This document shows, piece by piece, positions 1-64,000 of a stretch of 64,000 nucleotides of DNA (position 1 is its first letter; every line of letters starts with the position of its first letter). Made by a program: the position numbers and the translations under genes. The notes beneath the pieces are model-generated. The model was not told the DNA's origin and did no database searches. It saw nothing but the letters and a program-made list of their open reading frames with translations. This DNA comes from Alphaproteobacteria bacterium (GTDB taxonomy: Bacteria > Pseudomonadota > Alphaproteobacteria > Ferrovibrionales > Ferrovibrionaceae), in contig JAFKFH010000004.1 in NCBI GenBank assembly GCA_017307375.1, positions 124,001-188,000 of the forward strand. Direction: 5' to 3'.

Positions 1-2
1 CG

Positions 3-494
3 CTGCTCGACCTGGCCCAGCGCCAGGAAGGCTGGCTGACCCAGGCGGCGGTGCGCGTCATCGGCGACATGCTGCAGATGCCCTATATCCGCGTCTGGGA
101 AGTCGCCACCTTCTACACGATGTACAACCTGGCCCCGGCCGGCGAGCATCGCGTGCAGGTCTGCACCACCACCCCCTGCTGGCTGCGCGGCTCGGACAAG
201 ATCGTCTCCGCCTGCAAGAAGACGCTGGGCATCGGCCTGGGCGACGTGACCGCGGACGGCAAGTTCGGCCTGACCGAGGTCGAATGCCTGGGCGCCTGCG
301 TCAATGCCCCGATGGTCCAGATCAACGACGACTTCTACGAGGACCTGACCGAGGAATCGATGACGGCGATCCTCGAGGCGCTGCAGCGCGGCGAGAGCCC
401 GAAGCCCGGTCCGCAGACCGGCCGCACGAGCTCCGAGCCGCTCGGCGGACTGACCAGCCTGACCACGCTCGATGCCGGTGCGGGAGACGATTGA
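3..494 (+). CDS. nuoE: NADH-quinone oxidoreductase subunit E (NuoE), 5' partial
   Basis: Carries the N1a [2Fe-2S] cluster of the peripheral NADH-oxidising arm of complex I. The reading frame is open from base 3, so the N-terminus lies before the window. The thioredoxin-like [2Fe-2S] cysteines are visible as CTTTPC and, about 40 residues later, VECLGAC. The C-terminal tail rich in Ser, Pro and Gly is usual in alphaproteobacterial NuoE. It is followed after 1 bp by nuoF, consistent with translational coupling. Identity is firm; only the start is missing. Confidence 0.95.
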
Positions 495-495
495 G

Positions 496-1785
496 ATGCT
501 GCAGGACAAGGATCGCATCTTCACCAATCTCTATGGCCACCACGACTGGCGGCTGGCCGGCGCGCGCGCGCGTGGCGATTGGGACAATACCAAGGCCATT
601 CTCGATCGCGGTCCCGAGGGGATCATCGACGAGATGAAGAAGTCGGGCCTGCGCGGCCGCGGCGGCGCGGGTTTCCCGACCGGCATGAAATGGTCGTTCA
701 TGCCCAAGAAGTCCGATGGCCGGCCGAGCTATCTCGTGGTCAATGCCGACGAGGGCGAGCCCGGGACCTGCAAGGACCGCGACATGATGCGCCACGATCC
801 GCACAAGCTGATCGAAGGCTGCCTGGTCGCCGGTTTCGCCATGCGGGCGGTGGCCGCCTACATCTACATCCGCGGTGAATTCTACCGCGAGGCCGAGCAT
901 CTCGAATACGCGATCGCCGAAGCCTATCAGGCCGGGCTGATCGGCAAGAACGCCTGCGGTTCGGGCTACGATTTCGACGTCTACGTGCATCGCGGCGCCG
1001 GCGCCTATATCTGCGGCGAGGAAACCGCGCTGATCGAAAGCCTGGAGGGCAAGAAGGGCCAGCCGCGCCTGAAGCCCCCGTTCCCGGCCAATGTCGGCGT
1101 CTGGGGCTGCCCGACCACGGTCAACAACGTCGAATCGATCGCGGTGGCGCCGACCATCCTGCGCCGCGGCGGCGACTGGTTTGCCGGCATCGGCCGCCCG
1201 AACAACACCGGGACCAAGGTGTTCTGCATCTCGGGCCATGTGAACAAGCCCTGCAACGTCGAAGAAGAGATGGGTATCCCGCTGAAGGAACTCATCGAGA
1301 AGCACGCCGGCGGCGTGATCGGCGGCTGGGACAACCTGCTGGCGATCATTCCCGGCGGTTCGTCGGTGCCGCTGCTGCCCAAGTCGATCTGCGACGACGT
1401 GCTGATGGATTTCGACTCGTTGCGCGCCGTCCGTTCGGGCCTCGGCACCGCGGCGGTCATCGTGATGAACAAGGACACCGACCTGGTGCGCGCCATCGCG
1501 CGGCTGTCGAAGTTCTACATGCACGAGAGCTGCGGCCAGTGCACGCCGTGCCGCGAAGGCACCGGCTGGATGTGGCGGGTGATGGAGCGGATGGCGGTCG
1601 GCCGCGCCGAAAAGCGCGAGATCGACATGCTGCTCGAAGTCACCTACCAGATCGAGGGTCACACCATCTGCGCCCTGGGCGATGCCGCCGCCTGGCCGAT
1701 CCAGGGCCTGTTCCGCCATTTCCGGCCCGAGGTGGAGCGTCGCATCGACGCCTATCACGGCGCCGCGGCCCAAGCGGCCGAGTGA
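496..1785 (+). CDS. nuoF: NADH-quinone oxidoreductase subunit F (NuoF)
   Basis: Binds NADH and FMN and holds [4Fe-4S] cluster N3 at the electron entry point of complex I. Seen: the glycine-rich [16 protein letters not shown] region near residue 60, [13 protein letters not shown] near residue 175, and the cluster ligands [12 protein letters not shown] plus HTICALGD near the C-terminus. The 429-residue length is normal. An upstream in-frame start at 472 exists, but the ATG at 496 gives the family's usual [14 protein letters not shown] N-terminus and follows the nuoE stop by 1 bp, so it is preferred. Confidence 0.96.
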
Positions 1786-1798
1786 GGAGGGGGTTCCC

Positions 1799-3865
1799 AT
1801 GCCGACGTTGACCGTCGACGGCATCCAGGTCACGGTCGAGCCCGGCTCGACCGTCCTGCAGGCCTGTGAAGCCGCGGGCAAGGAAATCCCGCGCTTCTGC
1901 TATCACGAACGCCTGTCGATCGCCGGCAATTGCCGGATGTGCCTGGTCGAGCAGGAGAAGGCGCCCAAGCCGATCGCCTCCTGCGCGATGCCGGCCGCCG
2001 ACAACATGGTGATCAAGACCGATACCCCGCTGGTCAAGAAGGCCCGCAAGGGGGTGATGGAATTCCTGCTGATCAACCACCCGCTGGATTGCCCGATCTG
2101 CGACCAGGGCGGCGAGTGCGACCTGCAGGACCAGGCGGTGGGCTACGGCCTCGACCATTCGCGCTACGACGAGAACAAGCGCGCGGTCCAGGACAAGTAC
2201 ATGGGCCCGCTGATCAAGACGATCATGACCCGGTGCATCCACTGCACCCGCTGCGTGCGCTTTGCGGCCGAGGTCGCCGGCACGCCGGAGATCGGCGCGG
2301 TGTTCCGCGGCGAGGACATGCAGATCACGACCTATCTGGAGCATGCCGTCACCACCGAGATGGCGGGCAACCTGGTCGATGTCTGCCCGGTCGGCGCGCT
2401 GACCTCGGCGCCCTATGCGTTCCATGCCCGCCCGTGGGAACTGCGCAAGACCGAGAGCGTCGATGCGATGGACGCGGTCGGGTCCAACATCCGCGTCGAT
2501 GCCCGCGGCACCGAAGTGATGCGTGTGCTGCCGCGCACCAACGACAACGTCAATGAAGAGTGGATCAACGACAAAACCCGCTATGCCGTCGACGGGCTGA
2601 AGCGCCGCCGCCTCGATCGCCCCTATGTGCGCCGTGACGGCCGCCTGCAGCCGGCGAGCTGGGAGGAGGCGCTGCAGACGGTCGCCGCCCGGATCCAGGG
2701 CCTCAAGGGCGACGAGATCGCGGCGATCGCCGGCGACCTCGCCTGCGTCGAGAGCATGGCGGCGCTGAAGGACCTGTTCGGCACGCTCGGCTCGGCCAAT
2801 CTCGATTGCCGCCAGGACGGTTCCAGGATCGATCCGGCCCAGCGCGCCGGCTGGCTGTTCAACTCGACGATCGCCGGCATCGAGCAGGCCGACGCGATCC
2901 TGCTGATCGGGACCAACCCGCGGCACGAGGCGACGCTGGTCAATACCCGGCTGCGCAAGCGCTACCTGCACGGCAACGTCGCCATCGCCCTGGTCGGCGA
3001 GGGCGTCGACCTGACCTACCCCTACGAGCATCTCGGCAACGACGCCGCGCTGGTCCAGGCCATCGCCGACGGCAGCCATCCGTTCGCGGCGACCCTGAAG
3101 AACGCGCAGAGGCCGATGCTGATCATCGGCCAGGCCGCGCTGACCCGTCCCGACGGTGCGGCCCTGCAGGCCGCGGCCCGCGCCCTGGCCGACAATTGCG
3201 GCCTGGTCAAGGACGGCTGGAACGGCTTCAACGTGCTGCATGACGCCGCCGCCCGCGTCGGCGGCCTCGAAATCGGCTTCGTGCCGGGCGAGGGCGGTCG
3301 CGACGTCGCCGGCATTCTCGACGGTGCCCGGTCGGGCGCCGTCAAGCTGGTCTACCTCCTCGGCGCCGACGAGATCGACACCGCCGGTCTGGGCGAGGCG
3401 TTCGTCGTCTACCAGGGCAGCCACGGCGACAAGGGCGCCCACCGCGCCGACGTCGTGCTGCCGGGGGCGGCCTATACGGAGAAGGACGCGATCTGGGTGA
3501 ACCTCGAAGGCCGGGTCCAACTCGGCCGCCGCGCGGCCCCGCCGCCGGGCGAGGCGCGCGAGGACTGGGCGATCATCCGCGCCCTGTCGGGCGCGGTCGG
3601 CCAGGTTCTGCCCTATGACGACCAGCGCAGCTTGCGCCGCCGCATCCTGGAGATCGCGCCGCACCTGGCCGCGGTCGACCAGGTGACCCCGGCGGCCTGG
3701 ACGCCGTTCGGCACCGCGGGCCAGGTGGCGGCCACGCCGTTCACCCCGCGCTTTGCGGATTTCTGGCTGACCAACCCGATCGCACGCGCCTCGGCCACCA
3801 TGGCCAAGCTCAGCGCGATGTTCGGCAAGAAGGGCGAAGAGAAGGCGACGGGCACCCATGGCTGA
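1799..3865 (+). CDS. nuoG: NADH-quinone oxidoreductase subunit G (NuoG)
   Basis: Large iron-sulfur subunit of complex I (688 aa) that relays electrons from NuoF towards NuoI. The N-terminal ferredoxin-like domain shows [2Fe-2S] ligands ([15 protein letters not shown]), the His-ligated [4Fe-4S] motif [17 protein letters not shown] near residue 95, and CIHCTRC with VDVCPVGAL near residues 145-195. The rest is a molybdopterin-oxidoreductase-like domain that is catalytically silent in this family. The ATG at 1799 follows a GAGGAGGGGG ribosome-binding site; longer in-frame starts lie inside nuoF. The 3' end overlaps nuoH by 8 bp. Confidence 0.96.
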
Positions 3866-4874
3866 GTTCTGGCAAGGCTATCTCTGGCCGCTGATCATCA
3901 TCCTGGCCAAGGCGCTGGCGATCATCCTGCCGGTCGTGGTCGGCGTCGCCTACGTGACGCTCTACGAGCGCAAGGTGATGGCGGCGATGCAATTGCGCAT
4001 GGGGCCGAACGTGGTCGGCCCCTTCGGCCTGCTGCAGCCCTGGGCCGATGCGGTCAAGCTGATCTTCAAGGAAACCATCGTCCCGACCTCGGCCAACAAG
4101 ATCATCTTCCTGGCCGCGCCGATGACCACCTACATCCTGGCGATGGTCGCCTGGGCGGTCATCCCGGTGAACGACGGCTGGGCGGTCGCCGACATCAATG
4201 TCGGCGTGCTCTACCTGTTCGCGATCTCCTCGCTCGGCGTCTACGGCCTGATCATGGCCGGCTGGGCTTCGAACTCACGCTTCGCGTTCCTCGGCGCCCT
4301 GCGCTCGTCGGCGCAGATGGTGTCCTACGAAGTCTCGATGGGCTTCGTCATCATCACCGTGCTGCTCTGCGTCGGTTCGCTGAACCTCAACGACATCGTG
4401 ATGGCCCAGAAGAAGATCTGGTTCTTCATCCCGCTGTTCCCGATGTTCGTCATCTTCTTCATCTCGGCCCTGGCCGAGACCAATCGCCATCCGTTCGATC
4501 TGCCCGAGGCGGAATCGGAACTGGTCGCCGGCTATCAGGTCGAATATTCGTCGATGGGCTTCGGCCTGTTCATGCTGGGCGAATACGCCAACATGATCCT
4601 GATGAGCGGGATCACCTCGATCCTGTTCCTCGGCGGCTGGCTGCCCCCGCTCGACATCGCGCCGCTCAACTGGGTGCCGGGTCCGATCTGGTTCATCATC
4701 AAGATCCTGGCGCTCCTGTTCGTCTTCATCTGGGTGCGCGCCACCCTGCCGCGCTACCGCTATGACCAGCTCATGCGGATCGGCTGGAAGGTGTTCCTGC
4801 CCATCTCGCTGTTCTGGGTGGTGCTGACCGCTGCCGTGCTGGTGTTCTTCGGCCTCGCGCCGGGGATCAAGTAA
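3858..4874 (+). CDS. nuoH: NADH-quinone oxidoreductase subunit H (NuoH)
   Basis: Membrane subunit (338 aa) that joins the peripheral arm to the membrane arm and forms much of the ubiquinone chamber. Seen: about eight hydrophobic segments, the early [16 protein letters not shown] loop, and the conserved acidic loop [20 protein letters not shown] near residues 205-225, which is the signature of this subunit. The start overlaps the nuoG end by 8 bp, as expected in an operon. Confidence 0.96.
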
Positions 4875-4917
4875 GCGATCGATTTTCACGTCTCAGGGAT
4901 ACGAAGGAGAGACGGAT

Positions 4918-5406
4918 ATGAGCTTCCTCGACTCAGGCGCACGCATGCTGCTCCTGAAGGACATGGCCAAGGGGCTGGCCCTGACCTTCAAGTACATGTT
5001 CCGCAAGCGCGTCACCCTGAACTACCCCTACGAGAAGGGGCCGCTGAGCCCGCGTTTCCGCGGCGAGCATGCGCTGCGCCGCTACGCCACCGGCGAGGAA
5101 CGCTGCATCGCGTGCAAGCTGTGCGAGGCGATCTGCCCGGCCCAGGCCATCACCATCGAGGCCGAGCCGCGCGACGACGGCCAGCGCCGGACCACGCGCT
5201 ACGACATCGACATGACGAAGTGCATCTACTGCGGCTTCTGCCAGGAAGCCTGCCCGGTCGATGCCATCGTCGAGGGGCCGAATTTCGAGTTCGCCACCGA
5301 GACCCGCGAGGAGCTGATGTACAACAAGGACAAGCTGCTCGCGAACGGCGATCGCTGGGAATACGAGATCGCCAAGAACATCGCCGCCGACGCGCCGTAT
5401 CGGTAA
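4918..5406 (+). CDS. nuoI: NADH-quinone oxidoreductase subunit I (NuoI)
   Basis: Carries two [4Fe-4S] clusters (N6a and N6b) that pass electrons to N2 next to the quinone site. The two ferredoxin motifs are complete: [16 protein letters not shown] and [16 protein letters not shown] near residues 63 and 102. The 162-aa length is typical of alphaproteobacterial and mitochondrial TYKY-type subunits. A strong ribosome-binding site, GAAGGAGAG, stands 6-8 bases before the ATG. Confidence 0.96.
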
Positions 5407-5437
5407 GCCGGACAGGGCGCTCAAGGGGCAAACGACA

Positions 5438-6046
5438 ATGGTGATTGCAACTATCGCTTTCTATCTCTTCGCGGCGGTCACGGTGGCCGCGGCGACGATG
5501 GTGATCGCGTCCAGGAACCCGGTCCATTCGGTTCTGTTCCTGATCCTTGCCTTCTTCTCCTCGGCCGGCCTGTTCGTGCTGATGGGGGCGGAATTCCTGG
5601 CGATGATCCTGGTCATCGTCTATGTCGGCGCGGTCGCCGTGCTGTTCCTGTTCGTCGTCATGATGCTCGACATCAACTTCGTCGAACTGCGGCAGGGCTT
5701 CCTGCAGTACCTGCCGGTGGGCGGCCTGGTCGGGCTGATCTTGCTGGTCGAGCTGTTCCTGATCATCGGCGGCTGGGTCTCGGCCCCGCAGGCCAGCCAG
5801 GTCGCCGCCACCCCGATCGTCGAGGGCGTGACCAACACGCGCGCGATCGGGCAGGTGCTCTACACCAAGTACATCTACCTGTTCCAGGTCGCCGGCCTGA
5901 TCCTGCTGGTCGCCATGATCGGCGCCATCGTGCTGACGCTGCGCCACCGTCCCGGCGTGCGCCGCCAGTCGTCGATGCAGCAGCTGGGTCGCCGGCGCGA
6001 TCAGGCGGTCGAACTGAAGAAGGTCAAGCCGGGCCAGGGCGTCTGA
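5438..6046 (+). CDS. nuoJ: NADH-quinone oxidoreductase subunit J (NuoJ)
   Basis: Membrane-arm subunit (202 aa, about five transmembrane helices) next to NuoH and NuoK. Seen: NPVHSVLFLILAFFSSAGLF near residue 27 and the following EFLAMILVIVYVGAVAVLFL helix, which form the family core. The C-terminal basic tail is cytoplasmic by composition. It lies 31 bp after nuoI and 32 bp before nuoK, inside the nuo operon. Confidence 0.95.
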   Translation: MVIATIAFYLFAAVTVAAATMVIASRNPVHSVLFLILAFFSSAGLFVLMGAEFLAMILVIVYVGAVAVLFLFVVMMLDINFVELRQGFLQYLPVGGLVGLILLVELFLIIGGWVSAPQASQVAATPIVEGVTNTRAIGQVLYTKYIYLFQVAGLILLVAMIGAIVLTLRHRPGVRRQSSMQQLGRRRDQAVELKKVKPGQGV

Positions 6047-6078
6047 CGCCCGTGCCCGTGCTGAAGAGGGGGTAAAAC

Positions 6079-6387
6079 ATGGCTGTCGGTCTTGGCCATT
6101 TCCTGACGGTTGCCGCGATCCTGTTCACGCTGGGGATCTTCGGCATCTTCCTGAACCGGAAGAACGTCATCATCATCCTGATGTCGGTCGAGCTGATGCT
6201 GCTCGCCGTCAACATCAACCTGGTCGCATTCTCGAGCTTCCTCGGCGATCTGGTCGGCCAGGTCTTCGCCCTTCTGGTGCTGACCGTCGCCGCCGGCGAA
6301 GCGGCGATCGGCCTTGCCATCCTCGTCGTCTACTTCCGCAACCGCGGCACGATCGCGGTCGAGGACATCAACCTGATGAAGGGCTGA
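6079..6387 (+). CDS. nuoK: NADH-quinone oxidoreductase subunit K (NuoK)
   Basis: Small antiporter-like membrane subunit (102 aa, three helices). Conserved membrane glutamates used in proton translocation are visible in [17 protein letters not shown] near residue 36 and in [15 protein letters not shown] near residue 72. A GAAGAGGGGG ribosome-binding site precedes the ATG. It ends 4 bp before the nuoL start. Confidence 0.96.
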
Positions 6388-6391
6388 CGTC

Positions 6392-8329
6392 GTGACGATC
6401 TACCACATCATCGTCTTCCTGCCGCTGCTCGCTTCGATCGTCGCGGGCTTCGGCGGCCGCATCATCGGCGATGCCGCGGCCATGACCGTCACCGTCGCGG
6501 GCCTCGTGGTCTCGGCGCTGCTGTCGCTCTACGCCTTCTACGACGTGGCGCTGATGGGCCATGTCCAGACCGCCCAGGTGATGACCTGGTTCTCGTCGGG
6601 CGCGCTCGAGGTCAAGTGGGCGCTGCGCATCGACCAGCTCACCGCGATCATGCTGGTCGTGGTCACCGGCGTGTCGAGCCTCGTGCACATCTACTCGATC
6701 GGGTACATGAGCCACGATCCGCACCGGCCGCGGTTCTTCGCCTATCTGTCGCTGTTCACCTTCGCCATGCTGATGCTGGTGACGGCCGACAACTTCGTGC
6801 AGATGTTCTTCGGCTGGGAAGGCGTCGGTCTCGCCTCCTACCTGCTGATCGGCTTCTGGTTCGAGCGGCCGTCGGCCAACGCGGCGTCGATCAAGGCATT
6901 CCTGGTCAACCGCGTCGGCGACTTCGGCTTCACGCTCGGCATCTTCGCCGTGTTCCTGGCCTTCGGCTCGGTCCAGTTCGACACCGTGTTCGCGGCGGCG
7001 CCCCAGCTGGTCGGCAAATCCCTCCACTTCCTGGGGATGGATCTCGACTTCCTGACGATCATGACGCTCTTGCTGTTCGTCGGCGCGATGGGCAAGTCGG
7101 CGCAGCTGCTGCTGCATACCTGGCTGCCCGATGCGATGGAGGGCCCGACCCCGGTCTCGGCGCTGATCCATGCCGCGACGATGGTCACCGCCGGCGTCTT
7201 TATGCTGGCGCGCTGCTCGCCGCTGTTCGAGCTGGCCCCGAACACGCTGCAGTTCGTCGCCTTCCTCGGCGCGACCACGGCGTTCTTCGCGGCCACCGTC
7301 GGCCTGGTGCAGAACGACATCAAGCGGGTCATCGCCTATTCGACCTGCTCGCAGCTCGGCTACATGTTCTTCGCCATCGGCGTCTCGGCCTACCCGGCGG
7401 CGATCTTCCACCTGTTCACCCATGCCTTCTTCAAGGCGCTCTTGTTCCTCTGCGCCGGCTCGGTCATCCATGCGGTCGAGGGCGAGCAGGACATGCGCAA
7501 CATGGGCGGCCTGGCCGGTCACATCAAGCAGACTTATGTCTTGATGTGGATCGGCTCGCTCGCCCTGGCCGGCGTGCCTTTCTTCGCCGGCTACTACTCG
7601 AAGGACATGATCATCGAGGCGGCGTTCGGCGCCCATTCGGGCATCGGCTACTACGCCTTCATCATGGGCGTGGCCGCCGCGGTGCTGACCGCGTTCTATT
7701 CCTGGCGCCTGCTGTTCATGACCTTCCATGGTCATTTCCGCGGCGATCATCACGTCATCGAGCATGCCCATGAGAGCCCGCCGGTGATGCTGGTGCCGCT
7801 CTATATCCTCAGCCTGGGGGCACTGTTCGCCGGCTATGTCTTCCACGACATGATGATCGGCGAGCACTGGCAGACCTTCTGGGGCAAGTCGATCTTCGTC
7901 GCCGAGACGCACAAGGCGATGGAGGCCGCGCACCATATCCCCGGCTGGGCCAAGGCCCTGCCGCTGGTCGCCGGTGTCGTCGGCATCTGGACCGCGTGGA
8001 TGATGTATATCCGCCATACCGGCGTTCCGGCGGCCCTGCGCCGCGCCAACGAGGGGCTCTACCAGTTCCTGCTGAACAAGTGGTACTTCGACGAGCTCTA
8101 CGACTACACCCTGGTCCGTCCGGCCAAGTGGATCGGCCGGCTGCTGTGGAAGGGCGGCGACGGGAAGATCATCGACGGCCTGGGGCCGGACGGGATCTCG
8201 GCCCTGGTCCTGCGCGCCTCGCGCCGGATCGCCACGCTGCAATCCGGCTACGTCTACCATTACGCCTTCGCCATGCTGATCGGCGTGGCGGCGCTCGTCA
8301 GCTTCTACTTCTACCTGCTCGGTCGGTGA
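6392..8329 (+). CDS. nuoL: NADH-quinone oxidoreductase subunit L (NuoL)
   Basis: Largest antiporter-like proton-pumping subunit (645 aa), with the long lateral helix at its C-terminal end. Seen: the proton_antipo N-terminal region, [19 protein letters not shown] near residue 137, and the core [20 protein letters not shown] near residue 243, carrying the conserved Lys/His channel residues nearby. The start is GTG at 6392, 4 bp after the nuoK stop. Length and motifs are normal. Confidence 0.96.
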
Positions 8330-8333
8330 TCCC

Positions 8334-9839
8334 ATGCCGCTCCTGACGATCACCACCTTCCTGCCGCTGGTCGGTGCGTTCCTGATCCTGCTGTCCCGCG
8401 GCGACGAAGAAAGCGTGGCCCGCTCGGCCCGCTGGATCGCGCTGTGGACGACGGTCATCACCTTCGCCGTCAGCCTGCTGATCTGGATCAAGTTCGACAG
8501 CGGCACCGCGAACTTCCAGTATGTCGAGCACGCGCCCTGGTTCGGCGAGACGATCGGCTATCGTCTCGGGGTCGACGGCATCTCGATGCTGTTCGTCATC
8601 CTGACCACGTTCCTGATGCCGTTCTGCATCCTGGCCTCGTGGGAAGCGATCCACGTCCGGGTCAAGGAATACCTGGTCGCCTTCCTGATCCTCGAGACCC
8701 TGATGATCGGCGTGTTCTGCTCGCTCGACATCGTCCTGTTCTACCTGTTCTTCGAAGCCGGCCTGATCCCGATGTTCCTGATCATCGGCGTCTGGGGCGG
8801 GCCGCGCCGCATCTACGCGACGTTCAAGTTCTTCCTCTACACGCTGCTCGGCTCGCTGCTGATGCTGGTCGCGATCCTCTACATGATCAACCAGGCGGGC
8901 ACGGCCGACATCCCGACGCTGATGAAGTACAGCTTCTCGCCGACGGCGCAGAAGTGGCTGTTCCTCGCGTTCTTCGCCTCGCTCGCGGTCAAGGTGCCGA
9001 TGTGGCCGGTCCATACCTGGCTGCCCGATGCCCACGTCGAGGCGCCGACGGCGGGGTCGGTCATCCTGGCCGGCGTGCTGCTGAAGATGGGCGGCTACGG
9101 GTTCCTGCGGTTCTCGCTGCCGATGTTCCCCGATGCCAGCCTCTATTTCGCCCCGCTGATCTTCGCCCTGTCGGTCATCGGCGTGATCTACACGTCGCTG
9201 GTCGCGCTGGCGCAGGAGGACATGAAGAAGCTGATCGCCTATTCGTCGGTCGCCCATATGGGCTTCGTCACGATCGGCACCTTCACCTTCAACCAGCAGG
9301 GCCTGCAGGGCGCGATCCTGCAGATGCTGTCGCACGGCATCGTCTCGGGCGCACTGTTCCTCTGCGTCGGCGTGGTCTATGACCGCGTCCATTCGCGCCT
9401 GATCGACGTCTATGGCGGCCTGGTCAACAACATGCCGAAATACGCCGTGGTCTTCATGGTGTTCACCATGGGCACGATCGGCCTGCCCGGCACGTCGGGT
9501 TTCGTGGGCGAGTTCCTGATCCTGAACGGCGCCTTCCAGGTCTCGACCTGGGTGGCCTTCCTGGCCGCCACCGGCGTCATCCTCGGCGCGGCCTATTCGC
9601 TGTGGCTCTATCGCCGGGTGATCTTCGGCAAGCTCGAGAAGGAGAACCTGAAGGGACTCCTCGACCTGAGCCCGCGCGAGATCCTGATCTTCGCGCCGCT
9701 GATCGTCGTCACCCTGTGGATGGGCGTCGCCCCCCAGATCTTCCTCGACGTCATGGCGGTGTCGGTCGACCATCTGCTGCAGCAGCATCAGGCGGCCATT
9801 GCTGCCACCGCCAAGCTCGCCGCCGCGGTCGCGCACTAA
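8334..9839 (+). CDS. nuoM: NADH-quinone oxidoreductase subunit M (NuoM)
   Basis: Antiporter-like proton-pumping subunit (501 aa, about 14 helices). Seen: [20 protein letters not shown] with the conserved membrane glutamate near residue 140, [19 protein letters not shown] near residue 222, and the [14 protein letters not shown] helix. It follows nuoL by 4 bp and precedes nuoN by 21 bp. Confidence 0.96.
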
Positions 9840-9860
9840 AGCCCGCGGGAGTAGGACGAA

Positions 9861-11312
9861 ATGACCCACATGACCCTCCCCAGCCTGATCCCGGTCATCC
9901 CGGAACTGGCACTCGCCCTGATGATCATGGCGCTGCTGATGTTCGGCGTGTTCCGCGGCGACGGCTCGACCCGCGCGGTCTCCTGGCTGTCGATCATCGC
10001 GCTGGTCGTGACCATCGTGCTGGTCGGCATGGGCCCGACCGAGAAGACGGTGGCCATGAACAACATGTTCGTGACTGACGGCTTCGCCCGGGTGTTCAAG
10101 ACCCTGACGCTGCTCGGTTCGGCGGTCGCGCTGATCCTGTCGTTCGGCTTCAACCGCGATCACCAGATGGAGCGGTTCGAGTATCCGATCCTGGTGCTGC
10201 TGGCCACGCTCGGCATGATGCTGATGCTGTCGGCCAACGACCTGATGTCGCTCTATCTCGGCATCGAGTTGCAGTCGCTGTCGCTCTACGTCATCGCCGC
10301 GTTCCGCCGCGACGACAGCCGCGCCACCGAGGCAGGCCTGAAATACTTCGTCCTCGGTGCGGTGTCGTCGGGCATGCTGCTCTACGGCTGCTCGCTGATC
10401 TACGGCTTCTCCGGCTCGACCAATTTCGTCGGCATCGCCAAGGCGCTGTCGGGCGTGCCGCATGGCGACGTCTCGATCGGCCTGATCACCGGCATGATCT
10501 TCCTGGTCGCGGGGCTCGCCTTCAAGGTCTCGGCCGTGCCGTTCCACATGTGGGCGCCGGACGTCTACGAAGGCGCGCCGACACCGGTGACCGCGTTCTT
10601 TGCCGCCGCCCCGAAGGTCGCCGCCATCGGCCTGTTCCTGCGCGCGATGCTGTCGCCGTTCGGCGAACTGGTGACCGACTGGCGCCAGGTGATCATCTTC
10701 ATCGCCGTGGCCTCGATGCTGCTCGGCTCGTTTGCGGCGATCAACCAGCGCAACATCAAGCGCCTGATGGCCTATTCGTCGATCGGCCATGTCGGCTTCG
10801 CCCTGCTGGGCCTGGCCGCCGGAACCCAGGAAGGCGTGCGCGGCGTCGTCGTCTACATGACGATCTACCTCGTCATGACGCTCGGCACCTTCGCCTGCAT
10901 CCTGTCGATGAAGCGCGAGCATGGCATGGTCGAGACCATCGACGACCTGGCCGGGCTGGGCCGCACCCATCCGGCGATGGCGCTGATGCTCGGCATCTTC
11001 ATGTTCTCGCTGGCCGGCATCCCGCCGCTGGCCGGGTTCTTCGCCAAGTTCTACGTGTTCATGGCGGCGGTGAACGCCGGGCTCTATATCCTCGCGGTCA
11101 TCGGCATGCTCGCCTCCTGCGTCGGCGCCTATTACTACCTGCGCGTCGTCAAGGTGATGTACTTCGACCAGCCGGCCGGCGCCTTCGCCCCGGTCCGGGG
11201 TGAACTGGCGCTGGTCTTCGGTGCCACCGGCCTGTTCACCTTGTTCTTCTTCGTCTATCCCGCCCCGATCATGGCGGCGGCGGAAACGGCGGCGCGCGCG
11301 CTGCTGCCGTGA
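9861..11312 (+). CDS. nuoN: NADH-quinone oxidoreductase subunit N (NuoN)
   Basis: Third antiporter-like subunit (483 aa) and the last nuo gene. Seen: [20 protein letters not shown] near residue 130, [20 protein letters not shown] near residue 227 and [20 protein letters not shown] near residue 298. A GGGAGTAGGA ribosome-binding site precedes the ATG. The stop overlaps the birA GTG start by 4 bp, so complex I is transcriptionally continuous with cofactor genes downstream. Confidence 0.96.
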
Positions 11313-12052
11313 GTTCGTTGCGGTTCCGGGTCGAGCGCCACCAGGCGCTCGGCTCGACCAACGACCTTGCCCGGTCCCGGGCCGAGGCGGGCGAGCCGGA
11401 AGGCTTGGTCGTGCAGGCCGACGAGCAGACGGCGGGCCGCGGCCGTCGCGGCCGCATCTGGCAAAGCCCGGTCGGCAATCTCTATACGTCGGCCTTGCTG
11501 CGTCCCCCGGTGCGACCGGCCGAGGCCGCCCAGCTTTCCTTCGTTGCCGCCCTTGCCGTGTCGGACGCCGTGGCTGCGGCGCTGCCGCCGGGTGCGCCGG
11601 TCATCACCTGCAAATGGCCGAACGACGTGCTGGTCGGCGGCGAGAAGATCGCCGGCATCCTGCTCGAATCCCGGTCGAAGCCGGACGGTCTGGTCGATTG
11701 GGTGATCATCGGCACCGGCATCAACGTTGCCCTGTTGCCGGCCAATGCGGGGCAGCCGGCTACCGCCTTGACGATCCATGGCGCCACCGGCGATATCGGT
11801 GGCGTATTGACGCTTTTTGCCGAAGCGCTGGGGCGCTGGTACCAGGCTTGGCGCAGCGGTGGCTTTGCCCCGATCCGCACCGCCTGGACCGCGCGGGCCG
11901 ACGGCATCGGCCGCCGCATCCGCGTGCGGCTGCCTGACCGCGAAATGCATGGCGTGTTTGCCGCGCTGGACGAAAGCGGTACGCTGATGCTGCGTACCGA
12001 CGACGGCGCCACCGTTCCGGTCGCCGCGGGCGACGTCTTCAGGGAGGACTAG
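11309..12052 (+). CDS. birA: Biotin--[acetyl-CoA-carboxylase] ligase (BirA)
   Basis: Attaches biotin to carrier domains of carboxylases through biotinyl-AMP (247 aa). Seen: [12 protein letters not shown], the catalytic loop [15 protein letters not shown] near residue 35 (the GRGRxGR motif), and [17 protein letters not shown] near residue 97. There is no N-terminal helix-turn-helix, so this is the monofunctional class that does not act as a repressor. The GTG start overlaps the nuoN stop, an arrangement common in alphaproteobacteria. Confidence 0.93.
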
Positions 12053-12055
12053 CCG

Positions 12056-12865
12056 ATGCTGCTGGCCATCGACTGCGGCAATACCAACATCAAGTTCGTG
12101 CTGTTCGAGGGCGATACCCTGATCGCCGAATGGCGCACCACGACCGACAAGCGGCGCACTGCCGACGAATATGCGGTCTGGCTGACCCAGTTGATGTCGC
12201 TGAAGGGGATCCAGGGCAGCCTGGTAACCGATTGCATCATCGCGACGGTGGTGCCCGACGTGCTGTTCAACCTGCGCCGGCTGGTCCAGGTCTACTTCGA
12301 GATCGAGCCGCTGGTGGTCGGCGAGGCCGACTGCAATCTCGGCATCACGGTCAAGTACAACAAGCCGACCGATGTCGGCGCCGACCGGCTGGCCGATGCG
12401 ATCGGCGCCTATTCGATCTGGGGCGGGCCGTTGATCGTGATCGATTTCGGCACGGCCACGACCTTCAACGTCGTCGACCGCAACGGCGACTATCTCGGCG
12501 GCATCATCGCCCCGGGCGTCAATCTGAACCTCGAGGCCTTGCATGCCGCGGCCGCCAAGCTGCCGCGGGTGACGGTTTCCAAGACCGATACCGTGATCGG
12601 CACCGACACGCCGACCGCGATGCGTGCCGGGGTCTACTGGGGCTATCTCAGCCTCGTCGAAGGCCTGACCCTGAAGCTCAAGCAGGAATACGGTTCGGAG
12701 ATGACGGTTGCCGCGACCGGCGGCCTGGCCCCGTTGTTCGCCGAGGGGACCAAGGCGATCGACCATGTCGATCCGCATCTGACCCGCCGCGGCCTGCTGG
12801 AGATCTGGCGGCGCAACCGCGGGCCGAAGGCGCCTCTTCCCCACGCCCTCGATACCAGGGGATAG
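12056..12865 (+). CDS. coaX: Type III pantothenate kinase (CoaX)
   Basis: Phosphorylates pantothenate, the first step of coenzyme A synthesis, using an ASKHA-fold kinase (269 aa). Seen: the N-terminal phosphate loop LLAIDCGNTNIKFVLF, GADRLADAIGAY near residue 106, VIDFGTATTFNVVD near residue 128 and the GGIIAPGV loop. It starts 3 bp after birA, so the pair is co-transcribed. Confidence 0.95.
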   Translation: MLLAIDCGNTNIKFVLFEGDTLIAEWRTTTDKRRTADEYAVWLTQLMSLKGIQGSLVTDCIIATVVPDVLFNLRRLVQVYFEIEPLVVGEADCNLGITVKYNKPTDVGADRLADAIGAYSIWGGPLIVIDFGTATTFNVVDRNGDYLGGIIAPGVNLNLEALHAAAAKLPRVTVSKTDTVIGTDTPTAMRAGVYWGYLSLVEGLTLKLKQEYGSEMTVAATGGLAPLFAEGTKAIDHVDPHLTRRGLLEIWRRNRGPKAPLPHALDTRG

Positions 12866-12871
12866 AGGAGG

Positions 12872-13423
12872 GTGGGGCCGGGCGAGGTCCGCATTTCCTG
12901 CCTGCCGCGGGTCGCCGCGGTGGCGCTGGAGTGGGGACCGAGCCATGTGCTCTCGCTGATCGATCCGGATCTCCCGGCATCCGCGCGGCCGCGGTTCGCG
13001 GCACCGATCGCCCATGACGTCTTTACCTTCTTCGACCAGGAAAATCCGGACGGGCGGCCGGCTTTCCTGGCGCTTTGCGAAACCGTGGTCGACCGCCTCC
13101 AGGCGGTCTGCGCCGCCGAAGGCCCGGCGCGCCTGCTGGTCCATTGCCACGCCGGGGCCAGCCGTTCGACCGCGGCGGGTTATATCGCGCTGAGCCTGCT
13201 GGCCGGGCCGGGCAGGGAGGTGGCCGCCTTCGACCGGTTGCTGGCGATGACCGTCAAGCCCTGGCCCAATCGACTGCTGGTCGAAGTCGCCGACCGCCGT
13301 CTGGGCCGCGACGGCGCGCTGCTGGCGCCGCTCGATGCCTATCGTGGGCGTTATCCGCGCCGCATCGACGCTTATCACCGCCTGAACCCGCGGCGCGGGC
13401 TGATTTCGACCGTGAGGCGATGA
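12872..13423 (+). CDS. Protein tyrosine phosphatase-like protein
   Basis: A 183-aa cytoplasmic protein with a Cys-based phosphatase P-loop, HCHAGASRST near residue 92, matching C-X5-R. The fold looks like the small tyrosine or dual-specificity phosphatases; the substrate is unknown. The GTG start at 12872 lies 6 bp after coaX, and the next gene starts 1 bp after its stop, so it belongs to the coaX operon. It and the following cupin gene separate coaX from ribonuclease J, which are usually adjacent in related genomes. Function beyond phosphatase-like is inference. Confidence 0.7.
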   Translation: MGPGEVRISCLPRVAAVALEWGPSHVLSLIDPDLPASARPRFAAPIAHDVFTFFDQENPDGRPAFLALCETVVDRLQAVCAAEGPARLLVHCHAGASRSTAAGYIALSLLAGPGREVAAFDRLLAMTVKPWPNRLLVEVADRRLGRDGALLAPLDAYRGRYPRRIDAYHRLNPRRGLISTVRR

Positions 13424-13424
13424 G

Positions 13425-13829
13425 ATGACCGACTGGCAGGACAAGGTACGGGTGGTGAAGGCGCCGACGCTTGCCGGTGCGCTCGGCGGGCCGGACGGTC
13501 CGGGCCGCAATACCGTCTTCGACTTCGCCGGCACCGGTGGTGTCAAGACCTGGATCGGCCGGGTGGTGCTGGCGCCCGGCAGCGGCAATACCCGCCATCA
13601 TCACGGCCGTCATGAAGTCGCCCTGTACGTGGTGCGTGGCCATGGCGAGGTGCGCTGGGGCAATGCCCTGGAATTCGGTGCCGATATCGGCACTGGCGAC
13701 TTCGTCTACTTCGCGCCGTTCGTGCCTCATCAGGAACTCAACCGCGATCCCGGTGCACCCCTCGAATTTGTTGTCATCCGCTCGGACAACGAAGGCATCG
13801 TCGTCACCCTGGGCGATCCATCGGCTTGA
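13425..13829 (+). CDS. Cupin domain protein
   Basis: A 134-aa single-domain beta-barrel. Cupin motif 1 is clear (RHHHGRHEVALYVVRG near residues 58-74, with the metal-binding His cluster and Glu), and motif 2 is represented by FVYFAPFVPHQELNR near residue 95. It probably binds a divalent metal; the substrate cannot be read from sequence. It lies 1 bp after the phosphatase-like gene and looks co-transcribed with it. Confidence 0.75.
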   Translation: MTDWQDKVRVVKAPTLAGALGGPDGPGRNTVFDFAGTGGVKTWIGRVVLAPGSGNTRHHHGRHEVALYVVRGHGEVRWGNALEFGADIGTGDFVYFAPFVPHQELNRDPGAPLEFVVIRSDNEGIVVTLGDPSA

Positions 13830-13863
13830 TCGCGGTATCATGGTAGCTCGATGGGCGCCAAGC

Positions 13864-13892
13864 TTGGATTCGGGCGCCGGGGATGACATATA
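13864..13892 (+). promoter_or_regulatory. Possible sigma-70-type promoter before ribonuclease J
   Basis: TTGGAT at 13864-13869 and CATATA at 13887-13892 are separated by 17 bp. This would start transcription about 10 bases before the non-ATG start of the ribonuclease J gene. The match to consensus is moderate. It would allow rnj to be expressed separately from the upstream coaX operon. Confidence 0.3.
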
Positions 13893-13911
13893 GAGTGCAT
13901 GAATCCCCTCC

Positions 13912-15645
13912 TTGACTGCCAATGAGCCGACCGAAGTGACCTATCCCCGCGACCAGCTTCTCTTCCTCGCCCTGGGCGGGGCGGGCGAGATCGGCATGAA
14001 CCTCTCGCTCTACGGTTACGGCGGCAAGTGGCTGATGGTCGATCTCGGCGTCACCTTTGCCGACGAGACCATGCCCGGCATCGACCTGCTGGTCCCCGAC
14101 CCGGCCTTCATCGCCGAACGCGCCGACGACCTGGTCGGGTTGATCGTCACCCATGCGCATGAGGACCACCTGGGGGCCGTGCCCTGGCTGTGGCAGGAAC
14201 TGCAATGTCCGGTCTGGGCCACGCCGTTCGCCGCCCATGTGCTGCGTCGCAAGCTCGAGGAAACCGGCCTCGAGAAGAAGGTGCCGATCCATATCTACAA
14301 TCCGGGCGACGTGATCGACCTGGCGCCGTTCAAGGTGACGCCGATCGGCATCACCCATTCGATCCCGGAAAGCCAGGCGCTGGCGATCGAGACGCCGGCC
14401 GGCCTGGTCGTTCATTCCGGCGACTGGAAACTCGATCCCCAGCCGCTGGTCGGTCCGGCATCGGATGCCGCGCAGCTGCAGGCGTTCGGCGATCGCGGCG
14501 TCATGGCGCTGGTCTGCGATTCGACCAACGTCTTCAAGGAAGGCGAAAGCGGATCCGAGGGCGCGGTCCGCGAGAGCCTCACCGGCCTGCTGGCCGGCCG
14601 CACCGGGCGCGTCGCGGTGACGACCTTCGCCTCCAATGTCGCCCGCCTGGAAACCATCGCGCAGGCCGCCGCGGCGCATGACCGCCGCGTCGCCCTCGTC
14701 GGGCGCTCGCTGTGGCGGATCACCGGCGCGGCGCGCGCCTCCGGGTATCTGAAGGACCTGCCCGATTTCCTGACCGACAAGGATGCGGGCTACCTGCCCG
14801 ACGACAAGGTCCTGTTGCTGTGCACCGGCTGCCAGGGCGAGCCGCGCGGCGCGATGACCCGGATCGCCGAGGGCAATCATCCGCATATCACGCTGGGCCC
14901 GAAGGACACCGCGATCTTCTCGTCGAAGATCATTCCCGGCAACGAGCGTCAGCTGGGCCGGCTGCATAACCTGCTGGCCATCGCCGGCGTCGAGGTGATC
15001 ACCGAGAAGGATGCCTTCGTCCACGTCTCGGGCCATCCGGCGCGTGACGAGCTGGCGCGGATGTATGGCTGGGTGCGGCCGAAGCTGGCGGTGCCGGTCC
15101 ATGGCGAGCCGCGCCATCTGATCGAGCATGCCAAGCTCGCGAAAAGCCTCGGGGTGCCCGAGACCGCGACGCTGCGCAACGGCCAGATGCTGCAGCTCGG
15201 TCCCGGCCCGGTGCGCATCGTCGACGAAGTGCCGTCGGGCCGGCTGGCCGTCGATGGCCAGACGCTGATCCGGCCGCAAGGCGCCGTGCTGACCGGCCGG
15301 CGGCGGCTGATGCACAACGGCGTCGCCTTCGTCACCCTGATCGTCGATCCGGCCGGCCGGCTGATCGCCGATCCGCAGCTGGCATTGCACGGCCTTGGCG
15401 ACGACGACGGCGACGAAGTCTTCAATACCGTGCTCGATGCCATCGAGAATGCGGTCGACGGCCTCAAGGCCCGCGAGGCGCGCGACGACGACGCGATCGT
15501 CGAGGCGGCGCGCATCGCCATCCGCCGCCTGGCCAAGTCGATGTTCGGCCGCCGCCCGGTGGTCGAATGCCATGTCGTCCGGCTGACCGACACCGAGGTC
15601 GCCACCACCCCTTCCAGCCATCGTAGCCAGGAGATCGCCCGATGA
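13912..15645 (+). CDS. rnj: Ribonuclease J
   Basis: Metallo-beta-lactamase/beta-CASP ribonuclease acting in 5' processing of RNA and mRNA decay (577 aa). Seen: LALGGAGEIGMNLSLYGYGG at the N-terminus, the zinc motif THAHEDHLGAVPW near residue 80, HSGDWKLDP, and the beta-CASP SGHPARDEL/VPVHGEPRHL region near residues 375-400. The start is uncertain: TTG at 13912 or GTG at 13936, neither with a good Shine-Dalgarno site. The 3' end overlaps mce by 4 bp (ATGA). Confidence 0.92.
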   Translation: MTANEPTEVTYPRDQLLFLALGGAGEIGMNLSLYGYGGKWLMVDLGVTFADETMPGIDLLVPDPAFIAERADDLVGLIVTHAHEDHLGAVPWLWQELQCPVWATPFAAHVLRRKLEETGLEKKVPIHIYNPGDVIDLAPFKVTPIGITHSIPESQALAIETPAGLVVHSGDWKLDPQPLVGPASDAAQLQAFGDRGVMALVCDSTNVFKEGESGSEGAVRESLTGLLAGRTGRVAVTTFASNVARLETIAQAAAAHDRRVALVGRSLWRITGAARASGYLKDLPDFLTDKDAGYLPDDKVLLLCTGCQGEPRGAMTRIAEGNHPHITLGPKDTAIFSSKIIPGNERQLGRLHNLLAIAGVEVITEKDAFVHVSGHPARDELARMYGWVRPKLAVPVHGEPRHLIEHAKLAKSLGVPETATLRNGQMLQLGPGPVRIVDEVPSGRLAVDGQTLIRPQGAVLTGRRRLMHNGVAFVTLIVDPAGRLIADPQLALHGLGDDDGDEVFNTVLDAIENAVDGLKAREARDDDAIVEAARIAIRRLAKSMFGRRPVVECHVVRLTDTEVATTPSSHRSQEIAR

Positions 15646-16046
15646 TCGGCCGCCTGAACCATGTCGCCATTGCCGTTCCCGATCTGGCCGCTGCCGCCGC
15701 GACCTATCGCGATACGCTCGGCGCCAAGGTTTCGGCCCCGCAGGACGAGCCCGATCACGGTGTCACCGTGGTCTTCGTCGAACTCGACAACACCAAGATC
15801 GAGCTGCTGCATCCGCTGGGGGCCGATTCGACGATCAGGAACTTCCTCGACCGCAATCCCGCCGGCGGCATCCATCACGTCTGCTACGAAGTCGCCGATA
15901 TCTACGCCGCCCGCGACAAGCTGAAGGAACAGGGGATGCGGGTGCTGGGGTCGGGCGAGCCCAAGATCGGCGCGCACAAGAAGCCGGTGCTGTTCCTGCA
16001 CCCGAAGGATTTCCTCGGCACGCTGGTTGAACTCGAGCAGGTCTGA
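15642..16046 (+). CDS. mce: Methylmalonyl-CoA epimerase
   Basis: Interconverts (2S)- and (2R)-methylmalonyl-CoA in propionate breakdown. It is a 134-aa vicinal-oxygen-chelate protein with two beta-alpha-beta-beta-beta repeats. Seen: RLNHVAIAVPDL at the start (metal His), VVFVELDNTKIELLHPLG near residue 44, GGIHHVCYEVADI (second metal His) and LGTLVELEQV at the end (metal Glu). The start overlaps the rnj stop. Confidence 0.93.
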   Translation: MIGRLNHVAIAVPDLAAAAATYRDTLGAKVSAPQDEPDHGVTVVFVELDNTKIELLHPLGADSTIRNFLDRNPAGGIHHVCYEVADIYAARDKLKEQGMRVLGSGEPKIGAHKKPVLFLHPKDFLGTLVELEQV

Positions 16047-16054
16047 TCGCCGCC

Positions 16055-16321
16055 GTGAACTGGTATAACGGCCTGATCGCCTACATCCTGATCTGGTTCG
16101 CCCTGCTGTTCATGGTGCTGCCGATCGGCGTGCGGACGTCGGCCGAGCTGGGCGAAGCCCTGGAGCCGGGGCAGGCGACCTCGGCTCCGGCACGGCCACG
16201 CATCCTGTTCAAGCTGGCGCTGACCTCGGGTCTGGCCCTGGTCGGATGGGGCATCTACTACTGGATCTACCAGACCGACGCGCTCGGTCTGGGCGCTTGG
16301 CTCTATTCCGACGCGCTCTGA
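16055..16321 (+). CDS. DUF1467 family membrane protein
   Basis: A small 88-aa inner-membrane protein with two hydrophobic helices (about residues 7-27 and 52-74) and the WFALLFMVLPIGVRTS segment typical of DUF1467. The role is unknown. It starts with GTG 9 bp after mce. Proximity to mce and proS is the usual alphaproteobacterial order, although here proS is displaced by about 2.7 kb. Confidence 0.85.
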   Translation: MNWYNGLIAYILIWFALLFMVLPIGVRTSAELGEALEPGQATSAPARPRILFKLALTSGLALVGWGIYYWIYQTDALGLGAWLYSDAL

Positions 16322-16416
16322 CCGGGCCGCGGTCCGGTCCATTCCCGGGAAATCAGCCGATCCGGCGCCGGCGGGCGATGCCGCGAGCGGATTGTTGCAT
16401 CGCAGCAACATCCCCC

Positions 16417-16451
16417 AAAAGAAAAAAGCAAGGCCCGTTTCCGGGCCTTGC
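16417..16451 (-). terminator. Strong intrinsic terminator for minus-strand transcription
   Basis: A perfect 10-bp stem (GCAAGGCCCG/CGGGCCTTGC, 16428-16451) closes a 4-base loop that reads GAAA on the minus strand. It is followed on that strand by six T, C, then four T. The orientation fits a transcript coming from the small minus-strand gene at 16485-16679, or from the phosphatase gene beyond it. It lacks a U-tract on the plus strand. Confidence 0.8.
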
Positions 16452-16484
16452 CATCCGCGATGTGCGGAGCATTATTGCCTCTAC

Positions 16485-16679
16485 CTACTGGCGGTCAAAA
16501 AAAGTTTCGCCCAACTCACCGCCTAGTAAGAACTGCTCACCACGTAAAACAGCGTTCAGACGGCTGTTTTTGCGCGTGACCGGCTTAGTTGCCTCCCCAG
16601 ACTCGGGCTGCATGGTTGGAGTGGTCCATCCATGCTCCTTGTGCACGCAGAAATTAGCCGAATTTGTGACAGCCGTCAC
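16485..16679 (-). CDS. Small hypothetical protein
   Basis: A 64-aa reading frame that I do not recognise, starting with GTG. A purine-rich AGGAAAAAAAAGGGA stretch lies just before it. Composition is polar with no signal peptide or membrane segment; the C-terminal half (KNSRLNAVLRGEQFLLGGEL) looks protein-like. Base composition is clearly lower in GC than the neighbours. Support comes mainly from position: it lies between the phosphatase gene and a strong terminator on the same strand. It could instead be a non-coding RNA or leader region. Confidence 0.35.
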   Translation of the reverse strand: MTAVTNSANFCVHKEHGWTTPTMQPESGEATKPVTRKNSRLNAVLRGEQFLLGGELGETFFDRQ

Positions 16680-16755
16680 TCCCTTTTTTTTCCTGTGAAA
16701 TCCGTGACTTAGGCTCGATTGCCGGATTCGCGTGCAATCTGTGCTGCGATTCCGG

Positions 16756-17322
16756 TCAGTTGAAACGACCGGTGGAATACCGCCGCGGCCGGCGCGGCGC
16801 TTCGCTCGAGCCTAGCAGCATCGACAGACCCGCGAGAATCAGCGCGATGCAGACGCCACCGAGGATGTCGAGCGGCCAGTGGACGCCGAGATAGACCCGC
16901 GACCAGCTCACCGCGACTGCCCAAAACAGCAGCAGGATCCCCAGGATGCGGATCCCCGGGCGGAACAGGAGGCCGAGTGCCAGGGTGAAGGTGACCGCGG
17001 CATGATGGCTGGGAAACGACGGGTCGGGGCTGTGCGGCGCAAGTTGCGTCCCGACGCCGTCGACGAACGGACGGGCCTGCGGCCACAATTCGTTCAGCAG
17101 GACGACCATGCCGACCGCCACCAGCAGGGCGGCCAACAGCCACAGGGCCGGCGCGATCCGGCGCTGCGTCACGGCCAGCAGGATCAGCGAGACGGCGCAG
17201 ACCGGCGCGATGATGCTCCAGGAGGACAGCCAGGTCGCGATCTCGACCAGCGGTGGGCCGGCAAAAGGCTTCGCGTTGATCAGCAGGAAGATCTGCTGGT
17301 TCAGTCCGATCGTCGATTCCAC
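16756..17322 (-). CDS. PAP2-family undecaprenyl-diphosphatase (BcrC type)
   Basis: Predicted to recycle undecaprenyl pyrophosphate for cell-wall synthesis at the inner membrane (188 aa, about five helices). Motifs in order: NELWPQARPF, PDPSFPSHHAAV (phosphatase motif 2) and WSRVYLGVHWPLDILGG (motif 3). The Asn in place of the usual Lys of motif 1 is shared with BcrC proteins as I recall them. I chose the GTG at 17322, preceded by GGGGGGAA; a longer frame to 17442 would overlap the divergent gene at 17436. A general lipid phosphatase is the alternative. Confidence 0.8.
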   Translation of the reverse strand: MESTIGLNQQIFLLINAKPFAGPPLVEIATWLSSWSIIAPVCAVSLILLAVTQRRIAPALWLLAALLVAVGMVVLLNELWPQARPFVDGVGTQLAPHSPDPSFPSHHAAVTFTLALGLLFRPGIRILGILLLFWAVAVSWSRVYLGVHWPLDILGGVCIALILAGLSMLLGSSEAPRRPRRYSTGRFN

Positions 17323-17435
17323 GCGCTGGGTTCCCCCCGAATTCCGCCGCCGGCCCGGCGCCTGAGCATGCGCGAGTCGGCTTAACGAAGCCTCTACCGG
17401 AATGCTAGCCTCTGGCAACGCCCGTTGGAGGACCC

Positions 17436-18587
17436 ATGGCAATCCATTTCACCGCAGACGAACTGGCCGGTCGCCGCACCCGTGCCATTGCCGCGATGCA
17501 GGACAAGGGCTTCGACGCCCTGCTGCTCTTCAAGCAGGAGAGCATGTACTACCTGACCGGTTACGATACGTTCGGCTACGTCTACTTCCAGTGCCTGGTG
17601 CTGACCGCCGACGGTCGCCGGGCGTTGCTCACGCGCTCGGCCGATCTGCGCCAGGCGCGGCATACCTCCGACATCACCGACATACGCATCTGGGTCGATC
17701 GCGACGGCGCAAATCCGGCCGCCGAGCTGAAGGCGATGCTGGCCGAATTCGGGCTGGCGGGGCGGCGGATCGGTGCCGAGTTCGGCGCCTATGGCCTCAA
17801 CCATGCGCTGGGCAAGCGCCTGGAAGCGACGCTCGATGGCTTCTGCGCGCTGGAGGACGTCACCGGCCTGATTGACCGCCAGCGGCTGGTCAAGAGCCCG
17901 GCCGAGATGGCCTATGTCCGCCGCGCCGCCGACCTCGCCGACCTGGCCCTCGATGCGGCGCACCGGACCATCGCGCCCGGCGCCTTCGAAGGCGATATCC
18001 TGGCGGCGATGCACGGCGCCATCTACAGTGGCGGCGGCGACGACCCGGCCAACGAATTCATCATCGGGTCGGGCCGCGACGCCTTGCTGTGCCGCTACTT
18101 CTCGGGCCGCCGGCACCTCGACCCCCAAGACCAGATCACCCTGGAATTCGCCGGCGTCTATCGCCACTACCATGCCTGTCTGATGCGCACGATCCCGGTC
18201 GGCGGTGCCAGCGACCAGCAGCGCCGCATGCACGGCGTGGCGCTGGAGGCGATGGCGGCCTGCCTCGCCGCGCTGCGCCCGGGCGAGCCGATCGGGCGGG
18301 TGTTCGACGCCTATGCCGGCGTATGCGACCGGGCCGGCATGCAGGCCCATCGCCTCAACGCCTGCGGCTATTCGCTCGGCACCACCTACGCCCCGAACTG
18401 GATGGACTGGCCGATGTTCTATGCCGGCAACCCGGTCATCGCCGAGCCGGACATGGTGTTCTTCCTGCACATGATCCTGATGGATTCGGACAACGGCATC
18501 GCCATGTGTCCGGGCCAGACGGTGCGTGTGGGCGAGAACGGCGCCGAACTCCTGTCCGCCCGCAGTCTGGACCTGGTGACGCGGTGA
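17436..18587 (+). CDS. M24 (Xaa-Pro aminopeptidase-like) family protein
   Basis: A pita-bread-fold protein of 383 aa with the creatinase-type N-terminal domain (KQESMYYLTGYDTFGYVYF) and an M24 catalytic domain. The canonical metal-binding DxG...D pair is not intact: the segment reads LEFAGVYRHYHACLMRT, with Glu in place of the first Asp. This is like ectoine-hydrolase-type and related non-peptidase members. Substrate is therefore uncertain. It is co-transcribed with the next gene through a 4-bp GTGA overlap. Confidence 0.8.
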   Translation: MAIHFTADELAGRRTRAIAAMQDKGFDALLLFKQESMYYLTGYDTFGYVYFQCLVLTADGRRALLTRSADLRQARHTSDITDIRIWVDRDGANPAAELKAMLAEFGLAGRRIGAEFGAYGLNHALGKRLEATLDGFCALEDVTGLIDRQRLVKSPAEMAYVRRAADLADLALDAAHRTIAPGAFEGDILAAMHGAIYSGGGDDPANEFIIGSGRDALLCRYFSGRRHLDPQDQITLEFAGVYRHYHACLMRTIPVGGASDQQRRMHGVALEAMAACLAALRPGEPIGRVFDAYAGVCDRAGMQAHRLNACGYSLGTTYAPNWMDWPMFYAGNPVIAEPDMVFFLHMILMDSDNGIAMCPGQTVRVGENGAELLSARSLDLVTR

Positions 18588-19024
18588 AATCGGCGCCGGC
18601 CGTGGTGGTGATGTTGGCGCTGGCCGGTCACGCGGCCGGTGCCGAACCGCCGCGGCCGCAGCCGCGCCCGTCGGGGCCGGTGTTCATGCTGAACCGCGGC
18701 GACTGCGAGCGCATCGGCACGGTGTACCGCCCGGCCCCCGACGTCGCCTACAAGCCCGGCGTCGACGTCCATGGCCGCCCGGTGGCGCCGGCCGACCTGC
18801 CCAACGGCTATGAAGGCGTGCTGCCCGACCAGATCGTGATTCCGCTGACCGTGCCGTTGCGCCGCTATGCGCCCCAGGTGCCGGCCGTCGCCGGGTCCGA
18901 GATCTATGCCGGCGCGGTCACCCTCGACCTCGCCTCGGGCAAGCTGTTCCTGAACGGCCGGCCGCTCGAACCCGACGACGGCCAGGCCCTCGCGGCGGCC
19001 TGCGCCACCTTGCGCCGCCGCTGA
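18584..19024 (+). CDS. Secreted hypothetical protein
   Basis: A 146-aa protein with a short signal peptide (VVVMLALAGHAAGA, cleavage probably after AGA near residue 19) followed by a proline-rich linker and a compact domain. I recognise no family. It is probably periplasmic. The GTG start overlaps the stop of the M24 gene by 4 bp, so the two are translated together and may act on related substrates, but this is inference. Confidence 0.65.
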   Translation: MKSAPAVVVMLALAGHAAGAEPPRPQPRPSGPVFMLNRGDCERIGTVYRPAPDVAYKPGVDVHGRPVAPADLPNGYEGVLPDQIVIPLTVPLRRYAPQVPAVAGSEIYAGAVTLDLASGKLFLNGRPLEPDDGQALAAACATLRRR

Positions 19025-19094
19025 CGCGGGGCGTGACCGGACCGGAAATAGCGGCTAGAACTAGCCCGATTCTGTGACCGGAGAGCCCGTCCCC

Positions 19095-20411
19095 ATGCGA
19101 ATGTCTGCTTTCTTCCTGCCCGTGCTCAAGGAGAACCCGAGCGAGGCCCAGATCGTCAGCCACCGGCTGATGCTGCGCGCCGGCATGATCCGCCAGGCGT
19201 CGGCGGGGATCTATTCGTGGCTGCCGCTGGGCTTCAAGGTCCTGAAGAAGATCGAGCAGATCGTCCGCGAGGAACAGGACGCCGCCGGCTGCCAGGAAGT
19301 GCTGATGCCGACGATCCAGTCGGCCGAGCTGTGGCGCCAGTCGGGCCGGTACGACGACTACGGCAAGGAGATGCTGCGCATCACCGACCGGCATGAGCGC
19401 GAGATGCTCTACGGCCCGACCAACGAGGAACAGATTACCGAGATCTTCCGGGAATCGGCCAAGAGTTACCGGGAACTGCCGAAGCTGCTCTACCATATCC
19501 AGTGGAAGTTCCGCGACGAGGTGCGCCCGCGCTTCGGCGTTATGCGCGGCCGCGAATTCCTCATGAAGGACGCCTATTCGTTCGACCTGGACGAGGCCGG
19601 CGCCCGCCGCGCCTACAACAAGATGTTCATCGCCTATCTGCGCACCTATGCGCGGCTGGGCCTGAAGGCGATCCCGATGCAGGCCGATACCGGCCCGATC
19701 GGCGGCGATCTCAGCCACGAATTCATCGTGCTGGCCGAGACCGGCGAGTCGGCCGTCTTCTGCGACAAGGCCCTGGTCGATCGCGATCCGCTGGCCGAGG
19801 CCATCGACATGGACAGCGACCTGCAGCCGATGGTCAATTCCTGGACCGCGCGCTACGCCGCGACCGAGGAGAAGCACGACGAAGCCCGCTTCAACGCCCT
19901 GCCGGCGGAACGCCAGGTCGCGGCCCGCGGCATCGAGGTCGGTCATATCTTCTATTTCGGCACCAAGTACTCGAAGCCGATGAACGCCGCCGTCGCCGGC
20001 CCCGATGGCCAGCCGGTGACGCTGCACATGGGCTCCTACGGCATCGGCGTCTCGCGCCTGGTCGGCGCGATCATCGAGGCGAGCCACGACGATGCCGGCA
20101 TCATCTGGCCGGACGCGGTGGCCCCGTTCAACGTCGCGCTGATCAACCTGAAGGCCGACGACGCGGCCTGCCGTGCCGCCTGCGACGATCTCTATGCCAA
20201 GCTGAAGGCCGCCGGCCTCGATGTCCTCTATGACGATACCGAGGAGCGCGCAGGCGCCAAGTTCGCCACCATGGACCTGATCGGCCTGCCCTGGCAATTG
20301 ACGGTCGGCCCCCGCGGCCTCAAGTCGGGCGTGGTCGAGCTGAAGCGGCGTGCGACCGGCGAGCGGCATGAGCTGTCGCCGGAAGCAGCCCTCGCCAAGC
20401 TGGTGGGCTGA
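19095..20411 (+). CDS. proS: Prolyl-tRNA synthetase
   Basis: Charges tRNA-Pro (438 aa). This is the short alphaproteobacterial/mitochondrial type without the bacterial editing insertion. Seen: class II motif 1 region [20 protein letters not shown], motif 2 [20 protein letters not shown] near residue 135, motif 3 [15 protein letters not shown] near residue 315, and the C-terminal anticodon-binding domain. The ATG at 19095 gives the familiar [13 protein letters not shown] start; an upstream GTG at 19074 is less likely. Confidence 0.95.
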
Positions 20412-20416
20412 CCGCC

Positions 20417-21094
20417 ATGCGCCTGGTCTCGCTGCTGTTCGACGGCATCACCGCACTCGACATCGTCGGGCCGCTGCAGGTCCTGACCCATCTGCCCGGC
20501 GTCGAGGCGATCACCGTCGCCAAGGCCGCGGGGCCGGTGCGCGACCGCCAGGCTGCCCTCGGCCTCGTCGCCGAGAAGGCGTTGGGTGACGTCGACCGGG
20601 CCGACATCCTGCTGGTGCCGGGCGGCCCCGGCACGCGCGGGCTGATCGACGATGCCGAGGTAATCGACTGGATCCGCCGGATCCACCCGACCACGACCTG
20701 GACCGCGTCGATCTGCACCGGCTCGCTGCTGCTGGGCAAGGCCGGGCTGCTGACGGGCAAGCAGGCGACGACCCATTGGGGCGCCGCCGCCATCCTGGAG
20801 GCGCTCGGCGCCACCTATGTCGAGCAGCGCGTGGTCTTCCACGACGCCGACCGGCTGGTGACGGCCGCCGGCGTCTCGTCGGGCATCGACATGGCGCTGG
20901 GCCTGCTGGCGCGGCTGCAGGGCGACGAGGCGGCCATGGCCGCCCAGCTCGGTATCGAATACGATCCGCAGCCGCCGTTCGATGCCGGCGCGCCGTCGAA
21001 GGCACCGGAATCGGTCCTGGCCAAGCTGCGGCCGGTGCTGAAGCAGTTGAACGATCCGGTCGTTGCCGCGTTGAAGGCTCGCACGTCCGCTTAA
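20417..21094 (+). CDS. DJ-1/PfpI family protein, isonitrile hydratase-like
   Basis: A 225-aa glutamine-amidotransferase-like protein. The nucleophilic elbow is TASICTGSLLLGKAGLL with Cys100 followed by Thr101, and Asp15 lies in FDGITALDIVGP. This Asp/Cys/Thr arrangement matches the isonitrile hydratase InhA rather than PfpI proteases. It follows proS by 5 bp and precedes the lol operon by 11 bp. Substrate specificity is inferred from motif only. Confidence 0.75.
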   Translation: MRLVSLLFDGITALDIVGPLQVLTHLPGVEAITVAKAAGPVRDRQAALGLVAEKALGDVDRADILLVPGGPGTRGLIDDAEVIDWIRRIHPTTTWTASICTGSLLLGKAGLLTGKQATTHWGAAAILEALGATYVEQRVVFHDADRLVTAAGVSSGIDMALGLLARLQGDEAAMAAQLGIEYDPQPPFDAGAPSKAPESVLAKLRPVLKQLNDPVVAALKARTSA

Positions 21095-21105
21095 CGGTTC
21101 TCCCG

Positions 21106-22353
21106 ATGCCTTTTGCCCCCTTCGAATGGATCCTGGCCGCCCGTTACCTGCGGGCGCGCCGGTCCGAGGGCTTCATTTCGGTCATCGCCTGGTTCTCGCT
21201 GCTCGGCATCACGCTGGGCGTGGCGACGCTGATCATCGTGATGAGCGTGATGAACGGCTTTCGCGCCGAATTGCTCAGCCGTATCCTCGGCCTGAACGGC
21301 CATCTGATGGTGCAGGCGGTCGGCCGCAACATCGACGACTATCCCCGGGTCGCCAATATCCTCGCCGCGATCCCCGGCGTCGCCTATGTCACGCCGGTGG
21401 TGGAGGGCCAGGTGATGGCCACGGCCGGTGGCAAGGCCGCGGGCGCGCTGGTCCGCGGCATCAAGCCCGAGGATTTCGCCGCTCATTCGCTGGTCGCCAA
21501 AAAGCTTGTCTCCGGCTCGGTCGACCAGCTGACCGGCGACGACACGGTGATGATCGGCCAGCGCATGGCGCAGAAATTCGGTCTGAAGCTCGGCGACGGC
21601 ATCACCTTCGTCTCGCCGCAATCGACCGCGACGGCCTTCGGCTCGGTCCCGCGGTCCAAGACCTACCGCATCGTCGGGCTGTTCGACGTCGGCATGTTCG
21701 AATACGACTCGAGCTTCGCCTTCATGCCGATCGCCGGCGCGCAGCTGTTCTTCCGCACCGGCAATGCCGCCTCCTCGATCGAGGTGATGCTGCGGGATGG
21801 CGACGCGGCACCGCGCGCGGCCCGCGCCATCCAGGTCAGCCTGGGCGAGGGTTTCCGGGTCTACGACTGGCAGCAGGCCAACCAGCAGTTCTTCAATGCG
21901 CTGCAGGTCGAGCGCAACGTCATGTTCCTGATCCTGACGCTGATCATCCTGGTCGCGGCCTTCAACATCATCTCGTCGATGATCATGCTGGTGAAGGACA
22001 AGACCCGCGACATCGCCATCCTGCGCACGATGGGGGCGACGTCGGGCGCGGTGCTGCGGGTGTTCTTCATTGCCGGCACCTCGATCGGCGTGCTGGGCAC
22101 CACGCTCGGCTGGCTGCTGGGCCTGGGCTTTGCCGCCAATATCGAGGCGATCCGGCAGTTCCTGCAGCGCCTGACCGGCACCGAGCTGTTCTCGGCCGAG
22201 GTCTATTTCCTGTCCCGCCTGCCGGCCAAGGTCGAGATGACCGAGGTCGTGCTGGTGGTCTGCCTGTCGCTGGCCCTGACGGTGCTGGCGACGTTCTATC
22301 CGTCCTGGCGGGCGGCACGGCTCGATCCGGTGGAGGCGCTGCGTTATGAATGA
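21106..22353 (+). CDS. lolC: Lipoprotein-releasing ABC transporter permease LolC/E, copy 1
   Basis: Inner-membrane permease (415 aa) of the Lol system that hands mature lipoproteins to LolA. Seen: a first helix [20 protein letters not shown], a large periplasmic domain (about residues 50-260), the FtsX-type core with [15 protein letters not shown] near residue 305, and the ending [17 protein letters not shown]. The ATG at 21106 is chosen because it gives the family N-terminus, identical in the second copy. It overlaps lolD by 8 bp. Naming as LolC rather than LolE is by position only. Confidence 0.9.
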
Positions 22354-23026
22354 TCCGGCCCTGAGCCTGCAGGGCATCCGGCGCGTCTTCGACCAGGCCG
22401 GACGCCAGCTCGAAGTGCTGAAGGGCGTCGACCTGACGGTCGAACGCGGCGAGGTCGTGGCGCTGCTCGGTCAGTCCGGCGCGGGCAAGTCGACGCTGCT
22501 GCACATTGCCGGTCTGCTCGAACCTGCGACCTCGGGCCGCATCGCCATCGGCGGCCGCGACTGCGCCGGCCTCGGCGACGGCGAGCGTACGGCGATCCGC
22601 CGTTCCGAACTCGGCTTCGTCTACCAGTTCCATCATCTGCTGCCGGAATTCTCGGCGCTGGAGAATGTCGCCCTGCCGCAGCTGATCAACGGCCGCTCGC
22701 GGCGCGAGGCGGCGGCGCGCGCGACCGAACTGCTAGGCCGGCTCGGCCTCAAGGACCGGCTGAGCCACCGGCCGGCGCGGCTGTCGGGCGGCGAGCAGCA
22801 GCGCGTCGCCATCGCGCGCGCCATCGCCAACGCGCCCAAGCTGCTGCTGGCCGACGAGCCGACCGGCAATCTCGACGGCACCACGGCCGACATCGTCTTC
22901 GCCGAACTGGTGCAACTGGCGCGGGGCGAGCGGGTAGGGGCCTTGATCGCCACGCACAATACCGAGCTCGCCGCGCGCATGGACCGGGTCGTCGTGATGC
23001 GCGACGGCCAGCTGACGGCGGGCTGA
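22346..23026 (+). CDS. lolD: Lipoprotein-releasing system ATP-binding protein LolD
   Basis: ATPase driving lipoprotein extraction (226 aa). Walker A is [12 protein letters not shown] near residue 45, the Q-loop region is [16 protein letters not shown] with the hydrophobic LLPEF motif of this subfamily, the signature is [15 protein letters not shown] near residue 146, and Walker B is [12 protein letters not shown]. It is sandwiched between the two permease genes, overlapping the first and 5 bp from the second. Confidence 0.94.
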
Positions 23027-23031
23027 CCGCC

Positions 23032-24285
23032 ATGCCGTTTGCGCCGTTCGAATGGATGCTGGCCGCCCGCTACCTGCGGGCGCGGCGCGCCGAGGGGTTC
23101 ATCTCGGTGATCGCCTGGTTCTCGCTGCTCGGCATCATGGTCGGGGTCGCGGCGCTGATCATCGTGATGAGCGTGATGAACGGCCTGCATGCCGATCTGA
23201 TCAACCGCATCCTCGGCCTCAACGGCCATCTGGTCGTCCAGGTCGCGGGCAAGGATATCGCCGACTACCCCGCCCTGACCCGGCGTCTGGAAGCCATGCC
23301 CGACGTCGCCTATGTCACCCCGGTGGTGGAGGGGCAGGCGATGGCCTCGGCCCGCAACGTGGCCTCGGGCGTGCTGGTGCGCGGCGTGCAGCTCAAGGAT
23401 TTCCTCGATCACTCGCTGGTCGCGCGCCGGATCATCGCCGGCTCGGTCGATGCCTTCACCGGCGACGACGCCGTGCTGATCGGCAGCCGGATGGCCGCCC
23501 GCTTCGGCCTGGCCGTCGGCGACACCATCACCTTCATCGTGCCGCAGCGCGGCACGGCGGTGGGGCTGGGCACCGCGCCGCGATCGATGAGCTTCCGCAT
23601 CGCCGGCCTGTTCGACGTCGGCCGTGTCGAATACGACGCCAACTATGCCTTCCTGCCGTTCCAGGCGGCGCAAGGCCTGTTCCAGACCGGCGATGCCGCC
23701 ACCGGAATCGAAGTAATGCTGACCGACAGCGCGCGGGCCCCGGCCTTGCGACCCGCCTTCCAGGCGGCGCTGGGCGATGGCTACCAGGTCGACGACTGGC
23801 AGCATGCCAACCGGCAGATCGTGACCGCGCTGCAGGTAGAGCGCACGGTGATGTTCCTGATCCTGACGCTGATCATCGTCGTCGCCGCCTTCAACATCGT
23901 CTCGTCGATGATCATGCTGGTGAAGGACAAGACGCGCGATATCGCGATCCTGCGCACCATGGGGGCCAGCCGCGGGGCGATCCTGCGTGTCTTCCTGATT
24001 TCCGGCGCCTCGGTCGGGCTGATCGGGACCGTTCTCGGCTGGGCGCTGGGCATGGGCTTTGCCGCCAATGTCGACACGATCCGCAATTTCCTGCTCGACC
24101 TGTCGCGCACCGGCCTGTTCCCGGCCGGCGAAATCCGCTTCCTGGCCATGCTGCCGGCCAAGGTCGACACGGCCGAGGTGATGCTGGTGGTCTGCATCTC
24201 GCTGGCCCTGTCGGTCCTGGCAACGATCTACCCGTCCTGGCGCGCCGCCCGCCTCGATCCGGTCGAAGCGCTGCGCTACGAATGA
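23032..24285 (+). CDS. lolE: Lipoprotein-releasing ABC transporter permease LolC/E, copy 2
   Basis: Second LolC/E-type permease (417 aa), closely similar to copy 1 over its whole length, starting with the same MPFAPFEW and ending with the same [11 protein letters not shown]. Helices, periplasmic domain and [15 protein letters not shown] motif are all intact. Together with copy 1 and LolD it can form a heterodimeric exporter as in the enterobacterial LolCDE, whereas many alphaproteobacteria use a single LolF-type subunit. The 3' end overlaps the convergent IclR gene by 10 bp. Confidence 0.9.
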   Translation: MPFAPFEWMLAARYLRARRAEGFISVIAWFSLLGIMVGVAALIIVMSVMNGLHADLINRILGLNGHLVVQVAGKDIADYPALTRRLEAMPDVAYVTPVVEGQAMASARNVASGVLVRGVQLKDFLDHSLVARRIIAGSVDAFTGDDAVLIGSRMAARFGLAVGDTITFIVPQRGTAVGLGTAPRSMSFRIAGLFDVGRVEYDANYAFLPFQAAQGLFQTGDAATGIEVMLTDSARAPALRPAFQAALGDGYQVDDWQHANRQIVTALQVERTVMFLILTLIIVVAAFNIVSSMIMLVKDKTRDIAILRTMGASRGAILRVFLISGASVGLIGTVLGWALGMGFAANVDTIRNFLLDLSRTGLFPAGEIRFLAMLPAKVDTAEVMLVVCISLALSVLATIYPSWRAARLDPVEALRYE

Positions 24286-25061
24286 CCGAGCCGCGCTGAA
24301 AGCGCGGCGGCCGCGGCCTTGAGCCCGGCTGCGACCGGGCCGGCCGGCGACGAGTCGAAGGCCCCTGAGATACCCAGGGCGGTCAGGCTGCCGGCCAGCC
24401 GTCCGTCATGGCCGAAAATGGGGGCGCATAGCGCCTCGACCCCGTTGAGCATGTCGCCGACCACCCGGCCGAGGCCGCCGGCGCGCGTCCCGGCCAGCAG
24501 CCGGTCGACCGCGGCCATGTCGGCGAGGCCGGCGCGCCGGGCGGTGGGCCGGCCGAGTTCGTCGGCGATCATCCCTGCGGTGACCGCCCGCGGCAGGAAG
24601 GCGGCAAAGACGCGGCCGGTCGCCGAGGTCAGCAACGGCATCGTCGAGCCGACACGAACATTGACGGTGACCGGGTGACCCGACTCCTCCCAGCGCAGGA
24701 TGGTCGGCCCGCGCTCGGCCCAGACCGCCAGGAACGCGGCTTCGCCGATGTCCTCGACCAGGCCGGGCAGGGCTTCCGATCCGAACCGCACGATATCGAC
24801 GGCGGCAAGCGCCGACAGCCCGACCTGCAGCGACTTGCGGCCGAGCAGGTAGCGGCCGGTCACCGGCTCGCGCTCGACGAAGCCTGCGCGTTCCAGGCTG
24901 ACCAGATAGCGATGCGCCTTGGCCCGTTGCAGGCCGCAGGCGCGCGCCAGCGGCGACAATCCCTGGGGGCCCGCCAGCCCGCTCAGCACATCGAGGATGC
25001 GCAGCCCGATCTCGACCGACTGGACGCCGCCGCCGCTGCCCTCGCCATCCGGTTCGTCCAT
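24276..25061 (-). CDS. IclR family transcriptional regulator
   Basis: A 261-aa regulator: N-terminal winged helix-turn-helix (SVEIGLRILDVLSGLAGPQG, then LSPLARACGLQRAKAHRYL, about residues 14-55) and a C-terminal IclR effector-binding domain ending in AALSARLGHS. The ATG at 25061 has a very good ribosome-binding site, AAGGAGAG, 7 bases upstream, so it is preferred to the GTG at 25079. Divergent to the ketopantoate reductase-like/aldolase/P450 genes, which it probably controls through the repeats at 25078-25115. Confidence 0.9.
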   Translation of the reverse strand: MDEPDGEGSGGGVQSVEIGLRILDVLSGLAGPQGLSPLARACGLQRAKAHRYLVSLERAGFVEREPVTGRYLLGRKSLQVGLSALAAVDIVRFGSEALPGLVEDIGEAAFLAVWAERGPTILRWEESGHPVTVNVRVGSTMPLLTSATGRVFAAFLPRAVTAGMIADELGRPTARRAGLADMAAVDRLLAGTRAGGLGRVVGDMLNGVEALCAPIFGHDGRLAGSLTALGISGAFDSSPAGPVAAGLKAAAAALSARLGHS

Positions 25062-25077
25062 TGACAGTCTCTCCTTC

Positions 25078-25115
25078 ACGTATCAAATTTCGTAACACGT
25101 ATCGAATAATGTAAC
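25078..25115. promoter_or_regulatory. Tandem 19-bp direct repeats, likely IclR operator
   Basis: Two abutting 19-bp units (25078-25096 and 25097-25115) match at 15 of 19 positions; each starts ACGTATC and ends GTAAC. They fill most of the intergenic space between the divergent IclR gene and the reductase gene. This AT-rich patch stands out from the GC-rich surroundings. Their position suggests a regulator-binding site controlling both directions. Confidence 0.55.
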
Positions 25116-25128
25116 AACGGGAGGGGCG

Positions 25129-26061
25129 ATGCGGATCGTGGTGGTGGGGGCCGGGGGCGTCGGCGGCTATTTCGGCGGCTTGCTGGCCCGCGCCGGTCAC
25201 GACGTCACCTTCATCGCGCGCGGTGCCCATCTGGCGGCGATGCGCGCCGGGGGCTTGCGCCTGACCGGCCCGCGCGGCGATTTCGAGGTCGCCGGTATCG
25301 GCGCGACCGACGATGGCGCGGGCCTCGCTGGGGTCGAGGTCATGCTGTTCTGCGTCAAATGCTACGACACCGCCGCGGCGGCCCGCGCGATCGCCCCGAC
25401 GGTCGGGCCGGAAACCATGTTGCTGACCCTGCAGAACGGCGTCGACAGCGCCGAGCGTCTCGGGGCGCTGCTGCCGCCGGCCGGCATCGTGCCGGGGGCG
25501 GCCTTCGTCTCGGCGACGATCGCGGCGCCCGGCGTCATTCGCTACACCTCGGCAATGTCGTCGCTGGTTTTCGGCGAGGTCGATGGTCGCCCGTCGGCCC
25601 GCTGCGATACTTTCCGCGGGATCTGTCTCGAGGCCGGGTTCGAGGCGACGATCGCGCCGGACATCGGCGTGGCGCTATGGTCGAAGTTCGTCGCGCTCGC
25701 GACCAACGCGGCGCTGACCGGCGTGACGCGCCAGCCGGCCGGGATCGTCTATCGCGACGCCCGGCTGCGCGCGCTGGCCGTCCGCTCGATCGACGAGGTC
25801 ATCGCGGTCGCCGCGGCCCGCGGCGTCCGGCTCGATCCCGGCCAGGCCGGCCGGTCGCTGGCCCTGCTGGAGAGCTTCCCGCCCGACATGTACGCCTCGC
25901 TGTTCCACGACCTCGATCGTGGCCGTCCGCTCGAAATCGGTTATCTCTCGGGTCTGGTCAGCCGGCTGGGTGCCACCACGGGTGTCGCCACGCCGTTTCA
26001 CGATTTTGCCTATGCCTGCCTCGGACCCTACGAACATGGCCGGCCGGAGCAGCCGTCATGA
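25129..26061 (+). CDS. Ketopantoate reductase (ApbA/PanE) family protein
   Basis: NAD(P)H-dependent 2-dehydropantoate 2-reductase fold (310 aa). Seen: the Rossmann motif VVVGAGGVGGYFGGLLARAG at residue 4, FCVKCYDTAAAA near residue 75, and the catalytic-lysine segment WSKFVALATNAALTG near residue 183. A GGGAGGGG ribosome-binding site precedes the ATG. Its setting with an aldolase and a P450 under an IclR regulator suggests a catabolic 2-oxo- or hydroxy-acid substrate rather than pantothenate synthesis; that is inference. Confidence 0.85.
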   Translation: MRIVVVGAGGVGGYFGGLLARAGHDVTFIARGAHLAAMRAGGLRLTGPRGDFEVAGIGATDDGAGLAGVEVMLFCVKCYDTAAAARAIAPTVGPETMLLTLQNGVDSAERLGALLPPAGIVPGAAFVSATIAAPGVIRYTSAMSSLVFGEVDGRPSARCDTFRGICLEAGFEATIAPDIGVALWSKFVALATNAALTGVTRQPAGIVYRDARLRALAVRSIDEVIAVAAARGVRLDPGQAGRSLALLESFPPDMYASLFHDLDRGRPLEIGYLSGLVSRLGATTGVATPFHDFAYACLGPYEHGRPEQPS

Positions 26062-26801
26062 AGTTCGGCGACGAGGAATACCGGCTGCGCTGCGAGCTGG
26101 CCTGCGCCTACCGGCTGTTCGACCAGCTCGGCTGGCACGAGCTGATCTACAACCACATCACCGTGCGCCTGCCGGGGCCCGAGGCGCATTTCCTGATCAA
26201 CCCGTTCGGGCTGATGTATCGCGAGATCACCGCGGGCAATCTGGTGCGCATCGACATCGACGGCAACGTCGTCGGCCATGCCGGCCATCCGGTCAATCCG
26301 GCCGGGTTCATCGTCCATTCGGCGATCCACGCCGCGCGCGACGATGCCCATTGCGTGATGCATACCCATACCACGGCCGGCATGGCCGTGGCCTGCCAGG
26401 AGCAGGGCCTGCTGCCGCTGTCGTTCCCGGCGATGTTCTACACCGGCCGCGTGGCCTATCACGATTTCGAGGGCATCACCCTCGACCGGGAGGAGCGCGG
26501 GCGGCTCGCCGCCAATCTCGGCGACCGCAACGTGATGATCCTGCGCAATCACGGCCTGCTGGCCTGCGGTCCGTCGGTCGGCCATGCCTTCGCCGAGCTC
26601 TACCACCTGCAGCGCGCCTGCGAGGTGCAGATCGCGGCGCAATCCTCCGGCGCGCGGCTGACCCTGCCGGAACCGGCGATCGCACAGCGGGCCGCCGACC
26701 AGTTCACCGCGACCGCCCGCAAGGGCGAGCAGAACGACATGCTTTTCGCCGCGATGATGCGCTGGATGGACGACAAGGACCCCGGGTACCGCAATGCCTG
26801 A
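26058..26801 (+). CDS. Class II aldolase/adducin family protein
   Basis: Zinc-dependent aldolase-fold protein of 247 aa. Seen: YNHITVRLPG near residue 33, NPFGLMYREITAGNLVRID near residue 50, the zinc-ligand motif MHTHTTAGMAVAC near residue 102, and ILRNHGLLACG near residue 160. Members cleave or decarboxylate hydroxy acids or sugar phosphates; the substrate here is unknown. It overlaps the preceding gene by ATGA and the P450 gene by 8 bp, so the three are one operon. Confidence 0.85.
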   Translation: MKFGDEEYRLRCELACAYRLFDQLGWHELIYNHITVRLPGPEAHFLINPFGLMYREITAGNLVRIDIDGNVVGHAGHPVNPAGFIVHSAIHAARDDAHCVMHTHTTAGMAVACQEQGLLPLSFPAMFYTGRVAYHDFEGITLDREERGRLAANLGDRNVMILRNHGLLACGPSVGHAFAELYHLQRACEVQIAAQSSGARLTLPEPAIAQRAADQFTATARKGEQNDMLFAAMMRWMDDKDPGYRNA

Positions 26802-27999
26802 CGTCAGCGGCTTCGACCTGCGGGCGCTGCCGCCCGATTTCTATGCCGATCCCTATCCCTGGTATCGCGCGCTGCGCGCCGAGGATCCGGTCCGGCCGAT
26901 GCCCGACGGGTCCTGGTTCCTGACCGCCTATGCCGATCTCGAGGCCGTCTACAAGGACGTGCGCAGCTATTCGTCGGACAAGAAGGTCGAGTTCGCGCCG
27001 AAATATGGCGACTCGCCGCTGTTCCAGCACCACACCACCAGCCTCGTCTTCAACGATCCGCCGCTGCATACCCGCGTGCGGCGGCTGATCGCCGGCGCGT
27101 TGACGCCGCGGGCGATCGCGGCGATGGAGCCGTCGCTGACCGCGCTGGTCGACCGCCTGCTCGATCGGGCCGAGGCGATGGGGCGGATCGACCTGATCGA
27201 CGATTTTGCCGCCGCCATTCCGGTCGAGGTGATCGGCAACCTGCTCGGTGTCCCCCATGCCGATCGCGGGCCGCTGCGCGACTGGTCGCTGGCGATCCTC
27301 GGGGCGCTGGAACCGGTGCTGACGCCCGAACAGATGGAGCGCGGCAATGCCGCGGTGCGCGATTTCGTCGCCTATCTCGAAACCCTGGTCGCCGATCGCC
27401 GCCGCCGGCCCGGCGATCCCGACCAGGACGTGCTGACCCGGCTGATCGCCGGCGAGGCCGATGGCGAACGGCTCGGCGAAGTCGAACTGCTGCAGAACTG
27501 CATCTTCATTCTGAATGCCGGGCACGAGACCACGACCAACCTGATCGGCAACGGGCTGGAACTGCTGATCGCCTGGCCGGGCGAGCGTGCGCGGCTGCTG
27601 GCCGAGCCCGAGCTGATCCGTACGGCGATCGAGGAATTCCTCCGCTTCGAGAGTTCCAACCAGCTCGGCAACCGCATGACGACCTTGCCGGTAACGCTCG
27701 GCCGCCACGACCTGCCGGCCGGCAGCCGCCTGACGCTCTGCATCGGTGCCGGCAATCGCGATCCGGAGCAGTTTCCCGATCCCGACCGGCTCGACATCGG
27801 CCGGCAGCCCAACCGCCATCTGGCCTTCGCCCAGGGGCCGCATCAGTGCGTCGGGATGAGCCTGGCGCGGCTCGAGGGGCGGGTTGCGATCGGCCGGTTC
27901 CTCGCCCGGTTTCCGGACTACGCCCTCGATGGCCCGCCGGTTCGCGGTGGCCGCGCACGTTTTCGCGGCTTCCTGTCCCTGCCTGCCCGGCTGGGGTGA
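26794..27999 (+). CDS. Cytochrome P450
   Basis: Soluble bacterial monooxygenase (401 aa). Seen: the I-helix oxygen-activating motif LNAGHETTTN near residue 245, the K-helix ExxR in EEFLRFESSNQ near residue 286, and the haem-binding loop FAQGPHQCVGMSLARLE with axial Cys352. No ferredoxin or ferredoxin reductase gene is adjacent, so electrons must come from partners elsewhere. It is the last gene of the IclR-linked operon. Substrate unknown. Confidence 0.93.
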   Translation: MPDVSGFDLRALPPDFYADPYPWYRALRAEDPVRPMPDGSWFLTAYADLEAVYKDVRSYSSDKKVEFAPKYGDSPLFQHHTTSLVFNDPPLHTRVRRLIAGALTPRAIAAMEPSLTALVDRLLDRAEAMGRIDLIDDFAAAIPVEVIGNLLGVPHADRGPLRDWSLAILGALEPVLTPEQMERGNAAVRDFVAYLETLVADRRRRPGDPDQDVLTRLIAGEADGERLGEVELLQNCIFILNAGHETTTNLIGNGLELLIAWPGERARLLAEPELIRTAIEEFLRFESSNQLGNRMTTLPVTLGRHDLPAGSRLTLCIGAGNRDPEQFPDPDRLDIGRQPNRHLAFAQGPHQCVGMSLARLEGRVAIGRFLARFPDYALDGPPVRGGRARFRGFLSLPARLG

Positions 28000-28029
28000 G
28001 GGCGCGCCGCAATTTTGTTCAAGACCATC

Positions 28030-28057
28030 GGTGTCCGGCCGGTACATTACGGACACC
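28030..28057. promoter_or_regulatory. Perfect inverted repeat abutting the AraC-type start codon
   Basis: GGTGTCCG (28030-28037) and CGGACACC (28050-28057) are exact reverse complements separated by 12 bp. The right arm ends directly before the ATG at 28058, where a ribosome-binding site would be expected but none is seen. It may be an operator for autoregulation, or a stem-loop that limits translation. Confidence 0.45.
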
Positions 28058-28888
28058 ATGGAAGCGCCAATTGCCGAACGGGCCCAGTTCTTCACGACCC
28101 ATCGCTTCGACGCTCTCGAATGCGTGACCGCCGTGCTGCTGCGGCCGCGCTTCACGCTGCATGCCCATGACACCTATACGATCGGCAATATCCACACCGG
28201 CCGCGGCTGGCTGGCGGCGCGCGGCGGCCGCCACGAGACGGGCCCCGCGCATCTGCTGCTGCACAATCCCGGCGACGTGCATGATGGCCATCCGGACCAG
28301 CACGGCATCCACTACCGCAACAGCTATCCGTCGGTCGCGCTGCTGCGCCAGATCGCCTCGGACATTTCCGGGCGACGGGTGACCGACACCCCGTTCTTTG
28401 CCGCGCCCGTCGTCGGCGATCCGGCGGGAACCGCGCTGTTCCTGGCGGCGCATCGCGCGCTGGAGCAGGGTGGGGATACGCTCGCCGCCGACGAATTGCT
28501 GGCGCGCGCCTACGGTCACTGCCTGGTCCGTCACGCCGCCATCGCGCCGGCCGCCGTCGGCAACGAGTCCGGCCCGGTGGCCCGCGCCGAGGCGATGATG
28601 GCGGCGCGCTATGCCGAGGATGTCGGGCTGGCCGATCTCGCCGCCGTCGCGGGGCTGTCCTCGCATCACCTGATCCGGGCGTTTCGCCGCCATACCGGCT
28701 TTACCCCGCATGCCTATCTGGTCAACCGCCGGGTCATCGCCGCCCGGCACCTGCTGCGGCGGCGCGATGCCAGCCTGGCCGATGTCGCCGCCGCCACCGG
28801 GTTCTGCGACCAGGCCCATTTCACCCGCGCCTTCAAGGCCCGCGTCGGCGTCACCCCCGGCAGCTACCGCGCCGCGGTCGCGGCATGA
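28058..28888 (+). CDS. AraC family transcriptional regulator
   Basis: A 276-aa regulator with an N-terminal cupin-like arm (HAHDTYTIGNIHTGRGWL near residue 33 and HNPGDVHDGHP near residue 66) and two C-terminal helix-turn-helix units (residues about 178-276, including VGLADLAAVAGLSSHHLIRA and SLADVAAATGFCDQAHFTRA). This layout is common among regulators of amino-acid exporters. It overlaps azlC by 4 bp and probably controls AzlCD. The internal ATG at 28058 is chosen because longer frames run through the P450 gene. Confidence 0.9.
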   Translation: MEAPIAERAQFFTTHRFDALECVTAVLLRPRFTLHAHDTYTIGNIHTGRGWLAARGGRHETGPAHLLLHNPGDVHDGHPDQHGIHYRNSYPSVALLRQIASDISGRRVTDTPFFAAPVVGDPAGTALFLAAHRALEQGGDTLAADELLARAYGHCLVRHAAIAPAAVGNESGPVARAEAMMAARYAEDVGLADLAAVAGLSSHHLIRAFRRHTGFTPHAYLVNRRVIAARHLLRRRDASLADVAAATGFCDQAHFTRAFKARVGVTPGSYRAAVAA

Positions 28889-29580
28889 TCGGGGCGATCC
28901 CGCGCGAGGCCCGCCAGGGCCTCGTCGACATCGCGCCGGTGATCGTCGCCGCCGTGCCGATCGGCCTGCTCTACGGCGCCCTGGCGGCGGCCAAGGGGCT
29001 GTCGGTCCTGGAGATCGGCCTGATGTCGCTGCTGGTGTTCGCCGGCGGCTCGCAGTTCACCGCGGTGGAATTGTGGACCCAGCCGGTGCCGGTGGCGACG
29101 CTGGTCTTTTCGGCGATGCTGATCAATGCCCGGATGATCCTGATGGGCGCTTCGCTCGGGCCGAAGATGGCCGGCTTTTCCTGGCCCCAGCGCCTGTTCG
29201 GCTATCATCTGCTGACCGACGAGGCCTGGGCGCTGGCCGAGCGTCATGCCGGCCGGGCCAAGGTGACCCCGGCCTACTGGTTCGGCCTGACCTGCCTGTT
29301 GCCTGCGGCCTGGGTCGCAACCTCGGTGATCGGCGCCTATGCCGGTTCGCTGATGGGCGATCCGCGGCAGCTCGGTGCCGACTTCGCCTTCACCGCGATG
29401 TTCATCGGCCTGACGGCCGGGTTCTGGAAGGGCCGGGTCAGCGCCGCGACGATCGCCGGCTCGGCGGTCGCATCCGCGCTGGTCTATGTTCTGGCCGGGC
29501 CACCCTGGCATGTCGCGGCAGGCGCCGTGGCCGGAATTGGCGGGGCCTACCTGGCCGCCCCCGCGGACGACCGGGCATGA
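28885..29580 (+). CDS. azlC: AzlC family branched-chain amino acid exporter, large subunit
   Basis: Inner-membrane permease (231 aa, about six helices) that works with AzlD in exporting branched-chain amino acids or analogues. Seen: PVIVAAVPIGLLYGALAAAKGLS near residue 13 and SLLVFAGGSQFTAVELW near residue 48, both family hallmarks. Overlaps araC-type and azlD genes by 4 bp each. Confidence 0.9.
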   Translation: MIGAIPREARQGLVDIAPVIVAAVPIGLLYGALAAAKGLSVLEIGLMSLLVFAGGSQFTAVELWTQPVPVATLVFSAMLINARMILMGASLGPKMAGFSWPQRLFGYHLLTDEAWALAERHAGRAKVTPAYWFGLTCLLPAAWVATSVIGAYAGSLMGDPRQLGADFAFTAMFIGLTAGFWKGRVSAATIAGSAVASALVYVLAGPPWHVAAGAVAGIGGAYLAAPADDRA

Positions 29581-29876
29581 CGATCGATCCGCTGGCCCTG
29601 GCGGCGATCCTGGCGATGGCCGCGGTCACCTACCTGACCCGGATCGCCGGCTTCTTCGCCGCCGGCCGCATCCGCCTGTCGGGCAGGGCCAAGGCTGCGT
29701 TCGACGCGATTCCGCCGGCGGTGCTGGTCGCGGTGATCGCCCCGACGGTCCTGGCCACCGGCTGGCAGGAAACCGTCGCGGCCGTGGTCACCGCGGCGGC
29801 GGCGACCCGGCTGCCGTTGCTGGCCACGGTCGGCGTGGGCGTTGCGGCCGTGGTGGCGCTGCGCCAGTTTTCCTGA
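29577..29876 (+). CDS. azlD: AzlD family transporter, small subunit
   Basis: A 99-aa membrane protein with about three to four helices. Seen: AVTYLTRIAGFFAAGRIRLS near residue 16 and DAIPPAVLVAVIAPTVL near residue 43, characteristic of AzlD. It is translationally coupled to azlC through an ATGA overlap. Confidence 0.9.
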   Translation: MTIDPLALAAILAMAAVTYLTRIAGFFAAGRIRLSGRAKAAFDAIPPAVLVAVIAPTVLATGWQETVAAVVTAAAATRLPLLATVGVGVAAVVALRQFS

Positions 29877-30011
29877 CGCCGCCGGCCTCGCGACTTGACT
29901 CCAATTTAGCCAAAATTCACCATGTCTGCCGGGGAGCGCGAAGTGGCCGGCGCGGTGGGGCGCAGGGCTGCACTCTTTTTGCGTTTTGGCAGGTTTCCAG
30001 AAAGTCGGCCG

Positions 30012-31247
30012 ATGTATCGCCAAGTACCGTCCGTCCTGGCGCGGGAAATGATGGAGCACGTGAAATACGTGCGGGCCCGGACCGGACGCCGGTTCATGGG
30101 CCGCGACGGCGACTTCACCAATCTGATGCTCAACAACGTCGTGCTCGACGACGCCGTGCTGACCCTGGCGCGTTTCTGCGCCTCGTCGATGACCGCCTCG
30201 TCGTTCCAGGGCTCGGACCTGTTCGGCGCCGACTTCACCAAGGCCTTGCTGGACCGCGCCAATTTCGACCGTTGCGACCTGCGCGGCGCGATCTTCCAGT
30301 ACGCGCGGCTGTCCGGGTCGCGCTTCGTCGACGCCGACCTGCGGCCGGGCCGCATCGCCCTGCCGGACGAAACGCCGGCCTTCGACCGCGTCGCCAATTT
30401 CGACGACGCCACGTTGATCGAGGCCGACCTGACGCGCACCCGGCTCGACGGGGCGTCGATGGTGCGGGCCAAGATGAACGAGGCGACGCTGATCCAGGCC
30501 TCGCTGGGTGCCGCCAATCTGAAGGGCGCCGTCCTGACCGGCGCCAATCTGACGGGCGCCAAGTTGCAGAAGGCGGTACTGGACGGCGCCGACCTGACCG
30601 GCGCCCGTTTGCGGGGCGCCGTGCTGACCGAAGCCTCGTTGCGCAATGTCGACCTGACGCGCTGCGACCTGACCGGGACCGACCTGACCGGCGCGGTCTG
30701 CATGAAGGGCGAGCGGGCCTTGCCCGAGGCGATCGACGCCTGCATCCGGCAGCACGCCGAATGGATCACCTCGGACGGCCGCACCGGCACGCGGGCGGTG
30801 TTCGACGGGGTCGATCTCTCCGGCCTCGACCTCTCCTGCCTCGATCTCTCGGGCGCGTCGTTCCGGGCGGCGAAGCTCGACGGCACGAACCTGCGTGAAA
30901 GCCGGGTGATGCTGGCCGACTTCACCGGCGCCATCCTCAACAACGCCCGGCTCGCCTTCGCCGACATTTCGGGATCGAACTTCGCGAAGGCGAGTTTCGT
31001 GCGCGCGGTGCTCGACCGCGCCCAGTTCGGTTCGGTCGCCATCCGCACGCCCGACGGCGATGCCACCGGGCGGCGCTGGCCGACGATGCTGTCGGACGCC
31101 GACTTCACCGAGGCGAGCCTGGCCGGCTCGTTCCTGCGCGACGCCAATTGCGCCGGCGCGCGTTTCCTGCGGGCGAACCTGACCGGTGCCGACATGATCG
31201 GCTGCATCCTCGACGGCGCCCAGTTCGACCAGGGCGTCCGGCGCTAG
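30012..31247 (+). CDS. Pentapeptide repeat protein
   Basis: A 411-aa protein made mostly of A(D/N)LxX repeats in two blocks, about residues 45-235 and 265-410. These should fold as right-handed quadrilateral beta-helices, with a non-repeat segment near residue 240. An N-terminal segment, LAREMMEHVKYVRARTGRRF, precedes the repeats. Function is unknown. The start is uncertain: ATG at 30012 gives a protein-like N-terminus, while ATG at 29922 would add 30 unusual residues. It is convergent with the MFS gene, overlapping by 4 bp. Confidence 0.85.
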   Translation: MYRQVPSVLAREMMEHVKYVRARTGRRFMGRDGDFTNLMLNNVVLDDAVLTLARFCASSMTASSFQGSDLFGADFTKALLDRANFDRCDLRGAIFQYARLSGSRFVDADLRPGRIALPDETPAFDRVANFDDATLIEADLTRTRLDGASMVRAKMNEATLIQASLGAANLKGAVLTGANLTGAKLQKAVLDGADLTGARLRGAVLTEASLRNVDLTRCDLTGTDLTGAVCMKGERALPEAIDACIRQHAEWITSDGRTGTRAVFDGVDLSGLDLSCLDLSGASFRAAKLDGTNLRESRVMLADFTGAILNNARLAFADISGSNFAKASFVRAVLDRAQFGSVAIRTPDGDATGRRWPTMLSDADFTEASLAGSFLRDANCAGARFLRANLTGADMIGCILDGAQFDQGVRR

Positions 31248-32422
31248 CCGGCGCGTCGTTCGGTAAACCACAGCGCGGTGCGGGCGCACAGGCCGCAGAC
31301 CGCGACGACCACCGCCATCGCCACCACCCCGCCGCCATTGCCGGCGCCGACCAGGCCGCCGGCCACCGCCCCCAGGCTGAACTGGATGGTGCCGAGCAGC
31401 GCCGATGCGCTGCCCGCCTGGCGGCCGGCTGCCGCCATCGCCGCGGCCCCGGCATTCGGCATGATGAAGCCGAGCAGGGCGAGGCAGACGAACAGCGGCA
31501 CGCCGACGGTCACGAGGCCGGGGGCGAGGATCGCCGCGGCCAGCAACGCCAGTACGGCGACGACCTCGGCGGTGACCGCCCAGCGCAACACCTGGCGCAG
31601 CGACCGGCGGCCGAGCAGCCGGTGGTTGAGCTGCGACGCGCCGATCAGCCCGACGGCATTGGCCCCGAACAGCCAGCCGAAGTGATCCGGGGTCAGCCCC
31701 AGCCGGCTGATGAACACGAAGGGCGACCCGGCGATGTAGGCGAACAGCAGCGCCGAGGCGAAGCCGCCGACCAGGGCAAGCCCGAGGAACTGGCGGTCCC
31801 GGAACAACGCGGCGAAACCTTTCAGCGTGTGGCCGATGCCGCCGCCATGGCGGTCGGCGGGCTTCAGCGTCTCCGGCAGGGTGGCGACCGCCGCCACCGC
31901 GCAGATTGCCCCGAACAGGGCCAGCGACCAGAACAGCGACGACCAGCCCAGCCAGGCCATCACCTGGGCGCCCAGCGCCGGGGCGACGATCGGTGCCACG
32001 CCCATCACCAGCATCAGTTGCGAATAGACCTTGGCCGACCCCTGGGCATCGTAGCAGTCGCGGACCACCGCGCGCGAGATCACCATGCCGGCGCAGCCGC
32101 CGATCGCCTGCAGGAACCGCCAGACGATCAGCGCGTCGAGCGAGGTGGCCAGCGCGCAGCCGATCGAGGCGACGATGAACAGGGCCAGGCCGAAATAGAG
32201 CGGCCGCTTGCGCCCGAAGCGGTCGGAGGCCGGGCCGTAGAGCACCTGGCCGGCGGCGAGGCCGATGAAGAAGGCGGAGAGGGTGAGCTGGATGCCCGTC
32301 GCATCGGCCCGGAAATAGGTGGCCAGCGCGGGAAAGGCCGGCAGGTACATGTCGATCGAAAGCGGCGCGAACGCGGTCAGCGCGCCGAGCAGCAGGGTCA
32401 GCCGGACTTGGGAGGACTGCAT
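31244..32422 (-). CDS. Bcr/CflA-type MFS multidrug efflux transporter
   Basis: Twelve-helix drug:proton antiporter (392 aa). Seen: DMYLPAFPALATYF at residue 24, motif A variant YGPASDRFGRKRPLYFGL near residue 57, and the motif C-like GVAPIVAPALGAQVM near residue 140. These define the Bcr/CflA branch of the DHA1 family. The actual drug range cannot be read from sequence. Transcribed convergently to the pentapeptide gene and in the same direction as the upstream oxidoreductase gene, 68 bp away. Confidence 0.88.
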   Translation of the reverse strand: MQSSQVRLTLLLGALTAFAPLSIDMYLPAFPALATYFRADATGIQLTLSAFFIGLAAGQVLYGPASDRFGRKRPLYFGLALFIVASIGCALATSLDALIVWRFLQAIGGCAGMVISRAVVRDCYDAQGSAKVYSQLMLVMGVAPIVAPALGAQVMAWLGWSSLFWSLALFGAICAVAAVATLPETLKPADRHGGGIGHTLKGFAALFRDRQFLGLALVGGFASALLFAYIAGSPFVFISRLGLTPDHFGWLFGANAVGLIGASQLNHRLLGRRSLRQVLRWAVTAEVVAVLALLAAAILAPGLVTVGVPLFVCLALLGFIMPNAGAAAMAAAGRQAGSASALLGTIQFSLGAVAGGLVGAGNGGGVVAMAVVVAVCGLCARTALWFTERRAG

Positions 32423-32490
32423 GAACTCTACCTGGGGTACTGGAAGCCCGGGACAGTAGCGGCGGAGCCCGCCGCTGTCACGGGTGGCGG

Positions 32491-33591
32491 TCAGAGGCTT
32501 GCGACCATCTCCGCGATCGCCAGCGACGCGGTCAGGCCCGGGCTTTCGATACCGAAGAGGTTGACGAGGCCCGGCACGCCATGGGTTTCCGGCCCGGCGA
32601 TGACGAAGTCTCTGACCGGGTCGGCCGGACCCTGCAGCTTGGGGCGGATGCCGGCATAGCCCGGGGCCAGCGCGCCATCCGGCAGGTCGGGCCAGTAGCG
32701 GCGGATCTCGGCGTAGAAGCCGTCGGCGCGGGCGGGATCGACGGTGTAGTCGATCGCCTCGATATACTCGGTATCGGGCCCGAACTTGGCCTGGCCCCCG
32801 AGATCGACGGTGATGTGCACGCCGAGGCCGGCATGCGACGGCATCGGATAGATCAGCCGGCCGAACGGGCTGCGCCCGGCCAGGGTGAAATAGCAGCCGC
32901 GGACGTAATATTGCCGCGGCACCTCGACGCCGCCGATCAGCCGGGCGAGGGCGGGGGCGCCGAGCCCCGCGGCATTGATCAGCCGGCGGCAGGAGATCTC
33001 GGTTGCGGCCTCGCCGCCGACGGTCAGGCGGAAACCCGCGCCGTCGCGGGCCACGGCATCGACCGGCGCGCGATAGGCGATCATCGCCCCGGCGCCCTCG
33101 GCCTCGCCGAGATAGCTCAGCATCAGCCCGTGGCTGTCGATGATGCCGGTCGAAGGCGACAGCATCGCCGCCTCGCAGGCCAAGGCGGGCTCGAGCGCCC
33201 GGGCTTCAGCCCCGGTCAGCGGCCGCAGCGCTTCGTCCGGTCCGGTCAGGCCGTTGCGGGCGGCGGTTTCGGCATAGGCGGCGAGCTTGGGCAGTTCGTC
33301 GCCCGAGCAGGCGACCAGCAGCTTGGTGATCCGCTTGTGCGCGATGCCTCTCGATTCGCAATAGGTATAGAGCAGGCGCCGGCCGGCGACGCAGAGGCGC
33401 GCCTTCAGGCTGCCCGGCGGGTAGTAGATGCCGGCGTGGATCACTTCGGAATTGCGCGCCGAGGTGGCGGTGCCGAACTGGCCCTCCGCCTCCAGGATCA
33501 CCACCTCGCGGCCGGCCAGCGCCTCGGCCCGGGCGATGGCCAGCCCGACCACGCCCGCCCCCACGACCACGCATTCGACTTCATCGACCAT
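32491..33591 (-). CDS. FAD-dependent oxidoreductase, L-2-hydroxyglutarate dehydrogenase-like
   Basis: DAO-fold flavoprotein of 366 aa. Seen: the dinucleotide-binding motif [14 protein letters not shown] at residue 8, [18 protein letters not shown] near residue 44, and the C-terminal [20 protein letters not shown]. The [12 protein letters not shown] signature matches the LhgO/L2HGDH family, which oxidises L-2-hydroxyglutarate to 2-oxoglutarate with quinone as acceptor. Specificity is inferred from family resemblance. Confidence 0.85.
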
Positions 33592-33696
33592 GGCGCGGAC
33601 CCTGGCCGGCCCCGGCCCGGTCCGTCAAGGTTTTGTTGACCATAAATCGCCGCCTGCCTATCCATGGTGGCGAAGGCGGAGGGGAGACACGAGTCC

Positions 33697-34542
33697 ATGA
33701 CCAACGAGTCGCGGACGCCGGGGCCGGCCGGGTGCCATGCCATCGTCGTCGGCAATGAAAAGGGCGGGTCGGGAAAGTCGACGACGGCGATGCATGTCGC
33801 GGTCGCCCTGCTGCGTGCGGGCTTCCGGGTCGGCGTGCTCGACCTCGACAGCCGCCAGCGCACGCTGTGGCGCTATTTCCAGAATCGCAAGGCGTTCTGC
33901 GAGCGCAACGGCGTCACCCTGCCGATGCCGGAGTTCGATTTCGTCGCCGCCTCCAAGGAGGCCGTGGTCGCCGACGTGATCGCCGACGAGGCCAACCGGT
34001 TCCGCGAGGCGCTCGGGCGGATGGCCGAGACCGCCGATTTCATGATCCTGGACTGTCCGGGGTCGGACAACCCGCTGTCGCGGCTGGGCCATTCGTTCGC
34101 CGACACGCTGATCACCCCGATGAACGACAGCTTCATCGACCTCGACCTGCTGGCCGAACTCAATCCCGAGACGCTGAACGTGATCCGGCCGTCGCAATAC
34201 GCCGCGATGGTGTGGGAACAGCGCAAGCAGCGTTACGCCCGCGATCGCCACCAGGTCGACTGGCTGGTGATGCGCAACCGCCTCAGCCATGTCGACGCCA
34301 AGAACAAGCGCCGCATCGCCGGGGTGCTGGAAAAGCTGGCCCCCCGCGTCGGCTTCCGGGTCGCGCCGGGGCTGGCCGAGCGGGTGATCTACCGCGAACT
34401 GTTCCTGAACGGCCTGACCCTGCTCGACCTCGACGATCCCAATGCCGGGGTCGACATGTCGCTCAGCCATGTCGCGGCCCGCCAGGAGGTGCGCGGGCTG
34501 ATCAACGCCCTGCGCCTGCCCGGGGTCCAGAACGCCGCCTGA
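33697..34542 (+). CDS. mipZ: MipZ-like ParA-family ATPase, division plane positioning
   Basis: A 281-aa deviant-Walker ATPase. Seen: VVGNEKGGSGKSTTAMHVAV (P-loop with the signature Lys) near residue 20, VGVLDLDSRQRTLWRYFQNR near residue 47, and LDCPGSDNPLSRLGH near residue 120. The DLDSRQ and LDCPG segments are those of MipZ, which forms a gradient from the chromosome origin and inhibits FtsZ in alphaproteobacteria. The ATG at 33697 is preferred over 33664 because GGAGGGGAG stands about 10 bases upstream. Confidence 0.9.
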   Translation: MTNESRTPGPAGCHAIVVGNEKGGSGKSTTAMHVAVALLRAGFRVGVLDLDSRQRTLWRYFQNRKAFCERNGVTLPMPEFDFVAASKEAVVADVIADEANRFREALGRMAETADFMILDCPGSDNPLSRLGHSFADTLITPMNDSFIDLDLLAELNPETLNVIRPSQYAAMVWEQRKQRYARDRHQVDWLVMRNRLSHVDAKNKRRIAGVLEKLAPRVGFRVAPGLAERVIYRELFLNGLTLLDLDDPNAGVDMSLSHVAARQEVRGLINALRLPGVQNAA

Positions 34543-34583
34543 AAGGCTTTACACGCCGTGCCGCAACGCCCATCTATGACGGC

Positions 34584-35285
34584 ATGAGCGGTGACCTCGA
34601 CAAGCGGCCGCAGGCGACCGGCGACGTTGCCGACTTCCTGGCCAGGGTGGCGGCGGCCCCGCGCCCGCAGGCAAGCGGCGCGCGCGGCCGGCTGATCTTC
34701 GCGCTCGACGCCACGGCAAGCCGCCAGCCCAGCTGGGACCGGGCCAGCGCCCTGCAGAACCAGATGTTTGCCGCCGCCGCCGCGATCGGCGGGCTGGAAG
34801 CGCAGCTGGTCTATTTCCGCGGCTTCGACGAATGCCGCGCCGCGCCCTTCACCGCCGATGCCGCCAGGATGATCGGCTATATGGGCCGGATCCATTGCGA
34901 GGGCGGGCAGACCCAGATCGGGCGGGTGCTGTCGCACGCGCTGGCGACCACCCGCGACCGGCGGGTCAACGCGCTGGTCTATGTCGGCGACGCCTGCGAG
35001 GAGGCGGCCGCCGGCCTGGTTGCCCAGGCCGGCGAACTCGGCCTGCTCGGCCTGCCGGCGTTCATGTTCCACGAGGGGGGTGAACCCGCCGCCGCCGCGA
35101 CCTTCCGCCAGATCGCGCGGCTGTCGGGCGGAGCCTATTTCCCGTTCGGTGCCGGCTCGGCCTCGGTGCTGCGCGACCTGCTCGCCGCCGTCGCGGTCTT
35201 CGCCGCCGGCGGCCGCCCGGCCCTGGCGGACATGGCGAAGAAGCAGGGCGGGGCGGCGCCGCTGCTGCTCGCCCAGATGAAATAA
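34584..35285 (+). CDS. VWA-like hypothetical protein
   Basis: A 233-aa cytoplasmic protein with a von Willebrand A-like core. [18 protein letters not shown] near residue 37 resembles a MIDAS DxTxS, followed by alternating beta and alpha segments ([13 protein letters not shown] near residue 128). Function unknown. It lies 41 bp after mipZ, and its stop shares a base with the start of the J-domain gene. The trio recurs in alphaproteobacteria as far as I recall, suggesting a shared role, possibly in chaperoning or the cell envelope. Confidence 0.75.
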
Positions 35286-36022
35286 TGCTCTATATCGGCA
35301 TCGGCCTCGTCCTCCTCGCCCTGTTCTACATGGGCTCGAAGGCGTTCGTTTCGGCCAACCCCGCCGCGCTGGTCGCCGCGGCGCGCAAGATCGGGGCCTT
35401 CGTGCTGGGCATCGGCGGGCTCTACATGATGATCACCGGCCGCGAACTGCCGGCGATGCTGATCCTCTCGGCCGCCGCGGCGGTCGGCGGCCGCAACATC
35501 CTGCCCGGGCCGCTCGGCCGGATCTTCGGCGGCCTGTTCGGCGGCAGCAGCGCGCCGCCCGATTTCTCGACCGTCGGCAGCGGGGCCGACGGCGGCAAAC
35601 AGTCGGTCATCGAGACGCCGTGGCTGGTCATGACCCTCGATCACGACAGCGGCAATCTCGACGGCACGGTGCGGCAGGGCCGGTTCCAGGGGCGGCGGCT
35701 GGCCGATCTCGGCCAGACCGAGCTGATGGCGCTGGCGGCCGACCTGGCCGGCGATGCCCAGTCGGCCGCGCTGCTCGAATCCTATCTCGATCGCGTGCAT
35801 CCGGCCTGGCGCCAGGCCACGTCCGGGCCGGCGACGCCACCCGGCGGCCAGATGACGCCGGACGAGGCCCGCGCGGTGCTCGGCGTCGGGCCGCAGGCGA
35901 CGGCCGACGAGATCCGCGAGGCGCATCGGCGCCTGCTGAAGAAGATGCATCCCGATGTCGGCGGCTCGGATTACCTCGCCGCCAAGATCAATCAGGCGAA
36001 GGACCTGCTGCTGCGGCATTGA
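35285..36022 (+). CDS. Membrane-anchored DnaJ-domain protein
   Basis: A 245-aa protein with N-terminal transmembrane helices (residues 2-17 and about 38-68) and a C-terminal J domain in the last 55 residues. The HPD tripeptide needed to stimulate Hsp70 ATPase is intact in [20 protein letters not shown]. The layout resembles TIM14/Pam18-like or DjlA-like co-chaperones that recruit DnaK to the membrane. The last base of the VWA-like gene overlaps its start. Confidence 0.85.
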
Positions 36023-36118
36023 TCGGCTGGGCTGCTTAATTAATCGCAATATAGCTGATTGTCATATGAAAGCCCGCGGGGCGATAGTGGCGCCTCGTCG
36101 CATCCGAGGGTTACGTCC

Positions 36119-37555
36119 ATGGCCTCCTATCCCGAGCTCAAATGCTACATCGCCGGCGAATGGCGCGGCGCCACCGATGGCCTGAAGGTGGTCAACCCGG
36201 CCAGCGAGCGCGAGATCGGCGTCCTGCCGGTAGCCGGCCGCCGCGATCTCGACGATGCGCTGTCGGCCGCGGCCGAAGGCTTCAAGGTCTGGCGCCGCAC
36301 CGCGCCGCGCGCCCGGGCCGAGATCATGCTGAAGGCCGCCGCGCTGATGCGGGCGCGCGCCGACGAGATCGCCCATTCGATCACGCTGGAACACGGCAAG
36401 CCGCTGGCCCAGGCGCGGCTCGAGGTGATCCGCGGCTGCGAATTCTTCGAATGGGATGCGGGCGAGGCCCAGCGCACCTACGGCCGGGTGATCCCGAGCG
36501 AGCCGGGCATCCGCTATGTGGTGCTGCACCAGCCGATCGGCATGGTGGCGGCGTTCTCGCCGTGGAACTTCCCGATGAGCCAGCCGTCGCGCAAGATCGC
36601 CGGGGCGCTGGCGGCCGGCTGCTCGATCATCCTGAAGGCGGCCGAGGAAACCCCGGCCGGGGCGATGCATATCGCCCGCGCCTTCCACGATGCCGGCCTG
36701 CCGCGCGGGGTGCTGAACCTGGTGTTCGGCGTGCCGTCGGAGATTTCGTCCTATCTGATTCCGCAGGAACAGACGCGGCTGGTCGCCTTCACCGGCTCGA
36801 CCGCCGTCGGCAAGCACCTGACCGAGCTGGCCGCCCGACACATGACCCCGGTGCTGATGGAACTGGGCGGGCACGCGCCGGTCATCGTCTGCGAGGATGC
36901 CGATCCGGTCGAGGCCGGCATCCTGTCGGCGATCCGCAAGGTGCGCAATGCCGGCCAGGTCTGCACCTCGCCGACCCGCTTCTACGTGCATCAGTCGATC
37001 TACGAGCGTTTTGCCCAGGCCTTTGCCGAGCGGGCGGCGGCGACCGTGGTCGGCGACGGCATGGAGGCGGGGACCGAGATGGGGCCGCTGGCCAACCATC
37101 GCCGGATCGACGCGCTGGAAGGCATGGTGGCCGACGCGGTGGCCAAGGGCGCCCGGGTCCTGACCGGCGGCCGGCGCCTCGACCGCCCTGGGTATTTTTT
37201 CCAGCCGACCGTGCTGGCCGACGTGCCCGACGATGCCCGGCCGATGCGCGAGGAGCCGTTCGGCCCGCTGGCGGTGATCAGCCCGGTCGCCACGCTCGAC
37301 GAGGCGATCGCCAAGGCCAATGCGCTGCCGTTCGGCCTGGCCTCCTACGCCTTCACCAATTCGGCGGCGACCGCCGATCGCCTGGCCGACGAGGTCGAGG
37401 CGGGCAACCTCTCGATCAACACGCTGGAAGCCTCGGTCGCCGAGACGCCGTTCGGCGGCGTCAAGGATTCAGGCCATGGCCGCGAGGGCGGGGCGGAGGG
37501 CCTGTCGCACTACACCGTGGTCAAGACGGTGTCGCACCGGATGGTGCCGGGCTGA
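36119..37555 (+). CDS. NAD(P)-dependent aldehyde dehydrogenase, succinate-semialdehyde dehydrogenase-like
   Basis: A 478-aa ALDH superfamily enzyme. Seen: SPWNFPMSQPSRKIAGALAA near residue 150, FTGSTAVGKHL near residue 225, the general-base Glu in MELGGHAPVIV near residue 250, and the catalytic Cys in GQVCTSPTRFYV near residue 284. The sequence is nearest in style to GabD-like semialdehyde dehydrogenases. The ATG at 36119 is chosen (GAGGG upstream); an earlier start at 36059 would add 20 atypical residues. It is preceded by an AT-rich stretch (36035-36068) that may hold the promoter. Confidence 0.88.
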   Translation: MASYPELKCYIAGEWRGATDGLKVVNPASEREIGVLPVAGRRDLDDALSAAAEGFKVWRRTAPRARAEIMLKAAALMRARADEIAHSITLEHGKPLAQARLEVIRGCEFFEWDAGEAQRTYGRVIPSEPGIRYVVLHQPIGMVAAFSPWNFPMSQPSRKIAGALAAGCSIILKAAEETPAGAMHIARAFHDAGLPRGVLNLVFGVPSEISSYLIPQEQTRLVAFTGSTAVGKHLTELAARHMTPVLMELGGHAPVIVCEDADPVEAGILSAIRKVRNAGQVCTSPTRFYVHQSIYERFAQAFAERAAATVVGDGMEAGTEMGPLANHRRIDALEGMVADAVAKGARVLTGGRRLDRPGYFFQPTVLADVPDDARPMREEPFGPLAVISPVATLDEAIAKANALPFGLASYAFTNSAATADRLADEVEAGNLSINTLEASVAETPFGGVKDSGHGREGGAEGLSHYTVVKTVSHRMVPG

Positions 37556-37559
37556 GCCG

Positions 37560-37928
37560 TCACCCGCGGCTCGCCACCCAATGGGCGGCGAGCGCCAGCG
37601 CGGCGGGCACGGCCTGCACGAACAGGATACGCGGGCTGACCGTGATCGCGCCCCAGACGCCGGCGACGATGACGCAGATCAGGCCGAAGCGCGTGAACGC
37701 GGTGGCCAGGGCGGGATCGGACAGGAACAGCCCGAGCGCCAGCGCGGCGACGAGGAAACCGTTGTAGAGCCCCTGGTTCGACATCGCCGGGGCCATCAAC
37801 TCGACGTTCTGCGGCGCGATGCCGAACACCTTGGCGCCGCGGCTGCGGAACAGCGCCATTTCCAGCACGACGATATAGACGTGGATCAGCGCGACCACGC
37901 CGGTAAGCACCTTGGCAACGATGAGCAT
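37560..37928 (-). CDS. DUF1304 family membrane protein
   Basis: A 122-aa, four-helix membrane protein beginning MLIVAKVLTGVVALIHVYIV, with EMALFRSRGAKVFG and NQGLYNGFLVAALALGL motifs typical of DUF1304. Function unknown. The ATG at 37928 follows GAGAGGGGA. It is divergent from a TetR regulator, with an operator-like palindrome between, so it is probably the regulator's target. Confidence 0.87.
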   Translation of the reverse strand: MLIVAKVLTGVVALIHVYIVVLEMALFRSRGAKVFGIAPQNVELMAPAMSNQGLYNGFLVAALALGLFLSDPALATAFTRFGLICVIVAGVWGAITVSPRILFVQAVPAALALAAHWVASRG

Positions 37929-37956
37929 GAAGGTCCCCTCTCTCTCTTTCGATAGA

Positions 37957-37977
37957 AAACATAATTCAATTATGTTT
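37957..37977. promoter_or_regulatory. Perfect 21-bp palindrome, likely TetR operator
   Basis: AAACATAATT and AATTATGTTT form an exact inverted repeat around a single central C. It lies in the 84-bp space between the divergent DUF1304 and TetR genes. On the minus strand a consensus TTGACA (37982-37977) directly adjoins it, so the palindrome occupies the -35 to -10 spacer of the DUF1304 promoter. Bound regulator would block that promoter. Confidence 0.7.
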
Positions 37978-38012
37978 GTCAAACGTGACTGGCTGATGTC
38001 TGCTGGCGGGCG

Positions 38013-38633
38013 ATGAGCGCAAAGGAGAAGGCCGGCGATCGCCGGCGCGACAATGCGGCGGCGACGCGGGCGGCCCTGCTGGCTGCCGGACGGCGACAGT
38101 TCGGGGCGGTGGGCTACGAGGCCGCGTCGCTAGCCGAGCTATGCGCCGAGGCCCAGGTCACTACCGGCGCGCTCTACTATCACTTCGGCGACAAGAAAGG
38201 CCTGTTCGCCGCGGTGGCGGAGGAGTTGGACCGGGCCATGGTCGCGCTGACCGGCCGTGCCGCGCTCGACGCGATCGCCCGGGGGGCGGATCCGTGGGAG
38301 GGTTTTCTGGCTGCCTGCGCCGCCTTCGTCGCTGCCGGCCTCGATCGCGGCGGGCGGCGGATTGGCTTGATCGATGCCCCGGCGGTGCTGGGCGCGGAAT
38401 GGACGGCGATTCGCGAGCGCCACGGCTTCGGGGCGATGCGCGCCCATGTCGGGCGGCTGCAGGCCGCCGGGCTCATGGTCGAGGGCGATCCGGCGCGGCT
38501 GTCACGGATGATCCTGGGGCTGCTCTATGCCGCGGTCGAGGCCACGACCGAACGGGCCGAGGTGCCGGAAACCCTGGCCGTCCTGCACGCCATGCTCGGC
38601 GCCCTCAAGGCGCGAGACGGTAGATCGGCCTGA
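38013..38633 (+). CDS. TetR family transcriptional regulator
   Basis: A 206-aa repressor-type protein: N-terminal helix-turn-helix TRAALLAAGRRQFGAVGYEA followed by LCAEAQVTTGALYYHFGDKK (residues about 14-60) and a helical ligand-binding domain. It is divergent from DUF1304 with a perfect palindrome between, consistent with autoregulation and control of DUF1304. The 3' end overlaps the convergent acetyltransferase gene by 29 bp. Confidence 0.9.
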   Translation: MSAKEKAGDRRRDNAAATRAALLAAGRRQFGAVGYEAASLAELCAEAQVTTGALYYHFGDKKGLFAAVAEELDRAMVALTGRAALDAIARGADPWEGFLAACAAFVAAGLDRGGRRIGLIDAPAVLGAEWTAIRERHGFGAMRAHVGRLQAAGLMVEGDPARLSRMILGLLYAAVEATTERAEVPETLAVLHAMLGALKARDGRSA

Positions 38634-39174
38634 CCCCGGCCGGGTTGGGCACCTTGCGGAAGCCCGCGGCTTCGTAGAGGGCGGGGACCCCGGTATAGGC
38701 GAAGCCCGCGCCGAGCTTGCCGGTCTTGGGCGGCACCACCGGGTAGGCCTCGATGGCCGGGGCGCCGGCGGCGAAGGCCTGGGCCGTGGCGGCCGCGAGC
38801 AGCGCATGCGCAACCCCCTGGCGCCGGGCGGTGCGGTGGATGAAGAAGCAGACCACCGACCAGGTCTCGGGGTCGGCCGGCTGGCGCAGCGCACGCGAGC
38901 GGGCGAGCCGGACGAAATCCTGGCGCGGGCCGATGCGGCAGAACCCGACCGGGTCGTTGCCGCGGAACGCCAGCGTGGCGTGGACCGCGCCGCCGGCGAC
39001 CTTGGCGGCGAAGGCCTGCCGGGCGGCCTCGCCGCGGGTGGCCTGCCATTCCTTGCCCGTGGGCAGATGGAAAAACATGCACCAGCAGCCCGAGGCGGCG
39101 CCGTTCGGGCCGAACAGGCGTTCGACCACCGGGAAATCGTCCGGTGTCAGCGGGCGCAGGGTCAGCGGTGTCAC
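38605..39174 (-). CDS. GNAT family N-acetyltransferase
   Basis: A 189-aa acetyltransferase. Seen: LTLRPLTPDDFPVVERLFG at the N-terminus, GCWCMFFHLPTGKEW near residue 29, and the acetyl-CoA loop HRTARRQGVAHALLAAATA near residue 105. The GCWCMFF segment recalls a GNAT subgroup of unknown substrate. The GTG at 39174 is chosen because it begins directly before the conserved TLRPL strand; a frame to 39360 would invade the galU upstream region. Confidence 0.8.
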   Translation of the reverse strand: MTPLTLRPLTPDDFPVVERLFGPNGAASGCWCMFFHLPTGKEWQATRGEAARQAFAAKVAGGAVHATLAFRGNDPVGFCRIGPRQDFVRLARSRALRQPADPETWSVVCFFIHRTARRQGVAHALLAAATAQAFAAGAPAIEAYPVVPPKTGKLGAGFAYTGVPALYEAAGFRKVPNPAGVRPIYRLAP

Positions 39175-39317
39175 GACCGGAGTCTGGGCGGTCCGGGGCC
39201 GGCACGCAACCTTTGTCAATTTATCGCGTTGCCCGCCGGCGCCATCTGTGACATCGGCGGGGTGGGGCCGCTGGCTCCAACCTCCGGCGTTGCGTCGGCC
39301 GCGGCCAGGGGCTAGAA

Positions 39318-39345
39318 CGAAATTCATCCTTCGGCCGTAATTTCG
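39318..39345. promoter_or_regulatory. Inverted repeat upstream of galU
   Basis: CGAAATT (39318-39324) and AATTTCG (39339-39345) are exact reverse complements 14 bp apart, followed by a GATAAT hexamer at 39349-39354 that could act as a -10 box. The stretch is AT-rich compared with its surroundings and lies 40-67 bp before the galU ATG. No binding protein can be named. Confidence 0.3.
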
Positions 39346-39384
39346 CTCGATAATTCTCACAGTTACCGGTCACAAACCATCGCC

Positions 39385-40266
39385 ATGAGCAAGCCCGTCC
39401 GCAAAGCTGTCTTCCCCGTCGGTGGCCTCGGCACCCGGTTCCTTCCCGCCACCAAGGCGATGCCGAAGGAGATGCTGCCCGTCGTCGACAAACCGCTGAT
39501 CCAGTACGCCGTCGAAGAGGCGCGCGCGGCCGGGATCGAGCAGCTGATCTTCGTGACCGGCCGCGGCAAGGCGGCGATCGAGGATCACTTCGACCGTTCC
39601 TACGAGCTCGAGGAAGTGCTGCGCGACCGCGGCAAGAACGAGCTGCTGGAGCAGTTGAACCAGTGGCGCCCCCAGGTCGGCGAGATCGCCTATACCCGCC
39701 AGATGGAACCCCAGGGTCTGGGCCATGCCGTCTACTGCGCCCGCGAGCTGGTCGGCAACGAGCCGTTCGCCGTGTTGCTGGCCGACGATCTGATCCTGGC
39801 GCGTGGCAAGCCCGCCCTGGCCCAGATGGTCGAGGCCTATGGCCGCACCGGCGGCAACATCGTCGCGGCGATGGATGTGCCCAACGCCCATATCAAGCGC
39901 TATGGCTGCGTCGATCCGGGGCGCGACGACGGCCGCCTGGTCGAGGTCAAGGGGCTGGTCGAGAAGCCGGCCCCCGATGTCGCCCCGTCCAACACCGCGG
40001 TCATCGGCCGCTACATTCTGCAGCCCGAAGTCTTCGGCGCGCTGGAGAAGGTCGAGCGCGGCGCCGGCGGCGAATTCCAGCTGACCGATGCGCTGGCCGC
40101 GCTGATCGGCCGCCAGCCGTTCCACGCCTACCGCTATGAAGGCGAGCGTTTCGACTGCGGCGACAAGCTCGGCTTCCTGCAGGCCAACATCGCCTTCGGC
40201 CTGGCCCGTGCCGATCTCGGCCCCGACCTCGCGCAGCATCTGCGCGATATCGTGCCCACCCTCTGA
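39385..40266 (+). CDS. galU: UTP--glucose-1-phosphate uridylyltransferase (GalU)
   Basis: Makes UDP-glucose from UTP and glucose-1-phosphate (293 aa). Seen: the nucleotidyltransferase loop AVFPVGGLGTRFLPATKAMP at residue 8, the substrate motif PLIQYAVEEARAAGIEQLIF near residue 37, FAVLLADDLIL near residue 128 and VEKPAPDVAPSN near residue 194. It heads a galU-ugd-PMM/PGM cluster supplying sugar nucleotides for polysaccharides. Confidence 0.95.
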   Translation: MSKPVRKAVFPVGGLGTRFLPATKAMPKEMLPVVDKPLIQYAVEEARAAGIEQLIFVTGRGKAAIEDHFDRSYELEEVLRDRGKNELLEQLNQWRPQVGEIAYTRQMEPQGLGHAVYCARELVGNEPFAVLLADDLILARGKPALAQMVEAYGRTGGNIVAAMDVPNAHIKRYGCVDPGRDDGRLVEVKGLVEKPAPDVAPSNTAVIGRYILQPEVFGALEKVERGAGGEFQLTDALAALIGRQPFHAYRYEGERFDCGDKLGFLQANIAFGLARADLGPDLAQHLRDIVPTL

Positions 40267-40291
40267 CCGACGCCTTCGGGGACCCGCCTCC

Positions 40292-41605
40292 ATGCATATC
40301 GCGATGATCGGCACCGGCTATGTCGGCCTGGTGTCCGGCGCCTGTTTTTCCGAGTTCGGCCATCACGTGGTGTGCGTCGACAACAACGCCGACCGGATCC
40401 GCCGGCTGGAACAGGGCGAGATCCCGATCTACGAACCGGGCCTGGACGAAGTCGTCGCCCGCAACGTGCGCGCCGGCCGCCTGACCTTCACCACCGACCT
40501 GAAGGCCGGCGTCGCCGGCAAGGAAGCGGTGTTCATCGCCGTCGGCACGCCGTCGCGCCGCGGCGACGGCGAGGCCGACCTGACCTATGTCTATGCCGCC
40601 GCGGCCGAGATCGCGCGGGCACTGACCGGCTATACCGTCGTCGTGACCAAGTCGACCGTGCCGGTCGGCACCGGGGCCGAGGTGCGCCGGGTGATCGAGC
40701 GGACGCGGCCCGGCCTGGAATTCGACGTCGCCTCCAACCCGGAATTCCTGCGCGAAGGGTCGGCGATCGAGGATTTCATGCGGCCCGACCGCGTCGTCGT
40801 CGGCGTCGAGAGCGAGCGGGGCAGGGAGGTCATGCGCGGCCTCTACCGCCCCTTGTCGCTGAACGAGACCCCGATCCTGTTCTCGACCGTCGAGACCGCC
40901 GAGCTGATCAAGTATGCCGGGAATTCATTCCTGGCCACCAAGATCACCTTCATCAACGAGATGGCCGATCTGTGCGAGAAGATCGGCATCTCGGTGCAGG
41001 ATGTCGCGCGCGGCATCGGCCTCGACCGCCGCATCGGCGCCAAGTTCCTGCATGCCGGGCCGGGCTATGGCGGCTCGTGCTTTCCCAAGGATACCCGGGC
41101 CGCGGTGGCGATGGCCCAGCGCTACGGCGCCCCGCTCGAACTGGTCGAGCATGTCAACCAGTCGAACGAGCGGCGCAAGCGGCGCATGGCCGACAAGGTC
41201 ATCGGCGCGCTGGGCGGCGAGGTGGCGGGGCGGACCATCGCGGTGCTCGGCCTGACCTTCAAGCCCAATACCGACGACATGCGCGAAAGCCCCAGCCTCG
41301 CGATCCTGCCCGCGCTGATCGAGGCGGGTGCGACGGTCCGGGCCTATGATCCCGAAGGCATGCACGAGGCCAAGCCGCTGCTGCCCGGGGTCGAGCTCTG
41401 TGCCGATGCCTACGAAACCATGGGCGGCGCCGACGCGCTGGTCATCATCACCGAATGGAACCAGTTCCGCGCCCTCGACCTCGACCGGGTCAAGACGCTG
41501 CTGACCCAGCCGCTGATGATCGACCTGCGCAACATCTACAAGCCCGAGGAAATGCGGGCGGCCGGCTTCGTCTACCACTCGGTCGGCCGCCCCACCGCCG
41601 GGTGA
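40292..41605 (+). CDS. ugd: UDP-glucose 6-dehydrogenase
   Basis: Oxidises UDP-glucose to UDP-glucuronate with two NAD+ (437 aa). Seen: the Rossmann motif IAMIGTGYVGLVSGACF at residue 3, EIPIYEPGLDEVV near residue 43, NPEFLREGSAIEDF near residue 149, and the catalytic-Cys loop GPGYGGSCFPKDTRA near residue 255. The ATG at 40292 opens directly on the Rossmann strand; it lies 25 bp after galU. Confidence 0.95.
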   Translation: MHIAMIGTGYVGLVSGACFSEFGHHVVCVDNNADRIRRLEQGEIPIYEPGLDEVVARNVRAGRLTFTTDLKAGVAGKEAVFIAVGTPSRRGDGEADLTYVYAAAAEIARALTGYTVVVTKSTVPVGTGAEVRRVIERTRPGLEFDVASNPEFLREGSAIEDFMRPDRVVVGVESERGREVMRGLYRPLSLNETPILFSTVETAELIKYAGNSFLATKITFINEMADLCEKIGISVQDVARGIGLDRRIGAKFLHAGPGYGGSCFPKDTRAAVAMAQRYGAPLELVEHVNQSNERRKRRMADKVIGALGGEVAGRTIAVLGLTFKPNTDDMRESPSLAILPALIEAGATVRAYDPEGMHEAKPLLPGVELCADAYETMGGADALVIITEWNQFRALDLDRVKTLLTQPLMIDLRNIYKPEEMRAAGFVYHSVGRPTAG

Positions 41606-41650
41606 CCGGCCGCGGCCGGAACGACGCCTCAACTCAGGGAACTGCGCCTC

Positions 41651-43033
41651 ATGACCGACCATCGCTTCGACCCCACCATCCTGCGCGAATACGACATCCG
41701 CGGCCTGGTCGGGCAGACCCTGTCCGCCAGGGATGCCCGGGCCATCGGCCAGGCCTTCGGCACGCTGGTGCGCCGCGCCGGCGGCAGCCGTGTGGCCGTC
41801 GGCTATGACGGCCGGCTGTCGTCGCCCGAGATGGAGGCGGCCCTGGTCGACGGGCTGGTCGATGCCGGCGTCACCGCGCTGCGCATCGGCCTCGGCCCGA
41901 CCCCGATGCTCTATTTCTCGGTCTATCACCTCGAGGCCGACGGCGGCATCATGGTGACCGGGTCGCACAACCCGCCCGACTTCAACGGCTTCAAGATGAT
42001 GATGGGCCGCAAGCCGTTCTACGGCAGCGCCATCCAGGATCTCGGCCGGCAGGTGGCGGCGGGCGACCTGCTGTCGGGCCAGGCCGGCACGGCCGAAAGC
42101 CATGACGTGCGCCGCGCCTATGTCGCCCGGCTGCTGCAGGACTACGACGGCGCGCGGCCGCTGAAGGTCGTCTGGGATGCCGGCAACGGCGCCGCCGGTG
42201 CGGTTCTGGCCGATCTCGTCGCCGGCCTGCCGGGCCAGCACGACCTGCTGTTTGCCGATGTCGACGGCCGCTTCCCCAATCACCACCCCGATCCGACGGT
42301 CGAGAAGAACCTGGCCGACCTGAAGGCCCGGGTGAAGGAGATCGGTGCCGATCTCGGGATCGCCTTCGATGGCGATGGCGACCGCGTCGGCGTGGTCGAC
42401 GGCCAGGGCCGGGTGCTGTGGGGCGACCAGATCCTGGCCCTGCTCGGCCGCGACGTGCTGAAGGACCGGCCCGGCGCCACCATCATCGCCGACGTCAAGG
42501 CCAGCCAGGTGCTGTTCGACGACATCGCCGCCCATGGCGGCACGCCGCTGATGTGGAAGACCGGCCACAGCCTGATCAAGGTCAAGATGGCCGAGACCAA
42601 GTCGCCGCTGGCCGGCGAGATGTCGGGCCACATCTTCTTCGCCGACAAGTTCTACGGCTTCGACGACGCGCTCTATGTCGGCATGCGCTTCGTCGGCATC
42701 GCCGCCCGCTCGGACCGGTCGGTCGCCCAGATGCGCGACGGCCTGCCGCAGATGGTCAACACGCCGGAACTGCGCTTCGACTGCGACGAGGCGACCAAGT
42801 TCGGCATCGTCGAGCGGGTGCGCGAAAACCTCGCCAAGGCCGGCGCCACGGTCGACGCCACCGACGGCGTCCGGGTCAAGAACGCCGACGGCTGGTGGCT
42901 GCTGCGCGCTTCCAACACCCAGCCGGTGCTGGTTGCCCGCTGCGAGGCACGTGACGAGGCCGGTCTCGACCGGCTGAAGGCCGAGCTGACCGCGGCGCTC
43001 ACGGCCGTGGGCGTGGCGCCGCCGGCCCTGTGA
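41651..43033 (+). CDS. Phosphomannomutase/phosphoglucomutase
   Basis: Alpha-D-phosphohexomutase (460 aa) converting mannose-6-P or glucose-6-P to the 1-phosphates. Seen: [15 protein letters not shown] near residue 13, the phosphoserine loop [17 protein letters not shown] near residue 100, the metal loop [13 protein letters not shown] near residue 238, the sugar-specificity loop GEMSGHIFF near residue 320 and the phosphate loop [15 protein letters not shown] near the C-terminus. Like Pseudomonas AlgC it may serve both sugars. The 3' end overlaps the convergent cyclase gene by 35 bp. Confidence 0.93.
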
Positions 43034-44030
43034 TCGACACCGCGTCGAGCTGCCGCCCCTCGCCGAGCGCGAGCGGCGGCAGTTCGGTCGCCACGAGCCC
43101 GTCGGGCAACGTCCCCAGGCGATCGCACAGTTCTGCCGACATCACGATGTCGGCGCCATGCGCCTTGCCATGGCCTTCGAGCTTGGCGGCGAGGTTCAGG
43201 CCGTCGCCGAGATAGGCGATCTCGCGCTTGATGTCGCCGATTTCGCCCGACACCACCATGCCGCCATGCAGCGCCGCGCGCGCCTCGGGCAGCACCCCGA
43301 ACTGCCGCTGGTAGTCCGGGCCGCGCCGGGCCAGCAGGGCCCGCGCCGCCACCGCGGCGCGCAGGCAGTCGCCCCGGCGCAGGCCGCGATCGATCGTCCA
43401 GGTCGCGATCATCGCGTCGCCGACATAGCGGTAGATCTCGCCGCCATGGTCGAGGATGGCGCGGGCCAGGTCGATGAAATAGCAGTCCAGCAGGCGCATG
43501 AAATCGGCGCTGCCGATCCGCGCGGCGATGGCGGTCGACCCCTTCAGGTCGATGATCAGGAAGATCCGCTCCTCCGGCCGCGGCCGGTGATACCGCCCGG
43601 ACAGGAAGCGCATCAGCACGCCCGGCCCCAGCAGGCGGGAAATAGCCAGCACCATGTTCAAAAGCAGCGCCATGGCGAAGGAGAAGACGTAGTCGCGGCC
43701 GTTCATCCCGAACAGCGATTTGCCGGCATCCGGCACCGTCGGCACCAGCCTTTCGCCGAGCGCCGAGCCGATGGTGATGCACAGGGCATAGCCGACCGTG
43801 CGCACCGCCAGCAGCACCGACAGCGGATAGCGCGCGACCTGGCGCCGGATCGGTTCGTCGAAGCCGATCTCGATGCCGGCGATCAGGCTGGAGATCAGCA
43901 GGCCGGTGACCAGCCCGCGGCTGAAACCACGCCAGTTGCCGCCGTCGAAACCGTAGAGCGCGCCGATCAGCGCCGAGGTCGCGACGATGAGCAGGAAGAT
44001 GCGGATGCGGCCGAGGTCACGCGGGCTCAT
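42999..44030 (-). CDS. Membrane-bound class III adenylate/guanylate cyclase
   Basis: A 343-aa protein with four to five N-terminal membrane helices (residues about 9-140) and a C-terminal class III cyclase domain (about 153-330). Metal-binding Asp residues are present in [16 protein letters not shown] and [12 protein letters not shown]. In the segment [14 protein letters not shown] the transition-state Asn is present, but the usual Arg four positions later is Lys, which may lower activity or mark a subclass. Likely makes cAMP; GTP use is not excluded. Confidence 0.85.
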
Positions 44031-44104
44031 GACGGTTGCGACGATAGCGTGAAACGGCCGATCTCGCTAAGGTCGCCCGACATATTCCGGCGGAGTCTCG
44101 CGAC

Positions 44105-45016
44105 ATGATCGACCTGGTGATGACCGATGAGGTAAAGGCCGCGCTCGCTGCCGGGCGCCCGGTGGTGGCGCTGGAATCGACCATCGTCGCCCATGGCTTT
44201 CCCCGGCCCGACAATCTGGCGGTCGGCCAGGCCCTGGAACAGGCGGTGCGCGATGGCGGCGCGGTGCCGGCGACCATCGCCGTGCTCGACGGCCGGCCGC
44301 AGATCGGGCTGACCCCCGCCGGGCTGGATCGGCTGGCGAACGCCCCCGATGTCGTCAAGGTTTCCACCCGCGACCTCGGCCATCTGCTGGCGACGCGCGG
44401 CAACGGCGCGACGACGGTGGCGGCGACGATGGTGCTGGCGGCGCGGGCCGGCATCCGGGTCTTTGCCACCGGCGGCATCGGCGGCGTGCATCCGGCGCAG
44501 CCCGGCCATCCGCCCGATATCTCGGCCGATCTGGCCGAACTGGCGCGGACCCGTGTCGCCGTGGTCTGTGCCGGCGCGAAGTCGATCCTGGACCTGCCGG
44601 CCACGCTCGAGATGCTGGAGACGCTGGGGGTGCCGGTGATCGGCTACGGCACCGACGCGTTTCCGGCCTTCCATGCGCGCGAGAGCGGCCTGCGGGTCGG
44701 CCAGCGGGTCGACGATGCGGCGACCATGGCGGCGGTGCTGCATGCCCAGGACGGGCTGGGCCTGGTCTGCGGCACGCTGGTCTGCAACCCGCCGCCGGCC
44801 GAGGCGGCGGTGACGCGCGACGTGCTGGATGGCTGGGTTGCGGCTGCGCTGGCCGAGGCACAGGCCCAGGGCGTCAAGGGCGCGAAGGTGACGCCGTTCC
44901 TGCTGGCCGCGCTCGACCGCCTGTCCGGGGGGCACAGCAAGACCGTGAACCTGGCGCTGGCCAAGTCGAACGCGCGCGTCGCCGCGGCGATCGCCGCGGC
45001 CTACGCAGCTCAATAG
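44105..45016 (+). CDS. psuG: Pseudouridine-5'-phosphate glycosidase (PsuG)
   Basis: Splits pseudouridine-5'-phosphate into uracil and ribose-5-phosphate, in nucleoside salvage (303 aa). Seen: VALESTIVAHGFPRPDN at residue 21, GNGATTVAATMVLAA near residue 99, FATGGIGGVHP near residue 120 and AGAKSILDLPATLE near residue 157. The usual partner kinase PsuK is not adjacent. A GGCGGAG ribosome-binding site precedes the ATG. Confidence 0.92.
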   Translation: MIDLVMTDEVKAALAAGRPVVALESTIVAHGFPRPDNLAVGQALEQAVRDGGAVPATIAVLDGRPQIGLTPAGLDRLANAPDVVKVSTRDLGHLLATRGNGATTVAATMVLAARAGIRVFATGGIGGVHPAQPGHPPDISADLAELARTRVAVVCAGAKSILDLPATLEMLETLGVPVIGYGTDAFPAFHARESGLRVGQRVDDAATMAAVLHAQDGLGLVCGTLVCNPPPAEAAVTRDVLDGWVAAALAEAQAQGVKGAKVTPFLLAALDRLSGGHSKTVNLALAKSNARVAAAIAAAYAAQ

Positions 45017-45019
45017 AAT

Positions 45020-45043
45020 ACGGCCGGGGCGAGCCCCGGCCGT
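45020..45043. terminator. Hairpin between psuG and the carboxypeptidase gene
   Basis: A perfect 10-bp GC-rich stem (ACGGCCGGGG/CCCCGGCCGT) with a 4-base CGAG loop lies 3 bp after the psuG stop and 28 bp from the end of the convergent gene. It has no U-tract in either direction, so it is at best a bidirectional, factor-assisted terminator. Confidence 0.5.
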
Positions 45044-45071
45044 GAACCTACCGCCTGGCGCCGTGTCGAGG

Positions 45072-46550
45072 TCAGCTCGCCCCGCCGGCGACGATCGCGC
45101 AATGGATGTTGTGGCGCTTCAGCGTGTCGCAGGCCTGCTTGGCCTGGACCGGGGTCAGTCCGGCCAGGCGGGCGCGATAGACCTTGCCGCCCGAATCCTT
45201 GACCACCGCCGGGTCGCTGTCGCCGAGCAGCTTGGGCACCGCGGCCTGGGCGGCGTCGATCTGGCGTTCGGCGGCGGACCGCTGCGAGAAGGCACCGACC
45301 TGGATCACGGCGCCGCCCTTGGCGGCGCGCGGCGCGGCCGCCGGCTTGTGCGGCACGTCCGGCGTCTTGGCCTGGGCGACCAGCTTCGGCTTGGACTTGT
45401 CGGCCAGGGCCTTGGCCTTGGCGGTTTCATGCGGCGTCGGCGCCTTGGCGGTTTCGGCCTTGGCCGGCACCGGCTGGGCCTGCGGCTTGACCGCGGCCTT
45501 GGCGGCAGGCTTGGTGCGCAGCATCGGCGCCTCGTCGGCGACCGCCTCGACCGCTTCGGCGGCCGGCTGGGCATTGGCCGAGGCCACGGTGAACTGGCGG
45601 CCCAGTTCGCCGGCCGAGGCGGCCGAGATCAGCGTCGGGCCCTGCGGCTGGCGACGGGCGGCCATCATCACCTCGCCCGAGAAGCCGCGATCGAGCATCG
45701 CCATCATCTCGCGATCGCGCGAGGCGGCGGTCTCGCCGCCGAACACCACGCCGACCAGGCGGCGGCCGCCGCGTTCGGCCGAGGAGGCGAGGTTGAAGCC
45801 CGAGGCGCGGATGAAGCCGGTCTTCAGCCCGTCGGCGCCGTCGTAGTACTGGGTCACGCGGTTGTGGCCGGGAATGACGCGGCCCTGGAACTCGAATTCG
45901 GTATAGCCGAAATAGTGATAGAACTGGCGGTGGTCGCGATACAGCGCCTGGGCCAGCGTCGCGAAGTCGCGCGCGGTGGTGATCTGGGCCGGATCGGGCA
46001 GGCCCGAGGCGTTGTGGAAATTGGTCCGGTTCATGCCCAGCGCACGGGCGCGGTTGGTCATCATCCGGGCGAAGGTTTCTTCCGAGCCGTTGCCGATCGC
46101 CTCGGCCAACACCACGGCCGCGTCGTTGGCCGACTTGATCGCGGCGGCGAGGATCGCGTCCTCGACCGAGATGGTCGAGCCCGGCTGCAGGTCGAGCTTG
46201 GTCGGCTCCTGCGCCGCGGCGTGATAGGAAACCGGCAGGCGCTGGTCGAGGCGCAGGCGCCCGGCCTTCAGCGCGTCGAACGCCATGTACAGCGTCATCA
46301 TCTTGGTCAGCGACGCCGGATGCCGCGGCTCGTCGGCGCGGTCGGCATAGAGCACCTCGCCGGTGCGGGCGTCGATCAGGATGGCGGACTTGCGGGCCTC
46401 GACCTGGGCGCGATAGGCGGCGACCGCGGCAGCGGTCGGCTTCTTCTTGCTGGCGGTCTTTTTCTTGGCGGCGGCATCGGCCGTCATCGGATTGATCGCA
46501 AGCGCGATAACGAGCGCCATCCCCAGCGAGCGCACCAAGCCCAACCGCAT
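45072..46550 (-). CDS. D-alanyl-D-alanine carboxypeptidase with SPOR domain
   Basis: Periplasmic low-molecular-weight penicillin-binding protein (492 aa). Order of parts: signal peptide (residues 1-27, ending TADA), a Lys-rich segment, and the serine peptidase domain with SLTK (catalytic Ser), SAND and KTG motifs. A long Ala/Pro/Lys linker (about residues 315-410) and a C-terminal SPOR domain (from AVIQVGAFSQRSAAERQ on) that binds denuded peptidoglycan at the septum follow. It trims pentapeptide side chains. The start follows GAGGGGG. Confidence 0.93.
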   Translation of the reverse strand: MRLGLVRSLGMALVIALAINPMTADAAAKKKTASKKKPTAAAVAAYRAQVEARKSAILIDARTGEVLYADRADEPRHPASLTKMMTLYMAFDALKAGRLRLDQRLPVSYHAAAQEPTKLDLQPGSTISVEDAILAAAIKSANDAAVVLAEAIGNGSEETFARMMTNRARALGMNRTNFHNASGLPDPAQITTARDFATLAQALYRDHRQFYHYFGYTEFEFQGRVIPGHNRVTQYYDGADGLKTGFIRASGFNLASSAERGGRRLVGVVFGGETAASRDREMMAMLDRGFSGEVMMAARRQPQGPTLISAASAGELGRQFTVASANAQPAAEAVEAVADEAPMLRTKPAAKAAVKPQAQPVPAKAETAKAPTPHETAKAKALADKSKPKLVAQAKTPDVPHKPAAAPRAAKGGAVIQVGAFSQRSAAERQIDAAQAAVPKLLGDSDPAVVKDSGGKVYRARLAGLTPVQAKQACDTLKRHNIHCAIVAGGAS

Positions 46551-46800
46551 GCCGTAAACCCCCTCGTACCCGCCCGACCCGCCGGGCGACCGATCCCCGA
46601 ACCGCGGCCAGCAAACCGCCGTGTTCTAAGAATCTCCGCTAACGCGTTGATTCTAGCGAACCGACGATTCCCGCGTCAAAAAGAAAAAAGCAATAACGCC
46701 TTGATTCGACGTGATTCGTCGTGCATCTGCGTTCTTGCGCCATAATTTGGCCGAACAAGCTTGCCAAAATGTAAACGTCAATAGGAAATCGGAGCCGGAA

Positions 46801-47478
46801 ATGCGGAATTTTTGGTTGGCGGGCTTGGGCTTAGCCGCGGTCGGCCTGGTCGCCTGCGCCTCGCCCGGCCCTGTGGATAACCCGATCGCGCGCAACCTGA
46901 CCTGGTTCTCCTATCTGAACGGCGACGATATCCGCAACACCTGCCCGGCGGGCGTGCGCGACCGCTATCGCTTCGTCTACAACGGCACCTTCAATTCGCA
47001 GGTCCGGACCTACGATCTGGTCCAGGATACCGGGGGCGGCGGGGCGACGGTGACGATCCATGTCGGCGGCCGGGCTGATCTGACGCAGTGGTTCCTGCTG
47101 CCCGACCCGTTCTCGCCCTGGGCCGGCGAGAATCGCGAGCGCCATGTCGACGCCGCGACGTTCCAGCGCCTGGTCGCAGCCCTCGACCAGTCCGGCTTCC
47201 AGGCCCCGGCGCCCGACGGCGCGTTCCTGCGCTCGGGCGACTACTATTGGGTCGCCGTCGGCTGCCGCGCCGGCCAGGTCAAGTTCCAGGCCTGGACCAA
47301 CGACGGCGACACCTTGTCGCGCCTGGCCTTCGTCGAACCGCTGCTGGCCCTCGACGATACCGGCGTCCGCTTTGCCCAGCCGCGCCCCAACCCGGAAGCG
47401 GCGTTCTCGTCCGGCGGGTCGTCGACCGGCCAGCATTTCCAGTTGCAGGTCAGCGGCAACGGCATCGGCGGCGTCTAG
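46801..47478 (+). CDS. Putative lipoprotein, hypothetical
   Basis: A 225-aa envelope protein of no family I recognise. It has a signal sequence with a lipobox (AAVGLVACAS, Cys about residue 19) and an Asn/Pro/Ser-rich mature start. ATG at 46801 follows GGAG and gives a proper signal peptide; an upstream start at 46711 would bury it. The 250-bp space before it is AT-rich and could hold its promoter. A strong hairpin ends the gene. Confidence 0.75.
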   Translation: MRNFWLAGLGLAAVGLVACASPGPVDNPIARNLTWFSYLNGDDIRNTCPAGVRDRYRFVYNGTFNSQVRTYDLVQDTGGGGATVTIHVGGRADLTQWFLLPDPFSPWAGENRERHVDAATFQRLVAALDQSGFQAPAPDGAFLRSGDYYWVAVGCRAGQVKFQAWTNDGDTLSRLAFVEPLLALDDTGVRFAQPRPNPEAAFSSGGSSTGQHFQLQVSGNGIGGV

Positions 47479-47509
47479 GCCTGCCGCCTCATCCTGCTGT
47501 CCGGCCTTT

Positions 47510-47554
47510 CCGGCCGCCGCAGCCGCCGGGCATTGCCGGCGCTGCGGCGGCCGG
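47510..47554 (+). terminator. Long GC-rich hairpin terminator after the lipoprotein gene
   Basis: A 13-bp perfect outer stem (CCGGCCGCCGCAG/CTGCGGCGGCCGG) continues, after one bulged base, into a 6-bp inner stem with a 6-base loop. It is followed by CTTCGTTTCG, a weak U-tract. Located 31 bp after the stop codon. Confidence 0.7.
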
Positions 47555-47599
47555 CTTCGTTTCGGGCCCGCCGCGCCGACAGGCGCGGCACGATTGTGC

Positions 47600-47610
47600 A
47601 TTGCAGCAAT
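47600..47610. promoter_or_regulatory. TGC-type palindrome upstream of the phasin promoter
   Basis: ATTGC-A-GCAAT is a perfect 11-bp palindrome, 7 bp upstream of the -35 box at 47618. It resembles the TGC-rich, GCA-ending half-sites recognised by the PHB regulator PhaR in Paracoccus. Paired with the palindrome at 47652-47668 it brackets the promoter. Confidence 0.45.
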
Positions 47611-47617
47611 ATGACGC

Positions 47618-47645
47618 TTGACAGCGTGCCGAAGCTGCATATATT
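47618..47645 (+). promoter_or_regulatory. Sigma-70-type promoter of the phasin gene
   Basis: A consensus TTGACA (47618-47623) and TATATT (47640-47645) are spaced by 16 bp, the best vegetative promoter seen in the window. Transcription would begin near 47652, within the palindrome at 47652-47668, leaving a leader of about 185 bases before the phasin ATG. Confidence 0.75.
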
Positions 47646-47651
47646 TCGATC

Positions 47652-47668
47652 ATGTTGCACCGCAACAT
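47652..47668. promoter_or_regulatory. Perfect TGC-type palindrome at the phasin transcription start
   Basis: ATGTTGC-ACC-GCAACAT has exact 7-bp arms around 3 bp. It covers the predicted transcription start, so a bound repressor would block the promoter. Known PhaR sites have the form TGC-N3/4-GCA; the match and the phasin target fit PhaR, which is not itself encoded in this window. Confidence 0.6.
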
Positions 47669-47836
47669 AACCTTTGCGATCGCGAAGCGACCAGCGCCAT
47701 GGGGGCGGAGCAGGCCGCAGGATCGCCGCAGTGCCGGGGCCTTGCCCCCATTTCGACGGCCCGGTGCAGTGACACCCGCCGTCTTCAGTGACCCTGTAGC
47801 CCGTGTACCGACCCGAGATCCCAAGGAGACATTCCG

Positions 47837-48382
47837 ATGACCATCAAGACTGCCAAGACCGCCAAGACCGAAACCGCCAAGACCTATGACGACGTCGTCT
47901 CCGCCTCGAAGGAAGGCGTCGAGAAGTTCGTCGCCACCGGCAAGGAGAATGTCGAGAAGGTCGTGAAGCTCGGCACCGAAGCCGCCGAGAAGGTGATGTC
48001 CTACAACCGCCAGCGCGTCGACGCGGCGGTGAAGGCCTATGACGAGCTGACCGGTTTCAACAAGCAGACCGTCGAAGCCGTCGTGTCGGCCGGCAACGTC
48101 ACCGTCAAGGGCATCGAGAGCCTCAATGCCGAAGTGATGGCCTTCGCCAAGCACCAGATCGAAGATTCGATCGCGGCGACCAAGGCCGTGTTCGGCGCCA
48201 AGACGCTGCAGGAAGTCCTCGAGGTCCAGCAGGACTTCGCCAAGGCCGCCTTCGACGCCTACATGGCCGAGACCACCAAGCTCGGCGAGCTGACCGCCAA
48301 GTTCGCCCAGGACGCCTTCGCCCCGATCAACGCCCAGGTCCAGGCGGCGGTCGAGCGCGCGGTCAAGCCGCTGGCGGCCTGA
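47837..48382 (+). CDS. phaP: Phasin (PHB granule-associated protein)
   Basis: A 181-aa, highly charged, all-helical protein with no Cys and no membrane segment. Seen: a Lys/Thr/Ala-rich start (KTAKTAKTETAKTYDDVV), repeated amphipathic helices and the phasin_2 core EVLEVQQDFAKAAFDAYMAE near residue 128. It coats polyhydroxybutyrate granules and controls their size and number. A GGAGAC ribosome-binding site precedes the ATG, with a strong promoter and operator upstream and an intrinsic terminator downstream, so it is a monocistronic, highly expressed unit. Confidence 0.9.
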   Translation: MTIKTAKTAKTETAKTYDDVVSASKEGVEKFVATGKENVEKVVKLGTEAAEKVMSYNRQRVDAAVKAYDELTGFNKQTVEAVVSAGNVTVKGIESLNAEVMAFAKHQIEDSIAATKAVFGAKTLQEVLEVQQDFAKAAFDAYMAETTKLGELTAKFAQDAFAPINAQVQAAVERAVKPLAA

Positions 48383-48488
48383 CCCTACCGATCCCTGCGA
48401 TCGCCGGGTTTAGACGTGCGTTGAGTTGCCCCTGTTCGTATCGCGCAAGCGATCGTGATGACGGCGGTGCGTGACGCTGCCCGACCTG

Positions 48489-48526
48489 AAGCCCGGGGAC
48501 CTGGTCCCCGGGCTTCATTGTTTTCC
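48489..48526 (+). terminator. Intrinsic terminator after the phasin gene
   Basis: A perfect 12-bp stem (AAGCCCGGGGAC/GTCCCCGGGCTT) with a 3-base loop is followed by CATTGTTTTCC. It lies 106 bp after the stop. The intervening sequence (48383-48488) and the stretch from 48527 to 48699 before clpS hold no gene that I can support. Confidence 0.8.
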
Positions 48527-48699
48527 GGTACATGCACCCTATCTGATGGGGTAGCGATGATCGGTACCTACCAGACCTTCCCCTCGATACCAGCGGCTCC
48601 GCCCGGCGAAATCCGCCAAGCGGGCACTGGTATTCCGCGGCGAAACCCCGATATCATGGCACTACGTGAGGCAATGAAGGACGCGCCCGGCGGCCAGGC

Positions 48700-49029
48700 A
48701 TGAGCGACGATCGCAAGGACAACGACCGCGGCGGCACCGCGACCGGCGTGGTGACCCGCACCAAGCCGAAGACGCAGAAGCCGCCGATGTACAAGGTGCT
48801 GCTGCTGAACGACGACTACACGCCGATGGAATTCGTCGTCTACATCCTCGAGCGGTTCTTCCAGAAGAACCACGAGGAGGCGACGCGCATCATGCTGCAT
48901 GTCCACCAGCGCGGGGTGGGGATCTGCGGCGTGTTCACCTACGAGGTGGCCGAGACCAAGGTCACCCAGGTCATCGATTACGCCCGTCAGCAGCAACATC
49001 CGCTGCAATGCACGATGGAGAAGGCTTGA
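48700..49029 (+). CDS. clpS: ATP-dependent Clp protease adaptor ClpS
   Basis: Adaptor that delivers N-degron substrates to ClpAP (109 aa). Seen: a flexible N-terminal tail, then [20 protein letters not shown] near residue 28 (the N-end-rule binding pocket including NDD and Met), and [20 protein letters not shown] near residue 61. Its TGA overlaps the clpA ATG, so the two are coupled. Confidence 0.95.
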
Positions 49030-51356
49030 TGCCAGGGTTCTCGCGCAATCTCGAACAGACGCTCCACCGTGCGCTCGCGCTCGCGACCCAGCGGCGGCAC
49101 GAATTCGCCACGCTCGAGCACCTGCTGCTCGCGCTGACCGAGGATCAGGACGCCATCGCCGTGATGCGCGCCTGCTCGGTCGACGTCGACCGGTTGCGCG
49201 GCCGCATCAATTCCTTCCTCGATACCGAGCTGAAGAGCCTGGTGACGCATTCGACCGAGGATGCGAAGCCGACCTTGAGCTTCCAGCGTGCGGTCCAGCG
49301 CGCGCTGTTCCATGTCCAGTCCTCGGGCCGCGAGGAAGTGACCGGCGCCAACGTGCTGGTCGCGATCTTCTCCGAGCGCGAGAGCCATGCGGTGTTCTTC
49401 CTGCAGGAGCAGGACATGACCCGGCTGGACGCGGTCAGCTATATCAGCCACGGCATCGCCAAGGCGGCGGGCAAGTCGGAGCGGCGGACGGTGCGTGGAT
49501 CCGAGGAGCGCGAGGAAGAGGCCGGCCAGAAGAAGGAGGGCAAGAGCGACGCGCTGTCCTCCTACTGCGTCAACCTCAACGAGAAGGCCAAGGCCGGCAA
49601 GATCGACCCGCTGATCGGCCGCGACGCCGAGATCGAGCGCACGATCCAGATCCTGTGCCGCCGGTCGAAGAACAACCCGCTGTTCGTCGGCGACCCCGGC
49701 GTCGGCAAGACCGCGATCGCCGAGGGCCTGGCCCGCCGGATCGTGCGCGGCGAAGTGCCCGACGTGCTGAAAGCGGCCGTCATCTACGCGCTCGACATGG
49801 GTTCGCTGCTGGCCGGCACCCGCTATCGCGGCGATTTCGAGGAACGGCTCAAGCAGGTCGTCGTCGAGCTCGAGGCCATTCCCCATTCGGTGCTGTTCAT
49901 CGACGAGATGCACACGGTGATCGGCGCCGGCGCCACCTCGGGCGGGGCGATGGATGCGTCGAACCTGTTGAAGCCGGCGCTGTCGTCGGGCGCGATCCGC
50001 TGCATCGGCTCGTCGACCTACAAGGAATTCCGCAGCTATATCGAGAAGGACCGCGCGCTGCTGCGCCGGTTCCAGAAGATCGACGTCAACGAGCCGTCGC
50101 TCGAGGACGCATTCCGCATCCTCAAGGGGCTCAAGCCCTATTATGAAAAGCACCACGGCGTGCGCTACACCGACGACGCGGTGCGCGGCGCGGTCGAACT
50201 GGCGGCCCGTTACATCAGCGACCGCAAGCTGCCGGACAAGGCGATCGACGTGCTCGACGAGGCCGGCGCCGCCGAGATGCTGAAGCCGGAAAGCCGCCGC
50301 AAGAAGACGCTCGGCCTGAAGGAGATCGAGACGATCATCGCCAAGATCGCCCGCATCCCGCCCAAGACCGTCAGCCGTGCCGACAAGGAATCGCTGAAGA
50401 ACCTCGAGGACGAGCTGAAGCGGGTGGTCTACGGCCAGGATGCCGCGATCACCGCGCTGGCCTCGGCGATCAAGCTGAGCCGCGCCGGTCTGCGCGAACC
50501 CGAAAAGCCGATCGGCAGCTACCTGTTCTCGGGCCCGACCGGCGTCGGCAAGACCGAGGTGGCCCGCCAGCTCGCCTCGATCATGGGGGTCGAGCTGATC
50601 CGGTTCGACATGTCCGAATACATGGAGCGGCATACCGTCTCGCGGCTGATCGGCGCCCCGCCGGGTTATGTCGGCTTCGACCAGGGCGGCCTGCTGACCG
50701 ACGCGGTCGACCAGCATCCGCATTCGGTGCTGCTGCTCGATGAGATCGAGAAGGCCCATCCCGACCTGTTCAACATCCTGTTGCAGGTGATGGACCACGG
50801 CAAGCTGACCGACAACAACGGCAAGTCGGTCGATTTCCGCAACGTCGTGCTGATCATGACGACCAATGCCGGCGCCTCGGAAATGTCGCAGCAGGCGATC
50901 GGTTTCGGCCGCGGGCTGCGCCAGGGCGAGGATACGGCGGCGATCGAGAAGCTGTTCACGCCGGAATTCCGCAACCGCCTGGATGCGGTGATCCCGTTCG
51001 CCTCGCTGGGCGAAGGCATCATCCGCCGCGTGGTCGACAAGTTCATCAGCCAGCTGGAAGCCCAGCTCTCGGACCGCCACGTCACCTTCTCGCTGACCGA
51101 GGAGGCGCGCGCCTGGCTGGGCGAGAAGGGCTACGACAAGCTCTACGGTGCCCGGCCGCTCTCCCGCGTGATCCAGGAGAACATCAAGAAGCCGCTGGCC
51201 GACGAGCTGCTGTTCGGCAAGCTGGCCAATGGCGGCCATGTGCTGGTCAAGGTGGAGGGCGACGGGCTGGCCTTCGACATCACGCCGGAAGACAAGCCGC
51301 GCAAGCGGACCCGCGGCGATGGCGATGCCAGCAAGGAGCCGGAATTCGCAAACTAA
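49029..51356 (+). CDS. clpA: ATP-dependent Clp protease ATP-binding subunit ClpA
   Basis: Hexameric AAA+ unfoldase (775 aa) partnering with ClpP. Order: N-terminal double-Clp domain (residues 1-150), AAA1 with Walker [14 protein letters not shown] near residue 223, and AAA2 with [15 protein letters not shown] near residue 503. The ClpP-docking loop IGF lies in QQAIGFGRG near residue 625. The start at 49029 ([12 protein letters not shown]) is the family N-terminus and overlaps the clpS stop. Confidence 0.95.
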
Positions 51357-51362
51357 TGTGAT

Positions 51363-51399
51363 CGATCGGCGGTTTCCCTTGGCAGGGCACCGCCGATCG
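51363..51399 (+). terminator. Hairpin after clpA
   Basis: CGATCGGCGGT (51363-51373) and ACCGCCGATCG (51389-51399) are exact reverse complements, with a short inner CCCT/AGGG stem. The hairpin starts 7 bp after the clpA stop. There is no clear U-tract, so termination strength is uncertain. Confidence 0.5.
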
Positions 51400-51444
51400 G
51401 TTAGTGTGCGTTAACTTTTTCGCTCTGTCTTGCAGGAGAAACCT

Positions 51445-51645
51445 ATGGACAGCGGTACCCTGGCAGGTCTTTCGACCGCCTATCAGTCGGCCACTTTCGG
51501 ACGCAATGTCAGCCTCGCTGTCGTCAAGCAGCAGCAGAAGGCGCAGGAAGACGTCGTCAACCTGATCACCCAGTCGGTCGGCGCGGTTCAGCAGAACAAC
51601 AGCCTGCCGGCCGGTGTCGGCGGGAACGTCGATACCGTCGCCTGA
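51445..51645 (+). CDS. Small YjfB-like putative motility protein
   Basis: A 66-aa protein rich in Gln, Ala and Val with a predicted amphipathic helix (VVKQQQKAQEDVVNLITQSV near residues 25-45) and a Gly/Asn-rich tail. Length and composition fit the YjfB family of putative motility proteins, but the family match is from memory. The ATG at 51445 has CAGGAGAA 5-8 bases upstream. It is flanked by hairpins on both sides, so it is probably a separate unit. Confidence 0.6.
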   Translation: MDSGTLAGLSTAYQSATFGRNVSLAVVKQQQKAQEDVVNLITQSVGAVQQNNSLPAGVGGNVDTVA

Positions 51646-51669
51646 CCCCGGCGGTCGATAACGGTTTTG

Positions 51670-51692
51670 CGGGGCGCCCATCGGGCGCCCCG
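51670..51692 (+). terminator. Intrinsic terminator after the YjfB-like gene
   Basis: A perfect 10-bp stem (CGGGGCGCCC/GGGCGCCCCG) with a 3-base ATC loop is followed by TTTCGTTTATCG. It lies 25 bp after the stop. Confidence 0.75.
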
Positions 51693-51729
51693 TTTCGTTT
51701 ATCGTGTCTTTTGCTGCCTCGTTTGGCGG

Positions 51730-52161
51730 CTACAGCGGCCCGGCGAAGACGCTGGGCACCGCGGCGATGACCGCACCGAGTTCGACCAGATTGCAGGCCA
51801 TCCCGCCGACATGCAGGCGGCGAAGCCGCCGCGCGGCCATGGGGTCGCCGGCATCGCGCGCGGCGATCTGCCGGTCGATCCGGCGCAGGAACCAGCGCCG
51901 GGCCAGGAACGCGAACGCCATGATCGCCGCGGCGCCGGCGGCGAAGGCCGTGCGGCCGGCAAAGGCGAAGCCCGCCGTGGCGACCAGGCCGGCACCCACG
52001 ACGGTCATGAAATAGCCGCTGAACTGGCTGCGCAGCAGGAACGAGACCTGGGGGATATCCAGCCTGACCAGCAGGAAGGTCGGCGAGGTCAGCAGGAAAT
52101 AGCCCATCGGGAACAGCAGGACGACGGTGCCGACCACGGCGGCGTTGTATGGCGACAGCAT
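51730..52161 (-). CDS. Hypothetical membrane protein
   Basis: A 143-aa inner-membrane protein with about four hydrophobic helices (for example VVGTVVLLFPMGYFLLTSP near residue 9, FSGYFMTVVGAGLVATAGFA near residue 47 and AGAAAIMAFAFLARRWFL near residue 75) and a basic loop RRIDRQIAARDAGDPMAARR. I recognise no family. It stands alone between a terminator and the SRAP gene. Confidence 0.65.
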   Translation of the reverse strand: MLSPYNAAVVGTVVLLFPMGYFLLTSPTFLLVRLDIPQVSFLLRSQFSGYFMTVVGAGLVATAGFAFAGRTAFAAGAAAIMAFAFLARRWFLRRIDRQIAARDAGDPMAARRLRRLHVGGMACNLVELGAVIAAVPSVFAGPL

Positions 52162-52258
52162 GCGGCCCCCCTCCCACGATCCAGGGCCGACAGGATAATC
52201 CCAGCCCGCCCCCCTCGAAAGGCGGAAATCATCAGCGGCAACGGCCTGTCATCGCCGG

Positions 52259-52942
52259 TCAGGCGGCCTCGAGCGGCAACAGGCACTCCGGCCCGTCGTT
52301 GCGGACGTCGTTGACCGTCTGGCGCAGCGGCGTGACGGCCAGCCAGTCGTCGGGGCAGGGGCGCAGCAGGCCCAGCAACTCGGCTTCACTCGCCGGTTCC
52401 TCGCCCAGCCAGCGCGGCCAGTCGCGGCGATCGAGGATGACCGGCATGCGGTCGTGGATCGCCGCCATCAGTGCGTTCGGCCCGCAGGTGATCACCGCGC
52501 AGGTGCGGATCCAGTCGTTCGTGCCCGGCCGCTTCCAGGCGGTCCAGATGCCGGCCATCGGCATCGCCCTGCCCGAGGCCATGCGGATGGCATGCGGCAG
52601 CTTGGTCTTGCCCGTGCGCCGCCACTCGTAGAAGCCCGACGGGGTGACGAGGCAGCGCCGCGCCCGGAAGGATTTCGCAAACATCGGCTTTTCGGTGATC
52701 GTCTCGGCCCGGGCATTGACGATCGCCTCCTTCCCCTCGGTCGACGAGGGCGGGATGAACCCCCAGCGCAGCAGGTCGAGATGGCGCTGGCCGGTCTCGG
52801 CATTGTAGCGCACGACAGGCATGTCGAGGGTGGGCGGCATGTTGTACCTCGCGGGCCAGTTCGACGGCATCGGCGGCGCGGTGATGCCGAACTCGTCGAC
52901 CAGGGTCGACAGGGTTTCATAGAAGAACGTCCGGCCGCACAT
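52259..52942 (-). CDS. SOS response-associated peptidase (SRAP/HMCES/YedK family)
   Basis: Shields abasic sites in single-stranded DNA by forming a covalent thiazolidine link through Cys2 (227 aa). Seen: MCGRTFF with the essential Cys2, IVNARAETITEKPMF near residue 69 (Asn), the active-site Glu in PSGFYEWRRTGK near residue 100, and the His in AAIHDRMPVILDRRDW near residue 160. A LexA-type box lies 92-106 bp upstream, consistent with SOS induction. Confidence 0.93.
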   Translation of the reverse strand: MCGRTFFYETLSTLVDEFGITAPPMPSNWPARYNMPPTLDMPVVRYNAETGQRHLDLLRWGFIPPSSTEGKEAIVNARAETITEKPMFAKSFRARRCLVTPSGFYEWRRTGKTKLPHAIRMASGRAMPMAGIWTAWKRPGTNDWIRTCAVITCGPNALMAAIHDRMPVILDRRDWPRWLGEEPASEAELLGLLRPCPDDWLAVTPLRQTVNDVRNDGPECLLPLEAA

Positions 52943-53033
52943 CCCGCCTGCCTCGCTGACTGTCCAATCGGGGTCATTCTGCCGAGTCGTTCGGTCCTTG
53001 ACGAGGGGCGGGGGGCGCCATCATTGTCCAATG

Positions 53034-53048
53034 GAACATATAGTGAAC
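53034..53048. promoter_or_regulatory. LexA box of the alphaproteobacterial type (GTTC-N7-GTTC)
   Basis: On the minus strand the bases read GTTC-ACTATAT-GTTC, an exact match to the direct-repeat LexA box known from alphaproteobacteria. It lies between the divergent SRAP gene and the zinc-ribbon gene, where it could control either or both. The downstream gene on the minus strand is a DNA-damage-response protein, which strengthens the call. Confidence 0.7.
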
Positions 53049-53119
53049 ATTTGGCGGGCCGGTGGTCAAGCAAGCCATGGCGACGGATCGGGGCAAACCA
53101 GGTGCGGCGGGCCGGATCG

Positions 53120-53353
53120 ATGGCTGAGACCGCGCCGTTCAAGGTCAGGGTGAAGGACCTGCAGGGCCGGGGGCAGGCGCTGCTGTTCCGCTGTCCGCAA
53201 TGCAGCCGCGAGGGGCTGGTGCCGCTCTACCGCCTGCCGGCCGCCGCGTTCCGACGCAACATGCTGATCCTCGACCTCGGCCGGCTGTCGCGCTGCACCA
53301 CCTGCCGCGCCCGCGGGTCGGCCCTCGTGTTCATCGTGCCGGCGCGGTATTGA
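53120..53353 (+). CDS. Small zinc-ribbon protein
   Basis: A 77-aa protein with two CxxC knuckles: FRCPQCSREG near residue 24 and SRCTTCRARG near residue 58. It should bind one zinc ion. The function is unknown. It starts 72 bp after the LexA-type box and could be part of the same regulon. No ribosome-binding site stands out, and the start follows from the strong N-terminal reading MAETAPFKVRVKDLQG. Confidence 0.6.
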   Translation: MAETAPFKVRVKDLQGRGQALLFRCPQCSREGLVPLYRLPAAAFRRNMLILDLGRLSRCTTCRARGSALVFIVPARY

Positions 53354-53378
53354 TCAGGCGAGTGCCGGTGTATTGACG

Positions 53379-53390
53379 TTGTAGATACAA
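53379..53390. promoter_or_regulatory. Palindrome before the toxin-antitoxin genes
   Basis: TTGTA-GA-TACAA is a perfect 12-bp inverted repeat directly after a TTGACG hexamer (53373-53378) and 17 bp before the antitoxin ATG. Ribbon-helix-helix antitoxins usually repress their own operon from such a site. Confidence 0.5.
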
Positions 53391-53407
53391 AACTCCATCG
53401 TCTGCCC

Positions 53408-53746
53408 ATGGCAAAAACGCGTGCAAGCCATTCCGGATCACCACATCGTTCTGCTGCTGTCGCGGTGCGGGGCTCGGCGTCCGATGCCAAGGGCAGCATA
53501 AATTTGCGCATCGAGACCGGCACCCGCCAACTCATCGACGATGCGGCCGCGGTTCTCGGCAAGACGCGCACGGAATTCATGATCGAGAGCGCCCGGCGTC
53601 AGGCCGTCGACGTGCTGCTGGATCAGCGTTTGTTCATGCTCGATGGCGACCGCTACGATGCATTCATGCGGGCACTCGACAATCCGCCAGCGCCGGGACC
53701 GAAGCTCAGGGCGTTGTTGCGTCGGGTTCCGGCGTGGCAGAAGTAG
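53408..53746 (+). CDS. DUF1778 (TacA-like) antitoxin
   Basis: A 112-aa ribbon-helix-helix antitoxin. The DNA-binding core SINLRIETGTRQLIDDAAAVL (read from residue about 31) and KTRTEFMIESARRQAVDVLL are typical of DUF1778 proteins; the C-terminal half wraps the toxin. The first 25-30 residues are unusual for the family, so a start nearer 53465 is possible. It overlaps the toxin gene by 13 bp. Confidence 0.85.
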   Translation: MAKTRASHSGSPHRSAAVAVRGSASDAKGSINLRIETGTRQLIDDAAAVLGKTRTEFMIESARRQAVDVLLDQRLFMLDGDRYDAFMRALDNPPAPGPKLRALLRRVPAWQK

Positions 53747-54264
53747 ACGACACGCAAGGCCATCGCCGATCCAGCCTGTCAGCACCCGTTCCTCTGACGA
53801 CGGACCATGATTTGTCGGCGTTCGATTGTGGCGAACCGGCGCTGAACGACTGGTTGCGGCAGCGGGCCATCAAGAACGAAAGCCGCTTCTCGCGCACCTA
53901 TGTCGTGTGCGAAGGCCGCCGGGTCGTCGGCTATTTCTGCATTTCGGCCGGTGCGGTCGACCGCGCGGCGGCACCGGGCAAGTTGCGCCGCAATGCGGCC
54001 GACACGATCCCGGTGTCGGTGATCGGACGGTTGGCCGTCAGCCGTTCCCATGCGGGAATCGGTCTCGGCGCCGACCTGCTTGCGGACGCGCTGCGCCGCA
54101 TCGCACTGGCGTCAATGAGCATCGGCATCGGCGCGGTTGTGGTTCAGGCCAAGGATGAAGCCGCCAGGCGCTTCTATCTGCGCTGCGCGGAATTCATCGA
54201 ATTTCCCGAAGATAGTCGGACGCTGTTCCTGCCGATCGACACGCTGGTTGCGGCGTTTAGGTAG
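53734..54264 (+). CDS. GNAT toxin, TacT-like
   Basis: A 176-aa acetyltransferase of the TacT class, which blocks translation by acetylating the amino acid on charged tRNA. Seen: the start motif LTTDHDLSAFDCGEPALNDWL near residue 21 in two parts, the acetyl-CoA loop AVSRSHAGIGLGADLLADAL near residue 101, and the catalytic-Tyr segment ARRFYLRCAEF near residue 143. It starts with GTG inside the antitoxin gene. Confidence 0.87.
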   Translation: MAEVDDTQGHRRSSLSAPVPLTTDHDLSAFDCGEPALNDWLRQRAIKNESRFSRTYVVCEGRRVVGYFCISAGAVDRAAAPGKLRRNAADTIPVSVIGRLAVSRSHAGIGLGADLLADALRRIALASMSIGIGAVVVQAKDEAARRFYLRCAEFIEFPEDSRTLFLPIDTLVAAFR

Positions 54265-54688
54265 ATATCGGGGAAGCGCTGTAGGCGAAGCCAAGCGAAT
54301 GCAGCAGGAACGAGCCGCTTGACCAAATGCCGAGAACCATGATGGTTCGATGAAGTACGGCCCAATAGCAATAAGCAGAACCTGCGACAAGACCTGTGCC
54401 CGCCTATGTGCGGTTTCAGTGGTGCAGCGGTCCTGAATGCCCACTATGGCAGGATCAAGAAGTGGCAGATTTCTGCGGGACTTATTGGCTGATTGACTAG
54501 GACCATCACAATTTAGCTACTATTATCGCTTTTTAACAACTTAAGCAGTGAATAGATGGTGCTTTAGGTGTGTGCCGCAGGCCGGGTGAGCGACGCGATC
54601 ATGCTACGCGCGCAGCCCACCGCTGCCAACACCCGTCTTCCGCAGCAAGATGTCAGGGGCAATCGCCCGATTTGGATTAGGCAGGGAT
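54265..54688. other. Low-GC stretch without a recognisable gene
   Basis: This 424-bp region is poorer in GC than the chromosome around it. All frames are short, and none has a convincing start or family resemblance. It contains the imperfect tRNA-Gln end copy at 54484-54502 and an AT-rich patch at 54508-54560 that may carry the promoter for the next gene. Confidence 0.5.
54484..54502. repeat. Imperfect copy of the tRNA-Gln 3' end, possible att site
   Basis: ATTGGCTG and GACTAGGA, 3 bp apart, match the plus-strand bases at 56376-56394, which cover the 3' end of tRNA-Gln, at 16 of 19 positions. The only mismatches are the three central bases. It lies on the far side of the low-GC segment from the tRNA, where the second attachment site of an integrated island would be. 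Confidence 0.55.
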
Positions 54689-55621
54689 ATGAAGCCGGAA
54701 CACAATTCACACGACGCTCTTGCCCTGTTTCAGCGAGACGCAATCGACTTGTTCGCGGCGCGCTCAAAAGCGATCGCCGTTCATGGTGAAGGAAACACAA
54801 GGGAGGCTGGCGACGAAGTCGAGATTGTCGCACGCCGCCTATTGGCAACCAGATTCAAACATGGAGCGGTCGTAAGCCACGGCCATCTTGTCGACTCGAA
54901 TTTCGCAGTTAGTCCGCAGTTGGACTTCATACTTTCCGACCCAAGGTTATTCCCGATTTGGAACATTTTTCAGAGCGGTGCAGAGCAAGTGCTATACGAC
55001 TCAACTCATGCAATTGGAGAGATAAAGTCCTCGATGCAGATTCAGAGTGTAAAAACAAGTTTGGAGTCGTTTGTGGAAAAGATTGAGAACGTAAAGACGA
55101 AATTGCAGCGTCGGCAAGCCGGAGTGGAGGATAAAATTGGCTTCGGCCTGGGTTCAAACGTTCTGCATATTCCCCCTAATGCTGATCCATATTTAAATCC
55201 ATTGTTTACGTTTATGTTAATTGTCTCAACAAAAGGTATCAATATGAAGCGTTTAGCCAAGCTATATAGATCTAAACCTGCGAAGTTCTTGCCGAATGTC
55301 TTGTGCATGTTAGATCGCGGGGTTGTTGTTAGCGGGCAACTGACGCGGGTCGAGCCAAGAGGGGTTGATGTGCGGGTTACAAACATAAATCCAATCCCGG
55401 AATTCGACAATTTGGGACACGAGGCTTCATTGGAGGTAAATGATTGGGGTGATTGGATATTTCTTGAGACTCAGGATAAAAGTAAGTTGGGCGGAGCTTC
55501 TTTAATGATGCTTCATGGTTTGCTAGTTAACTATTTGAGGCGAACAACGCTTGCTCGCGGCTATCCTAATTTGCTTGGACTGTACCCCGCTCATCACATT
55601 CAATCTATCGACAGCCTCTAG
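54689..55621 (+). CDS. DUF6602-like putative PD-(D/E)xK nuclease
   Basis: A 310-aa cytoplasmic protein. Nuclease-like residues appear in order: Glu43/Glu45 in GDEVEIVARRLL, Asp79 in SPQLDFILSD, and Glu111-x-Lys113 in AIGEIKSSMQ. The KHGAVVSHGHLVDSN and SPQLDFIL segments resemble DUF6602 proteins, which are of unknown function. The ATG at 54689 follows GGCAGGG; the start at 54650 is less likely. GC content and codon use differ strongly from the flanks, indicating transfer. A role in nucleic-acid defence is inference. Confidence 0.6.
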   Translation: MKPEHNSHDALALFQRDAIDLFAARSKAIAVHGEGNTREAGDEVEIVARRLLATRFKHGAVVSHGHLVDSNFAVSPQLDFILSDPRLFPIWNIFQSGAEQVLYDSTHAIGEIKSSMQIQSVKTSLESFVEKIENVKTKLQRRQAGVEDKIGFGLGSNVLHIPPNADPYLNPLFTFMLIVSTKGINMKRLAKLYRSKPAKFLPNVLCMLDRGVVVSGQLTRVEPRGVDVRVTNINPIPEFDNLGHEASLEVNDWGDWIFLETQDKSKLGGASLMMLHGLLVNYLRRTTLARGYPNLLGLYPAHHIQSIDSL

Positions 55622-55796
55622 ATCGAACACTAGAGTAATATCTGATCAATTGAGGTCATATACTGCAGCGGCAAAGTAGTCGAGGCATTCGCATGCGAGA
55701 GAATACTTCGATGCCCCGTCCGATAGCTCTACATAGGTCCCCCTTTGCTCTGGCGGTCGTCTTGTTGAGGAAGCTCTTGAGCTTGTAGAACGTTTT

Positions 55797-56135
55797 TGAT
55801 CGTGACCCTGGCCCGGGAATCTCCTCCGAGGCAAAACGCGAGTTTTTCCGGCACAATCGGCAAGCCGACCGACAACGCCTACGGAAGCCTTCAACAGGCG
55901 CTTCCGCGACGAATGCCCAAACACTCATTGGTTCTTGAGCCTGAAGGACGCCACGGGCAAGATCGAGAGGCGGCGACGGGACTTCAACGAGACCCGTCCT
56001 CACACATCTCTGGGGTTCCGGACGCCGGCCGAATTTGCTTCATCGGCTGAGTTACCCCCGGCCGATGAAGCCGCCGGACTCACGTCTCGGCTGGCGGCGA
56101 AACTGGTCAGGGTCACCATGGCCATGCCTTGCTGA
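55797..56135 (+). pseudogene. IS3-family transposase (OrfB) C-terminal remnant, frameshifted
   Basis: The DDE-domain tail can be read in two frames: GKPTDNAY ends in one frame near 55882, and EAFNRRFRDECPNTHWFLSL followed by RDFNETRPHTSLGFRTPAEF continues in another from 55884. Normally these join as DNAYIEAFN, so about two bases are lost at the junction. The N-terminal part, OrfA and the inverted repeats are absent. It is a dead fragment. Confidence 0.85.
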
Positions 56136-56293
56136 GCATCCGCCAGCACGGTCGGCATGCGTTTCCTGGCTTCGTCCCGGTTCCTTGCCTCCAGCGATTT
56201 GACGATCTTGCATTTCCCCATCACGGACCAGATGTCTTTCGGGGCTGGGACAACGGCGTAATACGTCTGGTGGCGTCGTTCTAGGTAGTTCAC
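56000..56293 (-). pseudogene. Truncated tyrosine-recombinase integrase, N-terminal fragment
   Basis: The first about 55 residues (YLERRHQTYYAVVPAPKDIW, then GKCKIVKSLEARNRDEARKR) match the N-terminal DUF6538-type domain of phage and island integrases. After about position 56130 the frame runs antisense into the IS3 remnant and loses integrase character; the SAM-like and catalytic domains are missing. It begins 85 bp from the tRNA-Gln 3' end and points away from it, the usual orientation for a tRNA-integrated island. Confidence 0.75.
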
Positions 56294-56377
56294 GCGGTCG
56301 CCACCTGTGGCGCTGGCCCACCAGTTTCCGATACCATCGACCAGCTAAGTGCTTGAAAGGTGAGGATTTTCCAGGAT

Positions 56378-56451
56378 TGGCTGGGGGACTAGGATTCGAA
56401 CCTAGACTGGCGGAGTCAGAGTCCGCTGTCCTACCGTTAGACGATCCCCCA
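56378..56451 (-). tRNA. tRNA-Gln (anticodon CUG)
   Basis: A 74-nt cloverleaf reads on the minus strand from 56451 to 56378 with an encoded CCA. The 7-bp acceptor stem (TGGGGGA/TCCCCCA), the anticodon arm GCGGA-CTCTGAC-TCCGC with anticodon CTG, and a TTCGAAT T-loop are all present. The 3' end is the presumed attachment site of the neighbouring island and remains intact. Confidence 0.95.
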
Positions 56452-56527
56452 ACACTGGCCGGTGCAGTATTCTACAGCGGCGTGTCGGGCCGGCAGGGCG
56501 GTGAACCCCGCTGGCGTGGCGCGGAAA

Positions 56528-57202
56528 TTAGGTATGTCGTTCGGGGTTGTCAACCCGGTTGTTTGCCGTCGTCAGGCCGAGAACGATCAAGATCTGCGCC
56601 AGCGCGTAAGTTGCCCAGATCGCCTGGGCCGTCCAGGGGCCGAGCGCCAGGAAACGCCCGCCGGCGATCAGCGCGTCCGAGATCACGAACAGCGTCGCGC
56701 CAACGGGAATCGCCAGGCCCGGCTGGTTCCAGGCGGCCAGCGCCATCGCCAGGATCGCCGCGACGTAGAGGCCGACCGGCCAGGCGAGCGCGCCCAGCCG
56801 CGGCCACAGGATAGAAAGGTAGATGACGGCCGCCGCCCCGGTCGCCGCCATCGCCAGCAGCCGCCAGAATACCGGCCGGCCCGGCGGCCCGCGCCGGACG
56901 AAGATGACGAGATAGAGCAGCTGCATCACCAGGAAGGCCGCCAGCCCGGCGGTGAACAGCCGCTGGCCGTCGAGGCCGAGCAGCGCGTCGCCCAGGCTGG
57001 CGAAGGCCAGGGCGAGGGGCAGGAGGCGCTGGCCGGTCCGCCAGGCCAGCGCGGCAAGGCACAGGCAGAAGGCGGTCTTCAGCGCCACGTCGCCGGGCCA
57101 GGGGCGCAGATCGAGCAGCGCGAGATAGAGGAAACCGGCGAAGATCGCGAGGCGGACAAGCAGTCGCGCCCCACGCTCCTGTGGCCACAGGCTGAAGTTC
57201 AT
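56528..57202 (-). CDS. YhhN family (lysoplasmalogenase-like) membrane protein
   Basis: A 224-aa membrane protein with about eight helices, as in YhhN/TMEM86 proteins that cleave the vinyl ether of lysoplasmalogens. Seen: FASLGDALLGL near residue 67, VPVGATLFVISDALIAG-like segment (IPVGATLFVISDALIAG) near residue 165 with the conserved Asp, and a final WATYALAQILIVLG helix. The ATG at 57202 gives a normal N-terminus; a frame to 57316 would add 38 atypical residues. Bacterial substrates are uncertain. Confidence 0.8.
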   Translation of the reverse strand: MNFSLWPQERGARLLVRLAIFAGFLYLALLDLRPWPGDVALKTAFCLCLAALAWRTGQRLLPLALAFASLGDALLGLDGQRLFTAGLAAFLVMQLLYLVIFVRRGPPGRPVFWRLLAMAATGAAAVIYLSILWPRLGALAWPVGLYVAAILAMALAAWNQPGLAIPVGATLFVISDALIAGGRFLALGPWTAQAIWATYALAQILIVLGLTTANNRVDNPERHT

Positions 57203-57332
57203 TGTAAGTATCCGGCCTTCCCGAATGCGGCCGGCGATAATAAGGCGGGCGGCGGTGCCTCGCCAGCCGCAAACGGGTTGCCTTGTCGCGCGCGCCCCGT
57301 AAAGTGGGCAGGTCATAGAGTGGAGTTGCTTC

Positions 57333-58400
57333 GTGGACTTGCGGTCGCTATCGCCGAATCCTGCCCAGGCGCGCTACGCCGGGGATCGGCGCGGCCGCTT
57401 CGCGCATGTTTTCGGCGCGCTGGATCTCGGCACGAACAATTGCCGCCTGCTGATCGCCCGGCCGACCCAGGCCGGTTTCCGGGTGATCGATGCCTTTTCC
57501 CGCATCGTCCGGCTGGGCGAGGGGCTGCATCGCACCGGCCGGCTGTCCGACGTGGCGATGGCCCGCGCGGTCGAGGCGCTTAAGGTCTGCGCCGCCAAGC
57601 TCGACCGCCGCAATGCCAGCCGCTTTCGCTGCGTCGCGACCGAGGCCTGCCGCCAGGCCGAGAACGGCCAGGAATTCCTCGCCCGCGTCGAGGAGGAGGC
57701 CGGGCTGAAGCTCGAGATCATCTCGGGGCAGGAGGAGGCGCGGCTGGCGCTGGCCGGCTGTTCGCCGCTGCTCGACTACGACCATCGCAACGCGCTGATC
57801 TTCGATATCGGCGGCGGCTCGACCGAACTGATCTGGCTGGCGCTGGATCCGAACCGCGAGGCCCGGGCGCTGGGCTGGGTCTCGGTGCCCACCGGCGTCG
57901 TCACCCTGGCCGAACGCTGGCACGACCGCGGCGCCCTGTCGGAAACCTACGACGACATGGTCGAGGAGGTGATGGGCCTGCTGCAGCCGTTCGAGGCGCA
58001 GCATCACCTGCGGCCCGCCGTCGACCAGGGCGTGGTCCAGATGCTCGGCACCTCGGGCACCGTCACCACCATCGCCGGCGTGCTGCTCGACCTGCCGCGC
58101 TACGAGCGCGCCGCGGTCGACGGCCGCTGGATCACCTTTCCCGACGTGCTGTCGGTATCGCGCGACCTGGCCGAGATGCCGGTCGCCGAACGGGCGCGCC
58201 ACCCTTGCATCGGTGCCGACCGCGCCGATCTCGTCGTCGCGGGCTGCGCGATCCTCGAGGCGATCTACCGGGTCTGGCCGGCGCCGCATCTGCGGGTGGC
58301 CGACCGGGGCGTGCGCGAAGGCCTGCTGATGGGCCTGATGCAGCAGGCCGACGCCGATGCCCATGCCCGCGGCCGCTATTCCGTCGAATCGAGGATCTGA
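57333..58400 (+). CDS. Ppx/GppA family phosphatase
   Basis: Exopolyphosphatase/guanosine pentaphosphate phosphatase (355 aa). Seen: the first nucleotide loop GALDLGTNNCRLLIARPT near residue 28, RVIDAFSRIVRLGEGL near residue 50, the catalytic region ISGQEEARLALAG near residue 130, and the second loop LIFDIGGGSTELIWL near residue 155. The short length means it lacks the C-terminal HD-like domains of E. coli Ppx. The GTG start follows GTGGAG. Confidence 0.9.
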   Translation: MDLRSLSPNPAQARYAGDRRGRFAHVFGALDLGTNNCRLLIARPTQAGFRVIDAFSRIVRLGEGLHRTGRLSDVAMARAVEALKVCAAKLDRRNASRFRCVATEACRQAENGQEFLARVEEEAGLKLEIISGQEEARLALAGCSPLLDYDHRNALIFDIGGGSTELIWLALDPNREARALGWVSVPTGVVTLAERWHDRGALSETYDDMVEEVMGLLQPFEAQHHLRPAVDQGVVQMLGTSGTVTTIAGVLLDLPRYERAAVDGRWITFPDVLSVSRDLAEMPVAERARHPCIGADRADLVVAGCAILEAIYRVWPAPHLRVADRGVREGLLMGLMQQADADAHARGRYSVESRI

Positions 58401-58405
58401 CCACC

Positions 58406-59107
58406 ATGGCTAAGACCGGACAGCCGCCGGGCGCACGCGGGCTGGCCACGCGGCTCAAGACCGCCACCGGCCGCTCGACCTCGTCGCAGGCCTGGCTGAA
58501 CCGCCAGCTCAACGACCCCTATGTCGCGGCGGCGCAGAAGGAAGGCTGGCGCAGCCGTGCCGCCTACAAGCTGATCCAGCTCGACGAGCGCTTCAAGCTG
58601 ATGAAGCCGGGCGACCGCGTCGTCGATCTCGGCGCCGCCCCGGGCGGCTGGACCCAGGTGGCGGTGCAGCGCGTCGGCAAGAACGGCAGCGTGCTGGGCG
58701 TCGACATCAATCCGATGGACCCGGTGCCCGGCGCCACGGTGATCCAGCTCGACTTCCTGTCGGAAGGGGCCGACCGCAAGGTCATGGACATGCTGGGCGG
58801 TCCGGTCGACGTCGTCCTCTCCGACATGGCCTCGCCCGCCACCGGCCATCGCCAGACCGACCATATCCGCATCATGGCGCTGTGCGAGATCGCGATCGAC
58901 TTTGCCGAGCGCGTGCTGAAGCCCGGCGGCCATTTCGCCTGCAAGGTGCTGAAGGGCGGCACCGAGAACCATCTGCTGACGACGATGAAGCTGTTGTTCG
59001 CGGAAGTGAAGCACGCCAAGCCGGATGCGAGCCGCAAGGATTCCGCCGAAAGCTATGTCGTCGCGCTCGGTTTCCGCGGCCGTCCCGACAAGACCACGTC
59101 ATCCTGA
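58406..59107 (+). CDS. rlmE: 23S rRNA (uridine-2'-O-)-methyltransferase RlmE
   Basis: Methylates U2552 of 23S rRNA at a late stage of 50S assembly (233 aa). Catalytic set visible: Lys in SRAAYKLIQLDERF, the SAM loop VVDLGAAPGGWTQVA near residue 72, Asp in VVLSDMASPATGHRQ, Lys in FACKVLKGG, and Glu in DSAESYVVALGFR. A basic N-terminal extension of about 40 residues is common in alphaproteobacteria. It starts 5 bp after the phosphatase gene. Confidence 0.95.
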   Translation: MAKTGQPPGARGLATRLKTATGRSTSSQAWLNRQLNDPYVAAAQKEGWRSRAAYKLIQLDERFKLMKPGDRVVDLGAAPGGWTQVAVQRVGKNGSVLGVDINPMDPVPGATVIQLDFLSEGADRKVMDMLGGPVDVVLSDMASPATGHRQTDHIRIMALCEIAIDFAERVLKPGGHFACKVLKGGTENHLLTTMKLLFAEVKHAKPDASRKDSAESYVVALGFRGRPDKTTSS

Positions 59108-59120
59108 TTCCCGAGGCATC

Positions 59121-60650
59121 ATGGCCCGCATCGCCGTCGGCGGCTTCCAGCACGAGACCAACACCTTCGCGCCGCTCAAGGCCGAGTGGCGCTATTTCGT
59201 CGAAGGGCAGGGCTGGCCCGGCCTGACCCGCGGGGCCGATATCCCGCCGGTCTTCGCCGGCATCAACATCCCGATCGCCGGCTTCATCGACGCCGCGACC
59301 GCTTCCGGCCACGAGCTGGTGCCGCTGGCCTGGGCCGCGTCGGTCCCGGCCGCCCATGTCACGGTCGAGGCGTTCGAGACCATGGCCGGCATCCTGGAGG
59401 AGGGCTTGCGCGCCGCGCTGGCCGAAGGTCCGCTCGATGCGCTGTATCTCGACCTGCACGGGGCGATGGTGACCGAGCATCACGAGGACGGCGAGGGGGC
59501 GCTGCTCGCGCGCCTGCGGGCGATCGTCGGCCCCGATGTGCCGATCGTCGCCAGCCTGGACCTGCATGCCAACGTCACCCGGGCGATGGTGGCGCATTCC
59601 GACCTGCTGATCGCCTATCGCACCTATCCGCATCTCGACATGGCCGAGACCGGCGGCCGCGTCGCCGCAGCACTCGACCGGCTGCTGGCCGACGGCCGCC
59701 GCCCGGCCAAGGCACTGCGCCATCTGCCGTTCCTGATGCCGCTGACCGCGCAATGCACGATGGTCGAGCCGGCGAAGGGCGTCTACGAACATCTGGCCGC
59801 GTCGGAAGGCGGGCCGGTCGTCTCGCTGTCGTTCACGCCGGGTTTCCCGCCGGCCGACATCCACGAATGCGGCCCGGCCGTCATCGCCTATGCCGACAGC
59901 CAGGAGGCGGCCGATGCCGCGGCCGAGGCGCTGGCCGCGGCAATCACCGCGCGCGAAGGCGAATTCCTGCTGCCGCTGCTGTCGCCCGACGAGGCGGTGG
60001 CGACCGCGATGCGCCAGTCGAACTCGGCCAGCCGGACCATCGTGCTGGCCGACGTCCAGGACAATTCCGGCGCCGGCGGCACCTCGGATACCACCGGCGT
60101 GCTGCGCGCGCTGATCGAGGGCGGGGCACGCGATGCCGTGATCGGCCATCTGGTCGACCCGGCGGCGGCGCAGATCGCCCATCGGGCGGGGGTCGGCGCG
60201 TCGGTCGAGCTGAGCCTGGGGGGCAAGATGTTCACCGCCGGCGACCCGCCCTATGTCGGGCGCTTCACCGTCGAGGCGCTGGGCAACGGCGAATTCCTCT
60301 GCACCGGGCCGTTCTACGGCGGCACCCGGGCCCGGCTGGGGCCGATGGCGCTGTTGCGCGCCGAGGCGGGGTCGGGGTCGGTCCGGGTCTGCGTCGCCTC
60401 GGTGCGGATGCAGGCGGCCGACAAGGAAATGTTCCGGCATCTCGGCGTCGAACCCGGCGAGGTCAAGATCCTCGGCCTGAAATCGACCGTGCATTTCCGC
60501 GGCGACTTTACCGACATCGCCGAGGATATCCTGGTCGTCGGGGCGCCCGGCGCTTTCATCGACCGTCCGGAAGATCTGCCCTACAAGAACCTGCGGGAAG
60601 GCGTGCGGCTGATGCCGCTGGGCCGGCCGCACCAGCCGTCCCCGAACTGA
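59121..60650 (+). CDS. M81 family metallopeptidase (MlrC-like)
   Basis: A 509-aa protein of the MlrC family, named for the microcystin-degrading enzyme. Seen: RIAVGGFQHETNTFAPLKAE at the N-terminus (metal His), LYLDLHGAMVTEHHEDGEG near residue 109, LDLHANVTRAMVAHSD near residue 151 and ADVQDNSGAGGTSDTT near residue 308. Most genomic members are not linked to microcystin and probably hydrolyse other peptides or amides. It is followed after 11 bp by a solute-binding protein gene that may deliver its substrate. Confidence 0.88.
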   Translation: MARIAVGGFQHETNTFAPLKAEWRYFVEGQGWPGLTRGADIPPVFAGINIPIAGFIDAATASGHELVPLAWAASVPAAHVTVEAFETMAGILEEGLRAALAEGPLDALYLDLHGAMVTEHHEDGEGALLARLRAIVGPDVPIVASLDLHANVTRAMVAHSDLLIAYRTYPHLDMAETGGRVAAALDRLLADGRRPAKALRHLPFLMPLTAQCTMVEPAKGVYEHLAASEGGPVVSLSFTPGFPPADIHECGPAVIAYADSQEAADAAAEALAAAITAREGEFLLPLLSPDEAVATAMRQSNSASRTIVLADVQDNSGAGGTSDTTGVLRALIEGGARDAVIGHLVDPAAAQIAHRAGVGASVELSLGGKMFTAGDPPYVGRFTVEALGNGEFLCTGPFYGGTRARLGPMALLRAEAGSGSVRVCVASVRMQAADKEMFRHLGVEPGEVKILGLKSTVHFRGDFTDIAEDILVVGAPGAFIDRPEDLPYKNLREGVRLMPLGRPHQPSPN

Positions 60651-60661
60651 GAGGTCCCGCC

Positions 60662-61624
60662 ATGACCGTGACCCGCCGCACCTTCCTGGCCGCTGCCGGC
60701 GGTGTCGCAGCGACGCTCACGGCCGGCGGCGCCCGGGCGCAGCTGCAGTTTCCGGTGCGAAACATCACGCTGGTCGAATCCTACGGCCCTGATTCGCTCA
60801 CCGCGCAGCTGGCGGGCCTGCTGGAACCCGGGCTCGAACGCGAACTGGGGGTACCGGTCGGGCTGACCTCGATGCCGCATGCCCAGCTGCGCCAGACGAT
60901 GCAGACCGCGCCCGGCGACGGCTCGGTCCTCGCCCTCACCGTGCCGCTCGACGACGCCGTCGACCGGGCGATGGCGCCGCCGGGCCAGAAGCTGCCGCCG
61001 CTGACCCCGGTGGCCAAGCTGACCAAGGGCATCTCCGAGGCGCTGTTCACCCGCATGGGCAGCCCGTTCGTCGCCTTCGACGACCTGCGCACGGTCGACC
61101 GGCGCCGCACGCTGCGCGTCGGCATGATCGAGGTGGAATCGGCCCAGCAGGTCCTGCTGGCGATGCTGCGCCGGACGCTGTCGCCGACGATCGTGCCGGT
61201 CGGCTATCCCGGCTTCGAGGCGCTGATCAAGGCGGTGCAGGCCGGCGAGGTCGATCTCGGCGTCGCCCGGTCCAACGCGCTGATCCCCTCGGCCAAGGTG
61301 CGGCCGCCGCCGGTCTCGCTGCTGGCGACGTTCGGGGCGGCGCGCAACCCGGCGCGGCCGGGCGTGCCGACCTTCGCCGAGTTGACCGGCCAGCGCACCA
61401 ATGCCTTCACGGTCAGCGCGGCGGTCTTCGGCCCCCCCGGCCTCGACAGCCGCTCGGCCCGCCGGGTGGTCCAGGCGCTGGAGGCGGCGGCCTCGGTCCG
61501 CTCGGTCGTCGAGGCCGCGCGCGACCTCAACATCCCGCTCGCGATCGCCGGCAGCGACCTGCTGTCGCAGTCGATGGCCCGCGAGGCGCGGGTGATCGAC
61601 CGGGTGAAGCCGCTGGGCCCGTAA
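60662..61624 (+). CDS. Tat-exported tripartite tricarboxylate transporter substrate-binding-like protein
   Basis: A 320-aa periplasmic protein with a twin-arginine signal (TRRTFLAAAGG, cleavage near GGARA, residue 25) and a TctC/Bug-type fold: PVRNITLVESYGPDS near residue 30, then GMIEVESAQQVLLAML and AGEVDLGVARSNAL. The conserved Bug ligand-binding loop is not clearly canonical, so it may be a divergent member. No TctA or TctB permease gene is nearby. Confidence 0.7.
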   Translation: MTVTRRTFLAAAGGVAATLTAGGARAQLQFPVRNITLVESYGPDSLTAQLAGLLEPGLERELGVPVGLTSMPHAQLRQTMQTAPGDGSVLALTVPLDDAVDRAMAPPGQKLPPLTPVAKLTKGISEALFTRMGSPFVAFDDLRTVDRRRTLRVGMIEVESAQQVLLAMLRRTLSPTIVPVGYPGFEALIKAVQAGEVDLGVARSNALIPSAKVRPPPVSLLATFGAARNPARPGVPTFAELTGQRTNAFTVSAAVFGPPGLDSRSARRVVQALEAAASVRSVVEAARDLNIPLAIAGSDLLSQSMAREARVIDRVKPLGP

Positions 61625-61728
61625 ATTTTTCCGAGATCGTGGACTTTTTTCCCGCAGGGTTTGCCGAACCGCTTCGTTAAGCCTTCAGTCCCTCCCGCCG
61701 GGACGACGGAGCGAAAGGAAACCTTACC

Positions 61729-62430
61729 ATGACGTCAGTCAGTTCCCTGTCGGGCGGCAGCAACAGCTACTACCTGCAGTTGCTGCAGAGCCAGCGCAGC
61801 CAGTCGACCAGCAGCACCCAGGCAACGACCTCGTCCTCGGACGACAGCGAGGATTCGACGGCCAAGCTGTTCTCCGCCCTCGACACCGACGGCGACGGCA
61901 AGGTCAGTCAGAGCGAACTGCAGGCCGGCCTGCAGAAACTGTCGGACGAACTGAACAGCGCGCTGCTCTCCGCCCAGGAAGGCCAGGGCCAGGGCGGCGA
62001 GCGCAAGGATCCGTTCGCCGAGGACGATACCAACGGCGACGGCGTCGTCTCGGCCGACGAGTTCAAGACCGGCTTTGCCGCGCGCCAGGGCGACAACACC
62101 TCCGGTCCGTCGGCCGACGACGTGTTCTCGTCGATCGATACCAACGGCGACGGCCAGATCGACCGTTCGGAAGTCGAGGCGTCGCGCCAGGCCCAGGGCG
62201 GCCGCGGCCCCGGCGGGCCGGGCGGCCCGCCCCCCGGCCCGCCGCCGTCGGACGACAGCGAGACTGCGTCGACCTCCAGCACCACGACGACGGCGTCGAC
62301 CGACAGCAGCACCTCGGGCGCCGAGGCGCTGGCCTCGCTGCTGCTCAGGTTCTATCAGGATGCGCAGGCCCGCAGCACCACGTCGGCCACCTCGTCCACC
62401 ACGGCCAGCTCGCTCGCCGCGGTGGCCTGA
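61729..62430 (+). CDS. EF-hand domain protein
   Basis: A 233-aa acidic, Ser/Thr-rich protein with three complete 12-residue calcium loops: DTDGDGKVSQSE near residue 52, DTNGDGVVSADE near residue 100 and DTNGDGQIDRSE near residue 138. A Gly/Pro-rich linker (GRGPGGPGGPPPGPPP) and low-complexity Ser/Thr tails follow. There is no classical signal peptide. A calcium-sensing or buffering role is inferred. AAAGGAAA stands before the ATG. Confidence 0.85.
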   Translation: MTSVSSLSGGSNSYYLQLLQSQRSQSTSSTQATTSSSDDSEDSTAKLFSALDTDGDGKVSQSELQAGLQKLSDELNSALLSAQEGQGQGGERKDPFAEDDTNGDGVVSADEFKTGFAARQGDNTSGPSADDVFSSIDTNGDGQIDRSEVEASRQAQGGRGPGGPGGPPPGPPPSDDSETASTSSTTTTASTDSSTSGAEALASLLLRFYQDAQARSTTSATSSTTASSLAAVA

Positions 62431-62449
62431 CGACAGCCGCTGGGCGACC

Positions 62450-64000
62450 TCAGGGCTCGCCCAGCGGGTTCGCCGGCGCCGGCACCGGTGCCGGCGAAAT
62501 CGTGTTGAGCAGGTGCCAGGGCCCGGGCATCTCGCCCACCGGCACCTCGATCAGGATCGGCCGGTCGCCGGTCGCGGCATCGCGGATCGCCGCGGTCAGC
62601 GCGGCCGGCGTCGCGACCCGCAGGCCGTCGACGCCGAAGGCGCGGGCCAGCGCGACGAAATCGGGGTTGTGCAGGTCGGCGCCGAGATTGCGGCCGAAGG
62701 TCTGGCTCTGGATCCGCCGGACATTGCCGAAAGCGTCGTCGCGGAATACCACGGTGATCAGCCTCAGCCGGTATTTCGCCGCCGTCGCCAGTTCCTGCAG
62801 GCCCCAGCCGAACCCGCCGTCGCCATTGATCGAGACGACGACCTTGTCGGGATTGCCGGCGGCGACGCCGAGGCCCGTGTTGAAGCCATAGCCCAGCGTG
62901 CCCTGGTAACCCGGCGTGATCAGCCCGCGCGGTCGATAGACCGGATAGGCGATCGCGGCAAGATAGCCGACCTGGGTGAATTCGTTCACCAGGATGCCGT
63001 CGTCGGGGATCGCGTCGCGCAAGGCGCCGATCCAGCCCATCTGCGGCTCCAGCCGCGCGAGCTGGGCTGCGCACCACCGGCGCACCGGCGCGCAGGCCGC
63101 CTCGCCCGGACCTTGCGCGGCGCCGGCGGGCAGGGCGGCGGCGAGGTGTTCGAGGCCGATGCGGGCATCGCCGACCAGCGCCAAGCCCGGCGGGCGTGGG
63201 CCGCCGATGTCGCGCGGGTCGGCATTGAGATAGATGAATCGCGCTTTCGGCGCGGCGATGTCGACCTGGCCGCGGACATTGACATAGCGGCTGCCCACGA
63301 CCAGGACGACGTCGGCATGCGGCAGGACGGCGCGGCCGCCCAGCGTCGACAGGGCCAGCGGGTCGCGGTCCGAAAGCGCGCCCCGGCCATTCTCGCTCAT
63401 CACCACCGGGGCACCGAGGCGACGGGCGAGTGCGGCCAGTGCCGCCGAGCCACCGGCGGCAAGCACCCCGGACCCTGCCCAGATCACCGGGAAGCGTGCC
63501 GCCGCCAGCAGGCCCGCGGCCTGCTCGATGACCCGGGCCGCCGGCGCGGCCGGTTCGGGTGTCGCTGCGGGGGCGAGCAGGGACACGGTTTCCCTGGCCC
63601 GCAGAACATCCGGCGGCAGTTCGATGGCCACAGGTTGCGGCCGGCCGGTGCGGACCTGCCGGTAGGCCTCGCGCACCAGCCCGGGAATATCGTCCGGTCG
63701 GCGCGCCAGGGCCGACCATTTGGTGACGCTTTCCAGCAGGCGCGATTGCTGCGGCACCTCGTGCAGCAGGCCGAGGCCCTGGCCGATCGCCGGCAGCGGG
63801 ATCTGGCCGACCAGGCAGATCACCGGCGACGAGCAGGCATAGGCGGTGGCCAGTCCGGCCATGGCGTTCAGCAGGCCCGGGCCCGGCACCACCATGCACA
63901 GCCCCGGCTCGCCGGTCGAGCGGGCGAAGCCGTCTGCCATGTAGGACGTGGCCTGTTCGTGGCGCGGCACGGTGAAGGCGATCCGGTCGCCGACGTCGAT
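62450..64000 (-). CDS. Thiamine-diphosphate-dependent acetolactate synthase-like enzyme, 5' partial
   Basis: The reading frame is open to the window edge, so the N-terminus is missing; 516 residues are visible. Seen: the catalytic-Glu region PRHEQATSYMADGFARSTG, GPGLLNAMAGLATAYA, and the thiamine-diphosphate/Mg motif VVSINGDGGFGWGLQELATA near the C-terminal third. The domain order (PYR, central, PP) is that of acetolactate synthase, benzoylformate decarboxylase and oxalyl-CoA decarboxylase. The reaction is not determined. Confidence 0.85.
   Translation of the reverse strand: MDVGDRIAFTVPRHEQATSYMADGFARSTGEPGLCMVVPGPGLLNAMAGLATAYACSSPVICLVGQIPLPAIGQGLGLLHEVPQQSRLLESVTKWSALARRPDDIPGLVREAYRQVRTGRPQPVAIELPPDVLRARETVSLLAPAATPEPAAPAARVIEQAAGLLAAARFPVIWAGSGVLAAGGSAALAALARRLGAPVVMSENGRGALSDRDPLALSTLGGRAVLPHADVVLVVGSRYVNVRGQVDIAAPKARFIYLNADPRDIGGPRPPGLALVGDARIGLEHLAAALPAGAAQGPGEAACAPVRRWCAAQLARLEPQMGWIGALRDAIPDDGILVNEFTQVGYLAAIAYPVYRPRGLITPGYQGTLGYGFNTGLGVAAGNPDKVVVSINGDGGFGWGLQELATAAKYRLRLITVVFRDDAFGNVRRIQSQTFGRNLGADLHNPDFVALARAFGVDGLRVATPAALTAAIRDAATGDRPILIEVPVGEMPGPWHLLNTISPAPVPAPANPLGEP

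Follow-up and report, generated by a model that had tools for sequence, protein, structure and literature searches.

A candidate orphan nuclease of the NucC fold in a low-GC region beside a tRNA-Gln gene of an alphaproteobacterium

What is the function of a lone gene of atypical composition that sits close to a tRNA gene? This question is raised by an open reading frame at 54689 to 55621 (plus strand) of the window, by which we mean the whole 64,000-nucleotide stretch of alphaproteobacterial DNA analysed here. A sequence-only reading had taken the gene product for a PD-(D/E)xK-type nuclease, an orphan and the sole intact cargo of a low-GC island, and had suggested a role in defence.

The gene and its surroundings

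The frame starts with an ATG at 54689, terminates at 55621 and encodes an uninterrupted protein of 310 amino acids; an alternative in-frame ATG upstream, at 54650, would add 13 residues. The GC content of the gene is 46.9% and its GC3 is 0.50, as against a GC3 of 0.90-0.93 in three nearby chromosomal genes named by eye (clpA, ppx and SRAP). The window outside the island, sampled as 1182 overlapping stretches of the same 933-base length, has a mean GC content of 68.4% (sd 2.9, minimum 61.2%), which places the gene 7.5 sd below the mean. The earlier claims that GC content and codon use are sharply unlike those of the chromosome, and that an intact low-GC gene lies near a tRNA, were thus borne out, the tRNA being tRNA-Gln(CTG) at 56378-56451 on the minus strand.

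This tRNA gene forms the right border of the island. Between it and the nuclease gene lie a transposase remnant (rve_3; 55938-56027, plus strand; PF13683, E=5.6e-7) and, by the 3' end of the tRNA, an integrase remnant that retains the DUF6538 N-terminal domain (56129-56293, minus strand; PF20172, E=1.9e-8). An integrase beside the 3' end of a tRNA gene is the usual layout of elements that enter tRNA genes. To the left, genes for a TacA-like antitoxin (53408-53746; PF08681, E=2.2e-24) and a TacT-like GNAT toxin (53734-54264; PF00583, E=1.1e-6), both on the plus strand, abut the island, and their membership in it is uncertain. This TacA1-GNAT pair (53408-54264) is intact, and its GC3 of 0.72-0.75 is between that of the island and that of the chromosome. 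From 54265 to tRNA-Gln, no second intact gene is evident besides the nuclease gene. Because the pair abuts the island, the description of the gene as sole intact cargo is conditional: it stands only for an island boundary near 54265, and the intact pair at its edge counts against it.

No second attachment site was found in the window when the 11-base words of the tRNA region were compared with it; only one such word recurs, at 25751 on the opposite strand. ARAGORN also called a tRNA-Ala(CGC) at 46120-46215, which at 96 bases is unusually long and possibly a false positive. Among 17 further genomes of the order, 2 (G655 and G667) have tRNA-Gln next to ppx; in 12, the two genes lie on separate contigs or at a great distance from each other, and in 3, just one of the pair was listed. 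Around the two adjacent sites, the matches to the 12 window genes tested were ppx and rlmE only; two right-hand window genes were unmatched, as were the left-hand ones. Since the adjacency occurs in just 2 of 17 genomes, the site is not callable as conserved and an empty form of it is not readable.

Family, predicted fold and catalytic core

The window protein matches the Pfam family DUF6602 (PF20247) over residues 36-129 with E=8e-12 and 45.4 bits (curated cut-off, 27). PADLOC returned a PD_DExK model at 1.2e-10, a NucC-type effector at 1.3e-5 and NucC at 0.007. A relative at locus L034 has E values of 1.8e-31 against DUF6602 and of 1.1e-102 to 1.4e-40 against five solved NucC sequences. Given that L034, a canonical member, matches both solved NucC and DUF6602, sequence comparison shows that DUF6602 is the family containing NucC, and the earlier description of the protein as resembling nothing but a family of unknown function no longer holds. 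NucC is a DNase that cA3 activates in CBASS and type III CRISPR systems and that brings about cell suicide on virus infection; the canonical enzyme cleaves double-stranded DNA in a cA3-dependent manner as trimers assemble into hexamers. Low-scoring hits to models of ribosomal S17 and of DNA 3'-phosphatase (E 0.05-0.13, under their cut-offs) and PDB sequence matches of the single window protein (E 0.5 and 0.65) were rejected. In a literature search, the term 'DUF6602' was not found in any paper, and, judged by titles and abstract openings, none of the papers listed was about orphan NucC-type proteins; the 'standalone nucC' described in the part of PMC11229360 consulted adjoins a nucC-cas10 fusion.

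DUF6602 is sparsely distributed, being present in 5 of 289 genomes of the class and 19 of 398 of the phylum (E<=0.001; own genome counted in both). Canonical NucC-type proteins numbered 7 among 21 loci fetched with flanks. Six more came from a genome-contig scan, in which 106 pattern matches yielded 7 confirmed proteins, the seventh being L050, the same protein as L044. Neighbours typical of CBASS or type III CRISPR were confirmed with Pfam at 10 of the 13 canonical loci and comprised cyclase-type proteins (SMODS/NTP_transf_2), bacterial HORMA proteins, AAA ATPases and a RAMP protein (L028). The cyclase neighbour at L052 scored above the cut-off for NTP_transf_2 and just below it for SMODS, and that at L053 gave no SMODS score. 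By eye, L031 has a short cyclase-like ORF that has no Pfam hit and L055 has no visible cyclase; L032 is close to a contig edge.

The sequence-only reading had proposed a structure comparison against PD-(D/E)xK folds. An AlphaFold model of moderate confidence (pLDDT 71, pTM 0.72) was built from an alignment of 24 proteins, here called A5; residues 220-253 and 289-310 have pLDDT values below 50. All 14 Foldseek matches at E<=0.001 were NucC chains (6.5e-9 to 2.6e-6), and the next match was at 0.47. With VIA-align, NucC entries gave Z scores of 17.8-19.5, the top one with an rmsd of 3.0 over 213 residues, compared with 9.8 for the best non-NucC chain, among restriction enzymes. A control model from 12 orphan relatives only, without canonical NucC (pLDDT 63.8, pTM 0.68), behaved in the same way: all 14 matches at E<=0.001 were NucC (2.2e-9 to 1.2e-6), followed by one at 0.13. 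With NucC crystal structures ranking first by far for both models, the window protein is very probably a nuclease of the NucC fold.

Five residues (G41, E45, D79, E111 and K113) are invariant across all 24 proteins of A5, that is, the window protein and 23 relatives that are 14-24% identical to it. The codon for Glu45 is at 54821-54823. That for Asp79, which aligns with the active-site Asp of NucC, is at 54923-54925, and those for the ExK motif Glu111-Ile112-Lys113, which aligns with E104-x-K106 of E. coli NucC in the printed chain numbering, are at 55019-55027 (all plus strand). The alignment leaves out L038, L041, L046 and L048. L041 and L046 keep the equivalents of E45, D79, E111 and K113; L048 has lost four of the five core residues and kept one; and L038, an unaligned 150-aa ORF near a contig end, has by eye a Ser at the Glu of ExK. 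The five core residues are kept in 12 of the 13 other aligned orphans, the exception being L048. Among the residues named in the sequence-only reading, Glu45, Asp79, Glu111 and Lys113 hold as invariant in A5 and Glu43 does not. Predicted fold and conserved residues together lend good support to the PD-(D/E)xK nuclease assignment, from which nuclease activity would follow by homology.

Putative switch residues, cyclases and orphan relatives

Canonical NucC is switched by cA3, and its R53, Y81 and T226 (E. coli numbering) are putative residues of the cA3 pocket; no paper stating this assignment was found in the literature searched. By count, they correspond to R52, Y80 and T224 of L034. The Arg, Tyr and Thr are present in 13, 13 and 12 of the 13 canonical members, respectively (L028 has Ser for Thr), and in 3, 2 and 1 of the 13 other orphans, never two in one protein. 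In the window protein, these putative pocket residues are absent and the positions are occupied by G59, L87 and L288, of which the first and third are aligned with uncertainty at 14-24% identity. A 27-row alignment has 52 columns that do not vary among the 13 canonical members. Of these, the window protein retains 5 of the 5 core columns and 13 of the remaining 47; each of the 13 other orphans retains 11 to 20 of the 47. Since the core columns were partly chosen for their invariance, the 5 of 5 retention is partly circular, and, the alignment being shallow as well, the contrast between core and pocket is suggestive rather than proof. A tree of the 27 rows splits the 14 orphans, window protein included, from the 13 canonical members with an SH-aLRT of 84; its end branches are long, support is weak for 13 of its 24 inner branches, and it does not resolve where the window protein belongs. 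From sequence, it is suggestive that the orphan DUF6602 branch has retained the catalytic core and changed the canonical switch residues, and we consider it likely, with appreciable doubt, that the window protein gives no cA3 response.

The presence of a cyclase was assessed in the locus and in the genome. Between 50500 and 60000, no CD-NTase or type III CRISPR gene was recognised among ORFs read by eye, six of them scanned with Pfam. A search of the whole own genome with the SMODS profile gave one match, on contig 31, beside a SAVED protein. There, a CBASS-like locus (L059:8885-11713) consists of a gene for a CD-NTase-like protein, an ORF without Pfam hit and then the gene for the SAVED protein; read by eye, it is a CBASS of its own, whose effector is a Cap5-like HNH-SAVED protein. 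According to the part of PMC10419184 consulted, NucC is signalled by cAAA and Cap5 by 3'2'-cGAMP, so cA3 would not obviously come from this CBASS. The orphan status claimed earlier agrees with what was found in the neighbourhood, the sole SMODS match lying on another contig. Because the SMODS model overlooks some cyclases (L052, L053), the genome-wide absence of further cyclases is weaker than the local one. The Cas10-type palm profile PF22335 gave two matches in the genome (contigs 3 and 16), one at 27.6 bits (cut-off, 27) and one at 21.9 bits; these weak matches were rejected as Cas10 and taken for GGDEF-type domains, E. coli also scoring with this profile.

The neighbourhoods of the orphan set were examined at 14 loci (L030 and L036-L048) with 104 neighbours, of which 21 were scanned singly with Pfam; the first 20 of these scans gave 11 proteins with a match and 9 without. 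On this coverage, defence genes were seen at 4 of the 14 loci: L045, L047, L048 and, weakly, L041. At L045 (7830-12988), the orphan DUF6602 gene immediately precedes genes for HamA and a helicase, which make up a Hachiman locus. At L047 (2888-8544), it shares an overlap with the end of an HsdM-HsdS fusion gene that forms part of a type I restriction-modification operon. At L048 (6788-9731), the DUF6602 protein is long, has lost four of its five core residues and is encoded next to a DpnII/MboI-type restriction endonuclease. The neighbour at L041 matches Mrr_cat at 9.8e-5, a weak Mrr-type endonuclease match, and PADLOC gave nothing for this neighbour. Elsewhere, the adjoining genes encode a terminase (L037), a cytosine methylase (L040), an exonuclease (L036), a UvrD-type helicase (L042), a DUF2252 protein (L043) and a DUF2971 protein (L044); the scanned neighbours at L030, L038 and L039 gave no Pfam match.

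At L044 and L046, some PADLOC candidate models were matched in part. PADLOC counted 157 families among the 104 orphan neighbours versus 51 among 112 control proteins from 14 stretches of the same contigs, 24 to 100 kb away, several models being able to match one protein. Among the matches listed, the control stretches had mad3, RTasHel, GajB and MzaA, with GajB and RTasHel strong and of helicase type. Among the 21 singly scanned orphan neighbours and the PADLOC matches listed, there was no cyclase, and the only CRISPR-related match was to a generic DEDDh exonuclease model. A few of the orphan loci thus have a clear defence setting; at the remaining ones it is lacking or uncertain.

Relatives of the window protein were also sought on mobile elements and in other genomes. 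A plasmid tblastn search at E<=10 returned nine records, the best at 2e-6; a run at 1e-5 had returned none. The furthest-reaching BLAST alignment, covering window residues 9-286 in two pieces, was to a gene of the Agrobacterium plasmid pAtAF1_95, which is split over two frames and has NxREAG and AIGEIKxS in common with the window protein. The plasmid records annotate such relatives merely as 'DUF6602 domain-containing protein'. On a Caballeronia plasmid (L097:7186-8675), a DUF6602 gene, probably encoding NucC, directly follows a nucleotidyltransferase gene, an order also seen in NucC operons. No match to the window protein was found in phages by tblastn at 0.01 or in PHROGs, and viral contigs held no confirmed relative of it (two scans) or of the Agrobacterium piece (one scan). 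Two Klebsiella phage records carry relatives of the orphans at L037 and L040. Klebsiella phage ST13-OXA48phi12.3 (L099:5989-7068) encodes a relative of orphan DUF6602 proteins, the hypothetical protein QBP27491.1. A search with the window protein found nothing in the order's 17 other genomes, and in 398 genomes of the phylum (own included) it gave two weak partial matches besides the protein itself. The Agrobacterium piece was not found in 385 genomes of the class, a search that had no positive control and shows little.

Proposed role, alternatives and known systems

The ORF, the PF20247 match, PADLOC and the predicted models all enter into the assignment of the gene at 54689-55621 as an orphan DUF6602 / NucC-fold nuclease gene. 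On balance, we favour the view that it encodes an orphan NucC-fold DNase that is set off by a trigger other than cA3 and probably acts against phages or plasmids. Judging from composition and the integrase remnant, the gene would have arrived with an integrative element, now decayed, at tRNA-Gln. Its product, by homology and predicted fold, would be a DNA endonuclease that requires metal and has the fold and active site of NucC, from a DUF6602/NucC branch that appears to have kept the catalytic core and to lack both a neighbouring cyclase and the residues fixed in cA3-responding NucC. At rest, the enzyme may be kept inactive, possibly in trimeric form. When a phage or plasmid invades, it may be activated by another ligand, by a protein of the invader or by DNA that is foreign or damaged, and the active nuclease would then cut DNA without much sequence preference and destroy the invader, the host chromosome or both. 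A defence role, which the sequence-only reading had put forward as inference, becomes more plausible in the light of the family and of some orphan neighbourhoods; for the window gene itself, we put a role in defence or against rivals at slightly better than an even chance.

The predicted fold and the catalytic core would also suit an ordinary NucC that responds in trans to cA3 from a cyclase elsewhere in the genome; a CD-NTase-like gene does lie on another contig, and SMODS can overlook any further cyclases. We regard this reading as improbable. That cyclase has its own SAVED protein, Cap5-like by eye, and the Cap5 signal given in the consulted part of PMC10419184 is 3'2'-cGAMP; moreover, the window protein differs at three positions that are fixed or nearly so in canonical NucC, and it falls outside the canonical group in the weakly supported, long-branched tree (SH-aLRT 84).

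An element-serving nuclease, used for restriction of rivals or for processing of the element rather than for host defence, has a small but real chance of being the answer. The window gene adjoins an integrase remnant, and relatives lie by a terminase (L037) and a cytosine methylase (L040) and in the two Klebsiella phage records, but other orphans stand beside host-type defence systems (L045, L047). As elements carry defence genes against rivals, this reading and the defence reading overlap. Finally, the gene may be a decaying relic with no current function, like the integrase and transposase fragments next to it and the split relative on pAtAF1_95; selection on it is not measurable because no close relative was found, which we counted in favour of a relic. 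Against this stand the intact frame of 310 codons and the retained core residues, and we consider a relic quite unlikely.

As a wider and more speculative proposal, which we hold only tentatively, orphan DUF6602 proteins could be self-sensing suicide or restriction nucleases of the NucC fold that use no cyclic-nucleotide signal, and cA3-switched NucC could have evolved from or alongside them. This analysis supplies proteins annotated as 'DUF6602 domain-containing' with an active site, a predicted fold and mutants open to testing. Should the orphans prove functional, there would be a stand-alone form of a nuclease that is known as the output of a cyclic-nucleotide alarm, and comparison of orphan with canonical members would reveal how the switch was gained or lost.

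Among known systems, NucC (6p7o/6p7p, 6q1h, 6uxf/6uxg and 7zgv/7zgw) is the closest counterpart. It has in common with the window protein the Pfam family, the predicted fold over most of the chain, and the Asp...Glu-x-Lys core with the invariant Glu. The two differ in that the window protein is only 13-17% identical to the solved NucC chains, is longer (310 versus about 240 aa) with stretches of low model confidence, has no recognised cyclase or CRISPR neighbour and carries replacements at the three canonical positions. The restriction enzymes NgoMIV, PspGI, BbvCI and SgrAI have the superfamily core in common with it (VIA Z of about 9-10), but they match far more weakly than NucC does, and no methyltransferase was recognised in the window island. 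The other orphan DUF6602 proteins, a group in which we count QBP27491.1 and the split gene of pAtAF1_95, resemble the window protein in that no cyclase was seen alongside them, by eye or among scanned neighbours, and in that the core is kept in 12 of 13 aligned members while the canonical positions are mostly lost; yet, at 14-24% identity, they are about as distant from it as NucC is, and their neighbourhoods vary.
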